Shown: in pieces, positions 1-64,000 of the stretch
Numbering within the stretch: position 1 is the stretch's first letter
Layout of the letters: each line of letters starts with the position of its first letter
Source of the DNA: a virus
Reading direction: 5' to 3' (one strand)
Length of the DNA stretch: 64,000 bases
Virus record (IMG/VR): IMGVR_UViG_3300022752_000036
Coordinates: 1-64,000 of that record
Made by a program: the position numbers and the translations under genes
The notes under the pieces: model-generated
Told to the model about the DNA's origin: nothing
What the model saw: only the letters and a program-made list of their open reading frames with translations
Database searches by the model: none

Positions 1-356
1 TTGAATCCATTCTCTCTATCAAATAGCATGAAGTCCATCTCTACAATATTAAAAGTATCTTTAATTATAGATAATACTAGATCTAATTCTAGTCGACCAC
101 AAGTATATAGATCTAATTGAAGATGACTTGGATCTACCTCATCCCAGATATGAAAGGCAATATGGCTAGTCTCTATCATAACGATAGCAGTTAAGCCTTT
201 GTTGCCGTCTTTGTCCACATAGCTTGCAAATGGACCCTTTATAATCTTCATGTCGATCTTATTGACCAGATTGGTCAGAAAATCGATTCCCTCTTGTTCT
301 GTAGCAATTGGGTTCTTTACCTTGGCATTTACCAATAAATGTTTATGATATATCAT
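1..356 (-). CDS. speD: S-adenosylmethionine decarboxylase-like protein (3' end beyond window)
   Basis: Read directly from the minus strand: ATG at 356 after a strong ribosome site (TAAGGAGA), open for 118 codons to the window edge. Residues 62-86 carry the bacterial AdoMet decarboxylase core: Ser64 (the family's self-cleaving, pyruvoyl-forming serine), His69 and Cys86 in the motif TCG, with nearly the spacing of the bacterial enzyme (63/68/83). The residue before Ser64 is Thr rather than the usual Glu, with a Glu one place earlier. AdoMet decarboxylase makes the aminopropyl donor for spermidine; some homologs, including phage ones, have changed to arginine or ornithine decarboxylation, so the substrate is open. 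It is the last gene seen in the accessory region. Confident of the family, not of the substrate. Confidence 0.8.
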   Translation of the reverse strand, partial: MIYHKHLLVNAKVKNPIATEQEGIDFLTNLVNKIDMKIIKGPFASYVDKDGNKGLTAIVMIETSHIAFHIWDEVDPSHLQLDLYTCGRLELDLVLSIIKDTFNIVEMDFMLFDRENGF

Positions 357-371
357 TCTATCTCCTTATAT

Positions 372-542
372 TTAATCTCTTCCATGTTCCTCACATACAA
401 AAAATATTAAGTAGCCATCTGCTATGATGCCTACAGATTTCTTCTTACAGTAATGACAAACAGATGCTTTCTGCTTGTTTATCTTTCTTTGTTGATCTAA
501 ATAAGCTGCTATCCAAGGATCTTTAGGTAATGGATAACTCAT
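372..542 (-). CDS. small zinc-finger protein (56 aa)
   Basis: The start ATG overlaps the stop of the upstream gene as ATGA, implying translational coupling. The product has one CHYC knuckle near residues 29-32 and a CEEH pair near the C-terminus, a possible single zinc site. Lysine-rich in the middle. I do not recognise the family; a nucleic-acid or protein contact role would be a guess. The conserved overlap on the 5' side and the ordered cysteines make it a likely real gene. Confidence 0.6.
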   Translation of the reverse strand: MSYPLPKDPWIAAYLDQQRKINKQKASVCHYCKKKSVGIIADGYLIFFVCEEHGRD

Positions 543-673
543 AGTTCTATTACATTACCGCCAGAAGGTAAGCCTGCAAATTCATCCTCTGATTCAATTC
601 CGCCGTGCCATAGCAAATGCATGGATATGTTCTTCAATTCTACTGCACAGTAGCATTCAGGACATGTTTCCAT
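539..673 (-). CDS. small C2H2-like zinc-finger protein (44 aa)
   Basis: ATG at 673 shares a base with the stop of the preceding gene (TAATG) and its own stop forms ATGA with the next, so three small genes are chained. The N-terminus holds CPEC followed by two histidines (near residues 19 and 23), a C2H2-like spacing. GAGG lies about 6 bases before the start. No family recognised. Confidence 0.6.
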   Translation of the reverse strand: METCPECYCAVELKNISMHLLWHGGIESEDEFAGLPSGGNVIEL

Positions 674-804
674 TAAATTGCCTCAGTTACGGTACATCTC
701 AGGCAGACTTTATATGTCTTACCTGTAAATGGGCATGCCCCTGCATTTTCCCATCTATGCTTCTTGAACAAACATATAATTAGATTAAGGTAATATTTAA
801 GCAT
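673..804 (-). CDS. small cysteine-containing protein (43 aa)
   Basis: ATG at 804 lies inside the end of the upstream gene (8-base overlap) and the stop overlaps the next ATG by one base. A hydrophobic N-terminal stretch is followed by Cys, then a CLRC pair near residues 34-37, suggesting a partial zinc ribbon. Function unknown. Support comes from the overlaps and from the run of similar mini-genes here. Confidence 0.5.
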   Translation of the reverse strand: MLKYYLNLIICLFKKHRWENAGACPFTGKTYKVCLRCTVTEAI

Positions 805-1057
805 TAGATTCCTCTTTATCCATAAGAACTTCCATTAAGTCCATTAAGTCCTTTTCAGCAGTATCGTGAAAATAGTATTTATTGTCTCTTATACTCCATC
901 CCCGCCAGCCATCTACATCTTCCCACATAGCCGTAGCGGTCTTCATCTCTTCGGGATCTGCCATGATACGAGTCAGTGAGTTATACATATTTACTTCGTT
1001 AAATATGGCAGTGCGAAGTCTCTCCCACCTAAACAGCCAATTTACTAGTCTATCCAT
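797..1057 (-). CDS. hypothetical protein (86 aa)
   Basis: The frame is open 23 codons further upstream, but the ATG at 1057 is preferred: AAAGGA sits just before it and it overlaps the stop of the upstream 51-aa gene by eight bases (ATGGATAG). The product is Trp- and Met-rich with an acidic C-terminus (KEES). No domain recognised. Confidence 0.6.
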   Translation of the reverse strand: MDRLVNWLFRWERLRTAIFNEVNMYNSLTRIMADPEEMKTATAMWEDVDGWRGWSIRDNKYYFHDTAEKDLMDLMEVLMDKEESNA

Positions 1058-1205
1058 TGTCCTTTTTATTCCATTTCTCCCAATAGGCCACACCATTTTC
1101 ATCATAGTCTGAACCAAGTTTTTCAAACAACTCTTTATGTTCTTCTAACACTTCTTCTATTGCCAATTTAAGCTTATATGATCGTTCTCGATCTGAATTA
1201 GTCAT
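1050..1205 (-). CDS. hypothetical protein (51 aa)
   Basis: Short highly charged, probably helical protein (many Glu, Lys, Arg). ATG at 1205 follows a purine-rich AGAGAGAAG. Its stop lies in the start of the next gene. No family recognised; included because of the tight packing on both sides. Confidence 0.5.
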   Translation of the reverse strand: MTNSDRERSYKLKLAIEEVLEEHKELFEKLGSDYDENGVAYWEKWNKKDNG

Positions 1206-1240
1206 TTGCTTCTCTCTTTTCGCCGCACTTTTCGCTTCAC

Positions 1241-1378
1241 TTATTCGTCGTCGAAATCTACTTCAAATGGATCAGATAAATCTAATTGATCTAGACCTTC
1301 TAATGCTTTAAATGTCATAACAGTAGTAATTGCCATGAGAGAAATTAAACCTACTGCCAAGATTAGTTTCTTATTCAT
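1241..1378 (-). CDS. small membrane protein (45 aa)
   Basis: GGAGGAAAAG lies six bases before the ATG, one of the better ribosome sites in this region, and the start overlaps the upstream stop as ATGA. Residues 4-21 form one hydrophobic helix, followed by an acidic tail (SDPF then DFDDE). This could be a membrane-anchored peptide or a signal peptide with a very short mature part. Function unknown. Confidence 0.6.
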   Translation of the reverse strand: MNKKLILAVGLISLMAITTVMTFKALEGLDQLDLSDPFEVDFDDE

Positions 1379-1638
1379 TTCTTTTCCTCCAATATCATTT
1401 CAATAATGTCGTAGCAATCGCAAGTACTGGTCATGCACTCTACCGTTCTTAATCCATACCGCCGCTCTTCGCCTTTTGCTGCAAGTAGGTGCTGTTCCTG
1501 TATAAGAGAAGCAATACGTTCTCTTTCAAGCTTTTGGGCTTTCTTACATCCATTACATGGACACTTCCAAACAGTTTTACTATAAGATATCTGGTCTCTT
1601 GGGTCTCTCCATGAATTTTCTGCTGCTTCAAGATCCAA
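1375..1638 (-). CDS. hypothetical cysteine-rich protein (87 aa)
   Basis: The frame allows an ATG at 1671, but that start has no ribosome site and would overlap the HNH gene by 44 bases. A TTG at 1638 lies five bases after GAGGG and overlaps by only 11, so I prefer it. The product has a CPCNGC cluster and a C-terminal CDC pair with charged helix between them, suggesting a metal site. Unrecognised family. Confidence 0.6.
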   Translation of the reverse strand: MDLEAAENSWRDPRDQISYSKTVWKCPCNGCKKAQKLERERIASLIQEQHLLAAKGEERRYGLRTVECMTSTCDCYDIIEMILEEKK

Positions 1639-2077
1639 TGTTACCCTCTTTGTAATAGTTAATGCTTTCATTGTATTCGCCGTTTTTCAATTGTCTCCAA
1701 TACGTTCTGTTTCTGTGACAATTAGCGCAAACAATTTCACACTTTTTTATTTCTTCTTCTATTTCTGCAATCGGTTTATTTCTTGAAGAGTTGCCTCCAA
1801 GAGTAAACTTTTTTTCGTATTGTGGTAGATGATCAAATTCGAGTACCCAGTGTGGATAATCTTCTTTACAGTCAGTACACTTCTTGCCCTGTTTAGCTTG
1901 CCTAATGTAGGCTCTATTTCTATGTCTGCTCTGCTTACGTCTATTTGAAGTTTTTTCTTTTTGTCCTGAACCGACGTGGTAGGAAATAGTTCCCTTTGAC
2001 ACGCCTAGTATCTTTTGTATTTGTCTATAGGACTTACCTTCAGCATAAAGCTTTAAGATTTGTTCCTTTTTAGTCAT
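1628..2077 (-). CDS. HNH endonuclease with N-terminal helix-turn-helix
   Basis: Residues 4-33 form a helix-turn-helix of the kind seen in resolvases and in free-standing phage HNH enzymes. A basic stretch follows, then the zinc-bound HNH (beta-beta-alpha-metal) nuclease: Cys67/Cys70, the FDH motif with His83, and CANCH at 117-121. Stand-alone HNH genes in phages usually act as homing endonucleases cutting related phage DNA. The gene has its own consensus promoter overlapped by a 10-bp inverted repeat and is probably translated from a leaderless transcript, so the N-terminal domain may repress its own promoter (inference). Lone placement between small genes fits a mobile gene. Confidence 0.88.
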   Translation of the reverse strand: MTKKEQILKLYAEGKSYRQIQKILGVSKGTISYHVGSGQKEKTSNRRKQSRHRNRAYIRQAKQGKKCTDCKEDYPHWVLEFDHLPQYEKKFTLGGNSSRNKPIAEIEEEIKKCEIVCANCHRNRTYWRQLKNGEYNESINYYKEGNIGS

Positions 2078-2112
2078 GGTTCAATTATACATAAACTGTT
2101 GAACCATGTCAA
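2075..2112 (-). promoter_or_regulatory. consensus promoter with overlapping palindromic operator for the HNH gene
   Basis: Minus strand: TTGACA (2112-2107), 17-base spacer, TATAAT (2089-2084), then six bases to the ATG at 2077, so the transcript should start at or next to the start codon. A perfect 10-bp inverted repeat, CATGGTTCAA, occupies 2075-2084 and 2099-2108 (14-base gap), covering the start codon, the end of the -10 box and the spacer. Confidence 0.85.
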
Positions 2113-2249
2113 GGCTTTACCTTACAGGACTCCAATATAGTTGATATTTTTTTAATTTCTTTGTCGTTCTCAATAGTTATTTTATTCCAAGCAAGGAAAT
2201 TGACAACTAGGAGTAGCGCCATGAATGCCAGAATAATTTTATCTCTCAT
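2109..2249 (-). CDS. small membrane protein (46 aa)
   Basis: A TATAAT box lies seven bases before the ATG, suggesting leaderless translation. Residues 4-20 are one transmembrane helix; the rest is a charged helix ending near a single Cys. The stop codon lies inside the -35 box of the HNH gene. Function unknown. Confidence 0.6.
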   Translation of the reverse strand: MRDKIILAFMALLLVVNFLAWNKITIENDKEIKKISTILESCKVKP

Positions 2250-2256
2250 ACAATAA

Positions 2257-2262
2257 ATTATA
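2257..2262 (-). promoter_or_regulatory. -10 box (TATAAT), leaderless start
   Basis: Perfect TATAAT seven bases before the ATG at 2249. No convincing -35 at the normal distance; it sits at the 3' end of the upstream paralog gene. Confidence 0.5.
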
Positions 2263-2264
2263 CC

Positions 2265-2960
2265 CTATTTATATTCTTTTCTATTCCAATAGTTGCTTTT
2301 GTAGTATCCTCTTATCTTAGATCTACTTTTAATATCTTGTATCATGCCTTGTTTACTTAATGATTCGTCTATCTCTGAGCTCCAAGACTCTCTTTTAAAT
2401 GGAATAATTTGAATTATTGGGGTTCCCGCCTCAATAATTCCTTCAAAATCTTTTTTAAGGGCAAATGGCTGACGACCCCAAACGCCCCAGTTGTCTGTAT
2501 CCATCACTCCTGTTGTTGTTATAAATGGAAGATCAGTTCTATTAAATGGCTGTGTCAGTAAACAACTGTATCCTTTTGGAGTTTTAATTCCCCAATGAGA
2601 TTGCCAAGAAAATATGAATGGGTGAAAGTTTTTATACATAGGAATTTCATATATTGGATCTCTTTGCACAACCTCTGCAAGATCATCGTATGTATGATTC
2701 CATGAAACGTAAGGCAAACCATTTACCTGCTTAACAAATACATCTGCCCATAAATTAAAGGTATAACCAGTTGAATATGAGTCTATAAATGGTATACAGC
2801 TTTTAACAGAATAGTTAGATTGACCACCGTACACATTTAACTCAGTATCACCATTAGTATAGTTTGGTATATCTTTAAACCAACTTGGTATACGTGCTGG
2901 CTGAGGACATGGAATAATCTCCTTAACCAGGTCGTTCTTGGGATAGAATTTAATTTTCAT
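2265..2960 (-). CDS. phage protein, paralog family member A (231 aa)
   Basis: Clearly homologous along its length to the next gene upstream (2957-3661). Shared blocks: an N-terminal IPxW(F/Y)K, then KxCxPxxD and TGY, a GYSC block, DTD, and a C-terminal block reading FEGxIEAGTPI followed by QxIPFKRES. These conserved Trp, Asp and Pro positions indicate a structured soluble domain, possibly beta-rich. The start overlaps the upstream stop (ATGA). I recall no defined function for the family; no signal peptide or membrane helix. It could be a minor virion or host-modifying protein, but nothing here decides it. Confidence 0.8.
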   Translation of the reverse strand: MKIKFYPKNDLVKEIIPCPQPARIPSWFKDIPNYTNGDTELNVYGGQSNYSVKSCIPFIDSYSTGYTFNLWADVFVKQVNGLPYVSWNHTYDDLAEVVQRDPIYEIPMYKNFHPFIFSWQSHWGIKTPKGYSCLLTQPFNRTDLPFITTTGVMDTDNWGVWGRQPFALKKDFEGIIEAGTPIIQIIPFKRESWSSEIDESLSKQGMIQDIKSRSKIRGYYKSNYWNRKEYK

Positions 2961-3661
2961 TTATATTCTTTTCTTGCCCAGAATGTGTTACGGTATGCGT
3001 CAAATAGCTTTGCAGCAATTGTCCTTTGATTCTTAAAATTTCTTTTTTTATCTAATGGCACTATCTCCATATGATACGATTCTCTTTTAAATGGAATAAC
3101 TTGAGCAATTGGAGTCCCCGCCTCTATCATTCCCTCAAAATATTTATCTTTTAGATTAAAGGGAAGAGCAACCTTTTCATAATAAGTATCTGTGTCAACT
3201 ATTCCAGGTAGGATTACAATCTGATTGTCTCTGTGCATTGGAGGCAAAAACATACATGAGTACCCTGGCTCTGTTTTTATGATCCATGGGTTCTCTATTT
3301 TTAATTGATAGCCTAGGTTATTTTCTGGATGATTCTGTACTTGAAATGGAGCATGACTACTCAAGACATCAGTATCTTTTTGAGTACCGCCTTCAGACCT
3401 CCAGTGGAAATAAGGTCCATTTTCTGTTTGTTCTATATAAAAATCTTGTTGTAATACAATCATATACCCAGCAGTCATTGCATCAAATACTGGAACGCAC
3501 TTCTTTATTGTGCTGAATGGTTGATCTTTTAATGGCTTTTTTACATCGTTCGCATATGATTTAGCTTCCTTATACCAATCTGGAACAAACTTACTTGATG
3601 GCGCAGGATTATATATAGCATCTGTATCATCATATCTTGAAAACTCAATTTTTTTAGCCAT
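2957..3661 (-). CDS. phage protein, paralog family member B (234 aa)
   Basis: Tandem paralog of 2265-2960, with the same ordered motifs (IPxWYK-like VPDWYK, CVPVFDAMTAGY, GYSC, DTD, EAGTPIAQ then FKRES). The lead gene of the pair: a TTGACA/TATAAT promoter places the transcript start within a few bases of its ATG. The C-terminal tails of both paralogs end in WxRKEYK-like basic sequence. Function unknown. Confidence 0.8.
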   Translation of the reverse strand: MAKKIEFSRYDDTDAIYNPAPSSKFVPDWYKEAKSYANDVKKPLKDQPFSTIKKCVPVFDAMTAGYMIVLQQDFYIEQTENGPYFHWRSEGGTQKDTDVLSSHAPFQVQNHPENNLGYQLKIENPWIIKTEPGYSCMFLPPMHRDNQIVILPGIVDTDTYYEKVALPFNLKDKYFEGMIEAGTPIAQVIPFKRESYHMEIVPLDKKRNFKNQRTIAAKLFDAYRNTFWARKEYK

Positions 3662-3666
3662 ATTAT

Positions 3667-3696
3667 ATTATAGATTAATATCTTCCGCTTTGTCAA
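3667..3696 (-). promoter_or_regulatory. promoter for the paralog pair, near-leaderless
   Basis: TTGACA (3696-3691), 18-base spacer, TATAAT (3672-3667), then five bases to the ATG at 3661. Confidence 0.75.
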
Positions 3697-3754
3697 TAGC
3701 ATCATCCATACTATATGGATGCTCTTTTGTACATTTACCGCATTCTTTACACAT
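3668..3754 (-). CDS. possible mini zinc-finger peptide (28 aa)
   Basis: Short open frame with CKECGKC then an EH pair at the start and an acidic helix after. No ribosome site; it lies between a terminator hairpin and the next promoter, whose -10 box it covers. Similar to other Cys-rich mini-proteins here, but it may be chance. Confidence 0.3.
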   Translation of the reverse strand: MCKECGKCTKEHPYSMDDAIDKAEDINL

Positions 3755-3764
3755 AATTTAATAA

Positions 3765-3780
3765 GGCCCCTTGCGGGGCC
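3765..3780 (-). terminator. hairpin terminator after the basic-protein operon
   Basis: GGCCCC / GGGGCC stem with a 4-base loop, just after the stop at 3786, followed on the minus strand by TTATTAAATT. It separates the 4312-3786 operon from the paralog pair. Confidence 0.65.
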
Positions 3781-3785
3781 CTATC

Positions 3786-4010
3786 TTATACTTTCTTAGG
3801 TCTTCCGCTTCGTTTTGGTGGCTGAACTGCACTTCTTTCTCTACGAATTCCGTGCTTATTTCTGTCAATAATAATTCCAGATCTTTGGTTATTGACTCCT
3901 GATTTAAACTTTCCTTGAGTAGGCTTTTTTCTTCCTACTTCTTGAGAAGTTACTGCACCTGAAGCAGATGGATTAGCTGGTGAATCCATTCCTGTTCCAT
4001 TATTACTCAT
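3786..4010 (-). CDS. basic low-complexity protein (74 aa)
   Basis: Ser/Asn/Ala-rich N-terminus and a strongly basic Arg/Lys/Pro C-terminus (KRSGRPKK). The start overlaps the upstream stop by eight bases. The composition suggests a disordered nucleic-acid-binding tail, but no family is recognised. Confidence 0.6.
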   Translation of the reverse strand: MSNNGTGMDSPANPSASGAVTSQEVGRKKPTQGKFKSGVNNQRSGIIIDRNKHGIRRERSAVQPPKRSGRPKKV

Positions 4011-4152
4011 TAATAAATCTTTCTCTTTGTTCTGGAGTTGCAGTCATCTTAAATGTGAGTCCTGATTCTCCATCCTTTGAAACATCATTAATAGTTACGC
4101 TAGAAATACCTGTTTCGCTTCCAACGCTTTCGCATCCGCATTCTACGCACAT
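4003..4152 (-). CDS. small protein with CxxCxC motif (49 aa)
   Basis: Starts MCVECGC, then a predicted strand-rich segment (ISSVTIND) and a short helix. Coupled to the next gene by an eight-base overlap. Function unknown; one of several Cys-knuckle mini-proteins in this accessory region. Confidence 0.6.
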   Translation of the reverse strand: MCVECGCESVGSETGISSVTINDVSKDGESGLTFKMTATPEQRERFINE

Positions 4153-4153
4153 G

Positions 4154-4312
4154 TTACTTACCGCCGTTGCCTACGCCTGCGCCGTCTTGTGTGGACTTGT
4201 CTGTAGCAGAAAAATTCTTATTTGGATCTGCTGCATACTGTACTCCGCTCCAAGATGTTGTTGTTACTGGCTTTGTTTCATTAAAGCCCTTCAAGTCTTT
4301 TCCGTCTGACAT
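4154..4312 (-). CDS. hypothetical polar protein (52 aa)
   Basis: ATG at 4312 follows AGGAGATATATT. The product is Asn/Thr/Ser/Gly-rich, has no hydrophobic core and is probably disordered. First gene of a three-gene operon driven by an extended -10 promoter about 55 bases upstream. Function unknown. Confidence 0.6.
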   Translation of the reverse strand: MSDGKDLKGFNETKPVTTTSWSGVQYAADPNKNFSATDKSTQDGAGVGNGGK

Positions 4313-4367
4313 AATATATCTCCTATAGGGTTAATTTAGATGGGTCTAGAAGTCCATCCATATATCA

Positions 4368-4373
4368 ATTATA
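4368..4373 (-). promoter_or_regulatory. extended -10 promoter (TGCTATAAT)
   Basis: The minus strand reads GACTAAATGCTATAAT; the same 16 bases occur upstream of the lipoprotein gene at 14136. There is no -35 match. The TG one base before TATAAT is the extended -10 signature. Confidence 0.55.
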
Positions 4374-4394
4374 GCATTTAGTCGATTAGAATGG

Positions 4395-4517
4395 CTAGAT
4401 CTTATACATCTTATGCCAACAGTCACTACAAATGTCTATAATCCCGCCTTCAGGCTTAGCTGCTAATCTTGTAGCTTTATTATTGCAGCCAGCCGTCTGG
4501 CATATTTCATTAAACAT
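4395..4517 (-). CDS. small zinc-ribbon protein (40 aa)
   Basis: Cysteines at about residues 6, 11, 30 and 33 (C-x4-C then CSDC) make a plausible single zinc ribbon. The ATG overlaps the upstream stop by one base (TAATG). Unrecognised family. Confidence 0.6.
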   Translation of the reverse strand: MFNEICQTAGCNNKATRLAAKPEGGIIDICSDCWHKMYKI

Positions 4518-4726
4518 TACTTGCCCTTCTTAGGAGCCTTTTTAACAGTCTTTTTAGCTGTAGACTTTTTAACTGGAGCCTTTTTAGTTGGCGCCTTTTT
4601 AACAGTCTTTTTAGCAGCAGGCTTCTTCGGAGCTAATTCCTCAACAACAACAGAAGCTGTTACTGCTTTTGAATATGACTCTTCATTGATTCCCAAGAAC
4701 TTCTTGATTGATTTTGCGATGCTCAT
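4517..4726 (-). CDS. lysine/alanine/proline-rich histone H1-like protein (69 aa)
   Basis: Residues 33-69 are almost only Lys, Ala, Pro, Thr and Val, with AKKTVKKAP occurring twice, the composition of bacterial and eukaryotic H1-type DNA-binding tails. Residues 1-30 look like a short folded helix (KSIKKFLGI). AAGGAAAC lies just before the start, which overlaps the upstream stop as ATGA. A DNA-coating or condensing role is an inference from composition. Confidence 0.65.
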   Translation of the reverse strand: MSIAKSIKKFLGINEESYSKAVTASVVVEELAPKKPAAKKTVKKAPTKKAPVKKSTAKKTVKKAPKKGK

Positions 4727-4854
4727 ATGTTTCCTTTCTTGATTATTTTGATTACGTATTTAATTACGTCTCTAGGACGCCACTCTGGTGGCAGTTCTAA
4801 ACCTTCTATTTCTTTTGCTATTCTATCTCTTATTTGATCTTCAATATAATCCAT
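4723..4854 (-). CDS. hypothetical helical protein (43 aa)
   Basis: ATG at 4854 shares a base with the stop of the 257-aa gene upstream (TAATG) and its stop forms ATGA with the next gene. Charged helix with a PPEW turn in the middle. Unknown family. Confidence 0.55.
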   Translation of the reverse strand: MDYIEDQIRDRIAKEIEGLELPPEWRPRDVIKYVIKIIKKGNI

Positions 4855-5627
4855 TATATTAAATTTTCTTTTATCTTTTTTAAGACTATATCTCTTGTTC
4901 TAGTCTTTCTAAATATATCGTAAGACTTTTGTAATGGCATTTTATAGCCATACATATGTTTTGCATTGATACATTTTCTTGAATATGTATCAATTTCTTT
5001 TGTTAATTCAAACCTAATTAAGTTAACTTTTTTATCAGTTAAAAAATTAACATAAAATATTGGTTCATCTTTTTTGAAATTAATATGTCCTTCGTTTCCA
5101 TAAAGCTGAATTTCTACATTTAAAGTTCTAAACCATTGTCCTATATCAAATTGACCACTAGTTAAAAATCCATATTTTTGATATTCTACCTGTTGCAAAT
5201 AAGGTCCAGTAAGTTGAATCTCCAATGGCTCTTCTGCAAACATGTGCAGGCGATAGGCAAACTCAACACTTGGACCAACGGTCATAGTTTGATTTCTTGG
5301 TGGAGTAACTGCCATAAAAGCTTCTGTTGTTGGTCTAATTTCAATTTGATTTACATCATAAGATCCAGCCTTATACTCATAGCCACAGTCGATTGGCCAA
5401 TTCCATGCATATAAATTTTTTGATAAATTCTTAAATGCTGGACAATTTATAAAGGATTGCTGTTCTTTGTCTTTAGTATCTTTAATATCAAATTGTGTCC
5501 AGTGTTTAAATACGTTGACTGGATCATGATATAGCATATTCCAATTTCCAATTGGACCGTCATCTTCAGGAACAGAGTGAGGAGCCCAATATACGTTGAT
5601 TGATTTGCTATTTTTATTTAATTTCAT
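4854..5627 (-). CDS. phage protein distantly like the 2265-3661 paralogs (257 aa)
   Basis: Similar in size and style to the paralog pair: a CPAFKN-type block near residue 62, aromatic strand segments, a GQWFR motif, then DEPIFYVNF followed by a charged stretch, which lines up loosely with the TPIxQxIPF block of the pair. I read it as a remote third member, but only a profile comparison could confirm this. No membrane segment or signal peptide. No clear ribosome site. Confidence 0.65.
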   Translation of the reverse strand: MKLNKNSKSINVYWAPHSVPEDDGPIGNWNMLYHDPVNVFKHWTQFDIKDTKDKEQQSFINCPAFKNLSKNLYAWNWPIDCGYEYKAGSYDVNQIEIRPTTEAFMAVTPPRNQTMTVGPSVEFAYRLHMFAEEPLEIQLTGPYLQQVEYQKYGFLTSGQFDIGQWFRTLNVEIQLYGNEGHINFKKDEPIFYVNFLTDKKVNLIRFELTKEIDTYSRKCINAKHMYGYKMPLQKSYDIFRKTRTRDIVLKKIKENLI

Positions 5628-5647
5628 ATTTTTTTTCTATTAGTATA

Positions 5648-5676
5648 ATGGCGGTAGGGATTTACCCTACCGCCAT
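5648..5676 (-). terminator. 12-bp hairpin after the secreted-protein gene
   Basis: ATGGCGGTAGGG / CCCTACCGCCAT with a 5-base loop, directly after the stop at 5684. No long T run follows on the minus strand, so it may be a terminator or a 3' stability element. Confidence 0.6.
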
Positions 5677-5683
5677 CTTTTTA

Positions 5684-6733
5684 CTACTTAAGTGTTGCTA
5701 CCTTTGCCTTTGGGAATTTTGTATTCCACTTCTTTGCAAGGGTATTAAATACTGCCTTAAGATCAGCAAGCGCCTTATCTGAAGCCGCCTTATCTGCTAC
5801 ACGAGCAGCCTTTTCATCAGAAAGAGCCTTGTCTGCTGCAACTTTGTCTGCTGCACGAGCAGCCTTCTCTGTTGCAAGGGCAGTCTCTGCTGCAGCCTTA
5901 GCAGCATTTGCTGCTGCAAGTTGTGCTGTAAGGTCTGCTACCTGTGCTGAAAGATCAGTTACGGCAATTACCTTTACTGCTGAAGATGATGGTGTACTGA
6001 ATCCAGTTACTGCTGTTGCCATATCTGCAGATGCAGCATATGCAACGATTGTTACTGGACCAGTTGCTGGTGCAACAAACTTAACGTCTGCTGTACCAAA
6101 ATTTGTTAGACCAGATCCTGTTGTTACAGTATTTGTGTCTAGTGTTGCACCATTAGCAATTGCTGAAATTGACTTTCCAGAAATCTTGTTTCCGAATACG
6201 TCAACTGCGCCAATTGTTACAGTGACTGATGTACCTGCTGCTGCTGAATTTGCTCCTGCTAGAGTAAGCTTATCAATTGCACCAGCAATTCCTTGTACAT
6301 AATATGTTGTTGTGGTTCCACCATTTGTAATGGCTACTGAACCAATTGCTGTCGTTTTAGTATATACGTAAAACGTTGCTGTTGTACCTGTTCCAACATT
6401 CTGTGACCAGGTAGCAGATCCTGAAGATGCTGTTACTGGAGCAGTTGATGTTGCTACTGCTGGTACTACTGTTGCGTTTGTTGCGACTACTGAAACTACT
6501 GTGCCAGTGTCTACTGTTACAACGAATTCGACTGTATCTGCTGTGTCTACAGAGTTATCTGTTGGTACAGGCAGAGTAATCGGTGTAGTTGCTGCTGTTC
6601 CAAGGGTAGTTGTTGTACCCGCCTTCTTTACAGAAGTGATTGACATAGGTGCAGCACTTGCAGATGTTGCAACAAGGGTGCTCATTGTCATGGCTGCAAC
6701 CACGGCTAGAGCGATTTTCTTAAATGAGTTCAT
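5684..6733 (-). CDS. secreted Ala/Thr/Val-rich protein with C-terminal coiled coil (349 aa)
   Basis: Residues 1-28 are a typical Sec signal peptide (basic start, hydrophobic core, SASA|AP cleavage site). Residues 30-260 are Thr/Val/Ala/Gly-rich, probably beta-sandwich (Ig-like), including a VDVFGNKISG stretch typical of repeated bacterial surface domains. Residues 263-325 form an alanine-rich heptad coiled coil with near-repeats of AARxADKxAxDKAL; the tail is basic. AAGGAGAAA precedes the start. Composition differs from neighbouring phage genes and resembles an actinobacterial envelope protein, so transfer from a host is plausible. Possible roles are altering the infected cell surface or blocking superinfection; both are inference. 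Confidence 0.75.
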   Translation of the reverse strand: MNSFKKIALAVVAAMTMSTLVATSASAAPMSITSVKKAGTTTTLGTAATTPITLPVPTDNSVDTADTVEFVVTVDTGTVVSVVATNATVVPAVATSTAPVTASSGSATWSQNVGTGTTATFYVYTKTTAIGSVAITNGGTTTTYYVQGIAGAIDKLTLAGANSAAAGTSVTVTIGAVDVFGNKISGKSISAIANGATLDTNTVTTGSGLTNFGTADVKFVAPATGPVTIVAYAASADMATAVTGFSTPSSSAVKVIAVTDLSAQVADLTAQLAAANAAKAAAETALATEKAARAADKVAADKALSDEKAARVADKAASDKALADLKAVFNTLAKKWNTKFPKAKVATLK

Positions 6734-6783
6734 TTAATTTATTTCTCCTTATTTGTTTATCCACCTCTTATGAGCGTGGAATT

Positions 6784-7017
6784 CTATTTTGTGTACGAGT
6801 TCCGCCATTGTGACGGTGAGTGATTATTCTCAATTTCTTTTTTCATATCAATGTCTTCGTACATTCGAACAATATGCATGCAAGGGTCTAGACCTTCGTC
6901 AAACTCTTGCATCTCTTGCTCAGACATTGGTAGTCCGTCATGTGTGTAGCATACAGGCGGTCCGCACCAACCTTTTTTAATCCCATATGACTGCCATTCA
7001 TCAAAACTTAAATCCAT
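6784..7017 (-). CDS. conserved actinophage protein, WCGPPVC family (77 aa)
   Basis: Contains a WCGPPVC block near residue 17, a YTHDG stretch, an acidic helix with DPC, and a C-terminal NHSPSQWR block. I recognise these blocks from small proteins found in many mycobacteriophages and related phages. The Cys and His positions suggest metal binding. Overlaps the thioredoxin gene by 10 bases. Molecular function not known to me. Confidence 0.75.
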   Translation of the reverse strand: MDLSFDEWQSYGIKKGWCGPPVCYTHDGLPMSEQEMQEFDEGLDPCMHIVRMYEDIDMKKEIENNHSPSQWRNSYTK

Positions 7018-7319
7018 TGCTTTAACTCTTCCATAAGAGCATGCTTGGGCTTTGCGCCATGCACTATATGCACTGGTTTTCCATCAACAAATAATACCAT
7101 AGTTGGTATTGTTTGTACAGCGTATTCTTTAGTTTTTTCTAAATTCTCATCAATATTTAACTTACCAATGAGTAATCCAGTCTCTGATGAAATCTCATCA
7201 AGTATTGGCGACACCTTTCTACATGGCCCACACCACTCCGCCCAGAAATCAACCAATATTTTTGTGCTGCTAGAAACAGCTTCATCAAAATTATTATCAT
7301 TAAGCAACAAGCTTGCCAT
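7008..7319 (-). CDS. thioredoxin-like protein
   Basis: Full thioredoxin fold length (103 aa) with the redox motif WCGPC near residues 29-33, preceded by FWAE, and the cis-proline segment TIPT near residue 71. It should reduce disulfides in the cytoplasm. Phage thioredoxins can act with ribonucleotide reductase or polymerases; neither link is shown here. Overlaps both neighbours, so it belongs to the 7800-5684 operon. Confidence 0.92.
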   Translation of the reverse strand: MASLLLNDNNFDEAVSSSTKILVDFWAEWCGPCRKVSPILDEISSETGLLIGKLNIDENLEKTKEYAVQTIPTMVLFVDGKPVHIVHGAKPKHALMEELKQWI

Positions 7320-7800
7320 ATTTTACCTCATGAGTAGGCCAATAGTACTGGCATTTATCGCAACATGGCTTGTTATATGGATCACTTACTGCAGAAGCAA
7401 ATTCAACATAAAATATTGGATCTTTACGATATAGATTTGCCTTATGCGTAGCATTTACACGCTTAATAATTGTTGGTGTAGAAGCCCAAATGGGTGTGTT
7501 ATCTTCCCACATTAAAGACTTACGATCACGAGATAAGGATTCTAGGTTAGCTTTATTCTTGTCTGTTTTGATTCCACGCATGTCTGCTAGTACTACTGCG
7601 GTCATTGCATAACGATAAAGTTCCGCTTCTGCCCCTTCCCACATTAACACAGCAGGATGATTGCGCCAAGCATTAGACTTGGAGTTGCCAGTCAAAATAT
7701 TTAATATTTGATAGCATTCTAAAATTTGTTTATTTAATCTTTTACTATCCAATGCATCTAAGCTGTTACGCTTTGCTGGATAAGGTAGAAATGTTTGCAT
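7300..7800 (-). CDS. MSMEG_6728 / pyrimidine-dimer glycosylase-like protein
   Basis: Starts MQTFLPYP, then an LDSKRLNKQ block, NHPAVLMWEG and an aromatic helix: the pattern of the MSMEG_6728 family, annotated as similar to pyrimidine-dimer DNA glycosylase (T4 endonuclease V-like). A UV-repair role for phage DNA is consistent with a sunlit habitat but is inferred. The C-terminus carries CCDKC, a possible zinc site added to the family core. A TTGACT/TAAGAT promoter ends six bases before the ATG, so translation is probably leaderless. Confidence 0.75.
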   Translation of the reverse strand: MQTFLPYPAKRNSLDALDSKRLNKQILECYQILNILTGNSKSNAWRNHPAVLMWEGAEAELYRYAMTAVVLADMRGIKTDKNKANLESLSRDRKSLMWEDNTPIWASTPTIIKRVNATHKANLYRKDPIFYVEFASAVSDPYNKPCCDKCQYYWPTHEVKYGKLVA

Positions 7801-7806
7801 AGTCCT

Positions 7807-7847
7807 ATCTTACTAAATAAAAAGGGGCAAGTCAATACCTGCCCCTT
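7807..7847 (-). promoter_or_regulatory. terminator hairpin with embedded leaderless promoter
   Basis: AAGGGGCA / TGCCCCTT stem (7840-7847 with 7822-7829 on the plus strand), followed on the minus strand by TTTATTT, forms a Rho-independent terminator for the 8983-7852 operon. The loop and 3' arm contain TTGACT (7835-7830), and 17 bases later TAAGAT (7812-7807), six bases before the ATG at 7800. Termination and re-initiation share the same bases. Confidence 0.75.
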
Positions 7848-7851
7848 ATCT

Positions 7852-8064
7852 TCAATTATTTTTTAATGCTTCTGCTGCTGCATTAAATCTATTCATGAAT
7901 TCTTGAATAACCCAAAAAGTTGTATCTGTAGCATTTTGCCTTAAAGCTTTTGATACTTCTTCTGTTTTTTGTTCATCAGATCCTGCGTTATACCATTTTT
8001 GATATAATTCATTAGCAATGTCTGTAATTATTCCTTCTAAAACAGTTACTTGTTTTTCACTCAC
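7852..8064 (-). CDS. hypothetical helical protein (70 aa)
   Basis: An ATG at 8076 is possible, but GTG at 8064 has GGAG six bases upstream and overlaps the subtilase stop by only eight bases, so I prefer it. All-helical, acidic, with QNATDTTFWVIQEF in the middle. No family recognised. Confidence 0.6.
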   Translation of the reverse strand: MSEKQVTVLEGIITDIANELYQKWYNAGSDEQKTEEVSKALRQNATDTTFWVIQEFMNRFNAAAEALKNN

Positions 8065-8983
8065 GAATTGCTCCATCTTGATTAATTAATCTTGCATTCT
8101 TTACTTTAGAATTGCTAGTTATTGTTGCAGTTTTTGCAATTAGATCATACATTTGAGACACAGTAAATCCTGGCTTAACAGACTTTATAGCAAGCCACTG
8201 TGCTGCTGCAATTTGAATTGATGCAGAAGTTCCAGCCAATGGAACTTTTACGTTTCCTGGACCATAAGATATTGTTGTGCCTTGTGCATAAAAATCAATA
8301 AGCTTTGAATCATAATTTGAATAGACTGCAACAGCCTTAGTCGGCATTGTTGCACCAATTGCTATTGATTCTGGAAGACAGGCTGGCCAGTTAATTCTTG
8401 ATAGATCAAAATCATTACCTGCTGGTAAAAATACTGGAATGCCAAAATCCAACAACGATTTAATCTTAGACTGAGTTACTGGGGTTCTTGGACAGTATTC
8501 TGTGCCAGCAACAAAATTTCTTGCTGATTGTGCCATTGTGACTGCCTGAATATTATATTTTGAATAGTTGTCAATTACCCATTGAAGAGCATTAAATACT
8601 GTTTGTTCTGTTGCTACTTGACGAATTCCATCAGGATTATTTCCAATGATGCGAACAAAAACAATATTCATTTCTGGATTAGTAACAGCAGCAAGATATG
8701 CCATTTGTGTTCCATGATCAAATCCATTTTTTGTAATTAGATTTGCAGGAAGAGTTGCTGCACCAGGTCCTTCTTGAATCTTTTGTCCATTTGGACATGG
8801 ACCACGCTCAAGAACACAAACTTCTTGAATAATTCTATCTTTAAAAATTGGTAGTGATGTGTCAATCGCTGTATCTAGGATTGCTATCGATGGTTTTAAA
8901 TTAGTGTTCTTCAATGAAGCATTTGCCGCTACAGGAAGAAGTAGAGTAATAGCCACTAGGGCAGTTGTTAGTTTTTTATGCAT
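8057..8983 (-). CDS. secreted subtilisin-like serine protease (S8 family)
   Basis: Residues 1-22 are a signal peptide ending ANA. The S8 catalytic set is complete and in order: Asp37 (AILDTAID), His90 (FDHGTQM), the oxyanion Asn190 (PAGND) and Ser253 (LAGTSAS). At 308 residues it is compact and lacks a long propeptide. It should be exported and cut proteins outside the membrane; possible targets are host surface proteins or incoming phage receptors (inference). A strong leaderless promoter (TTGACA, 16, TATTAT, 6, ATG) drives it. Confidence 0.9.
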   Translation of the reverse strand: MHKKLTTALVAITLLLPVAANASLKNTNLKPSIAILDTAIDTSLPIFKDRIIQEVCVLERGPCPNGQKIQEGPGAATLPANLITKNGFDHGTQMAYLAAVTNPEMNIVFVRIIGNNPDGIRQVATEQTVFNALQWVIDNYSKYNIQAVTMAQSARNFVAGTEYCPRTPVTQSKIKSLLDFGIPVFLPAGNDFDLSRINWPACLPESIAIGATMPTKAVAVYSNYDSKLIDFYAQGTTISYGPGNVKVPLAGTSASIQIAAAQWLAIKSVKPGFTVSQMYDLIAKTATITSNSKVKNARLINQDGAIRE

Positions 8984-8989
8984 ACAGTA

Positions 8990-9017
8990 ATAATAGCAAA
9001 TAATTGTAGGTTGTCAA
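8990..9017 (-). promoter_or_regulatory. leaderless promoter for the subtilase
   Basis: TTGACA (9017-9012), 16-base spacer, TATTAT (8995-8990), six bases to the ATG at 8983. Confidence 0.75.
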
Positions 9018-9020
9018 TAC

Positions 9021-9197
9021 CTATTTATTATTAATCTTATTTATTTTATCAGTATACCATTTACCAGCATCTAGGCTATTTATCTCTAGACCTTGGGCCT
9101 CAAGTATATTATTTAAGGTTTGAGTATAAAGCTCTACCATCATTTCAAGTCTTACAACCTGCATTTCAAGTAGTCTTAGTCTTTCTGACTTTCTCAT
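9021..9197 (-). CDS. small coiled-coil protein (58 aa)
   Basis: Leu/Met heptads over residues 6-36 suggest a coiled coil. GAGGATATGGA precedes the ATG, which overlaps the upstream stop as ATGA. Unknown function. Confidence 0.6.
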   Translation of the reverse strand: MRKSERLRLLEMQVVRLEMMVELYTQTLNNILEAQGLEINSLDAGKWYTDKINKINNK

Positions 9198-9583
9198 TCC
9201 ATATCCTCTCTACGATCAATAGGCGTTGGCGCAGTAGCCACGCTCCCACAATTAACACATTCCATATCAAGCATATAATAAGCAATTTGATAATCATCAA
9301 AACTTACTTTTAAATTCCATATATTAGAACCACATGGACAAACATGTGTTGGTGTTCCTCTTATGTCCATAGCATGGTCATAGTTAATTGGTTTAAATTT
9401 AATTACATCTGGCGCAGATGCAAATGCATCTGCTTCTCTTTTAAGTGCTTCTAATTCTTCTTTTTCAAACACTAAAACTTCATAATATTTAAAAAATAAT
9501 TTAATAAATTTAATAGACTTAATTGAATATATAACAATAACTATTGCTATTGCTCCAATAATTCCGTAGATTAAGTTTTCCAT
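9194..9583 (-). CDS. membrane-anchored zinc-ribbon protein (129 aa)
   Basis: One N-terminal transmembrane helix (residues 4-22), then a charged helix and a C-terminal zinc ribbon with CPCGS and CVNCGS separated by about 26 residues. The soluble part should face the cytoplasm if the short N-terminus is outside. One base separates it from the Ntn-hydrolase stop, so they share an operon. No named family. Confidence 0.65.
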   Translation of the reverse strand: MENLIYGIIGAIAIVIVIYSIKSIKFIKLFFKYYEVLVFEKEELEALKREADAFASAPDVIKFKPINYDHAMDIRGTPTHVCPCGSNIWNLKVSFDDYQIAYYMLDMECVNCGSVATAPTPIDRREDME

Positions 9584-9584
9584 A

Positions 9585-10139
9585 TTATACCTGTATAAAT
9601 GAATAGGGAGCAGAAACAGCCATATTAAATGTAGCTGCTGCTTCTAGTGCCAATTTCATTCTGACCTTTGGATTCTTTTGATTTTTGGTTGCATAAAGAG
9701 CACCTAATGCTAGGAAAGCTCCGCTTCCTTCTGCCATATAATTAACTATATTCTCTGCTATATGAAAGTCTTCATCCATTGTAAAGATTCTTCCTTGAAC
9801 TCCTATTAGGAATATCCCGCCCTCATCTTCCTGTCCAGATACTTGACTACCATATCCGTGTGCTCTAAAAGCATCTTTAACTGAATCAACAAACTTTGTT
9901 CTCATAAACTTATCTAATCCAGAGTTTGTTTTAGTTGGAGTATATTTTGGTGGAGTCCAGTTGTATTGAAGGATCTGACCCATTCTGAATGAATCTGTAA
10001 ATGCTATTCCGTATTGTCCTACTTTAAAAACTTTAGGATCTTTTCTAGCAAGAATCCATCCAGTCTTATCGTCTGAGGCTGCATGATCAGCCCCCATATA
10101 AACTATCCCATTTTGGGCAATGGCTACAATACAGGTCAT
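9585..10139 (-). CDS. 20S proteasome beta-like Ntn hydrolase
   Basis: The start MTCIVAI, with Thr2 exposed after Met removal, GADHAAS, and the GGIFLIG strand fit a family of short phage and bacterial Ntn hydrolases related to the proteasome beta subunit/HslV. Thr2 would be both nucleophile and N-terminal amine. The length (184 aa) has no room for a propeptide. Actinobacteria carry proteasomes, so it might form its own ring or interfere with the host one (inference). Leaderless promoter TAGACT, 17, TATACT, 6, ATG. Confidence 0.75.
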   Translation of the reverse strand: MTCIVAIAQNGIVYMGADHAASDDKTGWILARKDPKVFKVGQYGIAFTDSFRMGQILQYNWTPPKYTPTKTNSGLDKFMRTKFVDSVKDAFRAHGYGSQVSGQEDEGGIFLIGVQGRIFTMDEDFHIAENIVNYMAEGSGAFLALGALYATKNQKNPKVRMKLALEAAATFNMAVSAPYSFIQV

Positions 10140-10145
10140 GATGTA

Positions 10146-10174
10146 AGTATACTATTTAAAAATTCGAAAGTCTA
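10146..10174 (-). promoter_or_regulatory. leaderless promoter for the Ntn hydrolase
   Basis: TAGACT (10174-10169), 17-base spacer, TATACT (10151-10146), then six bases to the ATG at 10139. Confidence 0.65.
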
Positions 10175-10462
10175 CTGCTTTTTAGGATTTTCAAAATAGA
10201 TCAAACTGTGCTCAAGCTCAGCCTTAACTGAAATTAATTCTTGAATAGTGGAATAATATTTTTGCTTCCACTCGTCTAGTTCTTTTTCTAAGGCATAGAG
10301 CCTAATTTGGCAATCCTTAAGCTCAAGCAAAAGTCTATCGTGTTCACGCTCAGATTTCCTTATACGCTCAATTTTAGCGTCTCTTAAATAGGCTATAAAC
10401 CCAGTTACCAGGGCTCCTAGCAAGGTTGATGAAATGGTAATAATTAGGGTCTGAGTATTCAT
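10172..10462 (-). CDS. membrane-anchored coiled-coil protein (96 aa)
   Basis: A hydrophobic helix at residues 6-25 is followed by a long charged coiled coil (about 30-85) with Leu/Ile heptads. The shape resembles spanin- or Rz-like and other phage membrane proteins, but it is far from the lysis cassette and actinophages usually lack Rz. Function unknown. Confidence 0.65.
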   Translation of the reverse strand: MNTQTLIITISSTLLGALVTGFIAYLRDAKIERIRKSEREHDRLLLELKDCQIRLYALEKELDEWKQKYYSTIQELISVKAELEHSLIYFENPKKQ

Positions 10463-10471
10463 GATAAACTA

Positions 10472-10499
10472 ATTATACCTGAAAATAAGTTTAAACCAA
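10472..10499 (-). promoter_or_regulatory. promoter for the membrane coiled-coil gene
   Basis: TTGGTT (10499-10494), 16-base spacer, TATAAT (10477-10472), nine bases before the ATG at 10462, so the leader would be only a few bases. Confidence 0.55.
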
Positions 10500-10727
10500 T
10501 AGCTCTGAAGCCTTTATTTCTTCTCCAAGATAACGTCTTTTAACAATAAATTCTTTTACAATGTCTGGCCCAGACTGTCTGCCTGCCAAAATAATTACCC
10601 ATCTTGGCTCATATTTTTGTTCAATGCAGGTTTGACACATAAATAAATTTATTGGCATAACCACAGACTTTTTTAAATTTAATTTGTTCTTAGACTTGTT
10701 ACAAGAATAACACAAAATTTTTTCCAT
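10491..10727 (-). CDS. zinc-finger phage protein (78 aa)
   Basis: Two CxxC pairs (CYSC near residue 6 and CQTC near residue 31) form a probable zinc ribbon, followed by a strand with WVIILAGR. The start shares a base with the stop upstream. Short proteins of this layout are common in actinophages; function unknown. Confidence 0.65.
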   Translation of the reverse strand: MEKILCYSCNKSKNKLNLKKSVVMPINLFMCQTCIEQKYEPRWVIILAGRQSGPDIVKEFIVKRRYLGEEIKASELLV

Positions 10728-10924
10728 TAGTTATCTTCCTCTATATGCTCAAAGACTATTTCGTCCATGACTGTGAATTCATCATTTTCCATAATTTCTT
10801 CTATTTCTTTCCCATCTTTTTCATATTTAACTTTTGAAGCATATGTACCAAGTGCTTCGACTGTTCCGTAAGATCTTTCTTCGTGTATAAATACAACATT
10901 AACTACTTCGTAATATTTTTTCAC
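10727..10924 (-). CDS. hypothetical acidic protein (65 aa)
   Basis: Alternating hydrophobic and charged residues suggest a small beta barrel (YYEVVNVVFIHEE, then GTVEALG), with an acidic C-terminus. Its start overlaps the end of the upstream gene by 26 bases. No family recognised. Confidence 0.6.
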   Translation of the reverse strand: MKKYYEVVNVVFIHEERSYGTVEALGTYASKVKYEKDGKEIEEIMENDEFTVMDEIVFEHIEEDN

Positions 10925-11225
10925 TAGGTACCCCTTCTAATTCGCATCTTACTCCGTAAGATTCGATTAACTTTTTAACTCTATCAACATAGTCTATAAC
11001 CATTTCTTTTTTGGTTCCTTGATACTGTATAAAATTATCTTCATATAATCTTAAAGCTAAAAAATCTGGGTACTGCACCACATCCAACATAAGGTCTGGA
11101 ACTGGTTTTTTTATTTCACGTACTTTAATTGACATTTCTTTAGTATAAAATACTGGCTTGTTTGGCTCGCCATTCCATAAATTAATTCCGTGTTTAAAAT
11201 GATCTTTATTTCCGATTAATTCCAT
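10899..11225 (-). CDS. conserved phage protein (108 aa)
   Basis: Has a YPDFLALRLYEDNF segment followed by a helix with YVDRVKKLIESYG. I believe similar proteins occur in actinophages but know no function. Overlaps the WhiB gene by 20 bases, so the two are probably co-translated. Confidence 0.65.
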   Translation of the reverse strand: MELIGNKDHFKHGINLWNGEPNKPVFYTKEMSIKVREIKKPVPDLMLDVVQYPDFLALRLYEDNFIQYQGTKKEMVIDYVDRVKKLIESYGVRCELEGVPSEKILRSS

Positions 11226-11526
11226 TTTTAATCCTAATCATTTTCCAAACCTCTGGAGTTTTATGTATATTTTTCATTTTATCTATCTCTCCGCTATTTA
11301 AATAGATTCCGCCCCATACTCCGTGTTCATTATTTTCTACTGCAGATTCATAACACATTTTTGCAACTGGACAAGATAAGCACATTTCATCTATATTTTT
11401 TGCAATATTTATATCAGACTCATATTTATCATAAAATAAATTAGTATCCATTCCTCTACAAATTGAGAGATGGTACCAATTAAATTCGTCTTTATCTGTT
11501 CCTAATTCATTTAAAATATCTGACAT
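11206..11526 (-). CDS. whiB: WhiB-family iron-sulfur transcription regulator
   Basis: Four cysteines at 23, 49, 52 and 58 (C, then CxxCxxxxxC) bind the [4Fe-4S] cluster of the Wbl family, and GVWGG at 69-73 is the family turn that meets the sigma factor. The C-terminal tail is basic. WhiB proteins are confined to actinobacteria and their phages and act with the principal sigma factor. A phage copy probably redirects host transcription, possibly at the extended -10 promoters seen here (inference). This gene is the strongest host marker in the window. Confidence 0.92.
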   Translation of the reverse strand: MSDILNELGTDKDEFNWYHLSICRGMDTNLFYDKYESDINIAKNIDEMCLSCPVAKMCYESAVENNEHGVWGGIYLNSGEIDKMKNIHKTPEVWKMIRIKNGINRK

Positions 11527-11740
11527 ATTTAGTTGGTAGCTTCCAAATTCCTTCGTTATTAACAGATACTCTTTCTGCTATACCCCAATTGTCTTTTCTA
11601 TACATGCCTTTTATGCTAGTATATCCGCCAGAATCTTTCTTCCAAATCATTAGATCATAGTTATCCCAAAACGATTCTTGTCTATTTGTTTGTGATTTTT
11701 TTATAAAAACCTCAACACCTTTTAATGTGAGATTTAGCAT
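11507..11740 (-). CDS. hypothetical protein (77 aa)
   Basis: First gene after the 11785-11835 promoter, with AAGGAATAAA before the ATG. Aromatic, basic small protein with GGYTSIKGMYRKDNW and a C-terminal KYVRYFK. Overlaps WhiB by 20 bases. Unrecognised. Confidence 0.65.
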   Translation of the reverse strand: MLNLTLKGVEVFIKKSQTNRQESFWDNYDLMIWKKDSGGYTSIKGMYRKDNWGIAERVSVNNEGIWKLPTKYVRYFK

Positions 11741-11784
11741 TTTATTCCTTGTCTAGTATGTCCGCCTAAACAGTGGTTATAAAC

Positions 11785-11835
11785 CAGGGCCGAAGCCTTA
11801 TGTATATTATACAGTAATAGCAACGGCCCTGTCAA
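11785..11835 (-). promoter_or_regulatory. strong promoter bracketed by an inverted repeat
   Basis: TTGACA (11835-11830), 18-base spacer, TATAAT (11811-11806). CAGGGCCG/CGGCCCTG, 8 bp, lies at 11785-11792 and 11824-11831, one arm touching the -35 and the other just past the transcript start. The predicted 5' end of the RNA contains GGC-TTCG-GCC, an extra-stable tetraloop hairpin. The leader runs about 60 bases to the ATG at 11740. Confidence 0.75.
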
Positions 11836-11967
11836 TCAAATTTCTATATTATCTTCTGGAATTTTTAATTCCTCTATTTCTTTATCTATATCTAATATAG
11901 TTGGATCCTCAATTAGTCCCTTAAACATGGACCTTAGTGTTTCTATATTTACTTTATTTTCTTCCAT
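11836..11967 (-). CDS. hypothetical acidic protein (43 aa)
   Basis: Lies in the gap between the scaffold-like gene and the next promoter, overlapping the former by 14 bases. Acidic helices (Glu, Asp, Ile). The ATG at 11967 lacks a ribosome site; an internal ATG (Met14) has AAGG upstream and may be the real start. Moderate support only. Confidence 0.45.
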   Translation of the reverse strand: MEENKVNIETLRSMFKGLIEDPTILDIDKEIEELKIPEDNIEI

Positions 11968-12745
11968 TTTTAGGGATTAATGTTTGTGGGCCTTCTGTGC
12001 CAAATATGGATTTTTTAATTGGAACGCAATTTGGAACTCGCTTCCCATTTTTTTCTTTCATTCCTACTTGCTTATAGCCTGACCAGCATGCCTTTTGCAT
12101 GTTATCCCATTTATCTTCATCTTCGTTATCTGATTGATATCTTTTAGAAATTTCCTCATCACTGTCTTCTGCATCATCTTTACACTCTGGACAATCTTTA
12201 CAAGATATATTCTTTTCTTTACACATTTCACAGCCGCAATCCTCATACTGCTTGTGCATTTCTTTTTCCTTTTTTTCTTCTTCTGAAGTTTCGTCTTTTT
12301 CTTTTCCTTTAGATACAAGTTCATCATCTGGAATTTCAATAACAGTATCAATTGGATTAATTATATCTTCAAGAATGTCTTTAATTTCTTCAACAATTTC
12401 ATTAGCCTCTATAGACTTTTTCATATTCTTCTCTCTTTCAACGATCTTTCTTGACCATGAAAATCCTGCATCTCCGCCCCATGCAAGCCACATGATCTTA
12501 CCATTTGATGGATTTTCTGAGTTATTCCAGTCTTTACCTTTTTTATCAACTTCATGGCGTGAGAAAAATGAATACATACGCTTTACAGTAGACAAACTAA
12601 GTGTTTCTCCTCTAGCTAACTGTCCTGCTCTTGTCCAGCCTACTGCAGTTCCAGCACCTTTTGCTTTGCCCTGTTCTTTTAGTTTAATAGCACGACGTGC
12701 TGCTGATTGCATGCCTGCTGTAGGCTTATATCCTTCTTTTGCCAT
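11954..12745 (-). CDS. conserved phage protein with FSRHEVDKKG domain and charged tail (263 aa)
   Basis: Residues 4-105 form a recognisable phage-associated domain: AARRAIKLKEQG, then GTAVGWTRA, SLSTVKRMYSFFSRHEVDKKG and AWGGDAGFSW. Residues 110-170 are very acidic and helical, 170-190 hold a Cys cluster (CGCEMC, CKDCPEC), and near 220-240 comes an ACWxGYKQVGM, then VPNCVP block that I know from capsid-assembly proteins of other tailed phages. It may assist head assembly, but it lies among lysis and accessory genes, so this is uncertain. AAAGGAGAAAT precedes the start. Confidence 0.7.
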   Translation of the reverse strand: MAKEGYKPTAGMQSAARRAIKLKEQGKAKGAGTAVGWTRAGQLARGETLSLSTVKRMYSFFSRHEVDKKGKDWNNSENPSNGKIMWLAWGGDAGFSWSRKIVEREKNMKKSIEANEIVEEIKDILEDIINPIDTVIEIPDDELVSKGKEKDETSEEEKKEKEMHKQYEDCGCEMCKEKNISCKDCPECKDDAEDSDEEISKRYQSDNEDEDKWDNMQKACWSGYKQVGMKEKNGKRVPNCVPIKKSIFGTEGPQTLIPKNGRK

Positions 12746-12888
12746 TATTTCTCCTTTATGTCCACTATTTTTATTCGCAGTATTTCTTCATCTAGTCCAT
12801 AAATATCTGTTATATAATCTCTTGCATCCTCTTCGCTGTATGCCAAAATTTCTGCATCGACTTCTAATTTAACCTTATAGGTATTCAT
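12745..12888 (-). CDS. hypothetical protein (47 aa)
   Basis: Compact beta-alpha-beta look: MNTYKVKLEV strand, an EEDARDYI helix, and a closing LRIKIVDI strand. The stop shares a base with the next start (TAATG). Unknown function. Confidence 0.6.
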   Translation of the reverse strand: MNTYKVKLEVDAEILAYSEEDARDYITDIYGLDEEILRIKIVDIKEK

Positions 12889-12890
12889 TA

Positions 12891-13496
12891 TTATTTACCA
12901 CAGGTTGGGCACTTTCCTTTTGTTGAATTTGTCTTAGTGCCAGCATTTCCATCAGATTTAAACTTAGGACGACCAAATCCTACAATTGAAACTTGTACAT
13001 TCTTTTTATTTTTCTTAAATGCACGAAGCTTTTTGCAACATTCTCCACCGTTTCTTTGACTTCCTTTTTTACCGTCTCCAGTAGTGTTGCCTTCAATGCA
13101 CCAGACAGTTCCGTCTTCATTGTCTTCAATAACAATTCCTACATGAGAAATTCTATCTGCACCGTCATTTGGAAAATCAAAATAAGCAATGTCACCTGGT
13201 TCTGGATCAGCTAAATCTCCATCAATCCATGCTCCAGCTTTCTTAAAAGCAGCAGCTCCAGATGGAGTAAATACTGTATTAGGTATTTTTACTTCAGCTT
13301 CATTTGCACACCAATTTACAAAACTGCCACACCAAGGCTGAAAATTAGCTTTTGTGTAAGCTCCATATTTTGTTTCGTTATCTTTTGGACCTTCAATGTA
13401 GCCAACTTGTGATTTAGCTACCTGAATAAGACGAGCAACGCTACCTGCTGGTGCTTTATCTGTTGCCGCTGGAACTGGAAAATCGTTAGTTGTCAT
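12891..13496 (-). CDS. endolysin, CHAP-type peptidoglycan hydrolase (201 aa)
   Basis: The CHAP (NlpC/P60-like) catalytic set is visible: Cys56 in PWCGSFVNWC, His118 in ISHVGIV and Glu135 in WCIEGNT, with the PGDIAYF strand between. No signal peptide, so it needs a holin. The C-terminus is basic and ends with CPTCGK, a possible small zinc site. It cuts peptide links in the host wall at the end of infection. Directly downstream of two membrane proteins that complete the lysis cassette. Confidence 0.87.
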   Translation of the reverse strand: MTTNDFPVPAATDKAPAGSVARLIQVAKSQVGYIEGPKDNETKYGAYTKANFQPWCGSFVNWCANEAEVKIPNTVFTPSGAAAFKKAGAWIDGDLADPEPGDIAYFDFPNDGADRISHVGIVIEDNEDGTVWCIEGNTTGDGKKGSQRNGGECCKKLRAFKKNKKNVQVSIVGFGRPKFKSDGNAGTKTNSTKGKCPTCGK

Positions 13497-13922
13497 TTAT
13501 TTATCCTTATCCCAATTAGAATCGATATCGTGTTCTGCTGGAACTGCTCCGTCTGGTTTTGCTTCAAGACGTGCACGAATTTCCATTTCAGATGTTCTAA
13601 TTTCTGATTCAAGCTTTTTGTCTGCCTGTGTATTCTTAGCATCCATTTCTTTGTTATCAAGTTGTGCCTTCATAATATCTTTAGCACCTGATTGTCCAAT
13701 TAATAGACCCGCCAAAGTTCCTGTAATAAATGTTGCAACGCTACCTAAAACATTGAAAAACATTTTATCGTTTTCTGATTGTGCTCCAACTGGTTGCGTA
13801 ACAAATAGTAGTCCGTACAAAATTCCAATAGTTGTAAGGAATAAAATTGAACCTAATGTAATACCCAATAAAAATTTTAATCTAGCATCTAGATCTTGAG
13901 GGGTTAATCTTTCTTTAGCCAT
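13497..13922 (-). CDS. probable holin or lysis membrane protein (141 aa)
   Basis: Two transmembrane helices (about residues 17-40 and 58-78), then a long charged coiled coil to the C-terminus. One base separates it from the endolysin. The opening LTPQDLDARLKFLLG and the TQPVGAQ loop are recognisable from actinophage membrane proteins near lysins. With the 65-aa protein upstream this gives two holin candidates. Confidence 0.7.
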   Translation of the reverse strand: MAKERLTPQDLDARLKFLLGITLGSILFLTTIGILYGLLFVTQPVGAQSENDKMFFNVLGSVATFITGTLAGLLIGQSGAKDIMKAQLDNKEMDAKNTQADKKLESEIRTSEMEIRARLEAKPDGAVPAEHDIDSNWDKDK

Positions 13923-14136
13923 TTTTTACCTTTGATTTCTGATATTCATCCCATGTAGTTTTTCCTACTAGATCCCGTGAGCATGTTCCTGTTGGCTCAC
14001 AAATTGGAGGATTGCATTCTGTTTTATCCCAATTTGCTGAATCTTGGCAAGGATAGCGATAGCTGCCTTGATACCCACAAGATGTGAGGGTAACGGCTAA
14101 CATCAAACTTGCCAATGAGGCTTTGATTTTTCTCAT
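13915..14136 (-). CDS. lipoprotein (73 aa)
   Basis: A signal peptide ends in the lipobox LTSC, so Cys20 should be lipidated. The mature part is small and Cys-rich with YRYPCQDxxxW, ECNPPIC and GTCSRDL, a pattern I recognise from small lipoproteins of other aquatic phages. It may act in lysis or superinfection exclusion; not established. An extended -10 box ends six bases before the ATG, so it may be leaderless, although AGAGGT could also act as a ribosome site. Confidence 0.8.
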   Translation of the reverse strand: MRKIKASLASLMLAVTLTSCGYQGSYRYPCQDSANWDKTECNPPICEPTGTCSRDLVGKTTWDEYQKSKVKNG

Positions 14137-14142
14137 ACCTCT

Positions 14143-14148
14143 ATTATA
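14143..14148 (-). promoter_or_regulatory. extended -10 promoter, leaderless, lysis genes
   Basis: GACTAAATGCTATAAT on the minus strand, identical over 16 bases to the promoter at 4368. Six bases separate the box from the ATG at 14136. No -35. Confidence 0.6.
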
Positions 14149-14152
14149 GCAT

Positions 14153-14350
14153 TTAGTCTTCTTCTTTTCGAAGTGGTATTGTAATAAGCCATATAATAGT
14201 GGCTAAAATAGTAGCTATTCCAACTACGTCTTGGGCTGTTCCTGTAAGGGTAAGCCAAGCAATAAAGAATCCAAGAAGGGTCCAAACTTGGGCTATACTC
14301 TCCTTAACGGCTTCCCAAATCCAATTTATAAAGCCTTTAATTATTTTCAT
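14153..14350 (-). CDS. small two-helix membrane protein, holin candidate (65 aa)
   Basis: An amphipathic start (IKGFINWIWEAVKE) precedes a hydrophobic helix (residues 20-36) and a second (about 42-59), with a charged KEED end, a typical class II holin layout. GGAGGACAT precedes the start, which overlaps the PA14 gene's stop by one base. It lies two genes upstream of the endolysin. Confidence 0.65.
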   Translation of the reverse strand: MKIIKGFINWIWEAVKESIAQVWTLLGFFIAWLTLTGTAQDVVGIATILATIIWLITIPLRKEED

Positions 14351-16353
14351 TATGTCCTCCTTGTCATGGCTGCTGCCACAATATTCGCTGCAATAACTAC
14401 TGGCACAATTACTTCTTGTGCCTTCTCTCTTTGGTCATCAGTCATATCTGAGCCCCAATTTGAAATATCAAATAATTTATCTAAATCTATACTTGTTAAT
14501 GCCCCTATAGGATCTGCCAAAAATGCTTCTGTGGCTACTTCAGTTGTAGCATCTGCCAATGTATAAGGCATTGGAGCATTTACATTTTCTTTAATTCTAT
14601 CACCAAATTCTTCAAGGGCTTTTGCAACTGTTGGTTCTGATGCTGCTAATGCTGCGACCTTTGCTAATTCTGATGTTTTAATTCCAAGACCTTGTGCTAC
14701 CGCCGCCTTTTGCTCTGGACTTAATTTAGTTAATGTATCTTTGCTTGTTAAATCTGCAATTAGGTTTGCCGTCTCTTCTGTGATAGTATTAGCTTGTGAT
14801 GGTTTTGGAGAAGGTTGAGCAGGAGTTGGCTCTGGTTCAGGAGTTGGCTCTGGATCTATATCCGATGGCAGAGGTGAAGGCTTTGGTGAAGGCTCAACAG
14901 TGGGCTCTGGATCAACAGTTGGTTCTGGCTTCGGTTCATCTGTGGTATCAGAACTTGGCTCTGGAGTGGGATCGACTGGTTGCGTTTGCTCAGGTGATGG
15001 CTTTGGAGAAGGTTCAGGCGTAGGATTAACTGTTGCATCTGGTGTTGGCTGTGGTTGATTTGCCATAGCTGCCGCAATTGCTGCTTGAACCCTCTGTTGT
15101 TCTTCTATTTGCCAAGTAGAGTTATATGAATCCCAAGCATTATCTATTGCATCATTCATATCTATTATTGCTTGATCATAGGCCGCAATTGCATTATTTT
15201 TATCTGTTAATGCTGTGGCGGTATTAGAAACTGCAGTATCATATGCAGTAGTCTTTATGGCTAATGTTTGATTATGTGTATTTAATGTAGATACAGCAGA
15301 ATTATAAACAGATAATTTATCATTACGTACTTCTAGTTTAGTATTATAATCTGTTTGTGCCGCCGCCTGTGCTGTTACTGCGGCATTATATGCATCTATT
15401 TGCTGCTGTGTAGGAGCGGATCCAGAAGAAAATGTATTAAGATTGCAACTAAAGTTTTGTCCCCATACTCTTGGATTTCCAGCAAAGTCGCATCCTGCGC
15501 CAGTCCATCCTCCAGGAATAGCCCACCCAAGATGGTATGATCCTGGGCCACCGCCGTTATACCACCAAATTTCTACATCTAATGTTTTATCTTCGCTAAC
15601 ATCATATACTGGAGAATATGCACTCCATGTTGCGCCTTGCTCCCGCCAGTTGTTCACAGCCAATTGACCATTCACATACATTCTAAATCCATCATCTGTA
15701 TATCCTGCAAAATATGTTGTTGTAAACCAAGACGGAACTGTAATTACACCAGTAAATTTAACAACAAAATTTTCATATCTATTGCCGCAAACAGGCAATT
15801 GCATTGAGTTTGAATTCCATGTACCAGTACACAAAATTTGATTAGGGGTAGCGCCTTGTGATGTTCTAATTAAACTATATACAGTATATTGTAGTCCTGC
15901 ACTGCCAGCATTATTTACTGCTGCTTGCGCTGTTTGAAGATTTGTATTGGCTGTTGCAAGATTAACTGTTGCTATATCTAGCTCATCTTGAGCATTGTTT
16001 TTATTTGTTAATGCAGTTGCAACTGTTACCGTTTGACCATCTACTGCAGATTGAGCTAAAGTTTTTTCAGACAAGGCTGTTGCCTCAGCTTGAACGGCAG
16101 CATCATAAGCAGCTATTTTATTATCTCTATTTGTCTTTGCAGCAACTGCTGTATCATACTTAGATTCTGCTATATCTATTAAATCTTGTGTGGCCTGTTC
16201 TTCATTAAGTCTGCCGACTTTTTCATTTAATTCGGCTATCTCTTGAGCGGCTATACTTAATGGATCATCGCTATAAGAAGCGGGTGTAATAAATAGCCAA
16301 CCAAACCCTAAAATGGCGGCTAATGACAATCTCCATACTTTAGTCCTAGTCAA
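14350..16353 (-). CDS. secreted PA14-domain protein with coiled coils and Pro-rich linker (667 aa)
   Basis: TTG start at 16353, six bases after AGGAG. Order: signal peptide (1-28, ending PASYS), coiled coil (33-148), a PA14-like carbohydrate-binding beta domain (155-285; YFAGYTDDGFRMYVNG and a GGGPGSYHLGW stretch), four Cys that could pair (175, 189, 288, 303), second coiled coil (315-430), an extended Pro/Glu/Ser/Lys linker (433-520), a helical domain (525-640) and a C-terminal hydrophobic segment (647-662) followed by RR. The layout suggests a protein anchored in the host membrane spanning the wall to bind glycans. Position next to the lysis genes may mean late expression. Alternatives are a virion adhesin or a host-derived surface protein. 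Confidence 0.8.
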   Translation of the reverse strand: MTRTKVWRLSLAAILGFGWLFITPASYSDDPLSIAAQEIAELNEKVGRLNEEQATQDLIDIAESKYDTAVAAKTNRDNKIAAYDAAVQAEATALSEKTLAQSAVDGQTVTVATALTNKNNAQDELDIATVNLATANTNLQTAQAAVNNAGSAGLQYTVYSLIRTSQGATPNQILCTGTWNSNSMQLPVCGNRYENFVVKFTGVITVPSWFTTTYFAGYTDDGFRMYVNGQLAVNNWREQGATWSAYSPVYDVSEDKTLDVEIWWYNGGGPGSYHLGWAIPGGWTGAGCDFAGNPRVWGQNFSCNLNTFSSGSAPTQQQIDAYNAAVTAQAAAQTDYNTKLEVRNDKLSVYNSAVSTLNTHNQTLAIKTTAYDTAVSNTATALTDKNNAIAAYDQAIIDMNDAIDNAWDSYNSTWQIEEQQRVQAAIAAAMANQPQPTPDATVNPTPEPSPKPSPEQTQPVDPTPEPSSDTTDEPKPEPTVDPEPTVEPSPKPSPLPSDIDPEPTPEPEPTPAQPSPKPSQANTITEETANLIADLTSKDTLTKLSPEQKAAVAQGLGIKTSELAKVAALAASEPTVAKALEEFGDRIKENVNAPMPYTLADATTEVATEAFLADPIGALTSIDLDKLFDISNWGSDMTDDQREKAQEVIVPVVIAANIVAAAMTRRT
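14794..15057 (-). repeat. proline-rich linker repeat inside the PA14 gene
   Basis: About 88 codons made of imperfect copies of PEPSPKPSP and PEPTxDPEP. It is in frame and coding. Such linkers usually cross peptidoglycan. Confidence 0.75.
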
Positions 16354-16362
16354 CTATAACTC

Positions 16363-16387
16363 CTAAACAAACGATTTGCTTGTTTAG
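16363..16387 (-). promoter_or_regulatory. hairpin next to the PA14 ribosome site
   Basis: CTAAACAA / TTGTTTAG, 8-bp stem, 9-base loop. The 3' arm runs straight into AGGAG, so folding could limit ribosome access; it might also be a weak terminator after the FmdB gene. Confidence 0.5.
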
Positions 16388-16390
16388 TTA

Positions 16391-16396
16391 ATTATA
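16391..16396 (-). promoter_or_regulatory. possible -10 box for the PA14 gene
   Basis: TATAAT with TG two bases before, in the 51-base gap upstream of the hairpin and TTG start. -35 poor. Confidence 0.4.
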
Positions 16397-16404
16397 TCAT
16401 TGAA

Positions 16405-16587
16405 CTATTTAGGATTATCAGTCTTATAAAACCCACTACCTTTAAACTGAATTCCAAAAGAACCATACTGTTTTATCATTGCTGCACCACATTTTTCACA
16501 AAGCTCTGTCATTGTTGCTTCATTTATTGGCTTGTTAACTTCTTTAGTATGTTCACATATAATACATTTATAATCGTATGAAGGCAT
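16405..16587 (-). CDS. FmdB-type zinc-ribbon protein (60 aa)
   Basis: MPSYDYKC at the start with CIIC, then CEKCG near residue 34, followed by an FKGSGFYKTD end: the usual FmdB/putative regulatory protein pattern. One zinc ion is expected. Shares a base with the stop of the enzyme gene upstream (TAATG), so it is coupled to it. Confidence 0.8.
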   Translation of the reverse strand: MPSYDYKCIICEHTKEVNKPINEATMTELCEKCGAAMIKQYGSFGIQFKGSGFYKTDNPK

Positions 16588-17594
16588 TACTTTTCCAATC
16601 TATGATATGATTCTTTAAGGCTTGCACTTGAAACTTTAATAAATTCAGCTTCTTTAGCAAGATCAGAAAGATGTTTTACTCCTCCGTAAGAACATCCACT
16701 TGATATTGAATTCTTTATATTACTTAATGTTTCAACTACGCTTCCTTTAATTGAAACCTTACCCTCTTCTCCCTCTTTATATGGATTTTTAATGCCCATA
16801 TCAATTTGAAGATTTTCTGAAGCCAGTCCTCTGAATGCTCCAGGTTCTCCATCGCACTCTATATGTCCAGCAAATATTGATCCCATCATTACGGCGCTAG
16901 CTCCAGCAGCAAAAGCCTTTACGATATCGCCATTATTTTTAATTCCGCCATCCGCAACAATTCCATTTACACTATCATCTTTAACTCTTTTATATATATC
17001 AATTATAGATGCCAATGCTGGAACTCCAAATCCAGTATTTACTCTTGTCATACAAGCTGCTCCGCCGCCAATTCCAACTCTAACTGAATCAGCTCCAGCA
17101 TCCATCAAATTTTTATATGCACCGTATGAAGATACATTTCCAATCATTATATGAACGTCATCTGGAACAATAGATCTCAATCGTTTGACTGCATTAATTG
17201 CTTCATTTGTGTGTCCAAAAGCTGTGTCTATCAGTATTGTATTTACATGATTTTCCAATAAATATTCTACATACTTTACGGTTGAACAGTCGCTTATATT
17301 AATTGATACGCCAGCATTATTTTTTAACAATTCTATTTGTCTATGCTTTGATGATATGCTTTGATGTCTCTGAACAAAACCTAATCCGCCTTTATAAAAT
17401 ATAGATTTTAACATTTCTGTACTACTAATATATTCCATAGGAGCAATCATTACTGGTAAAGAAAATTTTTTCCATGCTTTAGGATTATTTGGATTTCCTA
17501 AGATCATAGTAGTATCAACCAATGATCTACTTTCAACATTACTATTGTCAGAAGGTACTAGCAGAACATCATCATAACATAATGATTCTTGCAT
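16587..17594 (-). CDS. GMP reductase / IMP dehydrogenase-like enzyme (335 aa)
   Basis: A single TIM-barrel domain with family motifs: YDDVLL near the start, MIAPME, the active-site loop VGIGGGAACMTR with Cys181, ADGGIKNNGDI at 214-224 and MMGSIFAG, then AFRGLAS. The Cys loop forms the thioimidate with IMP or GMP. There is no CBS domain and the length is nearer GMP reductase (about 345) than IMP dehydrogenase (about 490). The usual GxGPGSxCxT is here GxGGGAACMT. It would interconvert GMP and IMP, or feed guanine-derived DNA modification (inference). Part of the coupled nuclease-reductase-FmdB operon behind the structured leader. Confidence 0.85.
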   Translation of the reverse strand: MQESLCYDDVLLVPSDNSNVESRSLVDTTMILGNPNNPKAWKKFSLPVMIAPMEYISSTEMLKSIFYKGGLGFVQRHQSISSKHRQIELLKNNAGVSINISDCSTVKYVEYLLENHVNTILIDTAFGHTNEAINAVKRLRSIVPDDVHIMIGNVSSYGAYKNLMDAGADSVRVGIGGGAACMTRVNTGFGVPALASIIDIYKRVKDDSVNGIVADGGIKNNGDIVKAFAAGASAVMMGSIFAGHIECDGEPGAFRGLASENLQIDMGIKNPYKEGEEGKVSIKGSVVETLSNIKNSISSGCSYGGVKHLSDLAKEAEFIKVSSASLKESYHRLEK

Positions 17595-18001
17595 TACTTG
17601 CCGCTTTGTTTTCTCTTTTCAGCCAAGATTGCAAAATCTTTGATCTTGGTTTCTCCCATATAGCTCCATGCGTATCCGTCTTCAATCATCTGTTCATTAA
17701 TGGATTTTGTTGCACCATTAATATATACCCATCCTAAAATTCTTCCATACTTTTCAGAAGAATCTGGTAGTTCTGTTTTAATAACTATATCAGATGCATC
17801 TTTTAGTTTTGACTTAACATATTCTTTTGCTTCAAGACCCAATGTTTTTTCAAATTTATCCTTGGTACGTGATTCTGGAGTGTCAATACCAGCAAGGCGT
17901 ACTCGCTGGGAATAGGAAACATTAAATCCAAGGTCGATGTCGACATCAATAGTGTCTCCATCTACAACTCCTACAAGCTTTTTTACACGATACTCGTACA
18001 T
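17594..18001 (-). CDS. thermonuclease (SNase)-like protein (135 aa)
   Basis: The start ATG at 18001 has AGGAG four bases upstream; the open frame extends 22 codons further, but only through the structured leader. SNase signatures: VVDGDTIDVDI, RLAGIDTPE and EKYGRILGWVY, giving the Asp, Arg and Glu of the calcium-dependent active site. No signal peptide, so it should stay in the cytoplasm, possibly degrading host DNA or RNA. The stop overlaps the next start by one base. Confidence 0.87.
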   Translation of the reverse strand: MYEYRVKKLVGVVDGDTIDVDIDLGFNVSYSQRVRLAGIDTPESRTKDKFEKTLGLEAKEYVKSKLKDASDIVIKTELPDSSEKYGRILGWVYINGATKSINEQMIEDGYAWSYMGETKIKDFAILAEKRKQSGK

Positions 18002-18097
18002 TATTCTCCTAATTTTAATGAGCAGTTTAGCCGCATGCTCAGGCGGATCCTGGGCAGCGATGCCCAAATCTGCGACTCCCCGATGAAAGGGTGCAGA
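18002..18097 (-). ncRNA. structured 5' leader RNA with H-type pseudoknot (candidate riboswitch)
   Basis: A GC-rich island in AT-rich DNA, beginning at the expected start of a TATAAT promoter and ending at the nuclease ribosome site. On the minus strand: outer stem UCUGC/GCAGA (18097-18093 with 18073-18069) around a CCC/GGG hairpin; a 6-bp hairpin UGGGCA/UGCCCA (18066-18051); then CCGC/GCGG (18046-18043, 18034-18031), whose loop UGAGCA (18041-18036) pairs with UGCUCA (18024-18019). Connecting loops are 1, 1 and 6 bases, ideal for an H-type pseudoknot. I cannot match it to a riboswitch class. Ligand and function unknown. Confidence 0.65.
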
Positions 18098-18102
18098 ACT
18101 AT

Positions 18103-18108
18103 ATTATA
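18103..18108 (-). promoter_or_regulatory. -10 box of the leader RNA
   Basis: AGGTATAATATAG: TATAAT placing the start at about 18097, exactly where the outer stem of the leader begins. The -35 is weak and lies inside the hsp20 gene. Confidence 0.6.
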
Positions 18109-18110
18109 CC

Positions 18111-18530
18111 TTATTTAATTTTGATGGTCTTTGGTTTCTTTTCTTCGGGAATGTTTCTTTCCACAAAGATATCAAGAATGCCGTCTGCCATTTCAGCACG
18201 ATCTACCTCCATATACTCTCCAAGAGCAAAGGTGCGTGTGAATTTTCTAGCGGCGATACCCTTATGAAGAACTTCATGAGAAGTGTCTTCGGTTTTCTCA
18301 CCCTTGATTACTAAGCTTCCATTATCCACAGAAACCTCAACTTCGCTTTTGCTAAAACCAGCAATAGCTAAAGATAATTTGTAAGTGTCCTCGTCAATCT
18401 TTACCAAGTTATATGGTGGGTATGATTGATGAGTAGCCTCACGATGGATATGTGAAAGACGGTCCAACTCTCTGTTGAAACCAATAAAAAACGGATCATT
18501 AAAAAGATCCAATGCAAAATGTGTTACCAT
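18111..18530 (-). CDS. hsp20: Hsp20 / alpha-crystallin small heat-shock protein
   Basis: 139 aa, with the alpha-crystallin domain at about residues 38-130: YKLSLAIAGFSKSEVEVSV, LVIKGEK, RKFTRTFALGEYMEV, then ADGILDIFVERNIPEE. It ends in the basic IKIK tail (I-x-I-type anchor). AGGAGGAAT is a near-perfect ribosome site. Hsp20 proteins hold unfolding proteins; phage copies are common in aquatic phages and may aid capsid assembly or protect during infection. An own -10 box and a hairpin leader lie upstream. Confidence 0.92.
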   Translation of the reverse strand: MVTHFALDLFNDPFFIGFNRELDRLSHIHREATHQSYPPYNLVKIDEDTYKLSLAIAGFSKSEVEVSVDNGSLVIKGEKTEDTSHEVLHKGIAARKFTRTFALGEYMEVDRAEMADGILDIFVERNIPEEKKPKTIKIK

Positions 18531-18565
18531 TTTATTCCTCCTATTAAGCGAATAAGTTAATTTGT

Positions 18566-18596
18566 GAACCCCGATTGGCGGCTCATGTTTATTATA
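18566..18596 (-). promoter_or_regulatory. hsp20 -10 box and leader hairpin
   Basis: GGTATAAT at 18596-18591 lies just after the Thr tRNA. The leader then holds GAGCCGCC-AATC-GGGGTTC (18584-18566), a hairpin with one bulged G. About 60 bases of leader precede the ATG; thermosensing is possible but unproven because the ribosome site is outside the hairpin. Confidence 0.5.
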
Positions 18597-18607
18597 CCAT
18601 ATTGCAG

Positions 18608-18680
18608 AGCCCCGTAACAGAATCGAACTGTTGACCTACGCATTACAAGTGCGTCGCTCTACCGTCTGAGCTAACAGGGC
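18608..18680 (-). tRNA. tRNA-Thr (TGT)
   Basis: 73 bases. Acceptor GCCCTGT/ACGGGGC with one G-U, D stem GCTC/GAGC, anticodon loop CTTGTAA, T loop TTCGATT. CCA not encoded. Reads ACA, common in AT-rich genes. Confidence 0.95.
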
Positions 18681-18684
18681 TTGG

Positions 18685-18755
18685 AGCGGATGACGAGAAT
18701 CGAACTCGCACCATCTGCTTGGAAGGCAGAAGCACTACCATTATGCAACATCCGC
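18685..18755 (-). tRNA. tRNA-Gly (TCC)
   Basis: 71 bases, acceptor GCGGATG/CATCCGC, anticodon loop CTTCCAA, T loop TTCGATT. Unlike the neighbouring tRNAs the CCA end is encoded (18684-18682). Reads GGA. Confidence 0.95.
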
Positions 18756-18759
18756 ATTG

Positions 18760-18832
18760 CTGGACCACCAGGGCTCGAACCTGGGACCTAGAAGTTAACA
18801 GCTTCCCGCTCTGCCGACTGAGCTATGGTCCA
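18760..18832 (-). tRNA. tRNA-Asn (GTT)
   Basis: 73 bases, acceptor TGGACCA/TGGTCCA, anticodon loop CTGTTAA, T loop TTCGAGC, discriminator G. CCA not encoded. Confidence 0.95.
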
Positions 18833-18836
18833 TTTG

Positions 18837-18909
18837 CGCCTTTGGCAGGAGTCGAACCTGCGACCAAGACCTTAGAAGAGTCCTGCTCTGTCCTCTGAGC
18901 TACAAAGGC
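18837..18909 (-). tRNA. tRNA-Arg (TCT)
   Basis: 73 bases, acceptor GCCTTTG/CAAAGGC, D stem GCTC/GAGC, anticodon loop CTTCTAA, T loop TTCGACT. Reads AGA, typically rare in GC-richer actinobacteria and used often here. Confidence 0.95.
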
Positions 18910-18915
18910 ATTTTA

Positions 18916-19224
18916 TTAATTATCTGGAATGTTTTTATAGTCATCTGGAAAATCAATTAGCCCCATTTCTTGTATTGTTTTTTTACCTTCTTCAGAAATT
19001 TCAATTAGAGCTTCTAGATTTTCATTATATGTTACATTAATTAATCCTTTTTCTAATAACATAACTAAAGTATTATCTACATGTTCTTGATGTGCTAACC
19101 ATAATTCTGGAGCAACTTCTTTGCAATTTTCTGAAATTTTAAAAATCATTTCTCCATCTTGATCAACCCCAACCATTTCAATTGCGCCAATCTCTAAATA
19201 ATAATCAAACTTATTTTCTTCCAT
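18916..19224 (-). CDS. hypothetical protein between tRNAs (102 aa)
   Basis: AAAGGAGC lies six bases before the ATG. Helical, acidic, with a possible winged-helix look (LWLAHQEHVDNTLVMLLEKG, then strands and EISEEGKKTIQEMG, which resembles the end of a winged helix). That would suggest DNA or RNA binding, but I recognise no family. It sits inside the tRNA cluster and may be co-transcribed with it. Confidence 0.65.
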   Translation of the reverse strand: MEENKFDYYLEIGAIEMVGVDQDGEMIFKISENCKEVAPELWLAHQEHVDNTLVMLLEKGLINVTYNENLEALIEISEEGKKTIQEMGLIDFPDDYKNIPDN

Positions 19225-19236
19225 ATTGCTCCTTTG

Positions 19237-19310
19237 TGCAACAGGTAGGACTTGAACCTACGATAGCCGAATTATGAGTTCGGGGCCTTAACCAACTTGG
19301 CTACTGTTGC
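19237..19310 (-). tRNA. tRNA-Met (CAT), possibly Ile2
   Basis: 74 bases, acceptor GCAACAG/CTGTTGC, anticodon loop CTCATAA, T loop TTCAAGT, discriminator A. The G1-C72 pair argues against an initiator. CAT could also be an isoleucine tRNA if lysidine-modified. Its D loop supplies the stop codon of the upstream gene. Confidence 0.92.
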
Positions 19311-19569
19311 CAATGGTTAATTGTAACGTACCATCTTCATTTTTGTCAATAGTTTGTTCAACTATTTGCTGTACATAATCGGAAAAATGTTTTCTAACAT
19401 TTCCTGGTGGCCTTGTACCTAAAGATTTCCATAATCTTTTATATTCGATTATATTAGCAAAAGTTGTTGGACAAACAATTATTCCATTATATTCTTTTAA
19501 TGTTGTAGGAAGCGGGACATGTTTACCGCAACATTTACATTCTTTAGCTTTTTCTTGATATGTGCTCAT
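19288..19569 (-). CDS. zinc-binding phage protein overlapping a tRNA (93 aa)
   Basis: CKCCGKHVPLP near the start and a later VCP make a zinc-knuckle region, followed by a basic helix. The ATG overlaps the terminase stop as ATGA. The last eight codons lie within the downstream tRNA gene and the TAA stop is the TTGGTTAA of its D loop, so coding and tRNA sequence share 23 bases. Possibly a terminase accessory protein (position only). Confidence 0.7.
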   Translation of the reverse strand: MSTYQEKAKECKCCGKHVPLPTTLKEYNGIIVCPTTFANIIEYKRLWKSLGTRPPGNVRKHFSDYVQQIVEQTIDKNEDGTLQLTIGNSSQVG

Positions 19570-21365
19570 AGTATTTTCATTCCTTCCATATAATCTCTTA
19601 GTTGTTCTGGCATACGTGGAGCACGTATCATATTGTATTGATTTGTGTCTTGATCCTCCGTATTAAAATCATTATCATATGAATATGACTCATATGTATG
19701 AATTGAAATTTCATCTCCATTATTAGGTCTAGTATTACCAATTGCATTAAATATGGATCCGCACACGGCATCCGCTAAGTCTTTAGAACCCTTTCTTGGA
19801 TGGTCTACCTTATCTCTCATAATTTTTAACTGCAATAATTCATCAATAAGCAAAGGTATGTTGGGACCTTTTAGTCTTTCTTCTAGAACCACCATTGCCA
19901 TATCGTCATAATGTTTCTTTGCAACAGATAGTGTTTCCGTATTAATACCATACTGTTTTAGTTGCTGCATCATGTCATGCGAATTCCATCTATCAAACGT
20001 ACATAATTTAATTTTAAATCCTGCTGTTCTCAATGACAATATGTAGTCTCTTACTTCTGCAAAATCAACAGACTTATCTGGAGTTGGAGTCCAATATCTG
20101 ACTGCATCTACCTCAACTATTGGGGCTGGCTGTGAATAAGTATCAGTTACTTTTACATTAACCCATTTAGTTACATGTGACATAGCTACTGCACAATGGT
20201 CATGTTTTTGTGCAAGGTCTACGTGAATAAAGTATTGTTTATCATCTTCTGGCTTAAACCATGGTTCTAGCCTGCCAAATCCATCTACTGCCATAGCCAT
20301 GTTGCTAAAAGCTTTTTCAATCTTTTCACGAGATTTAAAGAATGCATCTACTGCATCTGAAGGCATACAAGCAAAACGACTTAATGCGTCAGGCATATTT
20401 TTATAAAACTCTACTTTAAAGTCTTCTATTTTTTTTGTAGGATTAATCTCCCACGTAGGTCTTTTAAGAGCATACACTCTAGGAATTTTATACGATATGA
20501 TGTGATCTTCTTCCCATTCAACAAGCACCTCGTTGCCTGGCATTCCGTCTGGCAAATCATTATCCATTTTTAATAACTTACTTCTAACTATAGTTTCTTT
20601 TTCAGCAATTGCTGAATCATAAAACTTTTGTATTGGATCATTTTTAAAACGTGGAAATGATAGAAGTATTACTTTGCCATAATCTGGGAAACGAGATACA
20701 ACAGATCCACGATACATATCGTAAATAGCATCAGCAGTCTTTGCTTGATCATGACCAGTTGTATTTTCTGTAGCAAATCCTGAAATCTCATCTAGAATTA
20801 CTGCTATTACGTTATAACCTTCAAATGCTTCACGCTCAGAATGTCCTGAGTATACATTAACGTTTTTATCAAATCTTATTTCAGAAGCTTTCGGATCATA
20901 TTTGCCAACAAACCAAGGACTTCTGTCTATTCTTGTTTTGAATCCTTTAAAAAATACATTGTTTGCTTGTTGTGCGTTAATAGCAATATTAATAACATCA
21001 ATCGTATCTCCTGGCGGTTTACCATAATACGATGCAGGATCTTTTAAACATAATAATAAATATACTATATAAGCTACTGAAATTGTAGAGCAATAATCTT
21101 TTCCGCTACCTTTGCCTAACTGTGCAATAACCTCATTGCATGTTTGTTTAAACATTCTTCTACCCTCTTCTTCGCCGAAGAGTTTAATTAAAGTAGATTC
21201 TTTATATATTGTAGAACTTTTTTCAATTAAAGTATATTGATATTCTGATAGCGGAGGTAAGCCAAGGTAATCTGGATGCGTTACAAATGTCTTAAGATCA
21301 ACGGGTCTCTCATCAAATTCTTCTCCGTCGAGTATGTCTATAAGATCATTAAAATTAAGCTCCAC
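19566..21365 (-). CDS. terL: terminase large subunit
   Basis: 599 aa. N-terminal packaging ATPase: Walker A-like QLGKGSGKD (82-90) and Walker B VILDE (189-193). C-terminal RNase H-like nuclease: HVDLAQKHDHCA (first acidic residue), LCTFDRWNSHDM and a closing SKDLADAV block. It cuts concatemers and drives DNA into the prohead. It overlaps the small subunit by 11 bases, yet lies about 36 kb from the portal, within the replication half of the map. Confidence 0.92.
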   Translation of the reverse strand: MELNFNDLIDILDGEEFDERPVDLKTFVTHPDYLGLPPLSEYQYTLIEKSSTIYKESTLIKLFGEEEGRRMFKQTCNEVIAQLGKGSGKDYCSTISVAYIVYLLLCLKDPASYYGKPPGDTIDVINIAINAQQANNVFFKGFKTRIDRSPWFVGKYDPKASEIRFDKNVNVYSGHSEREAFEGYNVIAVILDEISGFATENTTGHDQAKTADAIYDMYRGSVVSRFPDYGKVILLSFPRFKNDPIQKFYDSAIAEKETIVRSKLLKMDNDLPDGMPGNEVLVEWEEDHIISYKIPRVYALKRPTWEINPTKKIEDFKVEFYKNMPDALSRFACMPSDAVDAFFKSREKIEKAFSNMAMAVDGFGRLEPWFKPEDDKQYFIHVDLAQKHDHCAVAMSHVTKWVNVKVTDTYSQPAPIVEVDAVRYWTPTPDKSVDFAEVRDYILSLRTAGFKIKLCTFDRWNSHDMMQQLKQYGINTETLSVAKKHYDDMAMVVLEERLKGPNIPLLIDELLQLKIMRDKVDHPRKGSKDLADAVCGSIFNAIGNTRPNNGDEISIHTYESYSYDNDFNTEDQDTNQYNMIRAPRMPEQLRDYMEGMKIL

Positions 21366-21897
21366 TGACCTGCTCTGAATCTATTACTACTGGCTCAACT
21401 ACCCCAGTTATTTGAGATAGTCTTTTAGCAACATCTAATTTACACTTTGAACAACTTGAAGTAACTTCTTTTAAAATTTTTACAAGGATCTCTTGTTTTC
21501 TTTCTGTCTCAGCAAGCTGAGATGCAAGTTCATTATTTTCTAAAACACCTATAGATTGAAGCATGCCTATTCTTTTTGCTTCAATATCAGCAATAAGCTT
21601 TAATGCACCAGACTTTACGCCCAATTGTCCAGACTGATCTGCATCCTCAACTGTTTTCCATGCTTCTTTAATTAACATGGCGTAGTGTTGATCTGCTCCA
21701 GAGATGGCTTCCTTTGCTCTATCTCTTATGTTGCTATCATTATGAACAACTTGTTTCCAGTCGTCAATTAACTCAAGGACTTCTTTTCTTTGTAGTCCCG
21801 TTGCCGTTGCAATTTGAGTAGGGCTATTTCCCTTTAATAGTTCTTCGACAACTTTATTCATTCTGTCAAAGCGTTCTGATAATTCTATTTCGCTCAT
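21355..21897 (-). CDS. terS: terminase small subunit
   Basis: 180 aa, with an N-terminal helix-turn-helix (NSPTQIATATGLQRKEVLELI, residues about 19-39), a central helical region and a predicted coiled coil with CSKC. Directly precedes terL. The role is to recognise the packaging start and load the large subunit. A TTGATT/TATAAT promoter ends six bases from the ATG, so translation is likely leaderless. Confidence 0.82.
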   Translation of the reverse strand: MSEIELSERFDRMNKVVEELLKGNSPTQIATATGLQRKEVLELIDDWKQVVHNDSNIRDRAKEAISGADQHYAMLIKEAWKTVEDADQSGQLGVKSGALKLIADIEAKRIGMLQSIGVLENNELASQLAETERKQEILVKILKEVTSSCSKCKLDVAKRLSQITGVVEPVVIDSEQVSGA

Positions 21898-21903
21898 TAA
21901 TAT

Positions 21904-21932
21904 ATTATACTTCTAGTCGACTAAAAAATCAA
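21904..21932 (-). promoter_or_regulatory. leaderless promoter of the terminase operon
   Basis: TTGATT (21932-21927), 17-base spacer, TATAAT (21909-21904), six bases to the ATG at 21897. Confidence 0.78.
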
Positions 21933-22252
21933 CTTGATTTAGCGATTTTAAGTAAAATTAAATACCCAATAAGATCATCAATATCATTATCTCCTGGGTA
22001 ATCTGTGCCTTTCATAAGTCTATTTAATTTATCATCTATACGAACATGAAGTTGTTCCCTTGGATCCGCCTTCGAAAATATACGAACAGGATCAAGGGCT
22101 GAATCGCCATAAGATATATTTTTATCAACTAACATCTTGGCAATTTCATGACAGGCTGCCCAAATTTTTACTCCTGATGGAGCTGATGTAGAATGAAGAT
22201 ATAAATCCTCACAATGAAAATCTTTTACGTCTGCAAATACTGGTTTTAACAT
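21929..22252 (-). CDS. DUF1599-like nucleotide-modification-associated protein (107 aa)
   Basis: The core KNxSYGDSALDPVRIF, the EQLHVRIDDKLNRL helix, and DNDIDDLIGYLILL match the DUF1599 (nucleotide modification associated domain 1) pattern, which is MazG-like. Acidic residues in DDK and DxxDD would bind metal. Probably acts on nucleotides or in DNA base modification (family knowledge, substrate unknown). Last gene of the replication operon before the terminase promoter. Confidence 0.75.
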   Translation of the reverse strand: MLKPVFADVKDFHCEDLYLHSTSAPSGVKIWAACHEIAKMLVDKNISYGDSALDPVRIFSKADPREQLHVRIDDKLNRLMKGTDYPGDNDIDDLIGYLILLKIAKSS

Positions 22253-22398
22253 TACCGCCTCTTTATCAATCCAAATTGTTCTAGGTATCTCTGTATAGTC
22301 ATAGCAGAGACTTTACATTCCGTCGCAATTTCTGTAACGGTTTTCTTTTGAACTACATATCTTCTATATAGCCAATCTTTACTTTGATATAACTTCAT
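22252..22398 (-). CDS. small helix-turn-helix protein (48 aa)
   Basis: Nearly the whole protein is one HTH: VQKKTVTEIATECKVSAMT then IQRYLEQFG. The layout matches the DNA-binding end of resolvases or homing factors without a catalytic part. Coupled by ATGA and TAATG overlaps on both sides. It may regulate this operon (inference). Confidence 0.7.
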   Translation of the reverse strand: MKLYQSKDWLYRRYVVQKKTVTEIATECKVSAMTIQRYLEQFGLIKRR

Positions 22399-22961
22399 CG
22401 TTCTGTCAATACCGTGTTTGAGTAGTGTGCAATGCCAAATGCATCTGCCACATCAAAATCATCTAACTGTAAATTATACTTTTTGTTAAAGTAATCTACT
22501 GTTCTCTGTTTTCTTATTTCCCTCATCTTTGCTTTGTACCAAGAGTCAGCATGTCCTGGATTTTCAAACCTAAGCGTGTCTTTCTCCAACTTTGTTGGGT
22601 TTTTATTTCCAATATATGCTTGCCAAGAAGTAGGAGATATAGTAATAACACTAGCCCCACTAGACATAAGCTCAGCAATGACAACACCGTATACATAAGA
22701 CAATTTTATCACAGCATCAGGGGATTTGACAAATACTGCTCCTTCAACAACTATATAATCTGATTTAAGCTCATTAAGCATTGCATGCATTTTAATTTTT
22801 GCATCATGAATTTTATGATAAATATCTTCTCCAGATAGATCTATCTTACCCCATTTAATTGGTTTATCATTTTCCATTAAGCAAAATGCAATTGAATTGG
22901 TTGAAGCATCTATTCCCAATACTCTACTTGCTTTTGTTTTTACTAAATCAGCTAATGTCAT
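22395..22961 (-). CDS. RuvC-like Holliday junction resolvase
   Basis: RNase H-fold with acidic residues in the expected places: Asp18 (LGIDAST), Glu73 (VVEGAVF) and the C-terminal DFDVADAFGIA (Asp170, Asp173). 188 aa, near the usual 170. It should resolve branched DNA before packaging, fitting its place between the recombination genes and terminase. AGGAATGATAA precedes the start. Confidence 0.88.
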   Translation of the reverse strand: MTLADLVKTKASRVLGIDASTNSIAFCLMENDKPIKWGKIDLSGEDIYHKIHDAKIKMHAMLNELKSDYIVVEGAVFVKSPDAVIKLSYVYGVVIAELMSSGASVITISPTSWQAYIGNKNPTKLEKDTLRFENPGHADSWYKAKMREIRKQRTVDYFNKKYNLQLDDFDVADAFGIAHYSNTVLTER

Positions 22962-23226
22962 TTATCATTCCTAATATAGTACTTTTTGTTTTTAAATCAG
23001 TAGCACGATGACAAGAAGAACACATATTGTTTTTATTATATCTGCTTAATTGTGCTCCACATTTTTTACATGGCCTTACTGCACCATTTTTAATAGCTTT
23101 ATTTTCATAATACTTTTCCATAATGCGTCTGTTAGTTTCAATTCTACAACATTCAGCAACGCAATATTTTTGATTATGGGTTTTAGGTTCAAATTCTTTT
23201 TTACATGTAATATTAGCACATATCAT
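22948..23226 (-). CDS. zinc-finger protein (92 aa)
   Basis: The start at 23226 forms ATGA with the upstream stop. The N-terminal CANITCKKEFEPK and then QKYCVAEC motif is a widespread phage zinc ribbon (often next to HNH or endonuclease VII domains); a second ribbon CKKCG...CSSC follows. No nuclease motif seen, so I call only the zinc domains. Confidence 0.72.
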   Translation of the reverse strand: MICANITCKKEFEPKTHNQKYCVAECCRIETNRRIMEKYYENKAIKNGAVRPCKKCGAQLSRYNKNNMCSSCHRATDLKTKSTILGMINDIS

Positions 23227-24020
23227 AATCCTGCATATGCCTCTATCTCTACTGTTCCTTCTTCCGCCTTCCAGCAATCTTTTCTGATAGGGCAACCTTT
23301 GCAAGAGTAGCTGGTTTTAATAAAAGGTCTTATTGGCATATCACCATCTTTAAAATTATCCCATACTGTACAAAGCCACTCAAATAAATGATCAATAATT
23401 TTTTTATTCTTTTCTGTCATCTGAATAGGGATAAGAAGTATTTCTTGAGTGTTTTTATTTTCATATAAAAAGAAAGCTTCTTTAACATTTCTTAGTTTCA
23501 TATATGTTAAAAGCTGAAGCATGTGATTATTTGATGGAGCCATTTCTGCTTGACGTCCATCCCAAACTTCTTGCTTAGCTGTTTTAATTTCACCTAGGAC
23601 TTCTTCGTCTTCCCAATTAATAACAAGATCTATGAAGCCTTTTATTGGTGGGTATTCATTTGTAATTTCAATTTCAGTTTTTACATCTTTTAAAGAATTT
23701 TGTTTAAACAAATCTGAAGATTGATTTGATATTAGCTTCTGAAGTCTATCATGTGCTTGGGTTCCATAGGCCATATTAGCTATTGCTTGTGCACCATTGT
23801 TATCAATAAAGTTTGCACCACTGAATGCCATATACCAATATCTAGGACAATTACCATGACCGTAACCAAAGCTGCTTGGACTAAATGACTTTTTTGTCAT
23901 TTCTCCATCTGGTCTTTTAGTGGCAAGATATGCATCATCAAGCAATTTAGCAAACTCTGTTACATTAAACTTGCCATCATATTTTTTAAATTTTAAATTC
24001 TTTACTATTTCTTTAGCCAT
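23223..24020 (-). CDS. Cas4/RecB-like PD-(D/E)XK nuclease (265 aa)
   Basis: Nuclease core: GTQAHDRLQ (His), GFIDLVINW (Asp), EIKTAKQ (Glu-x-Lys). An iron-sulfur cluster site is suggested by NCPRYWY upstream and CKGCPIRKDC at the C-terminus, as in Cas4 and AddB. ATG at 24020 is chosen for its small overlap; another lies nine codons upstream and neither has a ribosome site. In phages this family processes DNA ends for recombination, fitting the recA neighbourhood. No CRISPR array or other cas gene is present. Confidence 0.85.
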   Translation of the reverse strand: MAKEIVKNLKFKKYDGKFNVTEFAKLLDDAYLATKRPDGEMTKKSFSPSSFGYGHGNCPRYWYMAFSGANFIDNNGAQAIANMAYGTQAHDRLQKLISNQSSDLFKQNSLKDVKTEIEITNEYPPIKGFIDLVINWEDEEVLGEIKTAKQEVWDGRQAEMAPSNNHMLQLLTYMKLRNVKEAFFLYENKNTQEILLIPIQMTEKNKKIIDHLFEWLCTVWDNFKDGDMPIRPFIKTSYSCKGCPIRKDCWKAEEGTVEIEAYAGL

Positions 24021-24351
24021 TATAACGAACGACATACTTGAGGGCATCTACAAGTTTATCGATTGACTCCTTTGCTGAATAATATATATTCTTTTTATTA
24101 TTATTTACTGTTCCAGCTTTGTCTTTAGCAATAGTAGAATATACAGAGGCCATCATAGAAAATTTAGTTGACATAGCCTGTAACTCAATAATTAAATGTG
24201 GGGCTTTGGCAGCAGGTACATCTGGATTCATTAAAAGTTTTACAACAATTGATAAAGCCCTATCTAACTGATCATCTTTCATGTATTCATGAAGATCATT
24301 AAACTCAGTAATCTGACTTATTAATTCTAAAGTATTTTTATCTTCCGCCAT
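24013..24351 (-). CDS. conserved phage protein (112 aa)
   Basis: All-helical, acidic N-terminus, with DVPAAKAPHLIIELQAMSTKF and a KxxxNNNKKNIYYSAKE stretch. I know similar small proteins from aquatic phages beside recombination genes, with no function known to me. Overlaps the nuclease gene by eight bases. Confidence 0.65.
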   Translation of the reverse strand: MAEDKNTLELISQITEFNDLHEYMKDDQLDRALSIVVKLLMNPDVPAAKAPHLIIELQAMSTKFSMMASVYSTIAKDKAGTVNNNKKNIYYSAKESIDKLVDALKYVVRYNG

Positions 24352-24451
24352 CTTTATACCTCTTGTCTAATTTATTAATAAATAACCCAAATGGATATCC
24401 AATTACAAAACCTATTCCTATGCCCATCATTAAAATTGCAATAGTAGTCAT
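24338..24451 (-). CDS. tiny membrane protein (37 aa)
   Basis: One Gly/Ile-rich transmembrane helix (residues 4-24), then a basic tail (KLDKRYKDGGR). Its ATG shares a base with the stop of the XapX-like gene, so the two are translated together. Confidence 0.6.
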   Translation of the reverse strand: MTTIAILMMGIGIGFVIGYPFGLFINKLDKRYKDGGR

Positions 24452-24606
24452 TATATAATCCTTGTTACTAAAGCATAGCCAATCCAAAGACCTACGATAC
24501 CCATAAGACCTGCAAATACTGGTGGAGCTGGAATTGGCAATTTAAATGCACTAAAAACTCCGCCTACAATAGTTCCCACTAGAGTAGTCATTACAATGTC
24601 TCTCAT
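24451..24606 (-). CDS. XapX-like small membrane protein (51 aa)
   Basis: Two hydrophobic helices around a central FKLPIPAPPVFAG, the hallmark of the XapX (DUF1427) family, followed by GLMGIVGLWIGY. Function of the family unknown. Coupled by TAATG to a second tiny membrane protein and by ATGA to the gene before it. Confidence 0.72.
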   Translation of the reverse strand: MRDIVMTTLVGTIVGGVFSAFKLPIPAPPVFAGLMGIVGLWIGYALVTRII

Positions 24607-24743
24607 TTCTTATCTCGCTTTTCTTTTGGATACGGACCTAAATCTGATTTGATTGTGCCGTCTTTTCTCATTCTTACAATTCTGCCATTTTTAATTTGCA
24701 TTTTATTAAAACCATAATGTGGTTTAAGCTTTCCACTAGACAT
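24603..24743 (-). CDS. small basic protein (46 aa)
   Basis: Lys/Arg-rich with NGRIVRMRKDGTIKSDLG, a short beta-hairpin-like stretch. Overlaps both neighbours. Possibly nucleic-acid binding by charge only. Confidence 0.55.
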   Translation of the reverse strand: MSSGKLKPHYGFNKMQIKNGRIVRMRKDGTIKSDLGPYPKEKRDKK

Positions 24744-25044
24744 TATTTTCCTCCCAACATTCAATTAATTGTTCAAGCAATGACCATTCAATTACTGCAA
24801 GTCTCGTTTTGCTATTGTCTTTGCCAAGGACGAGTTTGAGTACAGGATATTTATCCCTACTAACTTTAAAAGTGTCTGTACATATTTTTGACCACATAGT
24901 TTGCGAAACAGAGATTGTCTTTTCGTACTCTTTATAATCCACCACAAAAGTTCGCCACTGAGCGTCACCCTTCTGATAATTACCACGTCCACTATTTTTT
25001 TGTTGTTTTGCGCCATCTCGTTTTGCTTCCGATCTTTCTGACAT
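24736..25044 (-). CDS. conserved phage protein, possible nuclease-like fold (102 aa)
   Basis: After a basic disordered start, residues 24-60 read GDAQWRTFVVDYKEYEKT then SVSQTMWSKI. The D...(D)YK arrangement followed by a helix resembles small phage PD-(D/E)XK resolvases, and LKLVLGKDNSKTRLAVIEWS could be the following strands. The similarity is by eye and weak. Its place next to recA and the Cas4-like gene fits a recombination role. Confidence 0.55.
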   Translation of the reverse strand: MSERSEAKRDGAKQQKNSGRGNYQKGDAQWRTFVVDYKEYEKTISVSQTMWSKICTDTFKVSRDKYPVLKLVLGKDNSKTRLAVIEWSLLEQLIECWEENNV

Positions 25045-25232
25045 TATCCCACCTTAAATTGATTAGCGTGTCCATCTGGACATGTCCAAGAAATTATTAA
25101 TGTAGTAGGATCCCAAAAAGCTTCTTGAGCATCCTTATCACATTTACCACATGGCTTTATACCAGGGATGTTTTCTAATTCTGCTCTATGAATTATTTCT
25201 GGCTTATTAAAAAATTCATTAAGATTTGGCAT
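25044..25232 (-). CDS. zinc-ribbon protein (62 aa)
   Basis: CGKC near residue 28 and CPDGH near 51 give a C2CH ribbon around a WDPTTLIISW strand. The stop shares a base with the next start; the start lies within the recA end. Function unknown. Confidence 0.65.
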   Translation of the reverse strand: MPNLNEFFNKPEIIHRAELENIPGIKPCGKCDKDAQEAFWDPTTLIISWTCPDGHANQFKVG

Positions 25233-26223
25233 CTATTTCTTTCTTTAACTTATCTACAACTTTGGGATTATCACGAAGGTATTGCACTGCCTTAGCCCGT
25301 CCTTGTAATCTTTCCCCGTCCACGGTATACCAAGCGCCACCTTTTTCCACGACTCCGTACATTTCTGCAACATCAAGAGTTTCTCCGACACGATCTACAC
25401 CAACAATCTCGCCTTGGTAGTAGAAGTCATACTGTCCCGAAAGATTAGGGGGTGAGACTTTGCTGTAATCAACAATCCAGTTAACTGGTCGTCCGACTCT
25501 TTGTTCGATAATTTTGTCGCCAACTTTAACGCCAGCTTTAATAGCATTAGCCTCAGCTTCAGACGACCATAGTTTAACGACAGTGGTACTGAAGAACTTG
25601 ACAGCCATTCCGCCTGTGGGGATGTGACTAGCATGCATAGATCCAAACTGATTTCGTTGTTGTGAGATGAGAACAAGTAATGTGTTTTTGTTTGCATAAT
25701 TTAACATTTTGACTGCGTGAGTCATATCCTTTGCTTCTGCGCCGATTTGCTTAGTGTCTTGCAAATCTTTTAATTCATTTCCATCTTTTTCAAAATAGAT
25801 TGCAGGAAGTAATGCAGAGATAGAGTCTACAACTATTAAGTCTACATCTGCTTCCATAAGTTTAGTTGCAACATCAACCATATCATTTACAGTTTTAGCT
25901 GGAGAGTAAATTAGTTTTTCTGAATCCACTCCTAGTTGTTCAGCCCATTTAGGATCATAAGATGCTTCTGCATCAATCCATGCACAAGTCTTTCCTTCTT
26001 TTTGAGCTAATGCAATCATTTGTAGGCAGAAAGAAGACTTGCCTGCAGATTTATTTCCCCAAACAAGAACCTGACGACCATATGGAAGTCCTCCTCGCAA
26101 TGCCATATTTAACCCTATACTAGGGGTAGCCTGCTTATGAACTTGAACTTCTTGTGCTGATTGAACTCTTGCTCTTGTTTTTGGATCTAATTTTGCTAGT
26201 ACATCATCTAATACGATTGTCAT
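25219..26223 (-). CDS. recA: RecA recombinase
   Basis: 334 aa. Walker A GNKSAGKS (56-63), Walker B LIVVDSISALLP, and the DNA-binding loop region with LISQQRNQFGS and the MAVKFFSTTVVKL strand, plus the C-terminal VDRVGETLDVAEMYGVVEKGG and GRAKAVQYLRDNP stretches typical of phage RecA. It drives homologous recombination and recombination-dependent replication. An extended -10 box lies about 25 bases upstream, so recA may be transcribed separately as well as from the operon. Confidence 0.93.
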   Translation of the reverse strand: MTIVLDDVLAKLDPKTRARVQSAQEVQVHKQATPSIGLNMALRGGLPYGRQVLVWGNKSAGKSSFCLQMIALAQKEGKTCAWIDAEASYDPKWAEQLGVDSEKLIYSPAKTVNDMVDVATKLMEADVDLIVVDSISALLPAIYFEKDGNELKDLQDTKQIGAEAKDMTHAVKMLNYANKNTLLVLISQQRNQFGSMHASHIPTGGMAVKFFSTTVVKLWSSEAEANAIKAGVKVGDKIIEQRVGRPVNWIVDYSKVSPPNLSGQYDFYYQGEIVGVDRVGETLDVAEMYGVVEKGGAWYTVDGERLQGRAKAVQYLRDNPKVVDKLKKEIDAKS

Positions 26224-26247
26224 TTATTTATCTTTTCTCTTTCTACC

Positions 26248-26253
26248 ATTATA
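26248..26253 (-). promoter_or_regulatory. extended -10 promoter of recA
   Basis: CTAAATGGTATAAT on the minus strand, similar to the promoters at 4368 and 14143 (CTAAATGCTATAAT). TG one base before the box; no -35. Confidence 0.55.
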
Positions 26254-26257
26254 CCAT

Positions 26258-26605
26258 TTAGAACAGGTTGCCGTGAAGTCTTGGCCTGTCTTTATTTATA
26301 TTTATTTTTTTATCAAGAATTTCATCTAGGCTGTGCTCTACAGCACTTTCATTCCTCATTGCAGCATACAGATCTAATGTTCTAATTAAAATATCAGCAA
26401 TTTCTTCTACAATATATTCAGATCCCTTGCTCTTTCTTATTGCTTCTAAAACTTCTGTAACTTCAGAATGTATCAGTGCAAGCTTATTTCCAACCTTGTC
26501 GTTTGAATATTCGCCATCCCAGAATCCCTTTTCAACTGCAGTTTCATGCAGAATTGCAGCCAGCGCATCTAAGCCATATTCAGTGAGTATGTTATTCTGA
26601 CTCAT
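26258..26605 (-). CDS. MazG-like nucleotide pyrophosphohydrolase
   Basis: One MazG domain of 115 aa: LALIHSEVTEVLEAIRKS supplies the ExxE half and VEEIADILIRTLDLYA the ExxD half of the metal site. It hydrolyses nucleoside triphosphates to monophosphates; phage MazG is thought to tune nucleotide pools or alarmones. The start overlaps the upstream gene by 14 bases. Confidence 0.85.
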   Translation of the reverse strand: MSQNNILTEYGLDALAAILHETAVEKGFWDGEYSNDKVGNKLALIHSEVTEVLEAIRKSKGSEYIVEEIADILIRTLDLYAAMRNESAVEHSLDEILDKKININKDRPRLHGNLF

Positions 26606-26882
26606 TAGTCTCCGCTTCTTCTAATGCATCATCAAACTCAGCATTATATTCCATTTCCTCTGGTCTTGGAAGTCTAAAAATAAAACTTGGTCCAGATTCA
26701 TCGTAGTCAACAACTAATTCTTTATCTTTGTTGTTAGCTTCAAATAATGTTCTAGTTGGCACACTTACTTGTCCAATAGTTTCTAGTATTGAAATTAATA
26801 CCTTGCTAGCTGTTAGCTGTGCCTGAATTTCATTTACGTCAAATTCTGGCTCTTGTGTTATAGTGATTTGTTGTTCGCTCAT
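26592..26882 (-). CDS. hypothetical acidic protein (96 aa)
   Basis: Acidic at both ends with a middle helix (AQLTASKVLISILETIG) and a FIFRLPRPEEME segment. The start forms ATGA with the dnaE stop. No family known to me; the location suggests a replication accessory. Confidence 0.6.
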   Translation of the reverse strand: MSEQQITITQEPEFDVNEIQAQLTASKVLISILETIGQVSVPTRTLFEANNKDKELVVDYDESGPSFIFRLPRPEEMEYNAEFDDALEEAETNESE

Positions 26883-29800
26883 TTTATTTCCTTTATCATT
26901 AGGGTTCCATCATCCAACTTGGACAAAACTGCCCTACAATTCATACCCTCTCGCATTTTTGCAAGGGACATCTTATACATGCTTGGGAAAGCAATTGCAC
27001 GTGTAAGATCTTTATCTTTATTTGACAGAATAATATGGCTCATAGTTTTGCCAGCTTTTGTCACATAAGGAGTAAAGTTTACCACAAAGTACTCGTCTTC
27101 CGCAAGGTCATATTGCTTTCTATATAAATAATCTACAAATATATCTTTTGAGTTTGGGTCTACATCAGATACTTTTATATACCTAGCAATTCTATTATCG
27201 CCTACTAAAACAAAATACATTTGTCCTGTTTCTATTTGCGTTTGCTCATTATGGAAAAGACCTATTGATCCTGTTTCATCTACAAGCTCTACTCTTGCCC
27301 AGCCATTTCCTCTTTTAATTGATTTAACCATTCCAAACATTACAAAAGATCCTAGGTCATCAAACTCCTCAATTGGTCTGGCCTGAGCTTTAATTCTTGG
27401 GGGAATGCCTTCCAAATTAAATGTAGGTATGCCTAAATACTCATAATAATTATCTTTTTCATTACCAGTTCTTTTGTTATCATCAAATGCGGCTCCTCCA
27501 ATTGCATTCAATGCTGATACTGCTCTGCTATTAATTCCGCTACCTTTTTTAGAAGCCTTATCTATAAAGTCTGAATAATTTTTAAATGGTCTTAGAGCAA
27601 GTATTTTATTTGCAATGCTATCAGATATAAACTTAATCTCTGCCAATCCAAAAACAATTCTATCGTCTTTTAAAGAAAAATATAAGTCAGATTCATTTAT
27701 GTGTGGCAAAGATACACGCAGACCTAATCTTTTTGCTTCGATTAAATATTCTGTCCTGGCGTCTTTATCATTTTCGTTTTTAAGAATTGAAAACATAAAC
27801 TCAAGAGGATAATACTTCTTAAGCCAAGCAGTATAATAAGATAAAAGGGAGTAAGCAACAGCATGACTACGATTAAAGGAATAGCCAGCATGAGCCTCAA
27901 ACATGTGCCATAGCATCTCTGCTTGTTTCTTAGAAATGTGCTTTGAAGCCCCATCAATAAATTTATCTTTGAACTGGTCGAATTCTTTTGCATCTTTCTT
28001 TTTACCAATGATCTTGCGAACTTTATCAGCCTCAGACCAAGTCATTCCTCCTAAGTGTACGCAGGCTTGCATGACCTGCTCTTGATATATAATAACACCA
28101 TATGTATTTTCAGTAAAGGGACGCATAATGGGATGGATATATTGAACTGCTTCTTCTCCGTGCTTTCTCTTAATATACGAAGCACCTACAGTATTCATAG
28201 CTCCTGGGCGAACCAATGCGTTTGATGCTGCTAGATCTTCAAACTTATCTACTCCCATTTTAATTAATAGATTTGTATATGGTGTTGCTTCAGCCTGAAA
28301 TATTCCTTTTGTATATCCATCACTTAATGTTTTATATACAGAATCGTCATCTAGTTTTAATGCAGATAGATCTATATCCTTACCAGTCCTTTGTTTAATT
28401 GACTTTAATGTATCAGATATAACAGATAAAGTTTTTAGTCCAAGTGCGTCTAGCTTTATAAGACCTATATCTGCAACTGTATCCATGTCATAAGCAACAA
28501 CTGGAATACGGCCAGAAACTTTGTCCTGTGCATCTTCACGGGATTCTATTGGAGCATACTTTCTAATATCATCTTTAGCTACTACAACTCCTGCAGCATG
28601 TACGCCAACAGATCTAATTCGACCTCTAAGTCTTTCTGCAAGCCATGTTACTTCTGGATACTTCATTCTAAATTCTTTTGTGTTAGGAGACTCAAGATAA
28701 TCTTCAAATGTATCAACTTGTTTTAAAGCACGATTAACGTCAGACAAGGGAACCATAAATACACGAGCAGCATCACGAATAACACCTTTATCTTTAAAAT
28801 ATGTAAATGTAGAAATAGATGCAACATGTTTAAATTTCTTTTTTAAATAGTCCTTAACTTCTTTGCGACGACGGTCTTCAAAGTCCGTGTCAATATCAGG
28901 GAAGTCATTACGCTCAGGATTGATAAAACGGAAGAACAATAGGTCATATTTAATTGGATCTACGTCTGTGATACCTAGGGCATAGCAAACTAAAGATCCT
29001 GCTGCAGAACCACGGCCTGGACCAACCATTATTCCCTCATTCTTAGCCCAGTTAATCATGTCTGCTACGACCAGGAAGTAACTAGCAAAGTTTTTAGACT
29101 TGATGACTGCTAACTCTTCCTCTAAACGAGCCCTATAAGCCTCATCAGAAGCCTTCTGAAGCCTCTCTAAGCCCTTTTCAGCAAGCTCTTGTAGTCTCTT
29201 ATCGGCATCGGTTTTAGGAACTGGCAAAAGGTCTAAGCCTTGATTAAAGTCATATTCTTCTACCTTATTTGAAATTTCAATTGTATTTTCAAATATATCA
29301 GTTCTATTTATGCCAGCCTTTTTAAAGTCAGCCTCAATTTCTTCACGGCTTTGAATAAATAAATTATAATTTTGAAATGATATCTTTCTATCTGGATATA
29401 GATAATTTAATCTTTCTCCAATATCTTTGATGTTTCTAGACATATCGACGTCTGCATCTTTATCCATTTTAGGGGATGTTGATAAAATAAGCATAGCTTC
29501 TTCTAGAACTCTATCCTCTTCATTAGCAAAATGAGCATCGCCAGTAGCCACTGCTTTAATCTTTAATTCATCTGCTAATTCTAACAGCTTTTCATTTATT
29601 TCTTTTGGATTGTGAGATTGGACCTCAACGTAAAAGTCTTTGCCAAAAGTTTTAGCAAAATCTTTGAGTATAAGTTTTGCTTCTGAGAACTCCTGTTTTT
29701 CAATAGCCTTACTGACAATACCATTAAGGCATCCACTAAGTACAATAATGCCTTCCGCATATTCTTTTAATATCTCTCTATCAATACGTGGCTTGTGATA

Positions 29801-30148
29801 AAAGCCTTCGTTCCATGCCAGCTCTTGTAGTGCATGAATATTGTCTAGTCCTTTTTTATTTTTTGCAAGCAAGATTATATGATTATATGCTTGAATTGAT
29901 TTATCTGTTTTTGAAGATCTATCAAATCTATCTGTAGGAGATAGATATGCCTCTACTCCAAGTATAGGCTTGATTCCAATTTCTTTACATGCAATCTGCA
30001 TTTCTCTATGTGAAGATAATGTGCCATGATCTGTTATGGCTATTGCTGATTGCCCAGCATCTTTTGCTGCTTGTACAAGTTCGGCAGGAGAGTTAAGTCC
30101 ATCCATTAGAGAATAATATGAATGCACATGAAGATGTGTGAATGACAT
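26879..30148 (-). CDS. dnaE: DNA polymerase III alpha subunit (DnaE-like)
   Basis: 1089 aa, a little shorter than bacterial DnaE (about 1160). The N-terminal PHP domain keeps the metal motifs HLHVHS, ITDHGT and TGDAHF. The polymerase catalytic site shows GPGRGSAAGS (376-385) and PDIDTDF (417-423). Later parts include an OB-type region after residue 950 (FVMFGMVKSIKRG). It is the phage replicase, unusual compared with the PolA- or PolB-type enzymes of many siphoviruses. No clamp or clamp loader gene is seen, so it may use the host clamp. GGAGAG precedes the ATG. Confidence 0.95.
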   Translation of the reverse strand: MSFTHLHVHSYYSLMDGLNSPAELVQAAKDAGQSAIAITDHGTLSSHREMQIACKEIGIKPILGVEAYLSPTDRFDRSSKTDKSIQAYNHIILLAKNKKGLDNIHALQELAWNEGFYHKPRIDREILKEYAEGIIVLSGCLNGIVSKAIEKQEFSEAKLILKDFAKTFGKDFYVEVQSHNPKEINEKLLELADELKIKAVATGDAHFANEEDRVLEEAMLILSTSPKMDKDADVDMSRNIKDIGERLNYLYPDRKISFQNYNLFIQSREEIEADFKKAGINRTDIFENTIEISNKVEEYDFNQGLDLLPVPKTDADKRLQELAEKGLERLQKASDEAYRARLEEELAVIKSKNFASYFLVVADMINWAKNEGIMVGPGRGSAAGSLVCYALGITDVDPIKYDLLFFRFINPERNDFPDIDTDFEDRRRKEVKDYLKKKFKHVASISTFTYFKDKGVIRDAARVFMVPLSDVNRALKQVDTFEDYLESPNTKEFRMKYPEVTWLAERLRGRIRSVGVHAAGVVVAKDDIRKYAPIESREDAQDKVSGRIPVVAYDMDTVADIGLIKLDALGLKTLSVISDTLKSIKQRTGKDIDLSALKLDDDSVYKTLSDGYTKGIFQAEATPYTNLLIKMGVDKFEDLAASNALVRPGAMNTVGASYIKRKHGEEAVQYIHPIMRPFTENTYGVIIYQEQVMQACVHLGGMTWSEADKVRKIIGKKKDAKEFDQFKDKFIDGASKHISKKQAEMLWHMFEAHAGYSFNRSHAVAYSLLSYYTAWLKKYYPLEFMFSILKNENDKDARTEYLIEAKRLGLRVSLPHINESDLYFSLKDDRIVFGLAEIKFISDSIANKILALRPFKNYSDFIDKASKKGSGINSRAVSALNAIGGAAFDDNKRTGNEKDNYYEYLGIPTFNLEGIPPRIKAQARPIEEFDDLGSFVMFGMVKSIKRGNGWARVELVDETGSIGLFHNEQTQIETGQMYFVLVGDNRIARYIKVSDVDPNSKDIFVDYLYRKQYDLAEDEYFVVNFTPYVTKAGKTMSHIILSNKDKDLTRAIAFPSMYKMSLAKMREGMNCRAVLSKLDDGTLMIKEIK

Positions 30149-30168
30149 TAACTCTCCGCCTCTACTTT

Positions 30169-30840
30169 TTACCAGTCTACGCTGCTGCTAGATGCAGTAG
30201 TTTCGTCTGATTGTCCGCCTTCGCCCATGTAAAAGGCTTCTTGTTCTGCATATGGTACATGTCGCACTGCAGTTTTTTCTAGGTCATACAATTCTAGCGA
30301 AGAGAAATCAAATGGGGTCTCATCTTTTGCTAAAGGGATAATTGTATAACTTGTGTCAGTTTTAGAACCATTACGCTTGATTCTCCACATCAAGTTTGTA
30401 ATGCTTCCCATTTCGCCAGCGTACTCAATTAAGGTAGGTGTAATTGTTTTTCCGCTTGTGCCTTGTGATAGGATTGCAACATAAGGGTCATTCTTGCCAT
30501 CATCAACTAATACGTTGATATAAAGGCGTGTTCTTGCTTTCCAGCCAGCCTTTGGATCCTTGCGATGTTGTTCGTGTGCCCAGTCACGTCCTTCGGTCTC
30601 CATTGTATCTAGAGCCTTGCGACGATAGTCTTTTGGGTTAGTATGCTCTAATGCGATAAAACCGCAACCAAGCTTGTCATTATAATTTGGTGAATCTGGA
30701 TCAAGCTCTTGTAGAAACCTAATCTTTACGCTTTCGCCGTCTTCAATCTTAAGCCAGCGTCCTTTGTTTTCTTCTCCGCCTGAATATACAGGCTTGTCTA
30801 GTGCTTTATTTAGGTCTTTTAGACCTTTTACTATACTCAT
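30169..30840 (-). CDS. single-stranded DNA-binding protein, gp32-like
   Basis: 223 aa; begins with a KGLKDLNKALDK helix, then an OB-fold region (VKIRFLQEL, TRLYINVLVDDG), and ends in a Ser/Glu/Asp-rich tail closing with VDW, the usual SSB tail that contacts partners. The segment CGFIALEHTNPKDYRRKALD is where relatives, as I recall, carry zinc cysteines; most of those are absent here. AAAGGAGAAA precedes the start and its leader holds a small hairpin. Located between primase and polymerase. Confidence 0.8.
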   Translation of the reverse strand: MSIVKGLKDLNKALDKPVYSGGEENKGRWLKIEDGESVKIRFLQELDPDSPNYNDKLGCGFIALEHTNPKDYRRKALDTMETEGRDWAHEQHRKDPKAGWKARTRLYINVLVDDGKNDPYVAILSQGTSGKTITPTLIEYAGEMGSITNLMWRIKRNGSKTDTSYTIIPLAKDETPFDFSSLELYDLEKTAVRHVPYAEQEAFYMGEGGQSDETTASSSSVDW

Positions 30841-30858
30841 TTATTTCTCCTTTATAGT

Positions 30859-30890
30859 GACGGTATAGATCCGTCTGTTCTTTCATTATA
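30859..30890 (-). promoter_or_regulatory. SSB promoter and leader hairpin
   Basis: TATAAT (30890-30885) just after the primase stop; the leader contains GACGG/CCGTC (30875-30859) with a 7-base loop. -35 poor. Autoregulation by SSB at the hairpin is possible (inference). Confidence 0.45.
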
Positions 30891-31889
30891 TCATGAGTTC
30901 CAGGATCTGTATTCAATATCGGATACAGAATTCTTTATGCAAGCTTTTATTTCTTCATCAGTCATATCGCCTGCATCTTTTGCTTGATGAGGGTATATCT
31001 TACCATATTCATAAGAAGCCCACAAGATGTCTTTAAATCTTAATCTTTCAGTAATACTTTTACCTAATTCTCTACCTGCTTGGTCAGCATCTGTCATAAT
31101 AATAATTTTATTAAAATGTCTATTTAATAAGTTTTGCTGATCTACAGATAAGAATCCTCCTAATGTAGCAACAACATTTGGGAATCCTGCTTGATGAATT
31201 CTAATTGCATCAAAGTTTGACTCAACAATTATTACTTGATCCCCAATTCTTTTTGCTCTATGTATATTAAATAAAGTTTTACTTTTTGCAAGATTTGTAC
31301 TATTTTTAAATGATTTACCTTCAATAGATCTTCCCACTAATCCTATAGGCAATCCATCGGGACTATGAACTGGCGTGATAACCATGTTCATATTACTAGA
31401 ATATCCAAGCTTAAAGTATTCAATAGACTCTTGATTAATTCCTCTTGAATTTAAATATTCAATAGCTTGATTACTTGATTGAATTTCTTTATAAAGCTTA
31501 TCAAGGATTTCTTGTGAGAATTCTTCAAACTCTGGTTTTTCTTCAAATAGATTAGACATAATGTCGTCAAAGTTATTTAATACTTCTGTTTCCTGTGCTG
31601 ATATAAACCTCATTGCTTCAAAGTCATTTTTATGGAGCACTCTTCTAACCAGCTCAATTAATGTGCCAGACTCTCCACAAGAAGGATTAAAACAAAGCCA
31701 AGCGCCTGTACTTTTATTAATACAGCATGAAGCAGTATGCCTATTAGAATGAAATGGGCAGTAGAACATAACCTCATTACCTGGTTCCGCCGTTATATCA
31801 AGACCTAAGCCTTTTATTATTGACTTGATATGGTTGGGCGCATACTGCGTGGAATCAACTTTCCTTGCGTTATACCCTCTGACTGCCAT
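30891..31889 (-). CDS. DnaG-like primase
   Basis: The start at 31889 (ATG, GGAAAGAAAAAGG upstream) is preferred to a GTG 17 codons earlier because of overlap. N-terminal zinc finger: CPFHSNRHTASCC with CFNPSC. TOPRIM catalytic domain: VIIVESNFDAIRIHQAG and IIMTDADQAG, with the expected Glu and DxD acids. At 332 aa it lacks the C-terminal helicase-binding domain of cellular DnaG. It makes primers for the DnaE polymerase. Confidence 0.9.
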   Translation of the reverse strand: MAVRGYNARKVDSTQYAPNHIKSIIKGLGLDITAEPGNEVMFYCPFHSNRHTASCCINKSTGAWLCFNPSCGESGTLIELVRRVLHKNDFEAMRFISAQETEVLNNFDDIMSNLFEEKPEFEEFSQEILDKLYKEIQSSNQAIEYLNSRGINQESIEYFKLGYSSNMNMVITPVHSPDGLPIGLVGRSIEGKSFKNSTNLAKSKTLFNIHRAKRIGDQVIIVESNFDAIRIHQAGFPNVVATLGGFLSVDQQNLLNRHFNKIIIMTDADQAGRELGKSITERLRFKDILWASYEYGKIYPHQAKDAGDMTDEEIKACIKNSVSDIEYRSWNS

Positions 31890-32116
31890 GCCTTTTTCTT
31901 TCCTACATATACTCCGTAAAGTGTCATTAAGAACACCCACGTTTGTCCATCAAATTCTACCGAAAAGTTAGTGTCTATGTCAAGAACCCTTGCATATCCC
32001 TTGCCTCTCATATCGTGAGTAAGCAAGCTTTCATACTGATATTTTAATCTTGGGATTCCTGCATCATCATCAAACTCAACTCTTACTTGAAATCTTTTGA
32101 TCTGTTTGTGATTCAT
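31817..32116 (-). CDS. conserved phage protein between helicase and primase (99 aa)
   Basis: Beta-rich: QVRVEFDDDAG, a THDMRGKGYARVLDIDTNFSV stretch, and a TWVFLMTLYGVYVG strand near the end. It overlaps the helicase by 41 bases and the primase by 73. Small proteins here often adapt helicase to primase, but I have no direct evidence. Confidence 0.65.
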   Translation of the reverse strand: MNHKQIKRFQVRVEFDDDAGIPRLKYQYESLLTHDMRGKGYARVLDIDTNFSVEFDGQTWVFLMTLYGVYVGKKKAWQSEGITQGKLIPRSMRPTISSQ

Positions 32117-33341
32117 TTTGGAATGGATTCTCGTAAATTTCTTTTACAATGCCTCGATTAATATCCCAATCTAAATAGAAATTAAAATCATGACCATGTC
32201 TATTTTTTCTAGAAACAATCTCAATCATATTTGTTTGTGGATATCTATGAACAGCTAACGCCATGTCAGCATCGTATTCGATAGCCTTTGACCAAGCCAC
32301 TTGGCTCATCATTGGCGGATTATCTTGGTCCGATATATCGTCTGCCGTTGCAGCGGTGATATCGATAATCGGAATATTATTAGATACAGCAAGCATTTTA
32401 AATTCACGAGAAACATTTCTATTTCTTTCAACTTCAGAATTGCTACGCTTGTTATCATTAAACAACTGATGATAATCTAAAATTACTAGATCAGGTTTAT
32501 GCTGATCTATCTTTCCTTGTATTGTTGCAGGAGTTACTTCAGAATTACCTTCATTAGAAACTAATATAAAACTATTTTTTCCTTCAAACTTTTTGCTTCC
32601 CCAAGACCTAAAATCATCAATACTAATATCTCCCTTTGACAAATCGCTTGCACGAAATATTCCAGAGCCGAGCATTGTAAATATACGGTCACGCATATTT
32701 TCTGGAGACATTTCAAGAGATACAATCATTGGCTTAAATCCTTGCTCCCATGCCTTGCATGCTAAATAAGCTGTGAACCAAGTCTTACCTTTTCCTGGCC
32801 AACCAATAGCAACAATTAAATGTCCTGGTGCCATACCTGTAGGGTATGCTTTATCAATAGCAGAAAATCCAGTAAGGATTCCTGGGGCTCCGCCCATCAT
32901 TGCAGATCTATCTTTTACAGACTGATAATGCCTTGCAGCATTTTCAACATCAATAATGTCTAAGTCTCTTACGTTATTTGTATATCTGCTTAGATTTGCT
33001 AGGTCGCTTTGCATCTGTGCAAGCACTCTTGAGGCAGCATCTTCTTTTAATGCAGAACCTCCACGAATAATAATAGACTTTAGTTTTGCAGATATAAATT
33101 CATTTTTTAGTTGGTCTAAATAATATCCTGTTTCTGCTTTAACATCTGTAGGTTCAAAGTCCTTATGTCGTTCTACTAAAACACCAGCCTCTGGAACTGC
33201 TTTGAACTTATAGTAATAGGTCTTTAGACTTTCCCAAATATCTCTATGTGATGTAAATAGTTCATCTACATTGTCGGCAAGTAGTGTGCTTATATCTTTA
33301 TTTTTACATACAGCAGATATAACCGTTGCTTCTATATTCAC
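32076..33341 (-). CDS. replicative DNA helicase, DnaB family
   Basis: 421 aa. N-terminal helical collar (1-130), linker, then a RecA-type motor: Walker A GWPGKGKT (180-187; the usual Ser after Pro is Gly), VSLEMSPENM, Walker B LVILDYHQL and the closing VSRKNRHGHDF, which corresponds to the beta-hairpin/arginine-finger region. It unwinds DNA 5'-3' for the phage fork. The start overlaps the upstream small gene (ATGA). Confidence 0.9.
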   Translation of the reverse strand: MNIEATVISAVCKNKDISTLLADNVDELFTSHRDIWESLKTYYYKFKAVPEAGVLVERHKDFEPTDVKAETGYYLDQLKNEFISAKLKSIIIRGGSALKEDAASRVLAQMQSDLANLSRYTNNVRDLDIIDVENAARHYQSVKDRSAMMGGAPGILTGFSAIDKAYPTGMAPGHLIVAIGWPGKGKTWFTAYLACKAWEQGFKPMIVSLEMSPENMRDRIFTMLGSGIFRASDLSKGDISIDDFRSWGSKKFEGKNSFILVSNEGNSEVTPATIQGKIDQHKPDLVILDYHQLFNDNKRSNSEVERNRNVSREFKMLAVSNNIPIIDITAATADDISDQDNPPMMSQVAWSKAIEYDADMALAVHRYPQTNMIEIVSRKNRHGHDFNFYLDWDINRGIVKEIYENPFQNESQTDQKISSKS

Positions 33342-33655
33342 TCTTCGCCCTCAACCATTCTTCTTGTTTGATCCAGCAGTATGCTGCGATTAATCTTGTC
33401 TTTTTCAATCTCTTTGTACAATACATCTATCCTATCAAAATTATTATAGAAAAAGTTTAAAGGATGTCCTAGTTTATTAGTAGAGAAATAATAAACAAGC
33501 AACTCCTTAGCTCGATCATATCCTACACTATCTATGACATCTTGCATAGCCCACTTCTCACGAAACTTATTTATACGTGGTTTTTTATCATACTTTTCTT
33601 TGTATAAATTCTCGTATACCCCGATAAGTATGTAGGGAGCTCTCTCATTTGCCAC
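33338..33655 (-). CDS. hypothetical protein, possible helicase loader (105 aa)
   Basis: Helical and basic, with PRINKFREKWAMQDVIDSVG and YDRAKELLVYYF; the shape resembles small phage helicase-loading or replication-organiser proteins that precede DnaB genes. There is no ATPase motif. The functional link is positional only. Confidence 0.6.
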   Translation of the reverse strand: MANERAPYILIGVYENLYKEKYDKKPRINKFREKWAMQDVIDSVGYDRAKELLVYYFSTNKLGHPLNFFYNNFDRIDVLYKEIEKDKINRSILLDQTRRMVEGEE

Positions 33656-33848
33656 GTTTTAGCTCTTCCTCCACCTCTCGTGTTTTCTGCACAAGTTTAT
33701 TTTCTACAAACTTATATACACGCTCTGTTGCGGAATCAACATTTTCTCCAGCCCTGACGTCATCTTCTACGCCAATGCCAATTTTAATACTTTCATAATT
33801 GCCAAGGTTTCTAGTAAAAGACAAATCAACCTTTACCTTTGTTGTCAC
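33645..33848 (-). CDS. conserved phage protein (67 aa)
   Basis: Starts with GTG that overlaps the upstream stop as GTGA. One strand (VKVDLSFTRNLGNYESIKIG) then a helix rich in Glu and Lys. I think related short proteins occur beside replication genes in actinophages; function not known. Confidence 0.62.
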   Translation of the reverse strand: MTTKVKVDLSFTRNLGNYESIKIGIGVEDDVRAGENVDSATERVYKFVENKLVQKTREVEEELKRGK

Positions 33849-33955
33849 TTATGCTCCGCCTTTCTATGTCTTGATAGTGCATCGTGTCCAAATATACCCC
33901 AACGCAATTCTATTTCTTTACTGCATATATCGCATACAACTACTCTGCTAGCCAT
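33845..33955 (-). CDS. C2H2-like mini zinc finger (36 aa)
   Basis: CDIC at residues 8-11 and two His near the end (SRHRKAEH) fit a single C2H2 finger that makes up the whole protein. The start shares a base with the upstream stop (TAATG). Perhaps a DNA-binding accessory. Confidence 0.6.
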   Translation of the reverse strand: MASRVVVCDICSKEIELRWGIFGHDALSRHRKAEHK

Positions 33956-34437
33956 TATTCCGCCTTCCATACTGGTACAAAACCGTTATCGGTCTTAGTA
34001 TACAATATAATGTTGTGTTTGAAAAGACCTAATAATTCTGCCCTAGAAGGTATATTGTTTGAATGTCCAGCATCTAATATATATTGGTGGATGTCCAATA
34101 TGTCCGATTCGCTAAACAAATATTTAGACCAATTTTTATTATCTGGATTACTAATTGAATATATCTTTTTAGGCTGGCGCACCTTACCCTCAAGAATATA
34201 ATCTTCAATTGTAATCCTATGTTTGTTTAACATAGAAGAAACTTCAGATATAGAATATGCTTTTGACATATTTTTTTCAACTTGAGAATATGAATACAAA
34301 ACTCTTTTTTTGCTTTCATAGTGCCAGGCAATAACTTCGTCCTTAGACCTTGATGCCTTAAGAACTTTATGTATTTGATCGTTTAAGAAGAAATACCGTA
34401 GTTCTTTGAGTTTTGATTTTCTACGTTTTCTAGCCAT
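33955..34437 (-). CDS. DNA-binding protein with MerR/excisionase-like HTH (160 aa)
   Basis: Very basic N-terminus (ARKRRKSKLKE), then YSISEVSSMLNKHRIT with EDYILEGKVRQP, which has the order of a MerR/Xis-type winged HTH, and a C-terminal helical part. No integrase is present, so a directionality factor is unlikely; a replication or transcription role is more probable. Confidence 0.65.
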   Translation of the reverse strand: MARKRRKSKLKELRYFFLNDQIHKVLKASRSKDEVIAWHYESKKRVLYSYSQVEKNMSKAYSISEVSSMLNKHRITIEDYILEGKVRQPKKIYSISNPDNKNWSKYLFSESDILDIHQYILDAGHSNNIPSRAELLGLFKHNIILYTKTDNGFVPVWKAE

Positions 34438-34571
34438 CTGCCGAAAGCACTCGTTTCTTTATTAATCATATTTCTTTTGCCACATAATATGCAAAACAAC
34501 TCAACATGTAGTTTTTGAGAAAAAACTCTATCAACAAAAACTCTTCCATTACATTTACCGCAAGTCATCAT
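34383..34571 (-). CDS. zinc-ribbon protein (62 aa)
   Basis: CGKCNGRVFVDR then CILCGKRN: a four-Cys ribbon of the type found in many actinophage early operons. The first ATG overlaps the phosphoesterase stop (ATGA). Function unknown. Confidence 0.65.
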   Translation of the reverse strand: MMTCGKCNGRVFVDRVFSQKLHVELFCILCGKRNMINKETSAFGRWLENVENQNSKNYGISS

Positions 34572-35371
34572 AGCTTAAACAACTTCCCATCTACCACACA
34601 AGAATAATCTGGTGATACGTGGATCATCTGAATGTGTGGATATTCTCCATTTTCAATATGAGCAATAGCAAAACCTTTTTGCCAGTCGTGATGCTGAGTA
34701 TACTTCATTCCTGGACCCTTTTCATCACACATATGTCCAATCTCGTAACCTCTTAATGTTTCGCCATTACCATTGTTTCTTAGCTCATAAGTTACCATGT
34801 GTGAAGCAATTCTATGGGAGTGCCCACGAATTAGAGATACCTGCATATCTTCCATATCTTTTCTAACAGATCCTGTGGCAGAAATTGAAATTCCATGATG
34901 TACATGTATATCTCCAAATCTACGCTTAGGCAAAGAATCATAGAATATATATTCATAACCTAGAGAATCGAGAGACCAAAGAGCTTCTGGTGTTACCTCG
35001 TTAATATAATCTGGCAACTTAGAATCTACATAGTTAAAGATTCTTACATCGTGATTACCTAAAGCTGAAAAAAGTTGAGCGTCTGGAAGCATATCTCTTG
35101 TTTTAGCATAGAAGTCTCTTGCTCCTTTTGCCTCATGACGCATTGTTGGAACAATTAAATCTTTGCTATCTGTTTTGTGAAGATTTAAAAATTCTGCTGA
35201 TCTGCCTTCTGTATACTTACTATAGCATGCCTGATCATCAGTATCTCCAAGATAGTCTACAACATCTGGCTTAAACCATTTCATTACTTTAAACCATAGT
35301 TCAATCATCTTGTCATCTTGATATGGAAATTGCTGATCAGATGATAGCATCCATTTTAAATCGTTTGTCAT
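34568..35371 (-). CDS. calcineurin-like metallophosphoesterase (267 aa)
   Basis: All five family blocks are present in order: SSDQQFP (D-x-Q variant of DxH), YLGDTDD, GNHD, HHG and GHSH, binding two metals. The start at 35371 (AAGG six bases upstream) is preferred: an ATG 11 codons earlier lies inside the terminator hairpin. Phage members may remove phosphates from DNA ends or nucleotides. It is the first gene of the replication block behind the regulated promoter. Confidence 0.85.
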   Translation of the reverse strand: MTNDLKWMLSSDQQFPYQDDKMIELWFKVMKWFKPDVVDYLGDTDDQACYSKYTEGRSAEFLNLHKTDSKDLIVPTMRHEAKGARDFYAKTRDMLPDAQLFSALGNHDVRIFNYVDSKLPDYINEVTPEALWSLDSLGYEYIFYDSLPKRRFGDIHVHHGISISATGSVRKDMEDMQVSLIRGHSHRIASHMVTYELRNNGNGETLRGYEIGHMCDEKGPGMKYTQHHDWQKGFAIAHIENGEYPHIQMIHVSPDYSCVVDGKLFKL

Positions 35372-35390
35372 TAAATACCTTAATACGTAA

Positions 35391-35412
35391 AAAGTCGCAG
35401 GCATGCGACTTT
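35391..35412 (-). terminator. terminator between structural and replication blocks
   Basis: AAAGTCGCA / TGCGACTTT, 9-bp stem, 4-base loop, followed by more T on the minus strand. It lies downstream of the 35411-35451 promoter, so it could act as an attenuator as well as ending the structural operon. Confidence 0.75.
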
Positions 35413-35451
35413 ATGTTACAGTAATTGTAACATAATGTTTTAGATTGTCAA
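35411..35451 (-). promoter_or_regulatory. operator-promoter at the module boundary
   Basis: TTGACA (35451-35446), 16-base spacer, TACAAT (35429-35424). A perfect 10-bp palindrome, TTATGTTACA-N5-TGTAACATAA (35411-35435), sits across the -10 box and start region, as expected for a dimeric repressor or activator site. Confidence 0.65.
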
Positions 35452-35454
35452 TAT

Positions 35455-35916
35455 CTACTCTGTTAAACTTGCAGTATTTCCTGAAGCAGTCCAATGAATT
35501 TTAGCTGTTGTAATAGACTTAGTTCCTTTTGGAGCTCTACATATTATACTAAACTTATCTTTACTTGCATTAATAATATATGGAGTATATAGTGCACTTG
35601 CATCTGCTGATGCTGCATATTCAATAGTAACATTAATTGATGGTGTTTCAATAAATCCTATTGTAGGAAAGTTTACTGGAAAAGGCTTCATGTCTGTCTT
35701 TAAAGTTTTACCCGCAAAAATTCCACCAATTGTTGTATTAAATCCTTTTACCTCAATTACTTTACCACCATTAATTGTTGTACTTTCAATTTTAACTGGA
35801 GTAACGGTTTCGCCTTTAGCAATAATATTAATATTCTCAACTATCTTACGTAAGACGTCGGCTGTTACTGGATCCCCGTCTCCTATAGTTACTGGTGTTA
35901 GATTATTAAATGCCAT
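35455..35916 (-). CDS. probable structural protein (153 aa)
   Basis: The first 40 residues resemble phage tail-fibre-associated N-termini (PVTADVLRKIVENINIIAKG), then a beta-rich remainder ending with KIHWTASGN. It is the last gene of the tail operon. I infer a virion role from position and composition; no family recognised. Confidence 0.6.
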   Translation of the reverse strand: MAFNNLTPVTIGDGDPVTADVLRKIVENINIIAKGETVTPVKIESTTINGGKVIEVKGFNTTIGGIFAGKTLKTDMKPFPVNFPTIGFIETPSINVTIEYAASADASALYTPYIINASKDKFSIICRAPKGTKSITTAKIHWTASGNTASLTE

Positions 35917-35918
35917 AT

Positions 35919-36077
35919 TTACTCCTCAGTATTTTTAGACTTTTCCATTTCTTCTATTTTATCCGATAGCTGCGTAATTTCAGCACGAAGAATTGCCACG
36001 GTTGTCTCATATTGTGAGACAAGATCTCCAATTCTTTGTTGAAGAGCATTTACAACTAATTCAATTTTTTCTGCCAT
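35919..36077 (-). CDS. small coiled-coil protein (52 aa)
   Basis: The ATG at 36077 with AAGGAG upstream is preferred to one 17 codons earlier. Heptad pattern through residues 4-45 indicates a coiled coil; the end is Lys/Glu-rich. Perhaps a fibre accessory. Confidence 0.65.
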   Translation of the reverse strand: MAEKIELVVNALQQRIGDLVSQYETTVAILRAEITQLSDKIEEMEKSKNTEE

Positions 36078-36108
36078 TTTATCTCCTTGATAGATAAACA
36101 GTATACCA

Positions 36109-39033
36109 TTATGACTCCAGGGCGTCAAGCCTATTTAATATTCTAGCAACTACTTGTGCTAGAACTACTGAGAGTCCTGCATAGTTTACTGAGTCTGGTC
36201 TGCCCTCTTCGTCATACTGTACTAACAGTTCTAGGCCCGCTATTTCTGCAACTTCTTCTGCAATTAATCCAGTGTACCAAGTATTGTCCCCACGTTCCAT
36301 ATCTTTTATTCCATGGTATTTAACTGGTCTCAAAAGTTTTATAGATTCGTCTGGATAAAAAACAGATTCTATATCAGTCTTATATCTTCTAGAAGATGTA
36401 GATCTTGCTATTAAACCTGAAGTAGAGTTGATAAATGTATTAGCGGTAGATGCTGTAGTATCACCAGACCTCATGTAAAAGCTTCCTACGGTATCTGTAT
36501 AAATACCACCGCTACCAAATATTCTTGTTGTGTTGTCAATTCCATTAAACAACATAGAAGTCGAAGCACCGCCCGCTATAGAAGCTACGCTTGCTGCAAC
36601 ATAAACTCTTCCATAAACCGCTCCCGTAGAGCTTGGAGCACTTGAGCCACCCTGTAAAATCATAGCCCCACCGCTTAAGTTTACTCCGTAAAGGTGGCCT
36701 ACTGTAGTACCACTTAATGTAACTTGTAAACTATCTATACCTGAATTTTGTAATTTAACATTTGTACTACTGGTACTTGTTTGAACTATTGCGCCAGTAA
36801 TGGTTCCACCAGTAATTGTGTTTGCTTCAAATTTTGAGGCAGTAATTCTTCCACCTTGTATAGTTCCATTCCAGCCGTCTAAAACTAACTTACTATATCC
36901 TGATGTGTAAAAACTTCGTGATGTTATATACTGACTATCTACTGTCCATCCAAAAGTAGGATCTCCTAAAGAAATAGTTCCTGATGAAGAAATATTTAAT
37001 GTTTGGGATCCTCCGCTTGTTGCACGAATTCCATTTGCGTCTATAACAAATCCATTATAGCCTGGAGTTCCACCAGCAATATTTAATCTTGCAACATCAA
37101 TTGTTCCAGTGGTTATTCTGCTTCCGTTAATTACTGTTGTATTAAGATCTAATACTGTATTGATATCAGATGCCGCCATTTTTAATGCTGCTGCGTCTGA
37201 TGCGGCTTGTGCGGCATTTGCTGCTGCTTGAGCGCTATTTCCTGCAGCTATTGCCTGATTGTATGCCTCATCTCCCCTAGCTTTTGCAATTGCTGCTTGG
37301 CTTGCTGCTGCGCCAGCATCAGTTATACCTTGTAAAGCATTTGCCTTAACTGTATCAATTGTAGTTCCGTCTGAAAGTTGTGTTCCTACTGTTAATGTTC
37401 CATAAAATGTAGAGTTTCCATTAATTGTTGCTCCAGATGCTATGAGAGCTCCCTCTTTTGTAACTCTAAATGGAGCTGTAGATGAAGAATTTCTTCCAAT
37501 CCAAAGCCTGTAGGTTGCATCATTTGCATCAAGTCTAATTATATTATCTGTGTTTGAAACGCCAAGCTCAATTACTCCAGTGCTATCTAACCTGGCATTA
37601 TTTTTAGTAAGCTTGGTTCCATCTAATGTCCAGCCTGCAATTTGTCCCTTGGTTGCAGTCATTAAGCCATCCGAAGATTGTAGCTTAAATGTTTCACCGC
37701 TTGCATCGTATCCAAAAATACCTTCGCTATTAAATCTTACTCTTGTACCGCTTGTAGGAGAAGCCCCTGCATAAAGAACTCCGCTTGTTGTTGCCCCTGC
37801 TGGTATAGCCAACTGAATGTTGCCTGTAAACTTTCCGCCAGTGGCATTTATATTTCCAGTTAGGTATAGGTTGGTTCCATTCCAATACATGAACTCTGTT
37901 GGGTTTCCAACTCTAAATTGTCCTGTTGTTAGCCAAAAATTGTTTCCAACATTTGTGGTAGATTTATTTAAAATAATTCCGTGATAGGTTCCATTTGTTA
38001 ATGATGGAGTTGTTAATGGTTCTGTATTTAAATTAATTCCTTGAGAAATTCCTGTTCCAATTTTAAATAGATCTTGGGATGCTCCACCTATTGCAATATA
38101 TGATTTAAGTCTTGCCAAGGCTCCAGCTGCCGTTCCATCTGCATCTGAAGCTATAAATGTTCCCGAAGCGGCTCCAGTCCAGTTTACCACGTCGTAAGGA
38201 GTAGTCGAAGCAACCTGATAGTAATATGTTGTGTTTGGAATTAAACCTGTAGCCGTAAAAGAAGTTGTTGATCTTCCAGAAACTGATGCATACTCCCATA
38301 AAGGGGTTTGTACTGTAGATGGATCATTAGTAGACCACCGTATAGCATAACCAGCAGTTTTTGTATCCGTGGACTGTGCCCACGATATTGTTGAAACTAA
38401 ACTAAATCCGCTTAGGTCAGAAGGATCTATAGATGCAGAAGCGCTAGTGCTTCCTGGGTTTGCTACGGTAAATGTTGTGTCTGGGTCAGCAGTTTTTATT
38501 GTTATTGGTCCTGCAACCGTACCCTTTTTATGTGCTTCTCTAAATATATCTCTATGAACAACATATACCCACTTGTTATTGTAATCAGAAGTAATAACAC
38601 TGCATTGAGTATCTGTGCCTACAAAAACTACCTTAGAAGAAGAGTTGAAAGAGTTTGTGTTGCTTTCATATACTATAGTGTCGCCATATGTTTTAAATGT
38701 TGGCTTGTCCCATGAAACTGTGTATGAAGAAACTCCACCGACTGCTACAACATTTGTTGGAGCTTCTGATAAATCTGGTATTGTCAGCTCAATTGAATAT
38801 GTTGCTGAAGGTGGCCCAAGCACTGGGGTTGTTTGAGTATCGTCTGGATTTTTATAATAGTAGTTAAATACAAAATTATATTTTCCTACAAGCTTTACTG
38901 GCAAGTTTTCAATTGTGACAGAATAAGAGTCTTTAGACAAAACACTATTTGACGTATCTACGCCTTGTGCATTTTTTTGTAAGTCTGCTGTACCTACTAC
39001 TTTATCGTCTAAACCATCGTAATCTGGTCTCAT
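36109..39033 (-). CDS. tail fibre with FN3 domains and S74 intramolecular chaperone (974 aa)
   Basis: The N-terminal third has two fibronectin-III-like domains (SYTVSWDKP near residue 110 and a WAQSTDTKTAGYAIRW stretch near 220). The middle is repetitive shaft, with Ala-rich helix (QAAIAKARGDEAY) and many strand-turn units. The C-terminal 95 residues match the Peptidase_S74 chaperone: SSRRYKTDIES, then YTGLIAEEVAE and closing LNRLDALES; this domain aids trimerisation and cuts itself off. A host-binding role is likely. Confidence 0.88.
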   Translation of the reverse strand: MRPDYDGLDDKVVGTADLQKNAQGVDTSNSVLSKDSYSVTIENLPVKLVGKYNFVFNYYYKNPDDTQTTPVLGPPSATYSIELTIPDLSEAPTNVVAVGGVSSYTVSWDKPTFKTYGDTIVYESNTNSFNSSSKVVFVGTDTQCSVITSDYNNKWVYVVHRDIFREAHKKGTVAGPITIKTADPDTTFTVANPGSTSASASIDPSDLSGFSLVSTISWAQSTDTKTAGYAIRWSTNDPSTVQTPLWEYASVSGRSTTSFTATGLIPNTTYYYQVASTTPYDVVNWTGAASGTFIASDADGTAAGALARLKSYIAIGGASQDLFKIGTGISQGINLNTEPLTTPSLTNGTYHGIILNKSTTNVGNNFWLTTGQFRVGNPTEFMYWNGTNLYLTGNINATGGKFTGNIQLAIPAGATTSGVLYAGASPTSGTRVRFNSEGIFGYDASGETFKLQSSDGLMTATKGQIAGWTLDGTKLTKNNARLDSTGVIELGVSNTDNIIRLDANDATYRLWIGRNSSSTAPFRVTKEGALIASGATINGNSTFYGTLTVGTQLSDGTTIDTVKANALQGITDAGAAASQAAIAKARGDEAYNQAIAAGNSAQAAANAAQAASDAAALKMAASDINTVLDLNTTVINGSRITTGTIDVARLNIAGGTPGYNGFVIDANGIRATSGGSQTLNISSSGTISLGDPTFGWTVDSQYITSRSFYTSGYSKLVLDGWNGTIQGGRITASKFEANTITGGTITGAIVQTSTSSTNVKLQNSGIDSLQVTLSGTTVGHLYGVNLSGGAMILQGGSSAPSSTGAVYGRVYVAASVASIAGGASTSMLFNGIDNTTRIFGSGGIYTDTVGSFYMRSGDTTASTANTFINSTSGLIARSTSSRRYKTDIESVFYPDESIKLLRPVKYHGIKDMERGDNTWYTGLIAEEVAEIAGLELLVQYDEEGRPDSVNYAGLSVVLAQVVARILNRLDALES

Positions 39034-39977
39034 TAGAATGTCAATCCTATTCTATACTCAACATCCATTTCTCTGCCGTAAGATTTAGATATTGCATTTG
39101 TTAAAACAGATCTACTAATAATAGAAGCAGAAGAATTAAATGAATCTTCATCATTAATTCTAAGGCCATCAAGAAGAACGGTAGTGCTTCCTGAGCTTTT
39201 AGCCTGAGCTCCTACAGATACTTGTATGATAGATTCTGCATCTGGAGTTCCTGCTCCATATCCTGATGCATATAAATTATCTAATGTTTTTGCAACAATC
39301 TTGTTATTTGTAGACGAATCTCCTGGATATCTTATTTCAAAATAACTGTTTGTTGTACTATAAAATCTAACAAACACATAATCAAGATTTGTGTCTTGTT
39401 GTTTAAAAGCTAAAGTTAAACTGTCATTCTGACTGTAACCAGAGAGATCGAAGTTTGTCAATAAATTATATTTTGTAGACTGGTTTGCAGGAGATGTTAA
39501 ACTAAACCAGGTATTTCCTATTCTTGGAGTTGGAGAATACGTTGTTACTGCTGGAGAACCTGCGTCATTTAACCAGCTAAGATTGTTTTCAAATGTAGAA
39601 ATAAATCTACTTGAATAGTCTGTATTACCTTCTGTTGCACTTGCAAATAAACCAACTTCTTTTATTGTTCCAACAATATCTGTTGGCAATGTTGTTTTAT
39701 ATACTACTGCATATGTGGATGCCTGTGTGCTTGGATTTGTTTGAATATCTATGCTTCCCAAACTAACTGCTGATCGATAAAATTCAAAATCAAGTTGAGT
39801 ATTATTTACAGATGGAGTACTGTTACCTATTCCAACTGCTATGCTTTTATTATCAAAAGTAACTGCTCCAGCAAGATAAGAAGTTAAAAATCTTTTGCCA
39901 AATCTTGTTAGGATGTTTGAATGCCTGGCTATTTCCTTGCCATTTTCATAAAAGACATATTCTCCTACGAGATTCAT
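39033..39977 (-). CDS. tail protein (314 aa)
   Basis: The ATG at 39977 follows GGGAGGC four bases upstream, so the longer frame (nine codons more) is less likely. Starts VGEYVFYENGKEIARHSN, and the first third (FLTSYLAGAVT, then GIGNST and KEVGLFAS) resembles tail-fibre/baseplate proteins that hold a fibre base. The rest is beta-rich with Ser/Thr/Asn. Precedes the S74 fibre (TAATG overlap) and may be its connector. Confidence 0.7.
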   Translation of the reverse strand: MNLVGEYVFYENGKEIARHSNILTRFGKRFLTSYLAGAVTFDNKSIAVGIGNSTPSVNNTQLDFEFYRSAVSLGSIDIQTNPSTQASTYAVVYKTTLPTDIVGTIKEVGLFASATEGNTDYSSRFISTFENNLSWLNDAGSPAVTTYSPTPRIGNTWFSLTSPANQSTKYNLLTNFDLSGYSQNDSLTLAFKQQDTNLDYVFVRFYSTTNSYFEIRYPGDSSTNNKIVAKTLDNLYASGYGAGTPDAESIIQVSVGAQAKSSGSTTVLLDGLRINDEDSFNSSASIISRSVLTNAISKSYGREMDVEYRIGLTF

Positions 39978-39978
39978 T

Positions 39979-40332
39979 TTAGCCTCCCTTTCCATATACA
40001 CCAATTACGTCTTCTCCAGCACTATTTTTAACATTAAAAATAAATCTTGCTTTTGGTATATTTTTTTGATCAAAATATATTTCAGATTTTACAACTGTAA
40101 TATCTTCAAGATTGGGAGCTTTTAGTTTATCCTTATTTGGATCCTCGTCTGGCTCGTCATCATTCTCTCCAACATTTACTTCAAATTTAAACTTATTGTT
40201 TGGAAGGCTGCCTGCAGGATCTTCGTTTATTTGAAAAGAAAATGGGTCTAGTTCGTCCCAATGTTCTTTTTTAATAACCTTGGTTAATGGATCGTCTGCA
40301 AAAAGCTTTAGCTTTGGATTATTAGTTGCCAT
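39979..40332 (-). CDS. hypothetical tail-region protein (117 aa)
   Basis: Acidic middle (ENDDEPDEDPNKDK) flanked by strands. It lies between two tail genes with little spacing. No family recognised. Confidence 0.62.
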   Translation of the reverse strand: MATNNPKLKLFADDPLTKVIKKEHWDELDPFSFQINEDPAGSLPNNKFKFEVNVGENDDEPDEDPNKDKLKAPNLEDITVVKSEIYFDQKNIPKARFIFNVKNSAGEDVIGVYGKGG

Positions 40333-40349
40333 ATTAACATTCTACCATT

Positions 40350-43300
40350 TCAATTAACATAAATCGACCTACACAGAATCTTGGTTGATGGTCCATCTAC
40401 CCAATCATGATTTAAATCTAGCACTATATATTTACCTATAGCAGATCCTGACGGGATAGAAGAATCTTCGCTAGAATAAAGTCCAGCCTTTGGGTATGAT
40501 ACTTCTACTATATCCCCTATCTGTAAAAGTGGATTAAAGAAAATGGACATTTCAATAATGGTTTGTTGTTTTGACCATTGTGTTTTCATCCAGTCCGCTA
40601 GTGCTTTTGCTTCTGACTCTTTTTGAATCCAGTTTGAATCGAAGGCAAACTGTTCTTGTTTTTCTTCTTTTGTTAAATTTGGATCCATATATTCAAATGA
40701 GTCTGATTTTACTATACTGTCTCCAATTACCTTAAAGAATTTTGTTTCTCCATCACTTAACATTGTATATGTTCCTGAATTATTTATAATGTAGGCTTCC
40801 ATTGTAAAGGCATCAATATTAGATCCCACAATGGTTGCAAAAGGATTCATTGTAATTACAGGATATCTTGGAATTGCTGGTATATTATCGCCAGAAGTTA
40901 TTCTAGAAGAAATCTTTAATATTTCTCTGGCGACTGGGCCAAACTCTTCCATATACCCTATCTCTTCTGGCATCGAACTTTTAGACAAAATAAAATTTGA
41001 AAATTGTTTTACTAAAAATGAATTCTGTCCTAGGTACCCTTTATATGGATTGTATACTTCTTTAGTATTAAATTCTGCATCTGTAATAGGTGAAGTATAC
41101 ATGTAATCATATCTTACTGTTCCGATTCCAGCTACAAGTCCAGCAATTTCTGTTGTAGGTATAGGGCTTTTATCAATAGCTAATATTTCTGTATTATCAA
41201 TCATAAGCTTAAATGTTTTAAATGTTTCTGTATTATTTGTAGTAGTGTTAACCTTTAATTGAATATTATACATCTTACCGCCTTGAATACTTTGAAATTG
41301 ATTTTGATCAGTCTGACTATCGGTAAGAGTTGTTGCTACTCCATTTACAACCTTAATTATTTTTACACATCGCTCTTTTAGATCTCTAGCAACTGCACTT
41401 TGTACTGGTTCTACATGCACAATATATCCCGTTGTGTGAGCAGCATTAAGACATACCGCAATTCCTCCTACACAAATTTGATTTCCGCTAGCTGTGCCAT
41501 CTGAGTTTTTAGCAATTGGAAAATACATACTAGTGCTTACTACAAAATTATTATATCCAGATTTTATAGTTTTTGCAGTTGTGCTGCTAATAGTATATTT
41601 AGTTGGGGAAGTGGCAGTAGGTGTAGCAGTAATTAAAGAGTTTACTGTGAGCATAGATCTTGGAGTTTTTAAGCTACTTGAGTCTGTTGATTCTAAAGTC
41701 ATTAAATTATTATTTAATGTTGTTGTTTTTGCATCTTTATCATAAACATATGTTGACCATCTTGATTTAATTGCTACAAGATTAACCTCATGTCTTGCTG
41801 GAGCAGGCAATAATCCAAAAGCATTACGTTCTTTAATTCTAAATTCCCCAGTAGGCTTAAAAGTTCCTGGCTGAGCAAGACCTTGATATTTAGCAATATC
41901 TATATCTGATGTTATCCATTGCTCTGCAGTTGTGCTTTGACCTAAAACTTGATATATATATCTAATTGCATCAAACTCTATAATCTCTTTATTAATTAAT
42001 AAGAAACCAGCTTTTTGATAAAATACATGATCTACTGCTGATTCATATACAGAAACAGGCTCAGTAAATATTGATCCTCCCGCTCCTGTAGATGCCTCTA
42101 GGGTTTTAGTTAAAGCTGCGGCACCTAGCTTAATGATTCCAGATTCGTAGACTGGATCTGCTGAGTATGTATACTGAGAAGTTAATTGTGGAGTATATCT
42201 AACCTTAACTGCTTTTGCAGAAGGAACAACTGTCTTTTTTAGATCTATAATATTTGGTAAATTTTCTCCATTTGTTCCCTTTGCATCATATCTAAATTTA
42301 AATACAGAATCTTTATTTTGAAATAAATATTCTCTTGTATAAAACTGTAGAACATCATATTCATCAAATACAGCAATCATTTGAGTATCATTACACAAAT
42401 CTTGAATATGCTCCCATACTGTTCTTGTGCTGTCTGTATAATAAAACATTGGTGTAACCGTAGAAGAATCAGTTGATGTTGTATTAAAATTATAATTAGT
42501 AAATCCTACGCTATCAAGCAATCTTCTTATAATTGCTTGTGAGGAGTAATCTCTCATTAAGATATCTGGAGCCATTATTTTTTGTAAGTATCCTGCTCCA
42601 TCTAATGCTGATATATTTATATCTCCATATTCGCTTAAGCTAAATTCTTCTGTTGAATAAAAAACTCCATAAGGGATCTTATCAGAATTTTCAATTGTAA
42701 TAAAAGGCTCAATGACAATATTTTTGTATAAATTAATTTTATTCTTATCAAATGGAAATGTCTTATCATATATAAATCCTGTTCCATCATAACAATTTAA
42801 ATCTAAAGACAATGAGTTTGCTGTAACCATTCCAACTGGAGTTATACCATCAGATGAATTTGAAGACTGTTTTCTAACATCAAAAGTAACCAGTCTGTCT
42901 GTAACATCTTTTATACACTTTGCTGCTATTTCAATTATGCCTATGTACTCGTTTGCAACACTTACTGCTGTAACCTCTAATTTTATTTCAGATATTCCTA
43001 CTGGCTGTGATGGAGTAGAAAATTTAGTTGTAGTCCATGCTGTACCATTATAATATAAATCTACAACTCCATTATTTGGAACAACAGCATTAGTTGAAAT
43101 TGTAGACTCTACCCCACTTAAATTTTTTATCTTAACTGTCCATGCTGTTGGCTTTGAATGTGAAGTTTCAAATTTAATTGTTATCTTGTTTGCTGCTGCT
43201 GTTTTAGCAGCTGGGTAGGTTACGGTTAGCAAACATCCAGAAAGGGATGTGACTATTGCTCTCTTGCTTACCCAATACTTGTACTCTGTTTTTTCTCCTG

Positions 43301-43610
43301 GGTAATAAAGTCTGTATGTTTGATTTGTTGAGGTAGAGTAAATTGTAGGATACTGATTTACGCTATTATTTAAAATTAAATATTTAATACCTGCGGTCTT
43401 TGGTCTTCTTGGATCAATAATAGACTTTACTGGAAACAACTTTTTAAATGGCAGTGTGTCTCCTGAAGAAGATGTGACATCTGTTGATGCGGTTACATTA
43501 ACTCCATCAATTAATTCATTCATATTATACTCTAGCCAGCAGCCTGGAACAGAGGTATATGAAGTTGATTTATTTATAGCATTAAGTGCATTAGTATATC
43601 CAGATAGCAT
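40350..43610 (-). CDS. large distal tail protein (1086 aa)
   Basis: The start at 43610 shares a base with the upstream stop (TAATG); the frame upstream of it lacks support. Beta-rich throughout. The N-terminal 450 residues contain a GVFYSTEEFSLSEYGDINISA segment and a QIQDLC-type helix (WEHIQDLCNDTQM), which I associate with tail-tip/hub proteins; the last 120 hold SFEYMDPNLTKEEKQEQF and WMKTQWSKQQTIIEMSIF, also like hub proteins. Position directly after the Dit-like gene supports a Tal/hub role. Confidence 0.72.
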   Translation of the reverse strand: MLSGYTNALNAINKSTSYTSVPGCWLEYNMNELIDGVNVTASTDVTSSSGDTLPFKKLFPVKSIIDPRRPKTAGIKYLILNNSVNQYPTIYSTSTNQTYRLYYPGEKTEYKYWVSKRAIVTSLSGCLLTVTYPAAKTAAANKITIKFETSHSKPTAWTVKIKNLSGVESTISTNAVVPNNGVVDLYYNGTAWTTTKFSTPSQPVGISEIKLEVTAVSVANEYIGIIEIAAKCIKDVTDRLVTFDVRKQSSNSSDGITPVGMVTANSLSLDLNCYDGTGFIYDKTFPFDKNKINLYKNIVIEPFITIENSDKIPYGVFYSTEEFSLSEYGDINISALDGAGYLQKIMAPDILMRDYSSQAIIRRLLDSVGFTNYNFNTTSTDSSTVTPMFYYTDSTRTVWEHIQDLCNDTQMIAVFDEYDVLQFYTREYLFQNKDSVFKFRYDAKGTNGENLPNIIDLKKTVVPSAKAVKVRYTPQLTSQYTYSADPVYESGIIKLGAAALTKTLEASTGAGGSIFTEPVSVYESAVDHVFYQKAGFLLINKEIIEFDAIRYIYQVLGQSTTAEQWITSDIDIAKYQGLAQPGTFKPTGEFRIKERNAFGLLPAPARHEVNLVAIKSRWSTYVYDKDAKTTTLNNNLMTLESTDSSSLKTPRSMLTVNSLITATPTATSPTKYTISSTTAKTIKSGYNNFVVSTSMYFPIAKNSDGTASGNQICVGGIAVCLNAAHTTGYIVHVEPVQSAVARDLKERCVKIIKVVNGVATTLTDSQTDQNQFQSIQGGKMYNIQLKVNTTTNNTETFKTFKLMIDNTEILAIDKSPIPTTEIAGLVAGIGTVRYDYMYTSPITDAEFNTKEVYNPYKGYLGQNSFLVKQFSNFILSKSSMPEEIGYMEEFGPVAREILKISSRITSGDNIPAIPRYPVITMNPFATIVGSNIDAFTMEAYIINNSGTYTMLSDGETKFFKVIGDSIVKSDSFEYMDPNLTKEEKQEQFAFDSNWIQKESEAKALADWMKTQWSKQQTIIEMSIFFNPLLQIGDIVEVSYPKAGLYSSEDSSIPSGSAIGKYIVLDLNHDWVDGPSTKILCRSIYVN

Positions 43611-44068
43611 TATACTTCTTCCAGACCTATGCTGACGTCCCAAAATTCTTGAGCAGCATCTGATGATTTAGACTTAACATTTCTTTTAACAAGCGTATGA
43701 CTACACTCAGAAAATATAACATTAATAACTTCATCTCTTGCAGTAACTGCATTATAAGAAATTTTTAGTTTAAAAGAACCTTTCCCTTTATTATGATAAA
43801 AAGTTTTTAAATCAATTGCTCCATATCCGCCATCTATTGTCATAGAGCTATATGAAGGAAGCATTCTCCAGTTAGTAGAAATTACTTTTTTATCTGCAGT
43901 AAATAATTTACGCATTGTTCCATTTGCCATTCTTTGCTGTTTTTCAATTCTGTTATTTCCTAGACTTACTGGCTCTCTATTATGCTCAGTTAATTTAGCC
44001 CATACTGGATTGTCATCAGTTGATGTATCTATATATAAAACAGAACCTACGGGTAATGTTATTGCCAT
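43610..44068 (-). CDS. distal tail (Dit-like) protein (152 aa)
   Basis: Follows the tape measure gene and precedes the large hub-like gene, the usual place of Dit. Strand-rich with NREPVSLGNNRIEKQQRMANG and WDVSIGLEEV at the end. The family match is by position more than by sequence. Confidence 0.65.
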   Translation of the reverse strand: MAITLPVGSVLYIDTSTDDNPVWAKLTEHNREPVSLGNNRIEKQQRMANGTMRKLFTADKKVISTNWRMLPSYSSMTIDGGYGAIDLKTFYHNKGKGSFKLKISYNAVTARDEVINVIFSECSHTLVKRNVKSKSSDAAQEFWDVSIGLEEV

Positions 44069-47000
44069 TATGACCTCCTTGGACCCATTTCTGAAATAGA
44101 TCTTCTATTTCCTTTTTCTAAAACCTCTATGGTTGCTGTTGTTACTTTTCTTACTAAGGCATCCATATTTTCTCCTTCAGCCTGCATAATTGTTTGATTT
44201 AAAACAATTGGTTGCTGAGGTGCAGATTGAGAAGCTAAGTTTGCAAAATTCTTTTGTCCAGTTTGTACATTGTATGTTGGTGTGGCATATGGCATATTAT
44301 TAATATCTGGAATAACCATATTGCCAAACAACATTTCTGGTCCGTTATCTCCAACTATTGTAGGAATATTAGGATTAATATGTGTTAATCCTTTTCCAGC
44401 TTTAACTACAGAGAATCCAGCATATCCAGCTTCTCCTGTAACCCGCCATCTTTGTCCATTTTTATCTGTAAATGTAGAACCTACCCACGTTCCAGTTCTA
44501 TCCCCAGCTCCTCTAAATTGTTTTTTAGCTCCTGACTTTTCTAATTCTGATGCTGTTACATATGTTCCTCCAGCATACTGACCAGACTTCTTTGGGTCAT
44601 CAGAAAACTTAGCTGGAGTTGCTGGTGTAGGACCTGCTGAGGCTTTCATGTAATCGATATAATCTTTTCCGCCAATAATAAGCCTGTCTGCAGTTATTGA
44701 CTTAGATGCTAGATCTCCTGCTTGATCTGGCTTGCTAGAACCACCATTTGGCAAACCATACCATTGACCATTAGCACCCTTCTTTGGTCCCAAATTAACT
44801 CCTGCGGCCTCTGTAGGAGCAACTAATCCAGCAAGCAAATATTTTCCAGTTTCAGTTTTTCTAAAATCTGCTTCTGTCATTCCTGGATTCTCATCTAAAA
44901 ACTTTACAAGATTTAAATTGTATGCAGTTTGAGCAGCATTTAAGCTATCAATAGTTTTATTTAGTGCAGCTATCTTTTTATCAAGTGTTGCTAGGTTCTC
45001 TCCAGCTGCGGCTGCTGCATCTGCAAGCTTTTGATTTGCTTCATTAATCTTTTCAACTTCAGCAATAAGAGGCGCATTTGCTTTATCTCTTGCTGCTTCA
45101 ATTGCTCTTGTTTGTCCTAATGTTTGAAGATTTTGTACAGCGGATTCATATCTAAGCCTTGCCTGTGCTTCCTGTTGTGTATTGCCAGTAGATTGTGCAA
45201 ACTGCACTTCGAGTCTTGCTGACTCCATTTCACGATTAAGATCAGCATCTTCTTTTGCTGCATTAAGAGCCTTAATACGTGCATCAGCTAGTTTATTTGT
45301 AGCATCAATCTGTTTTTGAAGAGCTTTAATTCTATCTCTTGCAGATATTTGATCTTTAACACTTTGTCCTTTTGCTTGAGTTGCAAGTTTTTCTCTTTGA
45401 GCTTTTAGCTTTCCTAGCTGATCGTATTCATCAGCCAAAGCCCCGCCTACTTGCTTATTAGCATCAATAACCTTTTGCTGTATAATCATTCCCATGTTAT
45501 ACAGTGCTTGAGTTTGAGCAGCGTTAAGTTGAGAAAGATCTCCTTGTAGTCCCAAAGCTTGTAGTCTTAGCTTTTGCCATACGCTTACTACTGTATCTGA
45601 TGTATTGGCAAGCTCTTTAATTGCTGGGTTGGCTTTTGCCATTTCTTTAATAGTTGCAGCAGTTAATGTTGTTTGTTTATATTGACTTTGATTTAAATAA
45701 TCCATCATTTGAATTTCAGCTTGATACATGCTAATTTTTTCAGTTTTGCCAGTCTTATCTTTCTTTGCAGCCTCTTCACTCTTTTTAATAATTTCTTCAA
45801 TTCCAGCATCTACTGCCGTTAATGCAGTATTAAGTGCTGCAGCTTGTGATTGTGCATTGCCTAGCCTTGTAGCAGTATCAAATGATTTTAATGAACCTGC
45901 TGCTGCGCCCTTTGCATCTTGTATAGCGCTAAAATCTTTATTTCCTACAGTAGATATTGCTGCCATATCTGCATTTTTAGACAAAGCAAACATTGCATAA
46001 ATTTTCTTTGTAGCTTCATCAGCAGACATTCCTGCAGCAATAAATTGCTGTTTAAATCTAACTGCTAGATCTCCAAGTTCTGCTTTCTTCGTAGAATTAA
46101 TTAATTTAATCTGTTCATCAAATGCACCCTTAACTTCTTCTTTAAGTTTACGATACTCAGTGATAGTCATCTTAATAGGGATGCCTGCTTGTGTCATGCT
46201 TTCATACGAAAGCTTATTTGCCTCCATTAAGTCTTTCGATCTTTGAATACTATCTTTAATTTTTTGATTATAGTCTACAAATTTTATTCCTGCTTTTTGA
46301 GCTGCTTCTGCTGTAAGACCATATCCTAAAGCATTAAGTTTTTGTTGCTCTTGATACTTTTTAAATACAGTAAATCCTGCTGTTAATGCAGTAGTTATTC
46401 CAGTAATTGCTAGTCCGAGAGGGGTAGCGGAAGCAAGAACTCTTCCAAGAACTGGCCCTAACTTTGACATAACTGCACCAGCTTGAGATCCAGCTTTACC
46501 CATATTAATTAAATTAGCTGATGTCTGTGCTAATGGTTTTAATGTTGATGTTGCTCCTTGAGGAAGTTTACTTGTTAGACCTCTTGTCATTCCTCCCATT
46601 GCACCCATAGGAAGTAAGAATGGAAGTATGTTAGATACATTGCTTATTGCTGCTCCAGTTGTTCCACCGACCTTGTTTCCAAGCATGTTTCCAAGTAGCG
46701 GTATTCCCATTGCAGCTAGTAATCCTGCTACTAAGCCTCCGCCACGGTATCCTTTAACTGGACCGCCATTTTCATATCCCATAGGACCAGATGATCCTCC
46801 TATATAGCCTCCGCTAGCTTTTCTTGGAGCACCCATAAATTTTCTTGATGCTAACAGGTCTTCAAAAATACTCTTTCTAAATTTCTTTGTTCCACCTGTG
46901 ACATGAGAAGCTTTTTGTCCAGTAATTGGATCTGTTGTAATTACAGCAGATTTACCAACTTTGCCTGTAGGAGAATCTGGAAGTTGATAGTAATAAGGAT

Positions 47001-50000
47001 CTGTTCCTGCTGCTGCTTTTGCTTGTGCAGTAGGCATTTGTCCAGACGATGGTTTATCTTTAAAGCTATCTGCCCTAAACATAGCAGGCTTTTGAGCTTT
47101 TGCTATAGCAGATTCTATTTCTGTTCTTGCGCCTTTTGGTAATTTACCTAAAGAGTCTTTTGTCATTCCCCAAATTGCAGATAAATCATTATCATGATAT
47201 ATCCTATTATTTGGAAGCATTACTGCGTGTCTTAACAATAACTTTTGTAATTCTTTTTTAGCTTTAGGAGAAAGGTTTTTAAAATATTTAGTATTAAATA
47301 TTTTTGGAGATTGTAATGCACGTAGCAATTCATTTCGTGTTAGACCACGTTTGCCTTGCCTTAAATATTGATTTTCTTTATCTGTTAATGAAAGTGTTTG
47401 TTCATCATATACTTGAACTCCATGTTCTGGCATTGATGCAATTAAAGCAGAAGTTCCTTTTGGAAGATGGTCTCCAAATGCTGTTCCTAATTCTGCAGCA
47501 GTCATTGGAACCGATTGACTTACATGAGAAGCCTGTCTAGGTCTTGATGCGCTTTGTCCATCTGCAATGCTATTTAATTTATCAAGAAGTGGAACTCCAA
47601 GCTTGTCTACTGCAGATTTCTTTAATACATATTCTCCTTCGGTAAGCCATGCTGGGACTGTATCTGTACCACTTGGTCCACCGCCTGCCATATATACTGG
47701 ACCGCCCGTAGCCATACGTCTAGGTCTTGTTGTTTCAATACTGTATGGAGCACCAAATGTTTTTACCTTAAGGTTTTGTGCAATTCTATTTAGAAGACCT
47801 CTTGTTCTACCTGGTCTTGAAAGTTCTTTCATATTACTTTTACCAGTAACTGGATCTACTACTGGCTGATTAAGTAATGGAACATTTGTAAGATTAATAC
47901 TTCTTCCTTGTGCACCTGCAATATCTGTTGCTGCGGCAGCCATCATTGCTTCTACTTCAGCATTTAAAGCCATTATTTTTGATCTAGCTTGATCAACTGT
48001 TATCTTTCCAGCTTGTAGTTCAGCAACAATTGCAGCAGATGCTTGTGCAGCATTTGAAGTTAATTCTGTCATCTTAGGCAAAAGTGCTTGATATGAATCA
48101 GAAAGTTCTGATGTTATTAGTCCAGTTCTTTCAACTTCAGTCTTTAATGTTTTAATTTCTGCGTCTGACTGCATTGCTAATGCGGCTGTCATAGAATGCC
48201 ATTTTGCTGCTTCTTCTGCAACTACACCAGTTGAAACTCCTTTTACAGATGTTATTCCTTCTATTTTTGGAAGATCTTCAGACATATAAATTTGTGGTGT
48301 TCCACCAATTTTTTGATTTACTTTAGGGGCTCCTGGAACAACTCCAAATATAGTTTGTCTTATTTTTTCATCCGTAGTCATCTTTGATACTGGATTTAAA
48401 TGAGACATTGATCTTGTATCAGTTGGACTTAATAGTGGATGATTTGGATTTACTTGTCTTCCTCCGCCAGCTACAATGGTACCGCCCATTGTTGTAAACA
48501 TTGGAGTTGTTGATATTTGCCCGCTCTTTGCTTTTGCTTCTAATATTGAAAGCTCTGCTATAAGCCCTTCAACAGCAGTTTTTAAAACAGTAGCTGCTTT
48601 TGCGTCACTATAAAAAGTTTGTTCAATTAGTGTTCCTGCTTTTTGTGCAGCCATCATTTCTGGAGTAAGCATCTTCCAGCCTTCTCCGCCTTTAAAGAAT
48701 GCCTTAAATGCTGCTGCTCCCTTAACTATATAGCCAAAGAAGTTTGCAAGAACACCAGTTAACATAATGACTGGACCAATTATTGCTGTAAGTCCCGTTA
48801 CAAATGTTAAAATTGTTTTAACTGGAGCAGGTAATTTATTTACAAATTTAACTATGCTATCTACAACATTAACAAAAAATGTTTGTACCTTTAAAAATTC
48901 TTCGCCAATTCCAGCTAGATCTGCTTTTAATGATTCTACAGCTCTCTTATACTTTCCAGATGCTGACTCTGTAACAAGATTTAATTCTCGTGCTGCTACA
49001 GAAGCTAAGTCTTGTGAGCTTGCCTTCATCAAATCTAATACTTGAAGTGTTTGACTTCCTTCTTTTCCTAAGTTTTCAAATAGCGCTTGCATTCTTGCAA
49101 ATTGAAACTTACCAAATAACTGCTCGATAGCTTGAGATTTTTGTAAAGGATTTAAATTATCTAGAGCGCCTTGAAGCTCTAGTATCATGCCAGTTAGATC
49201 TCCAGCATTATCTGTAACTATTCCCTTTAAATCAATTCCTAGTTCTGCAAATTTTTCTGTTGCAACTTTTGTTGGATTAATTAATGATGCAAGCGCTGAC
49301 TTTAAAGCATTTGCTCCTTCTGTTGCATTAACTCCACCTTCACGCATAGCAGTTAGATATAAAGCTAAGTCCTTTACGCTTCCGCCTAATCCTTGAATAA
49401 CTGGACCAGCTTTTGGAATAGCTTCAATTAAATCTGCTAAACTTGTTGAAGTTTGGTTTTCAACTGAGTTTAAAAAGTTAATTGATTCTGTTAGTTGTTC
49501 AGTATTTTGCTTAAATGCAGTTTGAATTGCTAAAGTTGCTTTCATTGCATCTTGGCGATCAACTTCTCCAAGTACTGCAAGACGACTTGTTTCTTTTACC
49601 GAACCTATAAGTTCAGCTCCCTGTTGTCCAGTTGCAGCTATATCAGCTGCTAGCTGAATTGTTTCTTTAAATGATGTTCCATATGCTGCAGAAAGTTCTT
49701 TTGCTGTTGCAGAAACATCTTTTCTAATTGCTGCAAGATCTGCTGCAGATGTAGCAGCAACTCCACCATAGACCTTTGTCAATCTTGTTAATTCGGCATC
49801 TGCTTCTCTAAATGCTTTTGCTGCAGCTGCACCAAATGCTGCTAATGGTACTGTTAGTCCTACTGTTAACTGACGACCAGCCCACTGAGTATTTTTACCC
49901 CAGTTAATTAATTGAACTCCGCCATCTTGAATAACCTTATTCATAATAGCAAGCTCTTGTCTTGCTAAAGCCGTCTTATTTTTTATCGCATCTAATCCTT

Positions 50001-50424
50001 GTGGAATATGTACGTTATATTGCATAAGCCCTTGAGCATTTTTGCCCAAGGGTTGAACTATTGCATTTTGTAGCGCTACTTGCTGTTTAGCAAGCTCTCT
50101 AATTAATCCGCCAGATGTTTTTGTATGCTCTTGAAATGTTCTAAAGTAGTCTCTTAGTTTTAGTTTTCCACCGTCTAAGTTTTTACCAAACTTTTCTACG
50201 TCAGAGCTTAGTGTTACAAAGTGTGTTGAGAATTGACCAGTTCTTCTTAAATTTTCTGCAAATGATCTATTCATTACAGCAATCTGATTTGCTAATTTTG
50301 CATCAGATTGTATTAACTGGGTTTGTAATTTAGATAGAGAGGCTGTTACCCTATTGACATCTGCAATAAGGTTTGAAAAATCCGCATTGGCAACTATATT
50401 AGTTACAATGTTTTCATCAGCCAT
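44068..50424 (-). CDS. tail tape measure protein (2118 aa)
   Basis: The longest gene here. N-terminal 250 residues are coiled-coil-like and include VGLTVPLAAFGAAAAKAFRE, a TP901-type tape-measure signature, then a long helical part with hydrophobic stretches near residues 545-580 (LTFVTGLTAIIGPVIM). A Gly-rich region near 1200 (GGYIGGSSG, then RGGGLVAGLLAAMG) is followed by another hydrophobic segment and a long helical tail. By the usual 1.5 angstroms per residue it implies a tail of roughly 300 nm, long for a siphovirus. No peptidase motif noticed. Confidence 0.95.
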   Translation of the reverse strand: MADENIVTNIVANADFSNLIADVNRVTASLSKLQTQLIQSDAKLANQIAVMNRSFAENLRRTGQFSTHFVTLSSDVEKFGKNLDGGKLKLRDYFRTFQEHTKTSGGLIRELAKQQVALQNAIVQPLGKNAQGLMQYNVHIPQGLDAIKNKTALARQELAIMNKVIQDGGVQLINWGKNTQWAGRQLTVGLTVPLAAFGAAAAKAFREADAELTRLTKVYGGVAATSAADLAAIRKDVSATAKELSAAYGTSFKETIQLAADIAATGQQGAELIGSVKETSRLAVLGEVDRQDAMKATLAIQTAFKQNTEQLTESINFLNSVENQTSTSLADLIEAIPKAGPVIQGLGGSVKDLALYLTAMREGGVNATEGANALKSALASLINPTKVATEKFAELGIDLKGIVTDNAGDLTGMILELQGALDNLNPLQKSQAIEQLFGKFQFARMQALFENLGKEGSQTLQVLDLMKASSQDLASVAARELNLVTESASGKYKRAVESLKADLAGIGEEFLKVQTFFVNVVDSIVKFVNKLPAPVKTILTFVTGLTAIIGPVIMLTGVLANFFGYIVKGAAAFKAFFKGGEGWKMLTPEMMAAQKAGTLIEQTFYSDAKAATVLKTAVEGLIAELSILEAKAKSGQISTTPMFTTMGGTIVAGGGRQVNPNHPLLSPTDTRSMSHLNPVSKMTTDEKIRQTIFGVVPGAPKVNQKIGGTPQIYMSEDLPKIEGITSVKGVSTGVVAEEAAKWHSMTAALAMQSDAEIKTLKTEVERTGLITSELSDSYQALLPKMTELTSNAAQASAAIVAELQAGKITVDQARSKIMALNAEVEAMMAAAATDIAGAQGRSINLTNVPLLNQPVVDPVTGKSNMKELSRPGRTRGLLNRIAQNLKVKTFGAPYSIETTRPRRMATGGPVYMAGGGPSGTDTVPAWLTEGEYVLKKSAVDKLGVPLLDKLNSIADGQSASRPRQASHVSQSVPMTAAELGTAFGDHLPKGTSALIASMPEHGVQVYDEQTLSLTDKENQYLRQGKRGLTRNELLRALQSPKIFNTKYFKNLSPKAKKELQKLLLRHAVMLPNNRIYHDNDLSAIWGMTKDSLGKLPKGARTEIESAIAKAQKPAMFRADSFKDKPSSGQMPTAQAKAAAGTDPYYYQLPDSPTGKVGKSAVITTDPITGQKASHVTGGTKKFRKSIFEDLLASRKFMGAPRKASGGYIGGSSGPMGYENGGPVKGYRGGGLVAGLLAAMGIPLLGNMLGNKVGGTTGAAISNVSNILPFLLPMGAMGGMTRGLTSKLPQGATSTLKPLAQTSANLINMGKAGSQAGAVMSKLGPVLGRVLASATPLGLAITGITTALTAGFTVFKKYQEQQKLNALGYGLTAEAAQKAGIKFVDYNQKIKDSIQRSKDLMEANKLSYESMTQAGIPIKMTITEYRKLKEEVKGAFDEQIKLINSTKKAELGDLAVRFKQQFIAAGMSADEATKKIYAMFALSKNADMAAISTVGNKDFSAIQDAKGAAAGSLKSFDTATRLGNAQSQAAALNTALTAVDAGIEEIIKKSEEAAKKDKTGKTEKISMYQAEIQMMDYLNQSQYKQTTLTAATIKEMAKANPAIKELANTSDTVVSVWQKLRLQALGLQGDLSQLNAAQTQALYNMGMIIQQKVIDANKQVGGALADEYDQLGKLKAQREKLATQAKGQSVKDQISARDRIKALQKQIDATNKLADARIKALNAAKEDADLNREMESARLEVQFAQSTGNTQQEAQARLRYESAVQNLQTLGQTRAIEAARDKANAPLIAEVEKINEANQKLADAAAAAGENLATLDKKIAALNKTIDSLNAAQTAYNLNLVKFLDENPGMTEADFRKTETGKYLLAGLVAPTEAAGVNLGPKKGANGQWYGLPNGGSSKPDQAGDLASKSITADRLIIGGKDYIDYMKASAGPTPATPAKFSDDPKKSGQYAGGTYVTASELEKSGAKKQFRGAGDRTGTWVGSTFTDKNGQRWRVTGEAGYAGFSVVKAGKGLTHINPNIPTIVGDNGPEMLFGNMVIPDINNMPYATPTYNVQTGQKNFANLASQSAPQQPIVLNQTIMQAEGENMDALVRKVTTATIEVLEKGNRRSISEMGPRRS

Positions 50425-50431
50425 ACGCTAT

Positions 50432-50737
50432 CTACTCCTTAACATATCCTAGTCCCGCCCCTATTCCAAAGCCAGCTTCTTGAGCCAGTGGTCCCTGCAG
50501 AGAAAGTATATCGCTATCATCTGCATTTATTCCTAGTGCTCTCTTTCTGACTTCTTCAAAACTAGAACTGTTTTCTTTTTCTTCATCATCTTCTAAGTTT
50601 ATACCCTTAAGGCTTGCAGTAAATTTTCTTTTTTCTGATTCCTTTTTAGATATTGATTTTAGTGTTTGAATAAGTTCTGGCATTGAGAGATTTGATTCTA
50701 GTTCATCGTAATTCCGCCAATGTCCTAGAAGAAACAC
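50432..50737 (-). CDS. tail assembly chaperone, frameshifted part (gpT-like)
   Basis: Probably not expressed alone: the frame is open upstream to the slippery site at 50794-50800 and encodes SGGGSSWDELDLAALEGEV joining it to the first chaperone. The segment is charged with a FLLGHWRNYDELESN opening and KKESEKRKFTASLKG. A 222-residue fusion is expected. It binds the tape measure protein during tail assembly. The GTG at 50737 is only the first possible internal start. Confidence 0.8.
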   Translation of the reverse strand: MFLLGHWRNYDELESNLSMPELIQTLKSISKKESEKRKFTASLKGINLEDDEEKENSSSFEEVRKRALGINADDSDILSLQGPLAQEAGFGIGAGLGYVKE

Positions 50738-50760
50738 TTCTCCCTCTAAGGCAGCTAGAT

Positions 50761-50800
50761 CTAGTTCATCCCAGCTAGAACCGCCGCCTGAGTTAAATTT
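50761..50800 (-). promoter_or_regulatory. programmed -1 frameshift site
   Basis: A AAT TTA (50800-50794) in the frame of the first chaperone fits X XXY YYZ. Five bases later GGCGGC pairs with GCTGCC (one G-U), enclosing the zero-frame stop, a plausible stimulating stem. A -1 slip continues into the downstream frame without stop. Confidence 0.82.
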
Positions 50801-51099
50801 GCGTTATCATCATCCATCTTAATTCCACCACAGACTTCTAGAATTCTGTTGATTGTTGGAATGTCAAGTGCTGCTTCTAGCGCATCTTTATCTTTTACCA
50901 GGTTTGGAAGTTGGCCTTCAAGCGCCACTCCGCATGCCTCAATTAACAGATCAAGCGATTGTGATTGTTCTGTAACATCTGCAGTTTTGGTAATGACTGC
51001 CATAAACTTTCTTAGTTCTTTAATAGATAACGGCTTCAATTTTGCTATTGAGCCATCTTGTAGAGTAACTTCTTCTACGTTATATACTGTAGTTGCCAA
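50761..51099 (-). CDS. tail assembly chaperone, gpG-like (112 aa)
   Basis: TTG start at 51099 after AAGGAGGATAAA. Residues 11-55 contain LQDGSIAKLKPLSIKELRKFM, a pattern seen in many actinophage tail chaperones. Lies just before the tape measure, as expected. The frame ends in a stop 11 codons after the slippery heptamer, so both a short and a long product are made. Confidence 0.85.
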   Translation of the reverse strand: MATTVYNVEEVTLQDGSIAKLKPLSIKELRKFMAVITKTADVTEQSQSLDLLIEACGVALEGQLPNLVKDKDALEAALDIPTINRILEVCGGIKMDDDNANLTQAAVLAGMN

Positions 51100-51125
51100 T
51101 TTATCCTCCTTGGATAGTCTTAATT

Positions 51126-51131
51126 ATTATA
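51126..51131 (-). promoter_or_regulatory. extended -10 promoter before the tail chaperone
   Basis: TTATGCTATAAT, with TTGTGT 17 bases upstream. It lies directly after the terminator at 51159, letting the chaperone-tape measure operon be controlled apart from the tail tube. Confidence 0.6.
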
Positions 51132-51158
51132 GCATAATGATATTACAGACACAATAAC

Positions 51159-51182
51159 AAAGCCCCCTAAAAAGGGGGCTTT
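51159..51182 (-). terminator. terminator after the tail tube gene
   Basis: AAAGCCCCC / GGGGGCTTT, 9-bp stem, 6-base loop, followed by TGTTATTG on the minus strand. It lies 15 bases past the stop at 51198. Confidence 0.88.
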
Positions 51183-51197
51183 ATTATCTTAATTTAA

Positions 51198-51881
51198 TTA
51201 AGCTGGGGTCCAAGTACGGTCAATAATCTTTCCGTACTCTGATCCTACGTAACCTGCGTCTGGAAGAAGACGGAATGTTACTGGGAAAGATGTTGGTGTA
51301 TTACGAGCAAGTGAGAATTGTGACTGTTGTACAGACAATACACGACGTGCATAGTAAATACGCTCTGAGTTTGGTGTTACATCTGTTGGAGCTTGTCCAA
51401 TAGCTACGAGCTGACGCTCTGTTGGAGCAACACCGAGAGATCCTGCTTCAAGTCCAAGAGTCTTTCCTGAATTTGTAAGAGTTGATTGTCCCTGTCCGAA
51501 AACTACAAGAACGTTCTCAAGTGTTCCTTCTGCCATTTCTGTTGCGATCATAACTTCCATCGCAGACTTAAATAGCTTTGCTGTATCCAGCAACTGGTCA
51601 ACAGTTACTGAATCGTATGTTGGGTTATAAGTGATCTGAAGACCATTGTTAGTAAATCCAACGTTACGGTAAGCATTGTTTGCTGTTGACTGTGCAGCAT
51701 CTAGTGTTGTACGATAAGAAGCTGTAGCAGCAAATGCTGGAACGCCATCTTTTGCAGATGTACCAGTTCTTGCTACTCCTGGCTCTGTATTTTCGACATA
51801 ACCTGATACAGTAGAGTCAGAATTCGAGATGTAGAGCGGTGAAGCTCCCACAAGAATATTTTTGGCTGAGTTAAATGCCAT
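51198..51881 (-). CDS. major tail (tube) protein (227 aa)
   Basis: Right place (after connectors, before the chaperones) and right character: Ala/Thr/Ser-rich beta protein with ITYNPTYDSVTVDQLLDTAK, a SAMEVMIATEM helix and a QSQFSLARNTPTSFPVTFRLLPD strand pair, as in many actinophage tail tubes. It is a high-copy product: it has its own two promoters, a strong ribosome site (GGAGGAAAAA) and a terminator. Confidence 0.85.
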   Translation of the reverse strand: MAFNSAKNILVGASPLYISNSDSTVSGYVENTEPGVARTGTSAKDGVPAFAATASYRTTLDAAQSTANNAYRNVGFTNNGLQITYNPTYDSVTVDQLLDTAKLFKSAMEVMIATEMAEGTLENVLVVFGQGQSTLTNSGKTLGLEAGSLGVAPTERQLVAIGQAPTDVTPNSERIYYARRVLSVQQSQFSLARNTPTSFPVTFRLLPDAGYVGSEYGKIIDRTWTPA

Positions 51882-51907
51882 CTTTGTTTTTCCTCCTGTT
51901 TCAAAAA

Positions 51908-51936
51908 AATATATATATATATTTTGTTGCTGTCAA
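51908..51936 (-). promoter_or_regulatory. tail-tube promoter 1
   Basis: TTGACA (51936-51931), 17-base spacer that contains an AT dinucleotide run, then TATATT (51913-51908). Leader of about 20 bases. Confidence 0.72.
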
Positions 51937-51978
51937 TCTTTGAATCTTTGGCTGGCTAGGCCCTTTCCTCTATATCCA

Positions 51979-52007
51979 ATTATAGGGAATTATGCCCCTT
52001 AAGGCAA
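51979..52007 (-). promoter_or_regulatory. tail-tube promoter 2
   Basis: TTGCCT (52007-52002), 17-base spacer, TATAAT (51984-51979). The same TTGCCT-17-TATAAT form occurs before the prohead protease. Confidence 0.65.
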
Positions 52008-52008
52008 A

Positions 52009-52533
52009 TTAATCAAATCTGCCTGCTGTGTCAACATTACGGGCATATTTAACTTCTAGTATAACGTCTGAAGAGAAGAACCCAGCTAGTTCTTCAGAGG
52101 GGGTGGTCGGAGATATATCAGCTATAAATACGCTATAGAACTTAAATTTTTCAGATAACACTGAATAATCTCTATTTATTTCAGTAGCCGTCTCGTCCAT
52201 TCTTCTATATACGTCAGTCATCATATTTCGAATTTGAACTATGTCTGAAATATCTGTAGAATATATTGTAAATAAAATTTGTTCGCAACAAATAACCCAG
52301 TTTTCTTCATAGGATAACCCTATCTTGTCATAGACTATATGCTTTTTACCATTTAAAAATTGATTCATTTCTGGCAATTGTTGAACTGGTATTATAGGAA
52401 TTAACTCTTCTCCTAGATTATCGCTATAATAATCTTGTGGATTAAATAGGTCTGCTTCTAGCAATTCCTGCCAAAGATGCGATCTTAAATCATACATTAC
52501 ATCATGTTTATAATCATTAACTGACGGGCTCAT
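52009..52533 (-). CDS. tail terminator/completion-like protein (174 aa)
   Basis: Last of the neck genes, before the tail tube. Contains YEENWVICCEQILFTIYSTDISD and IRNMMTDVYRRMDE, an alpha-beta pattern like tail terminator proteins. Its stop shares bases with the second tail-tube promoter. Family assignment is by position. Confidence 0.62.
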   Translation of the reverse strand: MSPSVNDYKHDVMYDLRSHLWQELLEADLFNPQDYYSDNLGEELIPIIPVQQLPEMNQFLNGKKHIVYDKIGLSYEENWVICCEQILFTIYSTDISDIVQIRNMMTDVYRRMDETATEINRDYSVLSEKFKFYSVFIADISPTTPSEELAGFFSSDVILEVKYARNVDTAGRFD

Positions 52534-53312
52534 TAAATTCCTCCAAATGCTGATGCCACTGCAGAAGTTGCTTGTAAATCTACAGTATTAGGCGAAAATG
52601 AGTATCTAACTTTTTTAATATCAACAGGAAGCTTCATTGCTTTTGTTAAAGAAGAATTGAATATTTGCTGGAACCCTGATTTCTTGATAGATAAATTTAC
52701 AAGATTGCTTGTAAAAAATCTTGCATATGCAATTTGAAATCTATTTGTTGCTTTTCCTCCACCTGGTTTTTTAACAGTAACTGCTGCTCCCTTTGGCATT
52801 CTAATAACTCTTTCATCTATTTCAAATACAAGTCTTTCTGCTGCACGTGGACGTATTACAACTGGATCTCCAGCTTCCATAACTGCTGCTTTATTTTTAA
52901 AAACGTGACGTGATTTTCCATAGTTTGTAGGCACCATTGATTTTGAATCTTTAAATGAATATCCTAATCTAAAAGATAAACCTATTGATTCTCTAATTTC
53001 TAGAGCAAATAATCTAGATGTTTTATTTCCCGTCTTTTTCCATTCATACACATGATGAAGTGTTGATGGATTTATTCTTGCCTGTGCATCTATATATTCT
53101 CCAAAATCTTTTTGAATTTGAGAAAATATAACGCTACGAAATTTTTCTTGAAATTGTTTATTTGTTGTAAGTTTAGACATTACTTTAGATTGATAATATA
53201 CTGCAGCAGAAACTTGTGCTACTGTACTATCTTTTAATACAATGCCAGAAGTACCAGACATGTACTTATGTAGTCCGCTGGCTGCTTGTACCAATACTGC
53301 ACTAGAGTCCAA
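52533..53312 (-). CDS. neck/head-tail connector protein (259 aa)
   Basis: A TTG at 53312 follows AGGTAA; an internal ATG at Met18 is an alternative. Basic, with a helix-rich N-terminus and IRPRAAERLVFEIDERVIRMP with VKKPGG, as in HK97 gp10-like neck proteins. Overlaps the preceding connector by 11 bases. Confidence 0.62.
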   Translation of the reverse strand: MDSSAVLVQAASGLHKYMSGTSGIVLKDSTVAQVSAAVYYQSKVMSKLTTNKQFQEKFRSVIFSQIQKDFGEYIDAQARINPSTLHHVYEWKKTGNKTSRLFALEIRESIGLSFRLGYSFKDSKSMVPTNYGKSRHVFKNKAAVMEAGDPVVIRPRAAERLVFEIDERVIRMPKGAAVTVKKPGGGKATNRFQIAYARFFTSNLVNLSIKKSGFQQIFNSSLTKAMKLPVDIKKVRYSFSPNTVDLQATSAVASAFGGI

Positions 53313-53730
53313 TTACCTGGTTCTCCGATCTTTTAATTGTAGTGTTATAACCAACAACCACTCCAAACAAATCTGTTATAGGTGTTGTTCCCATAACTTC
53401 AAAAACAGTAGGTGTATCGGTTGGAAAGTTTTGTTCTACCCATATTACTGTTCCTTCTGCGTCACGTAAATTAGTTATTTTTTCACGATATCCAATTTTA
53501 CCTATTGTTCTAATTTGTATGATTTGCTCATTAGTATATTTATTACTTAAAACTTGCTTGTCTCCGCTTCTAGAAGAAGAAGAATTAGATATGACTCCTT
53601 TTGCATGACAAGGTATACTTCTATCATATTGCCATTCTTTTTTTAATTGTCCGCTGTCAGGATCTTGATAGTCTATTTGTTTATAGACGTCCATATTCAT
53701 GCTTAATATAGAATCTATTAAATCATTCAT
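53302..53730 (-). CDS. head closure (stopper)-like protein (142 aa)
   Basis: Small beta barrel look: NKYTNEQIIQIRTIGKIGYREKI, VIWVEQNFPTDTPTVFEVMGTTP and a Ser-rich loop, located after the adaptor. Head-closure proteins of SPP1 gp16 type have this size. TAATG with the gene before. Confidence 0.65.
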   Translation of the reverse strand: MNDLIDSILSMNMDVYKQIDYQDPDSGQLKKEWQYDRSIPCHAKGVISNSSSSRSGDKQVLSNKYTNEQIIQIRTIGKIGYREKITNLRDAEGTVIWVEQNFPTDTPTVFEVMGTTPITDLFGVVVGYNTTIKRSENQVIGL

Positions 53731-54704
53731 TATATTACTACCATTTGGCTTAGCACGTAATCTGCAAGCAAATTATCAACATATAAATTTCCTGTTGTTT
53801 TATGTGCATCTGGCGTATATTCAAAATCCCAGTCAAATGTTGATATTGATTTAATATATTTATTTCTCCAGATTCTATCTTTTGAGAAATAGTCTTTCAT
53901 GAGTTCTATACATGCTGTTTCTATATCATTTGGAACATGTGTCCAGCCAAATCTTCCTTCAATTTTGTAAGCCTGATCTTTAACAAATGCTCCTTGATAT
54001 GAATCATTGATAGAAGGTGGCACTAAACCGTTAGCTGAATATACCAAATTATCCAGCGAGCTTGCTCTATTGATTCTAACTCCAAATCCAGATTCTGATA
54101 TTTGTGTTTGATATATCCAATTATTAGAGTTGCTTATATTATCTAAAACAAGAACGTCGTTTTGATATATTCTATGTATTGTGCTAATTTTTGCTGGCAA
54201 AGGAAGAACATCTGATCCAGAACCGTATACGGTAACAGTGTCTAGATATGGATAAAATTTTTGAGTTGTAAAACTTTCAATTGTTTTTCTTGCATATCTT
54301 TCTGCTTGAACAATTTGAAAATATGTTTTATAGTTAGGGTCTGAAGGATCTGAGCCTAAACCTAGCTCTTCCCCAGCCTGTGTTATGTCTACATATGGAG
54401 TTACAACAATAAGGTCATCTGTTTTTTCTAAGCTTTCTCCGTTTACAGAATACTCCCATTTAATAACCATTCTTCTATCTCTATTTACAAGAGAAATTGG
54501 TGGATATACTTCGTAAACTCCAATATCTGTTTCAATTTTTGTAGAAACAAGGGTAGACAAAACTGTTCCTGGATTAATATTGTAAAGAGGATCTAAAGTT
54601 ACATCATATATCTTAGCTGTAGGTGTAAAATCAGCATCTGCTGGAGCACCTCTCCAATATACTTTATGCTTTATTGGTGCATTGGTCCCTACTAATATCT
54701 CCAT
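53730..54704 (-). CDS. head-tail adaptor with N-terminal beta domain (324 aa)
   Basis: Residues 1-105 are a beta domain (VYWRGAPADADF), while residues 110-324 carry the adaptor helix pattern ERYARKTIESFTTQKFYP, then VLPLPAKISTI and FGWTHVPNDIETACIELMKDYF, which is the gp6/gp15-type connector. It binds the portal ring after packaging. Confidence 0.8.
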   Translation of the reverse strand: MEILVGTNAPIKHKVYWRGAPADADFTPTAKIYDVTLDPLYNINPGTVLSTLVSTKIETDIGVYEVYPPISLVNRDRRMVIKWEYSVNGESLEKTDDLIVVTPYVDITQAGEELGLGSDPSDPNYKTYFQIVQAERYARKTIESFTTQKFYPYLDTVTVYGSGSDVLPLPAKISTIHRIYQNDVLVLDNISNSNNWIYQTQISESGFGVRINRASSLDNLVYSANGLVPPSINDSYQGAFVKDQAYKIEGRFGWTHVPNDIETACIELMKDYFSKDRIWRNKYIKSISTFDWDFEYTPDAHKTTGNLYVDNLLADYVLSQMVVI

Positions 54705-54714
54705 TTAGTAAAGA

Positions 54715-55122
54715 TTATCCGTAATACTCCTGTACTTCCTTTGGGGTAGCTAAACGGAAACCTTCCTCCTTGTCAAAAATTTCTTGAGCTTGATTTTCAT
54801 TCATTGCAACAAACGGATGCTCTTTTGTAAATGTAAAACCAAGAATATCATATCTAAAATTTTCTCTAGTCATTCTAACTAGTACTGTATCCTCTGCATT
54901 AATTGATTTTGTATCAAGCCTTGGAAGAACTTCTTCTGATGCAAAAGCGTCCTCGTTAGCCTCTTTAACTGTATCAAGTGTCTTTTGATATACTGACCAG
55001 GTCACGCCTTCTTCTGCTAATGCGGCAATTATATTTGCCTTGCTTTTAATTCCGTCAGTATCTACTGCAAAGTTCTCTGCAATTTCTCTGAGTTCTGCGA
55101 CTTTTAATGTCTCAAATGACAT
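54715..55122 (-). CDS. head-associated protein with SAP/LEM-like N-terminus (135 aa)
   Basis: TLKVAELREIAENFAVDTDG with KSKANIIAALAEEG is a SAP/Rho-N-type helix-hairpin; the rest is alpha-beta with RENFRYDILGFTFTKEHPFV. In other phages such proteins follow the capsid gene. It has its own -10 promoter within a palindrome and comes after the capsid terminator. Confidence 0.72.
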   Translation of the reverse strand: MSFETLKVAELREIAENFAVDTDGIKSKANIIAALAEEGVTWSVYQKTLDTVKEANEDAFASEEVLPRLDTKSINAEDTVLVRMTRENFRYDILGFTFTKEHPFVAMNENQAQEIFDKEEGFRLATPKEVQEYYG

Positions 55123-55144
55123 GTATTACTCCTTCTACTAGGTA

Positions 55145-55166
55145 TTAACAATTATAGCATTGTTAA
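55145..55166 (-). promoter_or_regulatory. -10 box in the centre of a palindrome
   Basis: TTAACAAT-GCTATA-ATTGTTAA: perfect 8-bp arms (55145-55152, 55159-55166) around TGCTATAAT (the box is 55156-55151). A binding site here would cover the melting region. Confidence 0.62.
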
Positions 55167-55175
55167 ATTAAAATG

Positions 55176-55210
55176 AAAAGCCCCCCAAAAATTTATTTTG
55201 AGGGGCCTTT
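55176..55210 (-). terminator. terminator after the capsid gene
   Basis: AAAGG-CCCC-T-CAAAA pairing with TTTTGGGGGGCTTTT on the minus strand (imperfect, small bulges), then CATTTTAATTT. It follows the stop at 55232 by about 20 bases. Confidence 0.72.
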
Positions 55211-55231
55211 AGCGGATCTAAATCCTATATA

Positions 55232-56287
55232 TTAGGAAGCGACCTTAACGTTCTTGACAACTACCCAGCAGTCTGCCTGCTCGATTTGAACTCCTACACG
55301 AGTATACATTGTGTACTCAATAGAGTCCTTACGTGGCCAGAAGAAACGATAAACTGTGACATCACGCTTAATACCAACAACAATGTTGTTAGGGAATGTC
55401 AAGTGTACATCTCCATGGCTTCCTGAAGCTCCTGTGTGGGTTCCTGTCTGTGTTTCTGGAAGTAGTGGAACTTCAACAATTGGAATACCAAATGCGAATG
55501 GTGCCACAAATCCTGCTGGACCACCTAGACCAGGCTGAGCTCCACGGATAACGCTTGAAGCGATATCTTGTGGGTTAGCTGAACCATCTGAACCCAACTG
55601 TGATGTTGAGTATAGATAATCCTGGATCAAGTTTGAACCAGCAAGGAAGCGAAGGTCTGCACGGCGCTGCTTGTACTTACGTGGCATTGCCTTAAGTGCC
55701 TTGTTGAATACTTCACGAGAAATAGTTGCTCCTGTTGCATCAACAACACGACCTGTTGCCTTTGACTTCTTTACAACGCCATCGAATGACTTGTAAAGTG
55801 CGTCTGATGTTAGAGATGTATCTCCATTTAGAAGAACATCTTCAATGTCATTTCCTGCTTGTGTTGCCATCAAACGTGCAATATGATCTTCGAGATCTGC
55901 ACCTTCGATGTTGTCCTCAAGGGACTCTGTTGAAAGCTCCCAGTCCATGCGGAGTTTCTTTGTTGTAAGAGAGATCTTTGAGAAGGTTACTGCTGAGTTA
56001 GCAGCTGTGTTTTCTCCTTCAGAAGCGAGCTTCATAAGCTTCTCGCCAACTGACATACGATCAATTTCTGCTGTATCTGACTTCAATCTTACTGTACGTG
56101 CGACCTTGCCGATTACGGTTGCGTCGAACATATAGTCAAGGAAGCGAGCAGATTGCTCTGGGTTTAGAAGACCGCCGTTGCCTGATTCGGCTGCACGGTG
56201 TACTCCACCAGCAGCGGTATCAGAAGCAAATGTGCCAGTTACTGTTGTACCAGCTGCGGCAGCTTTTTCTAATAGTTCATTGCTCAT
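55232..56287 (-). CDS. major capsid protein, HK97 fold (351 aa)
   Basis: LLNPEQSARFLDYMFDATVIG, then VRLKSDTAEIDRMSVGEK, and LRMDWELSTESLEDNIEG form the usual spine-helix and N-arm region of actinophage HK97-type capsids. Later IARLMATQAGNDIEDVLLNGD and KALKAMPRKYKQRR fit the P-domain. Placement after the prohead protease and before connectors agrees. Codon use is visibly tidier than in neighbours, as expected for a highly made protein. The N-terminal 30 residues may be removed by the protease. Confidence 0.93.
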   Translation of the reverse strand: MSNELLEKAAAAGTTVTGTFASDTAAGGVHRAAESGNGGLLNPEQSARFLDYMFDATVIGKVARTVRLKSDTAEIDRMSVGEKLMKLASEGENTAANSAVTFSKISLTTKKLRMDWELSTESLEDNIEGADLEDHIARLMATQAGNDIEDVLLNGDTSLTSDALYKSFDGVVKKSKATGRVVDATGATISREVFNKALKAMPRKYKQRRADLRFLAGSNLIQDYLYSTSQLGSDGSANPQDIASSVIRGAQPGLGGPAGFVAPFAFGIPIVEVPLLPETQTGTHTGASGSHGDVHLTFPNNIVVGIKRDVTVYRFFWPRKDSIEYTMYTRVGVQIEQADCWVVVKNVKVAS

Positions 56288-56302
56288 TGTTTTTTACCTA
56301 CC

Positions 56303-57643
56303 TTAGTTAAATATTTCGTTCACGGAACCGAGGAAAGAACCGTTCCATTTAGATTTCTTGATTGTTACCTCTTCTGATCGGCCAAGATCGGAAGACTTCT
56401 TAATTGCTGTTTCTGCCTCAACGGCATCTACACGCTTTTGTACTCCTGAAAGAGTACTTTTTACTTCATTTACAGCATTTGATAATGCTGTGTGTTGTTC
56501 TGCCAACTCTGTAATTCTAGCATCTACGCTCTTGCTGAATGTCTCAACTGTTTCCTTAATTGATGCAACTTGAGCAGCATTTGATTCGGATGCCTTTGTC
56601 AAAGTATCCGAGAAAAAGCCTTTTAGTTCGCCCAACATTTTTGCAAAATCAGGTTCTGCATTGACCTCAACTTCTGATACGTCGGCTGCTTTCTCCAGAG
56701 TTTCGGCAGGAGCGTCTTCTGCAGGTGCTTCTGCTGCGGCTGGAGCCTCTGCTTCAACTGCAACTGCTTCGGCTGGAGCCTCTGCAACTGGAGTTGTCTC
56801 TTCTGCAGCTACGGCAGTCTCTTCGACAACTGCTACTGCTTCTGTATTTTCTGACACTTCATTACCTCCTTCTGCGTTTGCCTGTTTTGCTAATTGTGTA
56901 TCAGGCAACGTAAATCTTGATTGCTTATATGCATCAAGAATCTTATCTATCTCTTTTGACTTATTAACATCTGAGCTTTCAACCCATCCAATAAGTTCTG
57001 CTGGCTTTCCAGATACTGGAGAGTCATAAGTTTTTTCTGTTGAGATAAAAACAGAATCGCTTTCTTCGCAATAAAAAATATTTTCAATTTTTGTTTCTGC
57101 AGCAATTCCTTTAAACACAAGTTGACCATTCATCTTTTGAATTGACAAAATGTTGCATAACTCATTTGCTGGAGAATCTACAATTGAAAGTTCAAGCAAA
57201 GAATATTCTTTAATAAATCTAGTTGTTTTTCCTGTTGCTTTATTTACTTCATTATCAGATTCTGTAATCTTTCCGCCAATTGAGAATCCAGATAGTGTGC
57301 CATCCAAAACTTTTTCCCATGTGTCTTGTGCACCCTTAGATATGTATGCGTCTACATACACTCCATTATAAAATTCTTTTGTTCTTGGATCATAGTATGT
57401 TTCTGGTTTAAAAGAAATCATTTTGCCTACAGCATTTGATCCATGCATCTCACGAATATTTCCACGGAAAGATTCAAAAGCTTTAATTGATGCTTCTGCT
57501 GTTACGACATCGCCTGTTTGATCCAAATTATCTAGGGTAGCAAATCCAGATACAGTTCTTTTTTCACGGTTGACCTTAGTAAAAGGAACCGAGAGAGAAA
57601 TGCTGTTTCCATCGCTGGACCACAATGATTTTTCAATATTCAT
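56303..57643 (-). CDS. prohead protease fused to scaffold-like tail (446 aa)
   Basis: Residues 10-170 match the HK97-type prohead protease: VNREKRTVSGFATLDN, DQTGDVV, REMHG (His) and GTLSGFSIGG with the catalytic Ser region, then LLELSIVDSPANE. After a beta-rich stretch, residues 255-330 are Ala/Glu/Val/Pro-rich and disordered, and the last 110 are coiled coil, as in a scaffold or delta domain. One protein may therefore provide both protease and scaffold. Leaderless promoter TTGCCT, 17, TATAAT, 7, ATG. Confidence 0.87.
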   Translation of the reverse strand: MNIEKSLWSSDGNSISLSVPFTKVNREKRTVSGFATLDNLDQTGDVVTAEASIKAFESFRGNIREMHGSNAVGKMISFKPETYYDPRTKEFYNGVYVDAYISKGAQDTWEKVLDGTLSGFSIGGKITESDNEVNKATGKTTRFIKEYSLLELSIVDSPANELCNILSIQKMNGQLVFKGIAAETKIENIFYCEESDSVFISTEKTYDSPVSGKPAELIGWVESSDVNKSKEIDKILDAYKQSRFTLPDTQLAKQANAEGGNEVSENTEAVAVVEETAVAAEETTPVAEAPAEAVAVEAEAPAAAEAPAEDAPAETLEKAADVSEVEVNAEPDFAKMLGELKGFFSDTLTKASESNAAQVASIKETVETFSKSVDARITELAEQHTALSNAVNEVKSTLSGVQKRVDAVEAETAIKKSSDLGRSEEVTIKKSKWNGSFLGSVNEIFN

Positions 57644-57650
57644 ATGCTTA

Positions 57651-57679
57651 ATTATAGGTTTTTATATATCAAAAGGCAA
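57651..57679 (-). promoter_or_regulatory. leaderless promoter of the protease-capsid operon
   Basis: TTGCCT (57679-57674), 17-base spacer, TATAAT (57656-57651), seven bases to the ATG at 57643. Confidence 0.72.
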
Positions 57680-57696
57680 ATAGTAGTTGAGTGAGG

Positions 57697-59280
57697 TTAG
57701 TCAACCTGTCTTCCGTCTCCCTTGGTATTTCGGCCTTCCCCAGAAACGTCTGGAGAGTTTGCCTGCCTTTCTTGAGACCTTTGTCTACTATTCATGGCCT
57801 GAGATTTAATTTCTGCTGCCTTTGCCTGTAAATCTACAACGTCATCTCCGCCCTCAATTGGAATCATTCCCTTTCTAATTCTAACTTCATTAGGGGTAAT
57901 TACCTGCATTCTAAGATATCTTTCGTCAATCTTAGACTGGGTATCTTCATCTGTAAGGGTCAATTCATTAAATTTAAGAAGTAAGGCATCTGTTTTTTCT
58001 TCAAATATTCTATTAATTTTCTTTTCAAGAATCATTTGTGCTGGACGGCAAACTTGCTCTTTAAACATCTTATCTGCATCACGAGCCACTGCAAGATTAA
58101 CTCCCTCTGGAGTTCCTATTTTATTAATAGGTACACGATGAGCAAGCAAAATTTCATCTCTATTAGATTTACGATATTTTTCAAACGAGCCCTCTTGACT
58201 GCCTGCCTCAATAGGATCCATTTTAAATTCTACTTTAGAATCTGGAGAATCTGCTGGAAGCGGAACATATAGAGATCTGTGGTTCTTGCCTTTTAGGCCT
58301 ACCTGGAAAAATTCTAATAGTTTTCTTTCAGATTCTGCAGATAGCTTTGCTCCCTTAACAGTAATAATGTATCTTGGAACTGCCTTATTTTCAAAATAAT
58401 CTATGTTGTATCTGCCAGATAGTTCGTTTCCAGCTAATGCTACCTGTGCAGCAATAATATCTGGAACGCCATAATAATTATTCATAGGGGTATATTTCTT
58501 TAAATGAATAATTTCATTTGGTCTTTCTTCTTGACTTCCAATTGGATTTTCTGTTTCTGTGTCTCCAAAGTTACGGAAAAATACTGCCTTACCATATAAC
58601 AACTGAACAAAGCCATCACGAAGTCTACGCACTCTCATTGTCTTTGCTGGAATATGACCAATATAGCCAATGTTTCCTGCTGTAGTTCTTCCTATTTCAA
58701 TATAACCATTTCCAGTAGCTTCTAGATCAGTATATGCCTTAATTAAGGTTTGTGTAAATGTATCTTCTTGGTTTGTTGAATCTACCCATAAGTGCATATC
58801 TTGTCTTAGCTTATTGAGTTTTCTACGAGCTCTCTCTAATTGTTTATCATCTGTAATTGAATCAAATGCATCATTTGTTTTTTTAGTTTCAATAAAATCA
58901 TAGCCCAATCCTACAATATTTGCAACCTTTGCATTAATTGCAGCATAGTTATATGTAGAAATTTCATAAACCTTAGAAAGATATTCAAGATTATATGGTG
59001 GCTCAATTAGATCAAATAGTGCATATCCTGTAATAGCCTGTGCTAGCTGTATCTGTTGGGTTTTTGTATCTTCGATTCCGTCAAAAGATTTTGCTAGCTC
59101 TCTATTTACTTTTCTTCTAAAAGCTGGTCCTAGTCCTCTGACCTTTTTTAAATCTTCTAGCCCTGCAGCAAATGGATCATTACTTACTTGAGTTTCTTTT
59201 TTAAAAGAAAACCAATCGGCTGTATTTGATATATCAATAATATTTTCTGAACTATTGTCATCAAGAAATTGCACTGTCAT
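57697..59280 (-). CDS. portal protein (527 aa)
   Basis: LEYLSKVYEISTYNYAAINA near residue 102, the GNGYIEIGRTTAGNI strand, IIHLKKYTPMNNYYGVPDIIAA and the GSFEKYRKSNRDEILLAHRVP helix are portal hallmarks (HK97/PBSX type). C-terminal 70 residues are Gln/Arg/Ser-rich and disordered. It forms the 12-mer ring for packaging. It overlaps the pre-portal gene by four bases (ATGA) and is separated from the protease by a promoter. Confidence 0.92.
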   Translation of the reverse strand: MTVQFLDDNSSENIIDISNTADWFSFKKETQVSNDPFAAGLEDLKKVRGLGPAFRRKVNRELAKSFDGIEDTKTQQIQLAQAITGYALFDLIEPPYNLEYLSKVYEISTYNYAAINAKVANIVGLGYDFIETKKTNDAFDSITDDKQLERARRKLNKLRQDMHLWVDSTNQEDTFTQTLIKAYTDLEATGNGYIEIGRTTAGNIGYIGHIPAKTMRVRRLRDGFVQLLYGKAVFFRNFGDTETENPIGSQEERPNEIIHLKKYTPMNNYYGVPDIIAAQVALAGNELSGRYNIDYFENKAVPRYIITVKGAKLSAESERKLLEFFQVGLKGKNHRSLYVPLPADSPDSKVEFKMDPIEAGSQEGSFEKYRKSNRDEILLAHRVPINKIGTPEGVNLAVARDADKMFKEQVCRPAQMILEKKINRIFEEKTDALLLKFNELTLTDEDTQSKIDERYLRMQVITPNEVRIRKGMIPIEGGDDVVDLQAKAAEIKSQAMNSRQRSQERQANSPDVSGEGRNTKGDGRQVD

Positions 59281-59618
59281 TTTAGACCACCTAGTTTTTT
59301 TATTTCGTCTTTATAATTTCCTATATCCAAAGGATCTGGAATTAGTCCCCATTTAAGTCTTTGCTCTTGCTCTGCATACTCTTCATCTGTAACTTTTCTT
59401 CTTGCTGAAAGAAATTTAGGCCCGCCCTCATATATGCCATACGTGCGAACTTCTCTAGCCAAAGCATCGATTCTGGATCTATTGCCTTTTTTTGACGTAA
59501 TTGAAAGATAGTTACCCTCATCATCACCAATCCAACGCCCGTCTGGCATTTCCCATACATATACACCAAGTGGGCTTTCTTCTTCTAAAGTCTTATAGTT
59601 AATCTTATTAATATCCAT
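59277..59618 (-). CDS. conserved pre-portal protein (113 aa)
   Basis: YVWEMPDGRWIGDDEGNYLS then KGNRSRIDALAREVRTYG and GGPKFLSARRKVTDEEYAEQ with a LKWGLIPDPLDIG end. I recognise this small protein as conserved directly upstream of portals in some actinophages; role unknown, perhaps head assembly. A TGGTAAAAT box ends eight bases before the ATG. Confidence 0.78.
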   Translation of the reverse strand: MDINKINYKTLEEESPLGVYVWEMPDGRWIGDDEGNYLSITSKKGNRSRIDALAREVRTYGIYEGGPKFLSARRKVTDEEYAEQEQRLKWGLIPDPLDIGNYKDEIKKLGGLK

Positions 59619-59626
59619 ATGTCTTT

Positions 59627-59632
59627 ATTTTA
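59627..59632 (-). promoter_or_regulatory. -10 box (TAAAAT) before the pre-portal gene
   Basis: AATGGTAAAAT, an extended -10 variant, eight bases before the ATG at 59618. A TTGACA lies further upstream but 29 bases away, too far to pair with this box. Confidence 0.5.
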
Positions 59633-59684
59633 CCATTATTATTTACACAAGTCCAGAGTTTTGTCAAACAGAATGACAAAATTC

Positions 59685-61511
59685 TTAAATACTAGCCGAT
59701 TGATATTCAGTATTATTGATTAAATAGGCTGTTCCGTCATTGCCTAGGTCAGACTCAGTTAAAGATATAGAGGAATCTGTAATAGACAGCACATATTGGT
59801 GGGTATATAGCTGATAGTGATTTGTTGCCTGTTCTAATGTGAGGGCATCTGGATATGTGGCCAGATTGCTGTATACGTTTGATCCCCCTGATACTGATCC
59901 TGTTTGATTATAGTTAAATCTAATATTACTTGTAGCGGCTGAAGATAAAACTAATACTATGTGATGCGGCATACCCCTTGTCAAAAATTCAGACACATTT
60001 GTAGCAGAAGAATGATTAACTCCATTTACATATACTCCAGAAATATCAGATTTGTTTATTACCCCTGCTGCACTCCATTCAAATATTTTACTATTGCTTG
60101 AAAATAATACATTTTGTAATGATCCTGAAATTGATGGAGTAAACACCATTTCAATAGATCTTATAGAGTTATTTGAATCAAGATTAAATCCTCCGCCATT
60201 AAACATCCTAAGTCCATTGTAGTCGTTATAAGAAATAATAGGATGGTTATATCTAGATAGTCCGTAATCGCTAGACGAGTAGATTCTATCTGATGAATTG
60301 TCTGCATAAAAATCATTATTAGAAAATAAATCAAGAGATAAAGACTTTAATACTGGTAAATCTTTAGACGTATCTGAAGAAGACATTGTTACACGTAAGT
60401 AAACAAGACCATTTGTGATACCATCATTTTTATTAAAGAATGGTATAGGACTATTATTTTTACAATTCTGCCAAGATGTTCCGTCTTGACTTACCTGTAC
60501 TATTATATTTTCTACATCATCTTCCCAAGATACTTGAGATGTTACTACGCCTAAAGAACTTGGAATAATTATTGTTTCTGTAAAAGAAAATGTTTTTGTT
60601 CCTGAAGTATTAGTTTTAGCAAATGTAATATATGATTGATCAGTTGACATAACTGCATTTTCATTAATAACTTCAGACCATAACTTTGTTCCTGGATAAT
60701 AATATCTGGCTACTGGTCTCATTTTAGAATGATTTAAGCTAAATAATGAGCCACCGTCTGGATAAACAATTTGAGAATAATCTAATTCTTTAATTCCCTC
60801 TATATAATGTTTTGCTATTTTTGAATCACTTAATATGTATCTATAAAAAGAAACAGAGTCTACTACAAAATAATTATTTGCTAGTGACGGTCCTGTAATC
60901 CATTCTGTTGTTGTATTTGTAAATATAAATTTATCTAGCGATAGTGATTGAACTTTGTTGCCATTTATATATAAAAATAAACCATTTTTTGTATATGTGC
61001 ATACAATATGAATTGCTTTGTTGTTTGAATATTTATATCTTAATTCATTTGAATATACTTTAAAAACAATATCTCCATTTTGATAAAACAATCCTATATC
61101 TTTAAATGGATCTCCAAGTACTGTTACCTCTGAAGAGCTGTTGTTAGGCAGCTTTACCCATATTTCTAATGAAAAAGAATTATCTGAGTAATATTTATTT
61201 GCTAATCCTGGCACTTCGTATGATATTGTAGTCTCATCAGAAATTAATGTTCCATAAATTCCACCCGCAACTAATGGCATTATTTTAGAACCAGATATTC
61301 CAGAAACTGTTCCATTATTTAAATTACCTGAATAATCTAGGACTGCTTGACCAGATATTTGTTCATATGAAGTAAATGCGTCTCTTACTGCCTGATATGT
61401 TGGATACGTTGAAAGTATTTGATTATAATAATCAAATGTTCCAGATTTTACTTCATCTAAAGTATAATACGATATAGGAGAATCAGCCAGTACGGTTCTA
61501 AAGTATGACAT
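59685..61511 (-). CDS. LamG/concanavalin A-like tail adhesin (608 aa)
   Basis: Two LamG/concanavalin-like halves: NSFSLEIWVKLPNN, ALHIVCTY-like HIVCTYTKNGLFLYINGNKVQ, then in the C-terminal half RSIEMVFTPSIS with HHIVLVLSS. Such domains bind glycans or proteins. The first 30 residues resemble phage structural N-termini (YFRTVLADSPISYYTLDE), commonly seen on tail-tip LamG proteins. Tyr/Ser/Asn-rich. It probably takes part in host recognition. Confidence 0.8.
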   Translation of the reverse strand: MSYFRTVLADSPISYYTLDEVKSGTFDYYNQILSTYPTYQAVRDAFTSYEQISGQAVLDYSGNLNNGTVSGISGSKIMPLVAGGIYGTLISDETTISYEVPGLANKYYSDNSFSLEIWVKLPNNSSSEVTVLGDPFKDIGLFYQNGDIVFKVYSNELRYKYSNNKAIHIVCTYTKNGLFLYINGNKVQSLSLDKFIFTNTTTEWITGPSLANNYFVVDSVSFYRYILSDSKIAKHYIEGIKELDYSQIVYPDGGSLFSLNHSKMRPVARYYYPGTKLWSEVINENAVMSTDQSYITFAKTNTSGTKTFSFTETIIIPSSLGVVTSQVSWEDDVENIIVQVSQDGTSWQNCKNNSPIPFFNKNDGITNGLVYLRVTMSSSDTSKDLPVLKSLSLDLFSNNDFYADNSSDRIYSSSDYGLSRYNHPIISYNDYNGLRMFNGGGFNLDSNNSIRSIEMVFTPSISGSLQNVLFSSNSKIFEWSAAGVINKSDISGVYVNGVNHSSATNVSEFLTRGMPHHIVLVLSSAATSNIRFNYNQTGSVSGGSNVYSNLATYPDALTLEQATNHYQLYTHQYVLSITDSSISLTESDLGNDGTAYLINNTEYQSASI

Positions 61512-61531
61512 AGTATTCTCCTAAAGTATTA

Positions 61532-61732
61532 TTAAATAAGTGCTGCTATTTGTGCTTCTTTTTCTGCAATAGATGCTGTTAAAGTAGCAACAGTTTCTGC
61601 AGTTGGAGTTGGCTTTGCATTTTCTGCAATTAGCTGAACTTCAAGTGCATACATTTGATACTCAAGATTTCTAATTTCTGCTTGAGCAATTGCTGTTTTT
61701 TCATCTTCTGTCAGTCTTGTATATGTTGGCAT
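61532..61732 (-). CDS. small coiled-coil protein (66 aa)
   Basis: Continuous helix rich in Ala/Glu/Gln with heptads (NLEYQMYALEVQLIAENA, TLTASIAEKEAQIAAL). GGAGAAAAA precedes the start. It lies between fibre genes and may be a fibre assembly chaperone or trimerising element. Confidence 0.65.
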   Translation of the reverse strand: MPTYTRLTEDEKTAIAQAEIRNLEYQMYALEVQLIAENAKPTPTAETVATLTASIAEKEAQIAALI

Positions 61733-61741
61733 TTTTTCTCC

Positions 61742-61927
61742 TTATTGTAATTCAGCCAGTAGTTGGCTGTAAGTATCTCTTTCTGATATTAAATTATCGT
61801 AGACTTGTTGATTAGACATTTTGCCTTCAATATTACCTGTCCACGATAAATCTATTAAAGAAATAGTCTCGTCTATTCCCTCTATCATTCTAGTTAATAT
61901 TATAATCTTTTCTTCTAATGTTATCAT
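61742..61927 (-). CDS. small helical protein (61 aa)
   Basis: The ATG at 61927, immediately after the upstream stop, is preferred to one four codons earlier inside that gene. Helical with a LTRMIEGIDETISL stretch and a DTYSQLLAELQ end. Sits with the previous gene between the fibre proteins, suggesting a paired accessory role. Confidence 0.6.
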   Translation of the reverse strand: MITLEEKIIILTRMIEGIDETISLIDLSWTGNIEGKMSNQQVYDNLISERDTYSQLLAELQ

Positions 61928-61929
61928 AT

Positions 61930-63789
61930 TTATGCCCATGCCGTAGATTGTGCTGTTGATGTGCCGCCACTATTTGTTGCCGTTACCGAAACCCATCTAG
62001 CCCATGTATATGTAGAGCTATTTCTAGTAACGGTTACGCTACTTGCTGATGCCCCCCAGGTTCCATTTCCTGTATTTGAAGCTAATACTGTTCCTCCATT
62101 TGAGTTTGCAAATTGTATTCCCCAATCATAACTGGTTGGCCTTGATCCTCCAGTCCAAGTTATTGTGAGAGTCCATGTAGAAACTCCGCCTGGCGAACTA
62201 AAAGCATTTGAAGCTGTAATTGTTGGTTTTGTTACTGTAGGGGCCGAGTCTGTAGTTGATGAGGTAACAGATGACCATGTTGACTTTAATCCTGTAGATC
62301 CTACTGCTCTAACCCAATAGTACCTTGTTGTTCCAGCTGACAGTCCGCTATTTGTATATGATGTGCTTGTAGTTGAAAAGTCTGCAGCAACAGAATCAGA
62401 TGGAGTTGAATTGCTACCTAGCCAATATATTTCATAAGAAGCTGCTCCAGATACAGCATTCCAGGAAATTACTATTGCAGTTTGTCCGCTTGCATAAGAT
62501 GTAACGCCTGTAGGAGTTCCTGGAGCAACAATTGGTTGTTGAAGTGGACCACCTTCTGTTCCAGCTGCATAAGCAGATGTTCCTCCTGCATTTGTAGCAG
62601 AAGCATATGGTCTATAGTAATATCTTCCTGTTCCATCATAGTCCGAAGATGGAATTAAATATGTAGACGATGTAACATTTCCTGGAGCAGCAACTAGTGT
62701 TTCGCTCATTACAACACCTGGGGTTCCTCTATAAAGTCTTAAATCATAACTAGTAGGACTATTGCTCCATGAACCGACTCCGTATGTTAGTGTAGTTGAG
62801 TTTGCAGTATATGATCCTGTTGGAGAAAGTGTTGGTGCAGAAGTATTTACTGGAATTGGATTTGAAAGAGTTGCATTACCACTATTACCATATCCTGAGT
62901 ATTTAGTTGATGCTCCAACTGCTGTTCCATATTGAACTCCATATCCTTGATAGTTAGTACTTCTTGGATAAACTGTAAATGTTCTTGTACTTGTATCTGG
63001 AGGACTATAAGTATAAGAGCTTAATGTAGTATTAGTAAAATAACTTCCATTTATATAAATATCATATGAAGATGCGCCAGGCGCCGAACCCCAAGATAGA
63101 CCTATTGTATATGAAGTATTTACTGATCTAACATCTAAACTAATTGTGCCTGCTGTTCCTGTTCCAGAAACTGTTCTGGATGAATAATTAAATGAAGGTG
63201 TTCCAGCTGTTCCATTCATTACGCCTTCGTATGTTGTAGCATTTGCTGCTGCATTCCAAGAACCAGAATATGTTAGATCGCTTGTACTTAAAGCATTTAC
63301 TGAAGGAGTACTTGGAGTAGCAGTAGTATCAGAAACTGTTAAAGAATTAACTATTGGTAACATAATTATTCCAGAACTTACATTTACAGTAGTAGACCCT
63401 CTAAGATTAGTTGCTGTTACTTTACATCCTATAATAGTTTCAACATCTGCAGCAGTTGTTTGATATGTATTTAAAGTCTGCCCTGATATATCTGATCCAT
63501 TTCTTGTCCATTGATATGAATAAGAAGTTGGAATATAAGGATCTGATGAATCCCATGATCCAGTAGTTACTACATACTGACATCCAATTCTTCCGCTTGG
63601 ATAAGATGGTGTGTTGACAGATAATGTTGGAGAAGATGTATTAGATGGAAATTCTGGATAGTTTATTACCCAATTTGAACCATTAAATATCCATGCCTGT
63701 TTTGCTTTATACCAGTTTGCGTCTGTATGGAATATCCTAAACGATTTTGCATTTAGCCAAGTTGAACCATCGAATATTTTTATTGTCAC
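61930..63789 (-). CDS. FN3/Ig-like repeat tail protein (619 aa)
   Basis: GTG start after AGGAGC. The first 45 residues (IKIFDGSTWLNAKSFRIF, then AWIFNGSNWV) are a short repeat also seen at the start of other phage adhesins. After that several Ig/FN3-like domains follow: SYSYQWTRNGSDISG, SYDIYINGSYF, a SYDLRLYRG block, AAIVISWNAVSGAASYEIYW-like FN3 near 430-500 and SYDWGIQFANSNGG at the end. Ser/Thr/Gly-rich. A surface decoration or host-binding role is likely. Confidence 0.82.
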   Translation of the reverse strand: MTIKIFDGSTWLNAKSFRIFHTDANWYKAKQAWIFNGSNWVINYPEFPSNTSSPTLSVNTPSYPSGRIGCQYVVTTGSWDSSDPYIPTSYSYQWTRNGSDISGQTLNTYQTTAADVETIIGCKVTATNLRGSTTVNVSSGIIMLPIVNSLTVSDTTATPSTPSVNALSTSDLTYSGSWNAAANATTYEGVMNGTAGTPSFNYSSRTVSGTGTAGTISLDVRSVNTSYTIGLSWGSAPGASSYDIYINGSYFTNTTLSSYTYSPPDTSTRTFTVYPRSTNYQGYGVQYGTAVGASTKYSGYGNSGNATLSNPIPVNTSAPTLSPTGSYTANSTTLTYGVGSWSNSPTSYDLRLYRGTPGVVMSETLVAAPGNVTSSTYLIPSSDYDGTGRYYYRPYASATNAGGTSAYAAGTEGGPLQQPIVAPGTPTGVTSYASGQTAIVISWNAVSGAASYEIYWLGSNSTPSDSVAADFSTTSTSYTNSGLSAGTTRYYWVRAVGSTGLKSTWSSVTSSTTDSAPTVTKPTITASNAFSSPGGVSTWTLTITWTGGSRPTSYDWGIQFANSNGGTVLASNTGNGTWGASASSVTVTRNSSTYTWARWVSVTATNSGGTSTAQSTAWA

Positions 63790-63797
63790 GATAGCTC

Positions 63798-64000
63798 CTA
63801 GTAATAGACGTATAAATCGCCAGCTGCTGTACCCGTTGGTGGTGTTCCAGTTTGATTATAAAATATTTTATTTGTGTTAGCAGTATTTGTGCCATTTGAA
63901 TAAGCTGTTGCTACTCCTGCCGCACCTGTAGCGCCTGTAGCTCCTGTTGGGCCTGTTGCACCTGTAGCACCAACACCAGTTGGTCCAGTTGCTCCTGTTG
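63798..64000 (-). CDS. collagen-like fibre protein, C-terminal end (5' part beyond window)
   Basis: Read from the minus strand; stop TAG at 63800-63798. The part inside the window has about ten Gly-X-Y triplets (GAT, GPT, GAA types), then NGTNTANTNKIFYNQTGTPP and the C-terminal GDLYVYY. Gly-X-Y repeats form a collagen-like triple helix in phage fibres, and the end segment is a common trimer cap in such proteins. It is upstream of the FN3 protein in the same cluster. Confidence 0.8.
   Translation of the reverse strand, partial: TGATGPTGVGATGATGPTGATGATGAAGVATAYSNGTNTANTNKIFYNQTGTPPTGTAAGDLYVYY

Follow-up and report, generated by a model that had tools for sequence, protein, structure and literature searches.

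A candidate pyruvoyl-dependent arginine decarboxylase of the SpeD fold in a probable phage of Actinomycetota

Background

Which reaction is carried out by a phage protein whose family is named after S-adenosylmethionine (AdoMet) decarboxylase, when the Glu ahead of its cleaved Ser has given way to Thr? The question is raised by the first gene of virus record IMGVR_UViG_3300022752_000036, of which we analysed the first 64,000 bases (the window, whose base 1 is base 1 of the linear record of 95,645 bases). An earlier note had titled this gene "S-adenosylmethionine decarboxylase-like", a name that is fair for its homology but, given the NCBIfam score and the residues described below, misleading for its function. 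The note had also suggested a switch from AdoMet to arginine or ornithine. Such a switch is likely and the suggestion was apt, but the class had already been established experimentally in 2023: phage ornithine decarboxylases derived from SpeD homologues are known from LBP and UCP01-04, the enzyme of the uncultured phage UCP01 uses both ornithine and arginine, and the protein of pelagiphage HTVC201P decarboxylates arginine only, not ornithine or lysine (PMC9992855).

Results

The gene and the codons of its predicted active site lie at the edge of the record:

3..356, minus strand: first 118 codons of a SpeD homologue, a proposed pyruvoyl-dependent arginine decarboxylase (the contig edge cuts the 3' end)
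168..170, minus strand: codon of Thr63, which replaces the Glu of AdoMet decarboxylases (Thr in 80 viral relatives, 18 MAG relatives and HTVC201P)
165..167, minus strand: codon of Ser64, where self-cleavage is predicted and from which the pyruvoyl group would form (invariant; aligned to T. maritima SpeD)
150..152, minus strand: codon of His69, catalytic/processing His (invariant)
99..101, minus strand: codon of Cys86, the catalytic Cys, which lies 22 residues past Ser64 (invariant)

The reading frame starts with ATG at 356, reads down to position 3 and is open at the contig end, yielding 118 amino acids. The Pfam profile AdoMet_dc is matched at 2e-12 (47.8 bits, cut-off 25) over positions 1-106 of 107, so that nearly the entire domain is there and the tail alone is absent. 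PHROG 3125 (S-adenosylmethionine decarboxylase) is matched at 2.7e-16, and the closest solved sequences are the SpeD proteins of T. maritima and A. aeolicus. Judged by the AdoMet_dc gathering score that it passes and by its Ser/His/Cys set, the protein is a member of the SpeD superfamily. An AlphaFold model built from 35 aligned relatives (mean pLDDT 94.7) has Thermotoga SpeD 1tlu as its top Foldseek match (E 3e-07, TM 0.78), and the predicted fold is that of SpeD. This class 1b protein of T. maritima (TM0655) shares the fold and Ser/His/Cys with the window protein, but identity in the structural alignment is 15%, and its Glu and HTWPE correspond to Thr and HIWDE in the window. Completion of the gene from adjacent sequence, which the earlier note had proposed, failed: when the record ends were joined the SpeD frame had no sensible continuation into a SpeD tail, and end repeats of at least 15 bases were not found in the record. 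Because the frame is broken at the joined ends, the tail cannot be completed from this record; full-length viral relatives end at 126-182 amino acids, among them L004 (157 amino acids, 86% identical to the window protein) and L008 (128 amino acids).

The observation of a SpeD homologue was real. Ser64, His69 and Cys86 are present in a SpeD frame; the equivalent of Ser64 is kept in all 80 viral relatives and all 18 bacterial-MAG relatives, and E-T-S-H, His and Cys are invariant throughout the 80 viral proteins. The spacing, called near-identical to that of bacterial SpeD, is near but not identical, with Cys 22 residues past Ser as against 20 in both SpeD-type proteins compared. The displacement of the Glu ahead of the cleaved Ser by Thr was borne out, with Glu62 standing one residue ahead of Thr63. 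We read Thr63 as the "2-Thr" that PMC10407285 gives as a mark of SpeDC proteins, and which the assayed pelagiphage arginine decarboxylase also carries.

In an IQ-TREE phylogeny of 81 rows, with few columns for that number of rows and a bootstrap that had not settled, the window protein falls in a 100/99 clade whose other members come from HTVC201P, further pelagiphages and Gammaproteobacteria, while the SpeDC-type proteins form a separate 100/97 clade and SpeD-like sequences also stand apart. The phylogeny that the earlier note had called for thus groups the window with an assayed arginine decarboxylase, away from ornithine-type and SpeD-like sequences. Common to the clade are the Ser-Cys spacing of 22 (window, HTVC201P and 18 of 18 MAG relatives), Asp for the Pro of HTWPE, and Gln six residues before Cys. 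Identity of the window protein to its own clade outside freshwater phages is 39-50% (BLAST). With the HTVC201P enzyme (AXH71538; PMC9992855) it shares an HKH N-terminus, GNxGLT, IETSHIAFHxWDE and QLDxYTC; identity between the two is 43%, and the window has Val where HTVC201P has Gln at -5. The pelagiphage is a marine Pelagivirus of ~41 kb in which the gene adjoins ribonucleotide reductase, whereas the window phage has at least 96 kb.

We regard a pyruvoyl-dependent arginine decarboxylase, made as a SpeD-fold proenzyme in a phage of Actinomycetota, as the best explanation and a reasonably probable one. Several points speak against arginine: HTVC201P is the sole clade member with full kinetics; substrate changes are known in the SpeD fold, and the Gln at -5 is lost; no agmatinase or agmatine deiminase was found in the phage record; and UCP01, with its dual ornithine/arginine enzyme (PMC9992855), is absent from the tree.

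It is possible, though doubtful, that the protein is instead a SpeDC-like pyruvoyl-dependent ornithine decarboxylase, or a dual ornithine/arginine enzyme, by which putrescine would be made directly without host agmatine enzymes. Ornithine is decarboxylated by five other freshwater phage SpeD homologues, one of which also has clear arginine activity (PMC9992855), the Thr before Ser is common to SpeDC and the window, and the arginine- and ornithine-type Thr clades join in the tree (98/87); this join may be a long-branch effect, and the clade of window and HTVC201P is independent of it. PMC10407285 names four diagnostic residues of the ornithine type, Gln, Thr, Phe and Tyr, which we place, from the sequences, at -5, -1 and +6 from Ser and -6 from Cys. 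Val, Thr, Ile and Gln stand at the positions so inferred in the window, which therefore has one of the four. The comparison group was defined by a DNA pattern for the motif QxIETSxIxxHF, without the assayed LBP, UCP01-04 and Anaerolinea SpeDC; at least 120 viral stretches matched, and 117 of them yielded proteins of the expected kind. Gln, Thr and Phe are present in these by construction, being part of the search pattern, but 113 of the 117 have Tyr six before Cys and every one has FSC, so that the group has all or nearly all of the diagnostics where the window has Thr alone. The phage SpeDC ornithine decarboxylases (LBP, UCP02-04; the group inferred from motif) thus resemble the window protein in SpeD fold, Thr before Ser, His and Cys, and differ in Gln, Phe and Tyr, in a Ser-Cys spacing that is 20 in most SpeDC-type proteins, in clade, and in identity, which at best is 31% (BLAST) as against 43-50% within the window's own clade. 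SpeDC identity was rejected on the motif and the separate clade.

Relatives in cellular genomes bear on the substrate as well. One scan of bacterial and archaeal genomes with two short peptide patterns, which can miss relatives, found 19 of them; none was from Actinomycetota, which in such a two-pattern scan is weak evidence. The earlier note's "phage-specific" enzyme is unsupported, because relatives that look chromosomal, at 39-50% identity, occur in Gammaproteobacteria MAGs. The context set was made up of ten Gammaproteobacteria/Proteobacteria genomes, all incomplete, whose clade members look chromosomal. An agmatinase- or agmatine-deiminase-family gene is found in all ten. Two of the three agmatinase-family genes scored pass the NCBI agmatinase cut-off; most agmatine-deiminase-family matches lie far under the NCBI equivalog cut-off. 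Six combine an agmatine-deiminase-family gene with a spermidine synthase, which adjoins the relative where the neighbourhood was read, and three of these six have a class-1a-like SpeD; the other four have an agmatinase-family gene, and a credible spermidine synthase was not found in them. An ornithine/arginine PLP decarboxylase was found in none of the ten: PF02784 matches are single proteins of ~420 amino acids, both of those scored being LysA, and PF01276 has no match above cut-off. Three further genomes (G012-G014) show no clear pattern; G013, a MAG with a clade member, also has a PF02784 protein of ~645 amino acids that is perhaps SpeA. By the reasoning used in PMC10407285, a SpeD homologue together with an agmatine-using enzyme, and without another arginine/ornithine decarboxylase, points to arginine; since the ten genomes have agmatine-using genes and no other such decarboxylase was found in them, the context of the bacterial relatives points to arginine as substrate.

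The same distribution allows another, unlikely, reading: a distinct pyruvoyl decarboxylase lineage common to freshwater actinophages, pelagiphages and small-genome Gammaproteobacteria, in which the phage branch would have its own substrate range (dual arginine/ornithine or another amino acid). If so, actinophages could thereby produce polyamines inside hosts that are known chiefly to import them.

Other polyamine genes came to light in these scans. Fusions of BpsA_C (branched-chain polyamine synthase) with SpeD, ~440-470 amino acids long, occur in L149, L151, L153, L154, L158 and L159; their cleavage site reads Asn-Ser-Asn for Glu-Ser-His (NSNLVVHTWPE), and for L158 both domains are matched by Pfam. 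These genomes belong to the phylum of a Paceibacterota MAG (L089, JALQTA010000056.1), in which the product of a gene on a phage-looking contig is 84% identical to the window protein; a Pacearchaeota MAG (L102, NZDU01000042.1) likewise has a relative on a phage-looking contig. In "Microcystis phage MaAM05" (L088, MW495066.1 246755-250069), a pair of speD homologues, speE and speB follow one another in an arrangement that resembles a polyamine operon of bacteria, and this stretch of the record may be non-phage.

A true AdoMet decarboxylase that feeds a host spermidine synthase is highly improbable. It has the Pfam and PHROG family names on its side, the retained W and E of HTWPE, and the spermidine synthase in six of the ten bacterial genomes. 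However, against the NCBIfam equivalog for AdoMet decarboxylase, TIGR03330, the window protein scores 42.6 bits (cut-off 75.65) with profile positions 5-111 of 112 matched. Also below the cut-off are the complete relative L004, with 45.2, and the HTVC201P enzyme, assayed as an arginine decarboxylase, with 38.4; the SpeD of cyanophage Syn1 passes with 129.3. Cyanophage SpeD proteins such as that of Syn1 are phage-borne members of the same family, but keep ESH...HTWPE, where the window has HIWDE, and the Pro of HTWPE is replaced by Asp in the window and all 80 viral relatives. According to PMC10407285, true AdoMet decarboxylases can be told from SpeDA arginine decarboxylases by a Pro that is conserved in this part of the protein, and we take it to be the Pro of HTWPE. 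AdoMet decarboxylase identity is doubtful because of the low score and the replacement of HTWPE by HIWDE, and it was discarded as a candidate on that score together with the lost Glu and Pro; from its residues and profile score the protein is probably not an AdoMet decarboxylase. Furthermore, the class-1a-like SpeD in three of the spermidine-synthase genomes is a separate protein, and HTVC201P, the assayed clade member, left a speD mutant without spermidine (PMC9992855).

One scan recovered viral contigs with relatives, at least 93 in number, of which the best 80 (62-86% identity to the window protein) were kept. Thioredoxin and subtilase-like neighbour genes are common to the window and its relatives. 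Values of dN/dS between the window gene and eight relatives are 0.04-0.15, with dS near saturation for most pairs; the gene is under purifying selection and is a living, common gene. Many freshwater relatives (L004, L006, L011, L028, L037 and others) continue past the SpeD core for another 30-55 residues, in a C-terminal extension that varies between them (READGVxYxxYPxG...DPNxGG).

That the protein is a dead or repurposed SpeD fold, e.g. an anti-restriction factor that consumes AdoMet or a partner with a regulatory role, is scarcely credible, even though the Glu is missing and a precedent exists in T. brucei, where a dead AdoMet decarboxylase paralogue acts as activator. AdoMet-degrading phage enzymes do exist, with other folds (PMC7877911), but Ser, His and Cys are invariant in all 80 relatives, and there is an active enzyme with the same Thr among the relatives (PMC9992855).

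The host was approached through the rest of the phage genome, from which the following features are relevant or were recorded in passing:

11206..11526, minus strand: WhiB-family gene, host marker for Actinomycetota (Pfam Whib 5.2e-12, over cut-off)
window 2265-2960 (phrog_7084) and 2957-3661 (clusters with the first); record 82481-83221 and 93468-94178 (by eye): paralogue family
window 8057-8983: subtilase gene
window 9585-10139: HslV-like peptidase gene
window 16587-17594: IMP dehydrogenase/GMP reductase family gene (215.8 bits)
window 18111-18530: Hsp20 gene
window 26879-30148: bacterial-type DNA polymerase III alpha subunit with PHP domain

WhiB serves as an actinophage marker (PMC6802176, PMC10202952), and because the phage carries a WhiB gene its host is read as a member of Actinomycetota. 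Together with a GC content of 36.8% this is compatible with, though no proof of, a low-GC actinobacterial host from fresh water, and the window's relatives are likely to be carried by other phages with WhiB-type hosts. Neither a spermidine synthase nor a match to the agmatinase or agmatine deiminase families was found in the phage record, which is possibly incomplete. Apparently four paralogues of one family occur in this phage genome, and the HslV-like peptidase, subtilase and Hsp20 make up a small proteolysis/chaperone set.

Discussion

As an arginine decarboxylase, the SpeD-fold proenzyme would cut itself between Thr63 and Ser64, converting Ser64 into a pyruvoyl group with the assistance of His69 and Cys86. 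The substrate amino acid would then be joined to the pyruvoyl group as a Schiff base, and CO2 would be released. The substrate would most likely be L-arginine and the product agmatine, which host enzymes could turn into putrescine, giving a larger polyamine pool for phage DNA and translation. acI Actinobacteria are reported to carry, and partly to express, transporters annotated for spermidine/putrescine (PMC5574706), so polyamine supply may matter to both host and phage.

Beyond the known phage arginine and ornithine decarboxylases that arose from SpeD, what is new here is that a freshwater actinophage branch is placed with the arginine type and not with the ornithine type, and that it is linked to bacterial relatives with agmatine-using genes. 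The known range of phage pyruvoyl decarboxylases would thereby come to include viruses that infect Actinomycetota, probably those of fresh water, a group that ranks among the most abundant bacteria of lakes. The PHROG and Pfam label "S-adenosylmethionine decarboxylase" probably names the wrong reaction for many phage genes, and for phage proteins of either group with Thr before Ser an annotation as AdoMet decarboxylase is unwarranted without a test. The bacterial relatives, for their part, lead to a prediction from genome context that is cheap to check.

Follow-up and report, generated by a model that had tools for sequence, protein, structure and literature searches.

Luteovirus-type frameshifting pseudoknots (BWYV) are very small H-type folds with a short loop L1 starting with C and an A-rich loop L3, and the RNA element described in this work shares these features. 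With respect to mRNA stability, 5' hairpins that leave a transcript paired from its first nucleotides are known stabilisers. The gene 32 leader pseudoknot of phages T4, T2 and RB69 resembles our element in being a small H-type fold with a short L1 in a phage mRNA leader; it serves one gene in T4-like phages, where gp32 binds it some 67 nt ahead of the start codon (PMC3014915). At the 3' end of messages, RNase R needs a single-stranded overhang of about 7 nt (PMC12320835).

We analysed the leader of a thermonuclease operon in a viral window of 64,000 nucleotides (positions 1-64,000 of IMG/VR record IMGVR_UViG_3300022752_000036), whose last structured module, here called D, is a 27-nt pseudoknot that also occurs outside this operon.

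A modular leader ahead of the thermonuclease operon

The leader is located on the minus strand between an Hsp20 gene and three coupled genes, and its features in the window are as follows.

18111-18530, minus: Hsp20 gene, upstream of the leader (PF00011, E = 1e-19; stop codon 18113-18111)
18108-18103, minus: TATAAT, predicted to be the -10 box of the promoter for the leader, read from the sequence, 2 nt past the Hsp20 stop codon
18097-18069, minus: module A, nested hairpin from about +1 (TCTGC A CCCT TTCATC GGGG AGTC GCAGA), with outer stem TCTGC/GCAGA, inner stem CCCT/GGGG and internal loop A / AGTC
18066-18051, minus: module B, 6-bp hairpin TGGGCA-TCGC-TGCCCA, read from the sequence; stems and loops differ in relatives
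18050-18047, minus: conserved linker GGAT, after hairpin B
18046-18020, minus: module D, 27-nt H-type pseudoknot, from sequence and covariation
18046-18043 with 18034-18031, minus: stem S1 of D, CCGC/GCGG, 4 bp
18042-18041, minus: loop L1 of D, CT
18040-18036 with 18024-18020, minus: stem S2 of D, GAGCA/TGCTC, 5 bp
18035, minus: loop L2 of D, T
18030-18025, minus: loop L3 of D, CTAAAC
18010-18006, minus: AGGAG, Shine-Dalgarno sequence of the thermonuclease gene, read from the sequence, 9 nt past the end of D
17594-18001, minus: thermonuclease (SNase family), first gene behind the leader (PF00565, E = 3.1e-17; ATG 18001-17999)
16587-17594, minus: IMP dehydrogenase / GMP reductase-like enzyme (PF00478, E = 1.1e-63)
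16405-16587, minus: FmdB-type zinc ribbon protein (PF09723, E = 2.9e-9)

The coordinates and elements that the original prediction had assigned to this leader, from the -10 box through both hairpins and the pseudoknot to the Shine-Dalgarno sequence and the ATG, proved to be correct. Its GC-rich island was also found (51% GC in 18000-18099, against 34-45% in overlapping and neighbouring intervals), and the three downstream genes it had named carry the expected domains. For the pseudoknot geometry, the classic H-type fold and the 4-bp S1 held, while the proposed 6-bp S2 and 1-nt L1 gave way to a conserved form with a 5-bp S2 and a 2-nt L1, a sixth pair, T-A, being possible in the copy of the window. 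The window also contains tRNAs for Thr, Gly, Asn, Arg and Met (18607-18909 and 19236-19310, minus), four of them upstream of Hsp20 and the fifth further upstream; D precedes none of them in this genome.

The transcript had been expected to start with this structure, and relatives agree. Among 99 occurrences of module A (25 of them distinct), 90 begin exactly 5 nt after TATAAT or TACAAT, which predicts a transcript whose very first nucleotides are already paired. TATAAT is kept ahead of the same leader modules in relatives whose upstream genes differ, and in one of them (L533) TTGACA precedes it at sigma-70 spacing; on these sequence features, we infer a promoter and a transcript start for the leader. 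The inner stem and the first outer pair of module A covary, with 97.8% of cells paired and a covariation score of 0.291, compared with 0.179 ± 0.017 in shuffles.

From promoter to ribosome site, the relatives carry several combinations of A, B, D and a further module, C (TCGGGGGAGACAGCGA...AAATAACTG), and in some of them (for example L001, L003 and L011) an FmdB-type zinc ribbon gene rather than the thermonuclease gene lies directly behind the leader. Since relatives of the operon lack module A or use a different module set, the island of about 95 nt is a modular array and not a single aptamer. Module C is a second pseudoknot-like element (L016, L022, L034, L077, L079, L469-L586) with an invariant loop GGGGAGACAG, covarying outer stem pairs and an A-rich tail, in which a 3' CUG could pair with the CAG of the loop; at least 120 stretches of viral DNA match its core, in most cases with a TATAAT promoter ahead of it and D behind. 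Outside the window, near position 89571 on the minus strand of the same genome (G000; L587/L588), another TATAATA is followed by two hairpins, TTGGGTTAACACCCAA and CCTGGGCACAATGCCCAGG, which resembles the same kind of leader without D.

Covariation and distribution of pseudoknot D

The nested-only minimum free energy of the leader is unremarkable (z = -0.69) and thus uninformative, and we therefore took the evidence from relatives. A 22-mer of D is present in 13 viral contigs. Thermonuclease homologues, which were collected by protein similarity and not by RNA, carry D ahead of the gene with changing stems. A loop-anchored scan that required 7 or more of the 9 pairs passed 21 sequences, two of which were removed by eye as chance matches, since they lack the S2 and the position of the others. 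In the remaining 19 distinct leaders, 98.2% of the D stem cells are paired, a value that this requirement itself favours. Changes on both sides occurred in 25 stem cells of these sequences, compared with 6.1 in shuffles, and the covariation score reached 0.485, against 0.163 ± 0.025 when shuffled and at most 0.14 in slid controls.

Larger sets were found by pattern. Among 84 such D sequences, whose S2 letters are fixed by construction so that only S1 and placement are unbiased, 140 cells of S1 had changed on both sides, in three pairs. For S2, the compensated variant GGGCA/UGCCC was found in at least 120 IMG/VR stretches, compared with 13 for the mismatched control GAGCA/UGCCC, and other S2 types appeared unprompted in the fetched loci (AAGCA/UGCUU, GGACA/UGUCC, GGGUA/UACCC, AGACA/UGUCU and GGCCA/UGGCC). 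A general scan of these loci gave 322 D, most of them selected by the search pattern and about 40, with other S2 letters, not so selected, against 9 in shuffled sequence. Covariation, the check proposed for homologous leaders, thus supports both interleaved stems, and judged by comparison of sequences D is a genuine H-type pseudoknot. Its consensus reads S1 (4 bp, free sequence), C U, S2 (5 bp), N, S1', NN AAAC, S2', in which S2 is mostly GAGCA/UGCUC or GGGCA/UGCCC; the CU in L1 and the AAAC in L3 fit the groove triples that stiffen small pseudoknots.

The main D pattern matched at least 120 viral stretches and at least 116 bacterial or archaeal stretches, with about 30 chance matches expected in the genome collection by our estimate. 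S1 is missing in about one quarter of the bacterial and archaeal genome matches, while all viral matches keep at least three of the four S1 pairs. D is a member of a widespread family of 27-nt H-type pseudoknots that lie in intergenic positions, chiefly of phage genomes. In GenBank, D was found in phages such as Roseophage SIO1, Lactobacillus KC5a, phiAQ113, phig1e, crAss-like cr7_1, Mycobacterium Labelle, Nostoc NMeng1, phiETA (with an S2 of only 4 bp), D6E and Bacillus Pony. The family is present in hundreds of phages, laboratory and reference phages among them, and most of its GenBank phage matches fall in unannotated intergenic DNA. The link to the nuclease/GMP-reductase operon made by the original prediction was not sustained, because the same D precedes unrelated genes, tRNAs and hammerhead ribozymes; conservation specific to the thermonuclease-operon leader was ruled out by the same collection scans.

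The original prediction could not place the leader in a known riboswitch class, and the leader indeed has no match in Rfam 15 at gathering score. At E up to 10, no credible match was found there either, riboswitch and ribozyme families included; the sole matches were to ciliate telomerase, which lay on the opposite strand (E 0.28), and to a fragment of 14 nt (E 4.2). The leader of L022 (A, C and D) had no Rfam match at E up to 5, and blastn of our leader against GenBank phages recovered the thermonuclease coding sequence only. Literature searches by motif letters or by topic found no description of D, the 224-motif survey of Weinberg et al. 2017 lying outside this comparison. D is therefore an undescribed structured RNA family in the sense that it is absent from Rfam 15, and it may have been described elsewhere.

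Several specific identities were set aside. A ZTP riboswitch, suggested by a resemblance at CCGCCUGGGCA, was rejected because Rfam gave no match, and a self-cleaving ribozyme was rejected because no ribozyme family of Rfam matched the leader. A ToxI-like RNA of a type III toxin-antitoxin system would have tandem repeats, whereas the whole 95,645-base record contains a single D without such repeats, followed by SNase, IMPDH/GMPR and zinc ribbon genes and not by a ToxN-type toxin.

Placement relative to genes, tRNAs and ribozymes

D is intergenic: 8 of 191 copies lie inside a same-strand open reading frame, compared with 374 of 955 random positions. Most copies follow a stop codon with no promoter between the stop and D, and the spacing between stop codon and S1 sets in sharply at 5 nt, which is also its mode; the independent GGGCA set shows the same placement with a floor of 4-5 nt. 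This position corresponds to the expected mRNA entry of a ribosome that is terminating. The stop codon ahead of D is TAA in 81 of 118 cases. Toward the gene behind, D mostly leaves 17 nt or more to the start codon, with a mode of 19-20 and few values under 17, which places it mostly just outside the footprint of an initiating 30S subunit, and the distance from D to the Shine-Dalgarno sequence is most often 9-10 nt.

Such spacing on both sides would suit a translation insulator, in which D acts on ribosomes and not on nucleases, either blocking unrecycled ribosomes or making a standby site. The sharp 5-nt distance past stop codons, as in recoding pseudoknots, the match of the start-codon spacing to the 30S footprint and the predominance of TAA all speak for it; the copies ahead of tRNAs and hammerheads, with no start codon directly downstream, make us regard it as improbable. 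Stop-codon readthrough with MLV-like spacing was rejected, given the same predominance of TAA and the many D that precede tRNAs or ribozymes.

We also considered that D may serve as an operator to which an RNA-binding protein of the phage or of its host attaches, in the manner of the pseudoknot in the T4/T2 gene 32 leader, on which a translational repressor nucleates. The fold class is shared with that pseudoknot and the loop geometry is similar (PMC3014915), the fixed loop letters CU and AAAC could be contacts, and D often ends 19-20 nt ahead of start codons. However, no translation start follows the copies before tRNAs and ribozymes, the placement is anchored on stop codons, and no consistent downstream partner was found, with 57 PHROG families among 45 downstream proteins being too diverse for autoregulation. 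We consider an operator unlikely.

The reading as a metabolite riboswitch, for example for purines, controlling the nuclease/GMP-reductase operon came from the original prediction. The operon does contain a purine enzyme, many loop letters of modules A and C are invariant and these modules might conceivably have a binding partner, and the preQ1-I and SAM-II riboswitches likewise have a compact pseudoknot near the ribosome-binding site. Against this, D follows unrelated stop codons and occurs with unrelated genes without association to one pathway, the module composition varies between relatives of the same operon, and Rfam riboswitches (including the preQ1, SAM, ZTP and NAD classes) gave no match at E up to 10. 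Pairing of the 3' strand of S2 with the Shine-Dalgarno sequence, a measure that covers only this alternative SD-hiding pairing, is not in excess of shuffled linkers, either in thermonuclease leaders (31 observed, 28.0 expected) or outside them (48 observed, 51.3 expected), and Shine-Dalgarno sequestration, suggestive in the single leaders L018 and L022, was dropped. A riboswitch is therefore very unlikely in our judgement, and taken as a whole the original interpretation is partly supported. Even less credible is an antitermination array that, like the HK022 put RNAs, would act on RNA polymerase in cis, with D merely the last hairpin: in its favour, the structures start at +1 of a sigma-70-type promoter heading the operon, but D mostly stands after stop codons with no promoter in between, and we regard this reading as highly improbable.

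On the downstream side, D is associated with processing sites. A same-strand tRNA lies downstream of D in 23 of 319 cases, compared with 6 of 957 random positions, and upstream in none of the 319. When 465 distinct D sites were pooled, a tRNA of one of 13 anticodons was found within 120 nt in 32, of which 16 are tRNA-Asp from largely one phage context, so that the events are not all independent; the overhang between D and the tRNA is 3-9 nt in 25 of these 32, and a tRNA stands upstream of D in 3 of the 465. Hammerhead ribozymes lie directly behind D in L228 (twice), L254, L283, L306, L316 and L337, where cleavage is predicted 6-8 nt past D, and in L096, where it is predicted 13 nt past D, the sites being placed by the hammerhead consensus and, for L254 and the second of L228, by hand. 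The L228 hammerhead also scores as RF00008. The D family is thus found between a stop codon and a processing site, the location characteristic of a 3' end structure that blocks exonucleases.

Some local contexts recur. The gene most often directly before D belongs to phrog_1221 (C-terminus ..GFDP..AEKNRLL..; 11 of 50 sampled, including L104, L109, L115 and L118), and in many of these loci tRNA-Asp lies directly behind D. A conserved open reading frame of about 20 aa (M-K/T-R-F-x-I-P-R-x-A/S-H-C-x-x-G-C...S stop) usually has its TGA stop inside D (L215, L233, L234, L239, L242, L253, L269, L271, L286, L318, L328); here, unlike elsewhere, the terminating ribosome would melt D, possibly in a leader-peptide arrangement. 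In Firmicutes phages (L331, L334, L589-L592), D lies between the portal/minor-head region and the scaffold and major-head genes, and several of these D have a second possible pseudoknot behind them (phig1e CGCGG-CCGTTA-CCGCG-TAATAAA-TAACG). In L265 (2824-3006, minus), D is 1 nt upstream of a DUF2800 RNA (RF02960), which may be part of a larger array.

A putative end block on phage mRNAs and its closest relatives

We put at about even the chance that D is a compact folded block that protects or insulates mRNA ends. According to this proposal, D would fold just past the terminating ribosome and just ahead of the 30S footprint of the next gene, and being outside both footprints it would be melted by neither ribosome. 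It would then act as a passive, very stable RNA block that stops exonucleases, a resistance whose existence and direction we infer. On the 3' side of a gene, cutting by a hammerhead, or by RNase P where a tRNA follows, would leave D as the last structure of the processed mRNA, and as the tail behind it is mostly no longer than the approximately 7 nt that RNase R needs, the upstream message would be protected. In the window, D is the closing module, after A at +1 and then B, of a leader predicted to be structured from the first nucleotide on; decay that depends on the 5' end should be resisted by such a leader while leaving the ribosome-binding site of the thermonuclease operon free, and we tentatively view it as an end-protecting array with an open ribosome site.

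Several observations count against an end block. RNase R can unwind structured RNA once loaded. A 3'-end role is less obvious for the D of the window, which lies 64 nt past the Hsp20 stop codon and 18 nt ahead of the thermonuclease start codon, with no known processing site, and the group with the tiny open reading frame has a stop codon inside D. For the copies before scaffold and major-head genes in Firmicutes phages, a role in protecting the message downstream of D would fit as well. This last point, together with the presence of RNase J in Firmicutes hosts and the position of the window's D in a leader after the +1 hairpin, would favour a block to 5'-to-3' exonucleases such as RNase J, comparable to the viral xrRNAs that block Xrn1. 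As the tRNA counts show, however, processing sites come after D and not before it, and we hold this reading to be quite unlikely.

The broadest form of the end-block proposal, that D is a sequence-flexible universal pseudoknot cap through which the processed polycistronic mRNAs of phages acquire nuclease-resistant ends, while modules A and C close the other end, is possible, though we incline against it; it would accommodate a 27-nt fold in phages of many bacterial phyla, with ribosome-scale placement between stop codon and cleavage site. If D does protect RNA ends, it would explain how messages stay stable after tRNA or ribozyme processing in phages, and it would offer a portable 27-nt stabiliser with simple rules, namely a free S1, few S2 types and distances of 5 nt from the stop codon and 4-7 nt from the cleavage site. 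Through D, the part that phage hammerheads and tRNAs play in processing mRNA also becomes open to direct tests.

Compared with known systems, D is closest in proposed function to REP elements and terminator hairpins, which likewise place a structure near the stop codon that stops 3'-to-5' exonucleases. These are simple hairpins, whereas D forms a pseudoknot, its loops are conserved, it keeps a fixed spacing to both stop codon and cleavage site, and it lacks a U run. Module A leaves the leader paired from about +1, as do the ompA-type 5'-terminal stabilising hairpins, and differs from them in its conserved internal loop and in being followed by further modules, including a pseudoknot. Phage hammerheads that process polycistronic RNA share the intergenic setting, and several stand directly behind D, which itself has no ribozyme core; the passages of their description compared here (Perreault et al. 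2011, PMC3088659) mention no separate pseudoknot upstream of the ribozymes. The BWYV-type pseudoknots act on a slippery site within a reading frame, while D is intergenic, mostly after TAA, and requires neither a slippery site nor a continuing frame. Finally, the gene 32 pseudoknot belongs to the leader of a gene for a ssDNA-binding protein; in contrast, the first gene behind D is a thermonuclease here and diverse elsewhere, and hundreds of unrelated phages carry D, for the most part behind stop codons and in some cases beside tRNAs or ribozymes.
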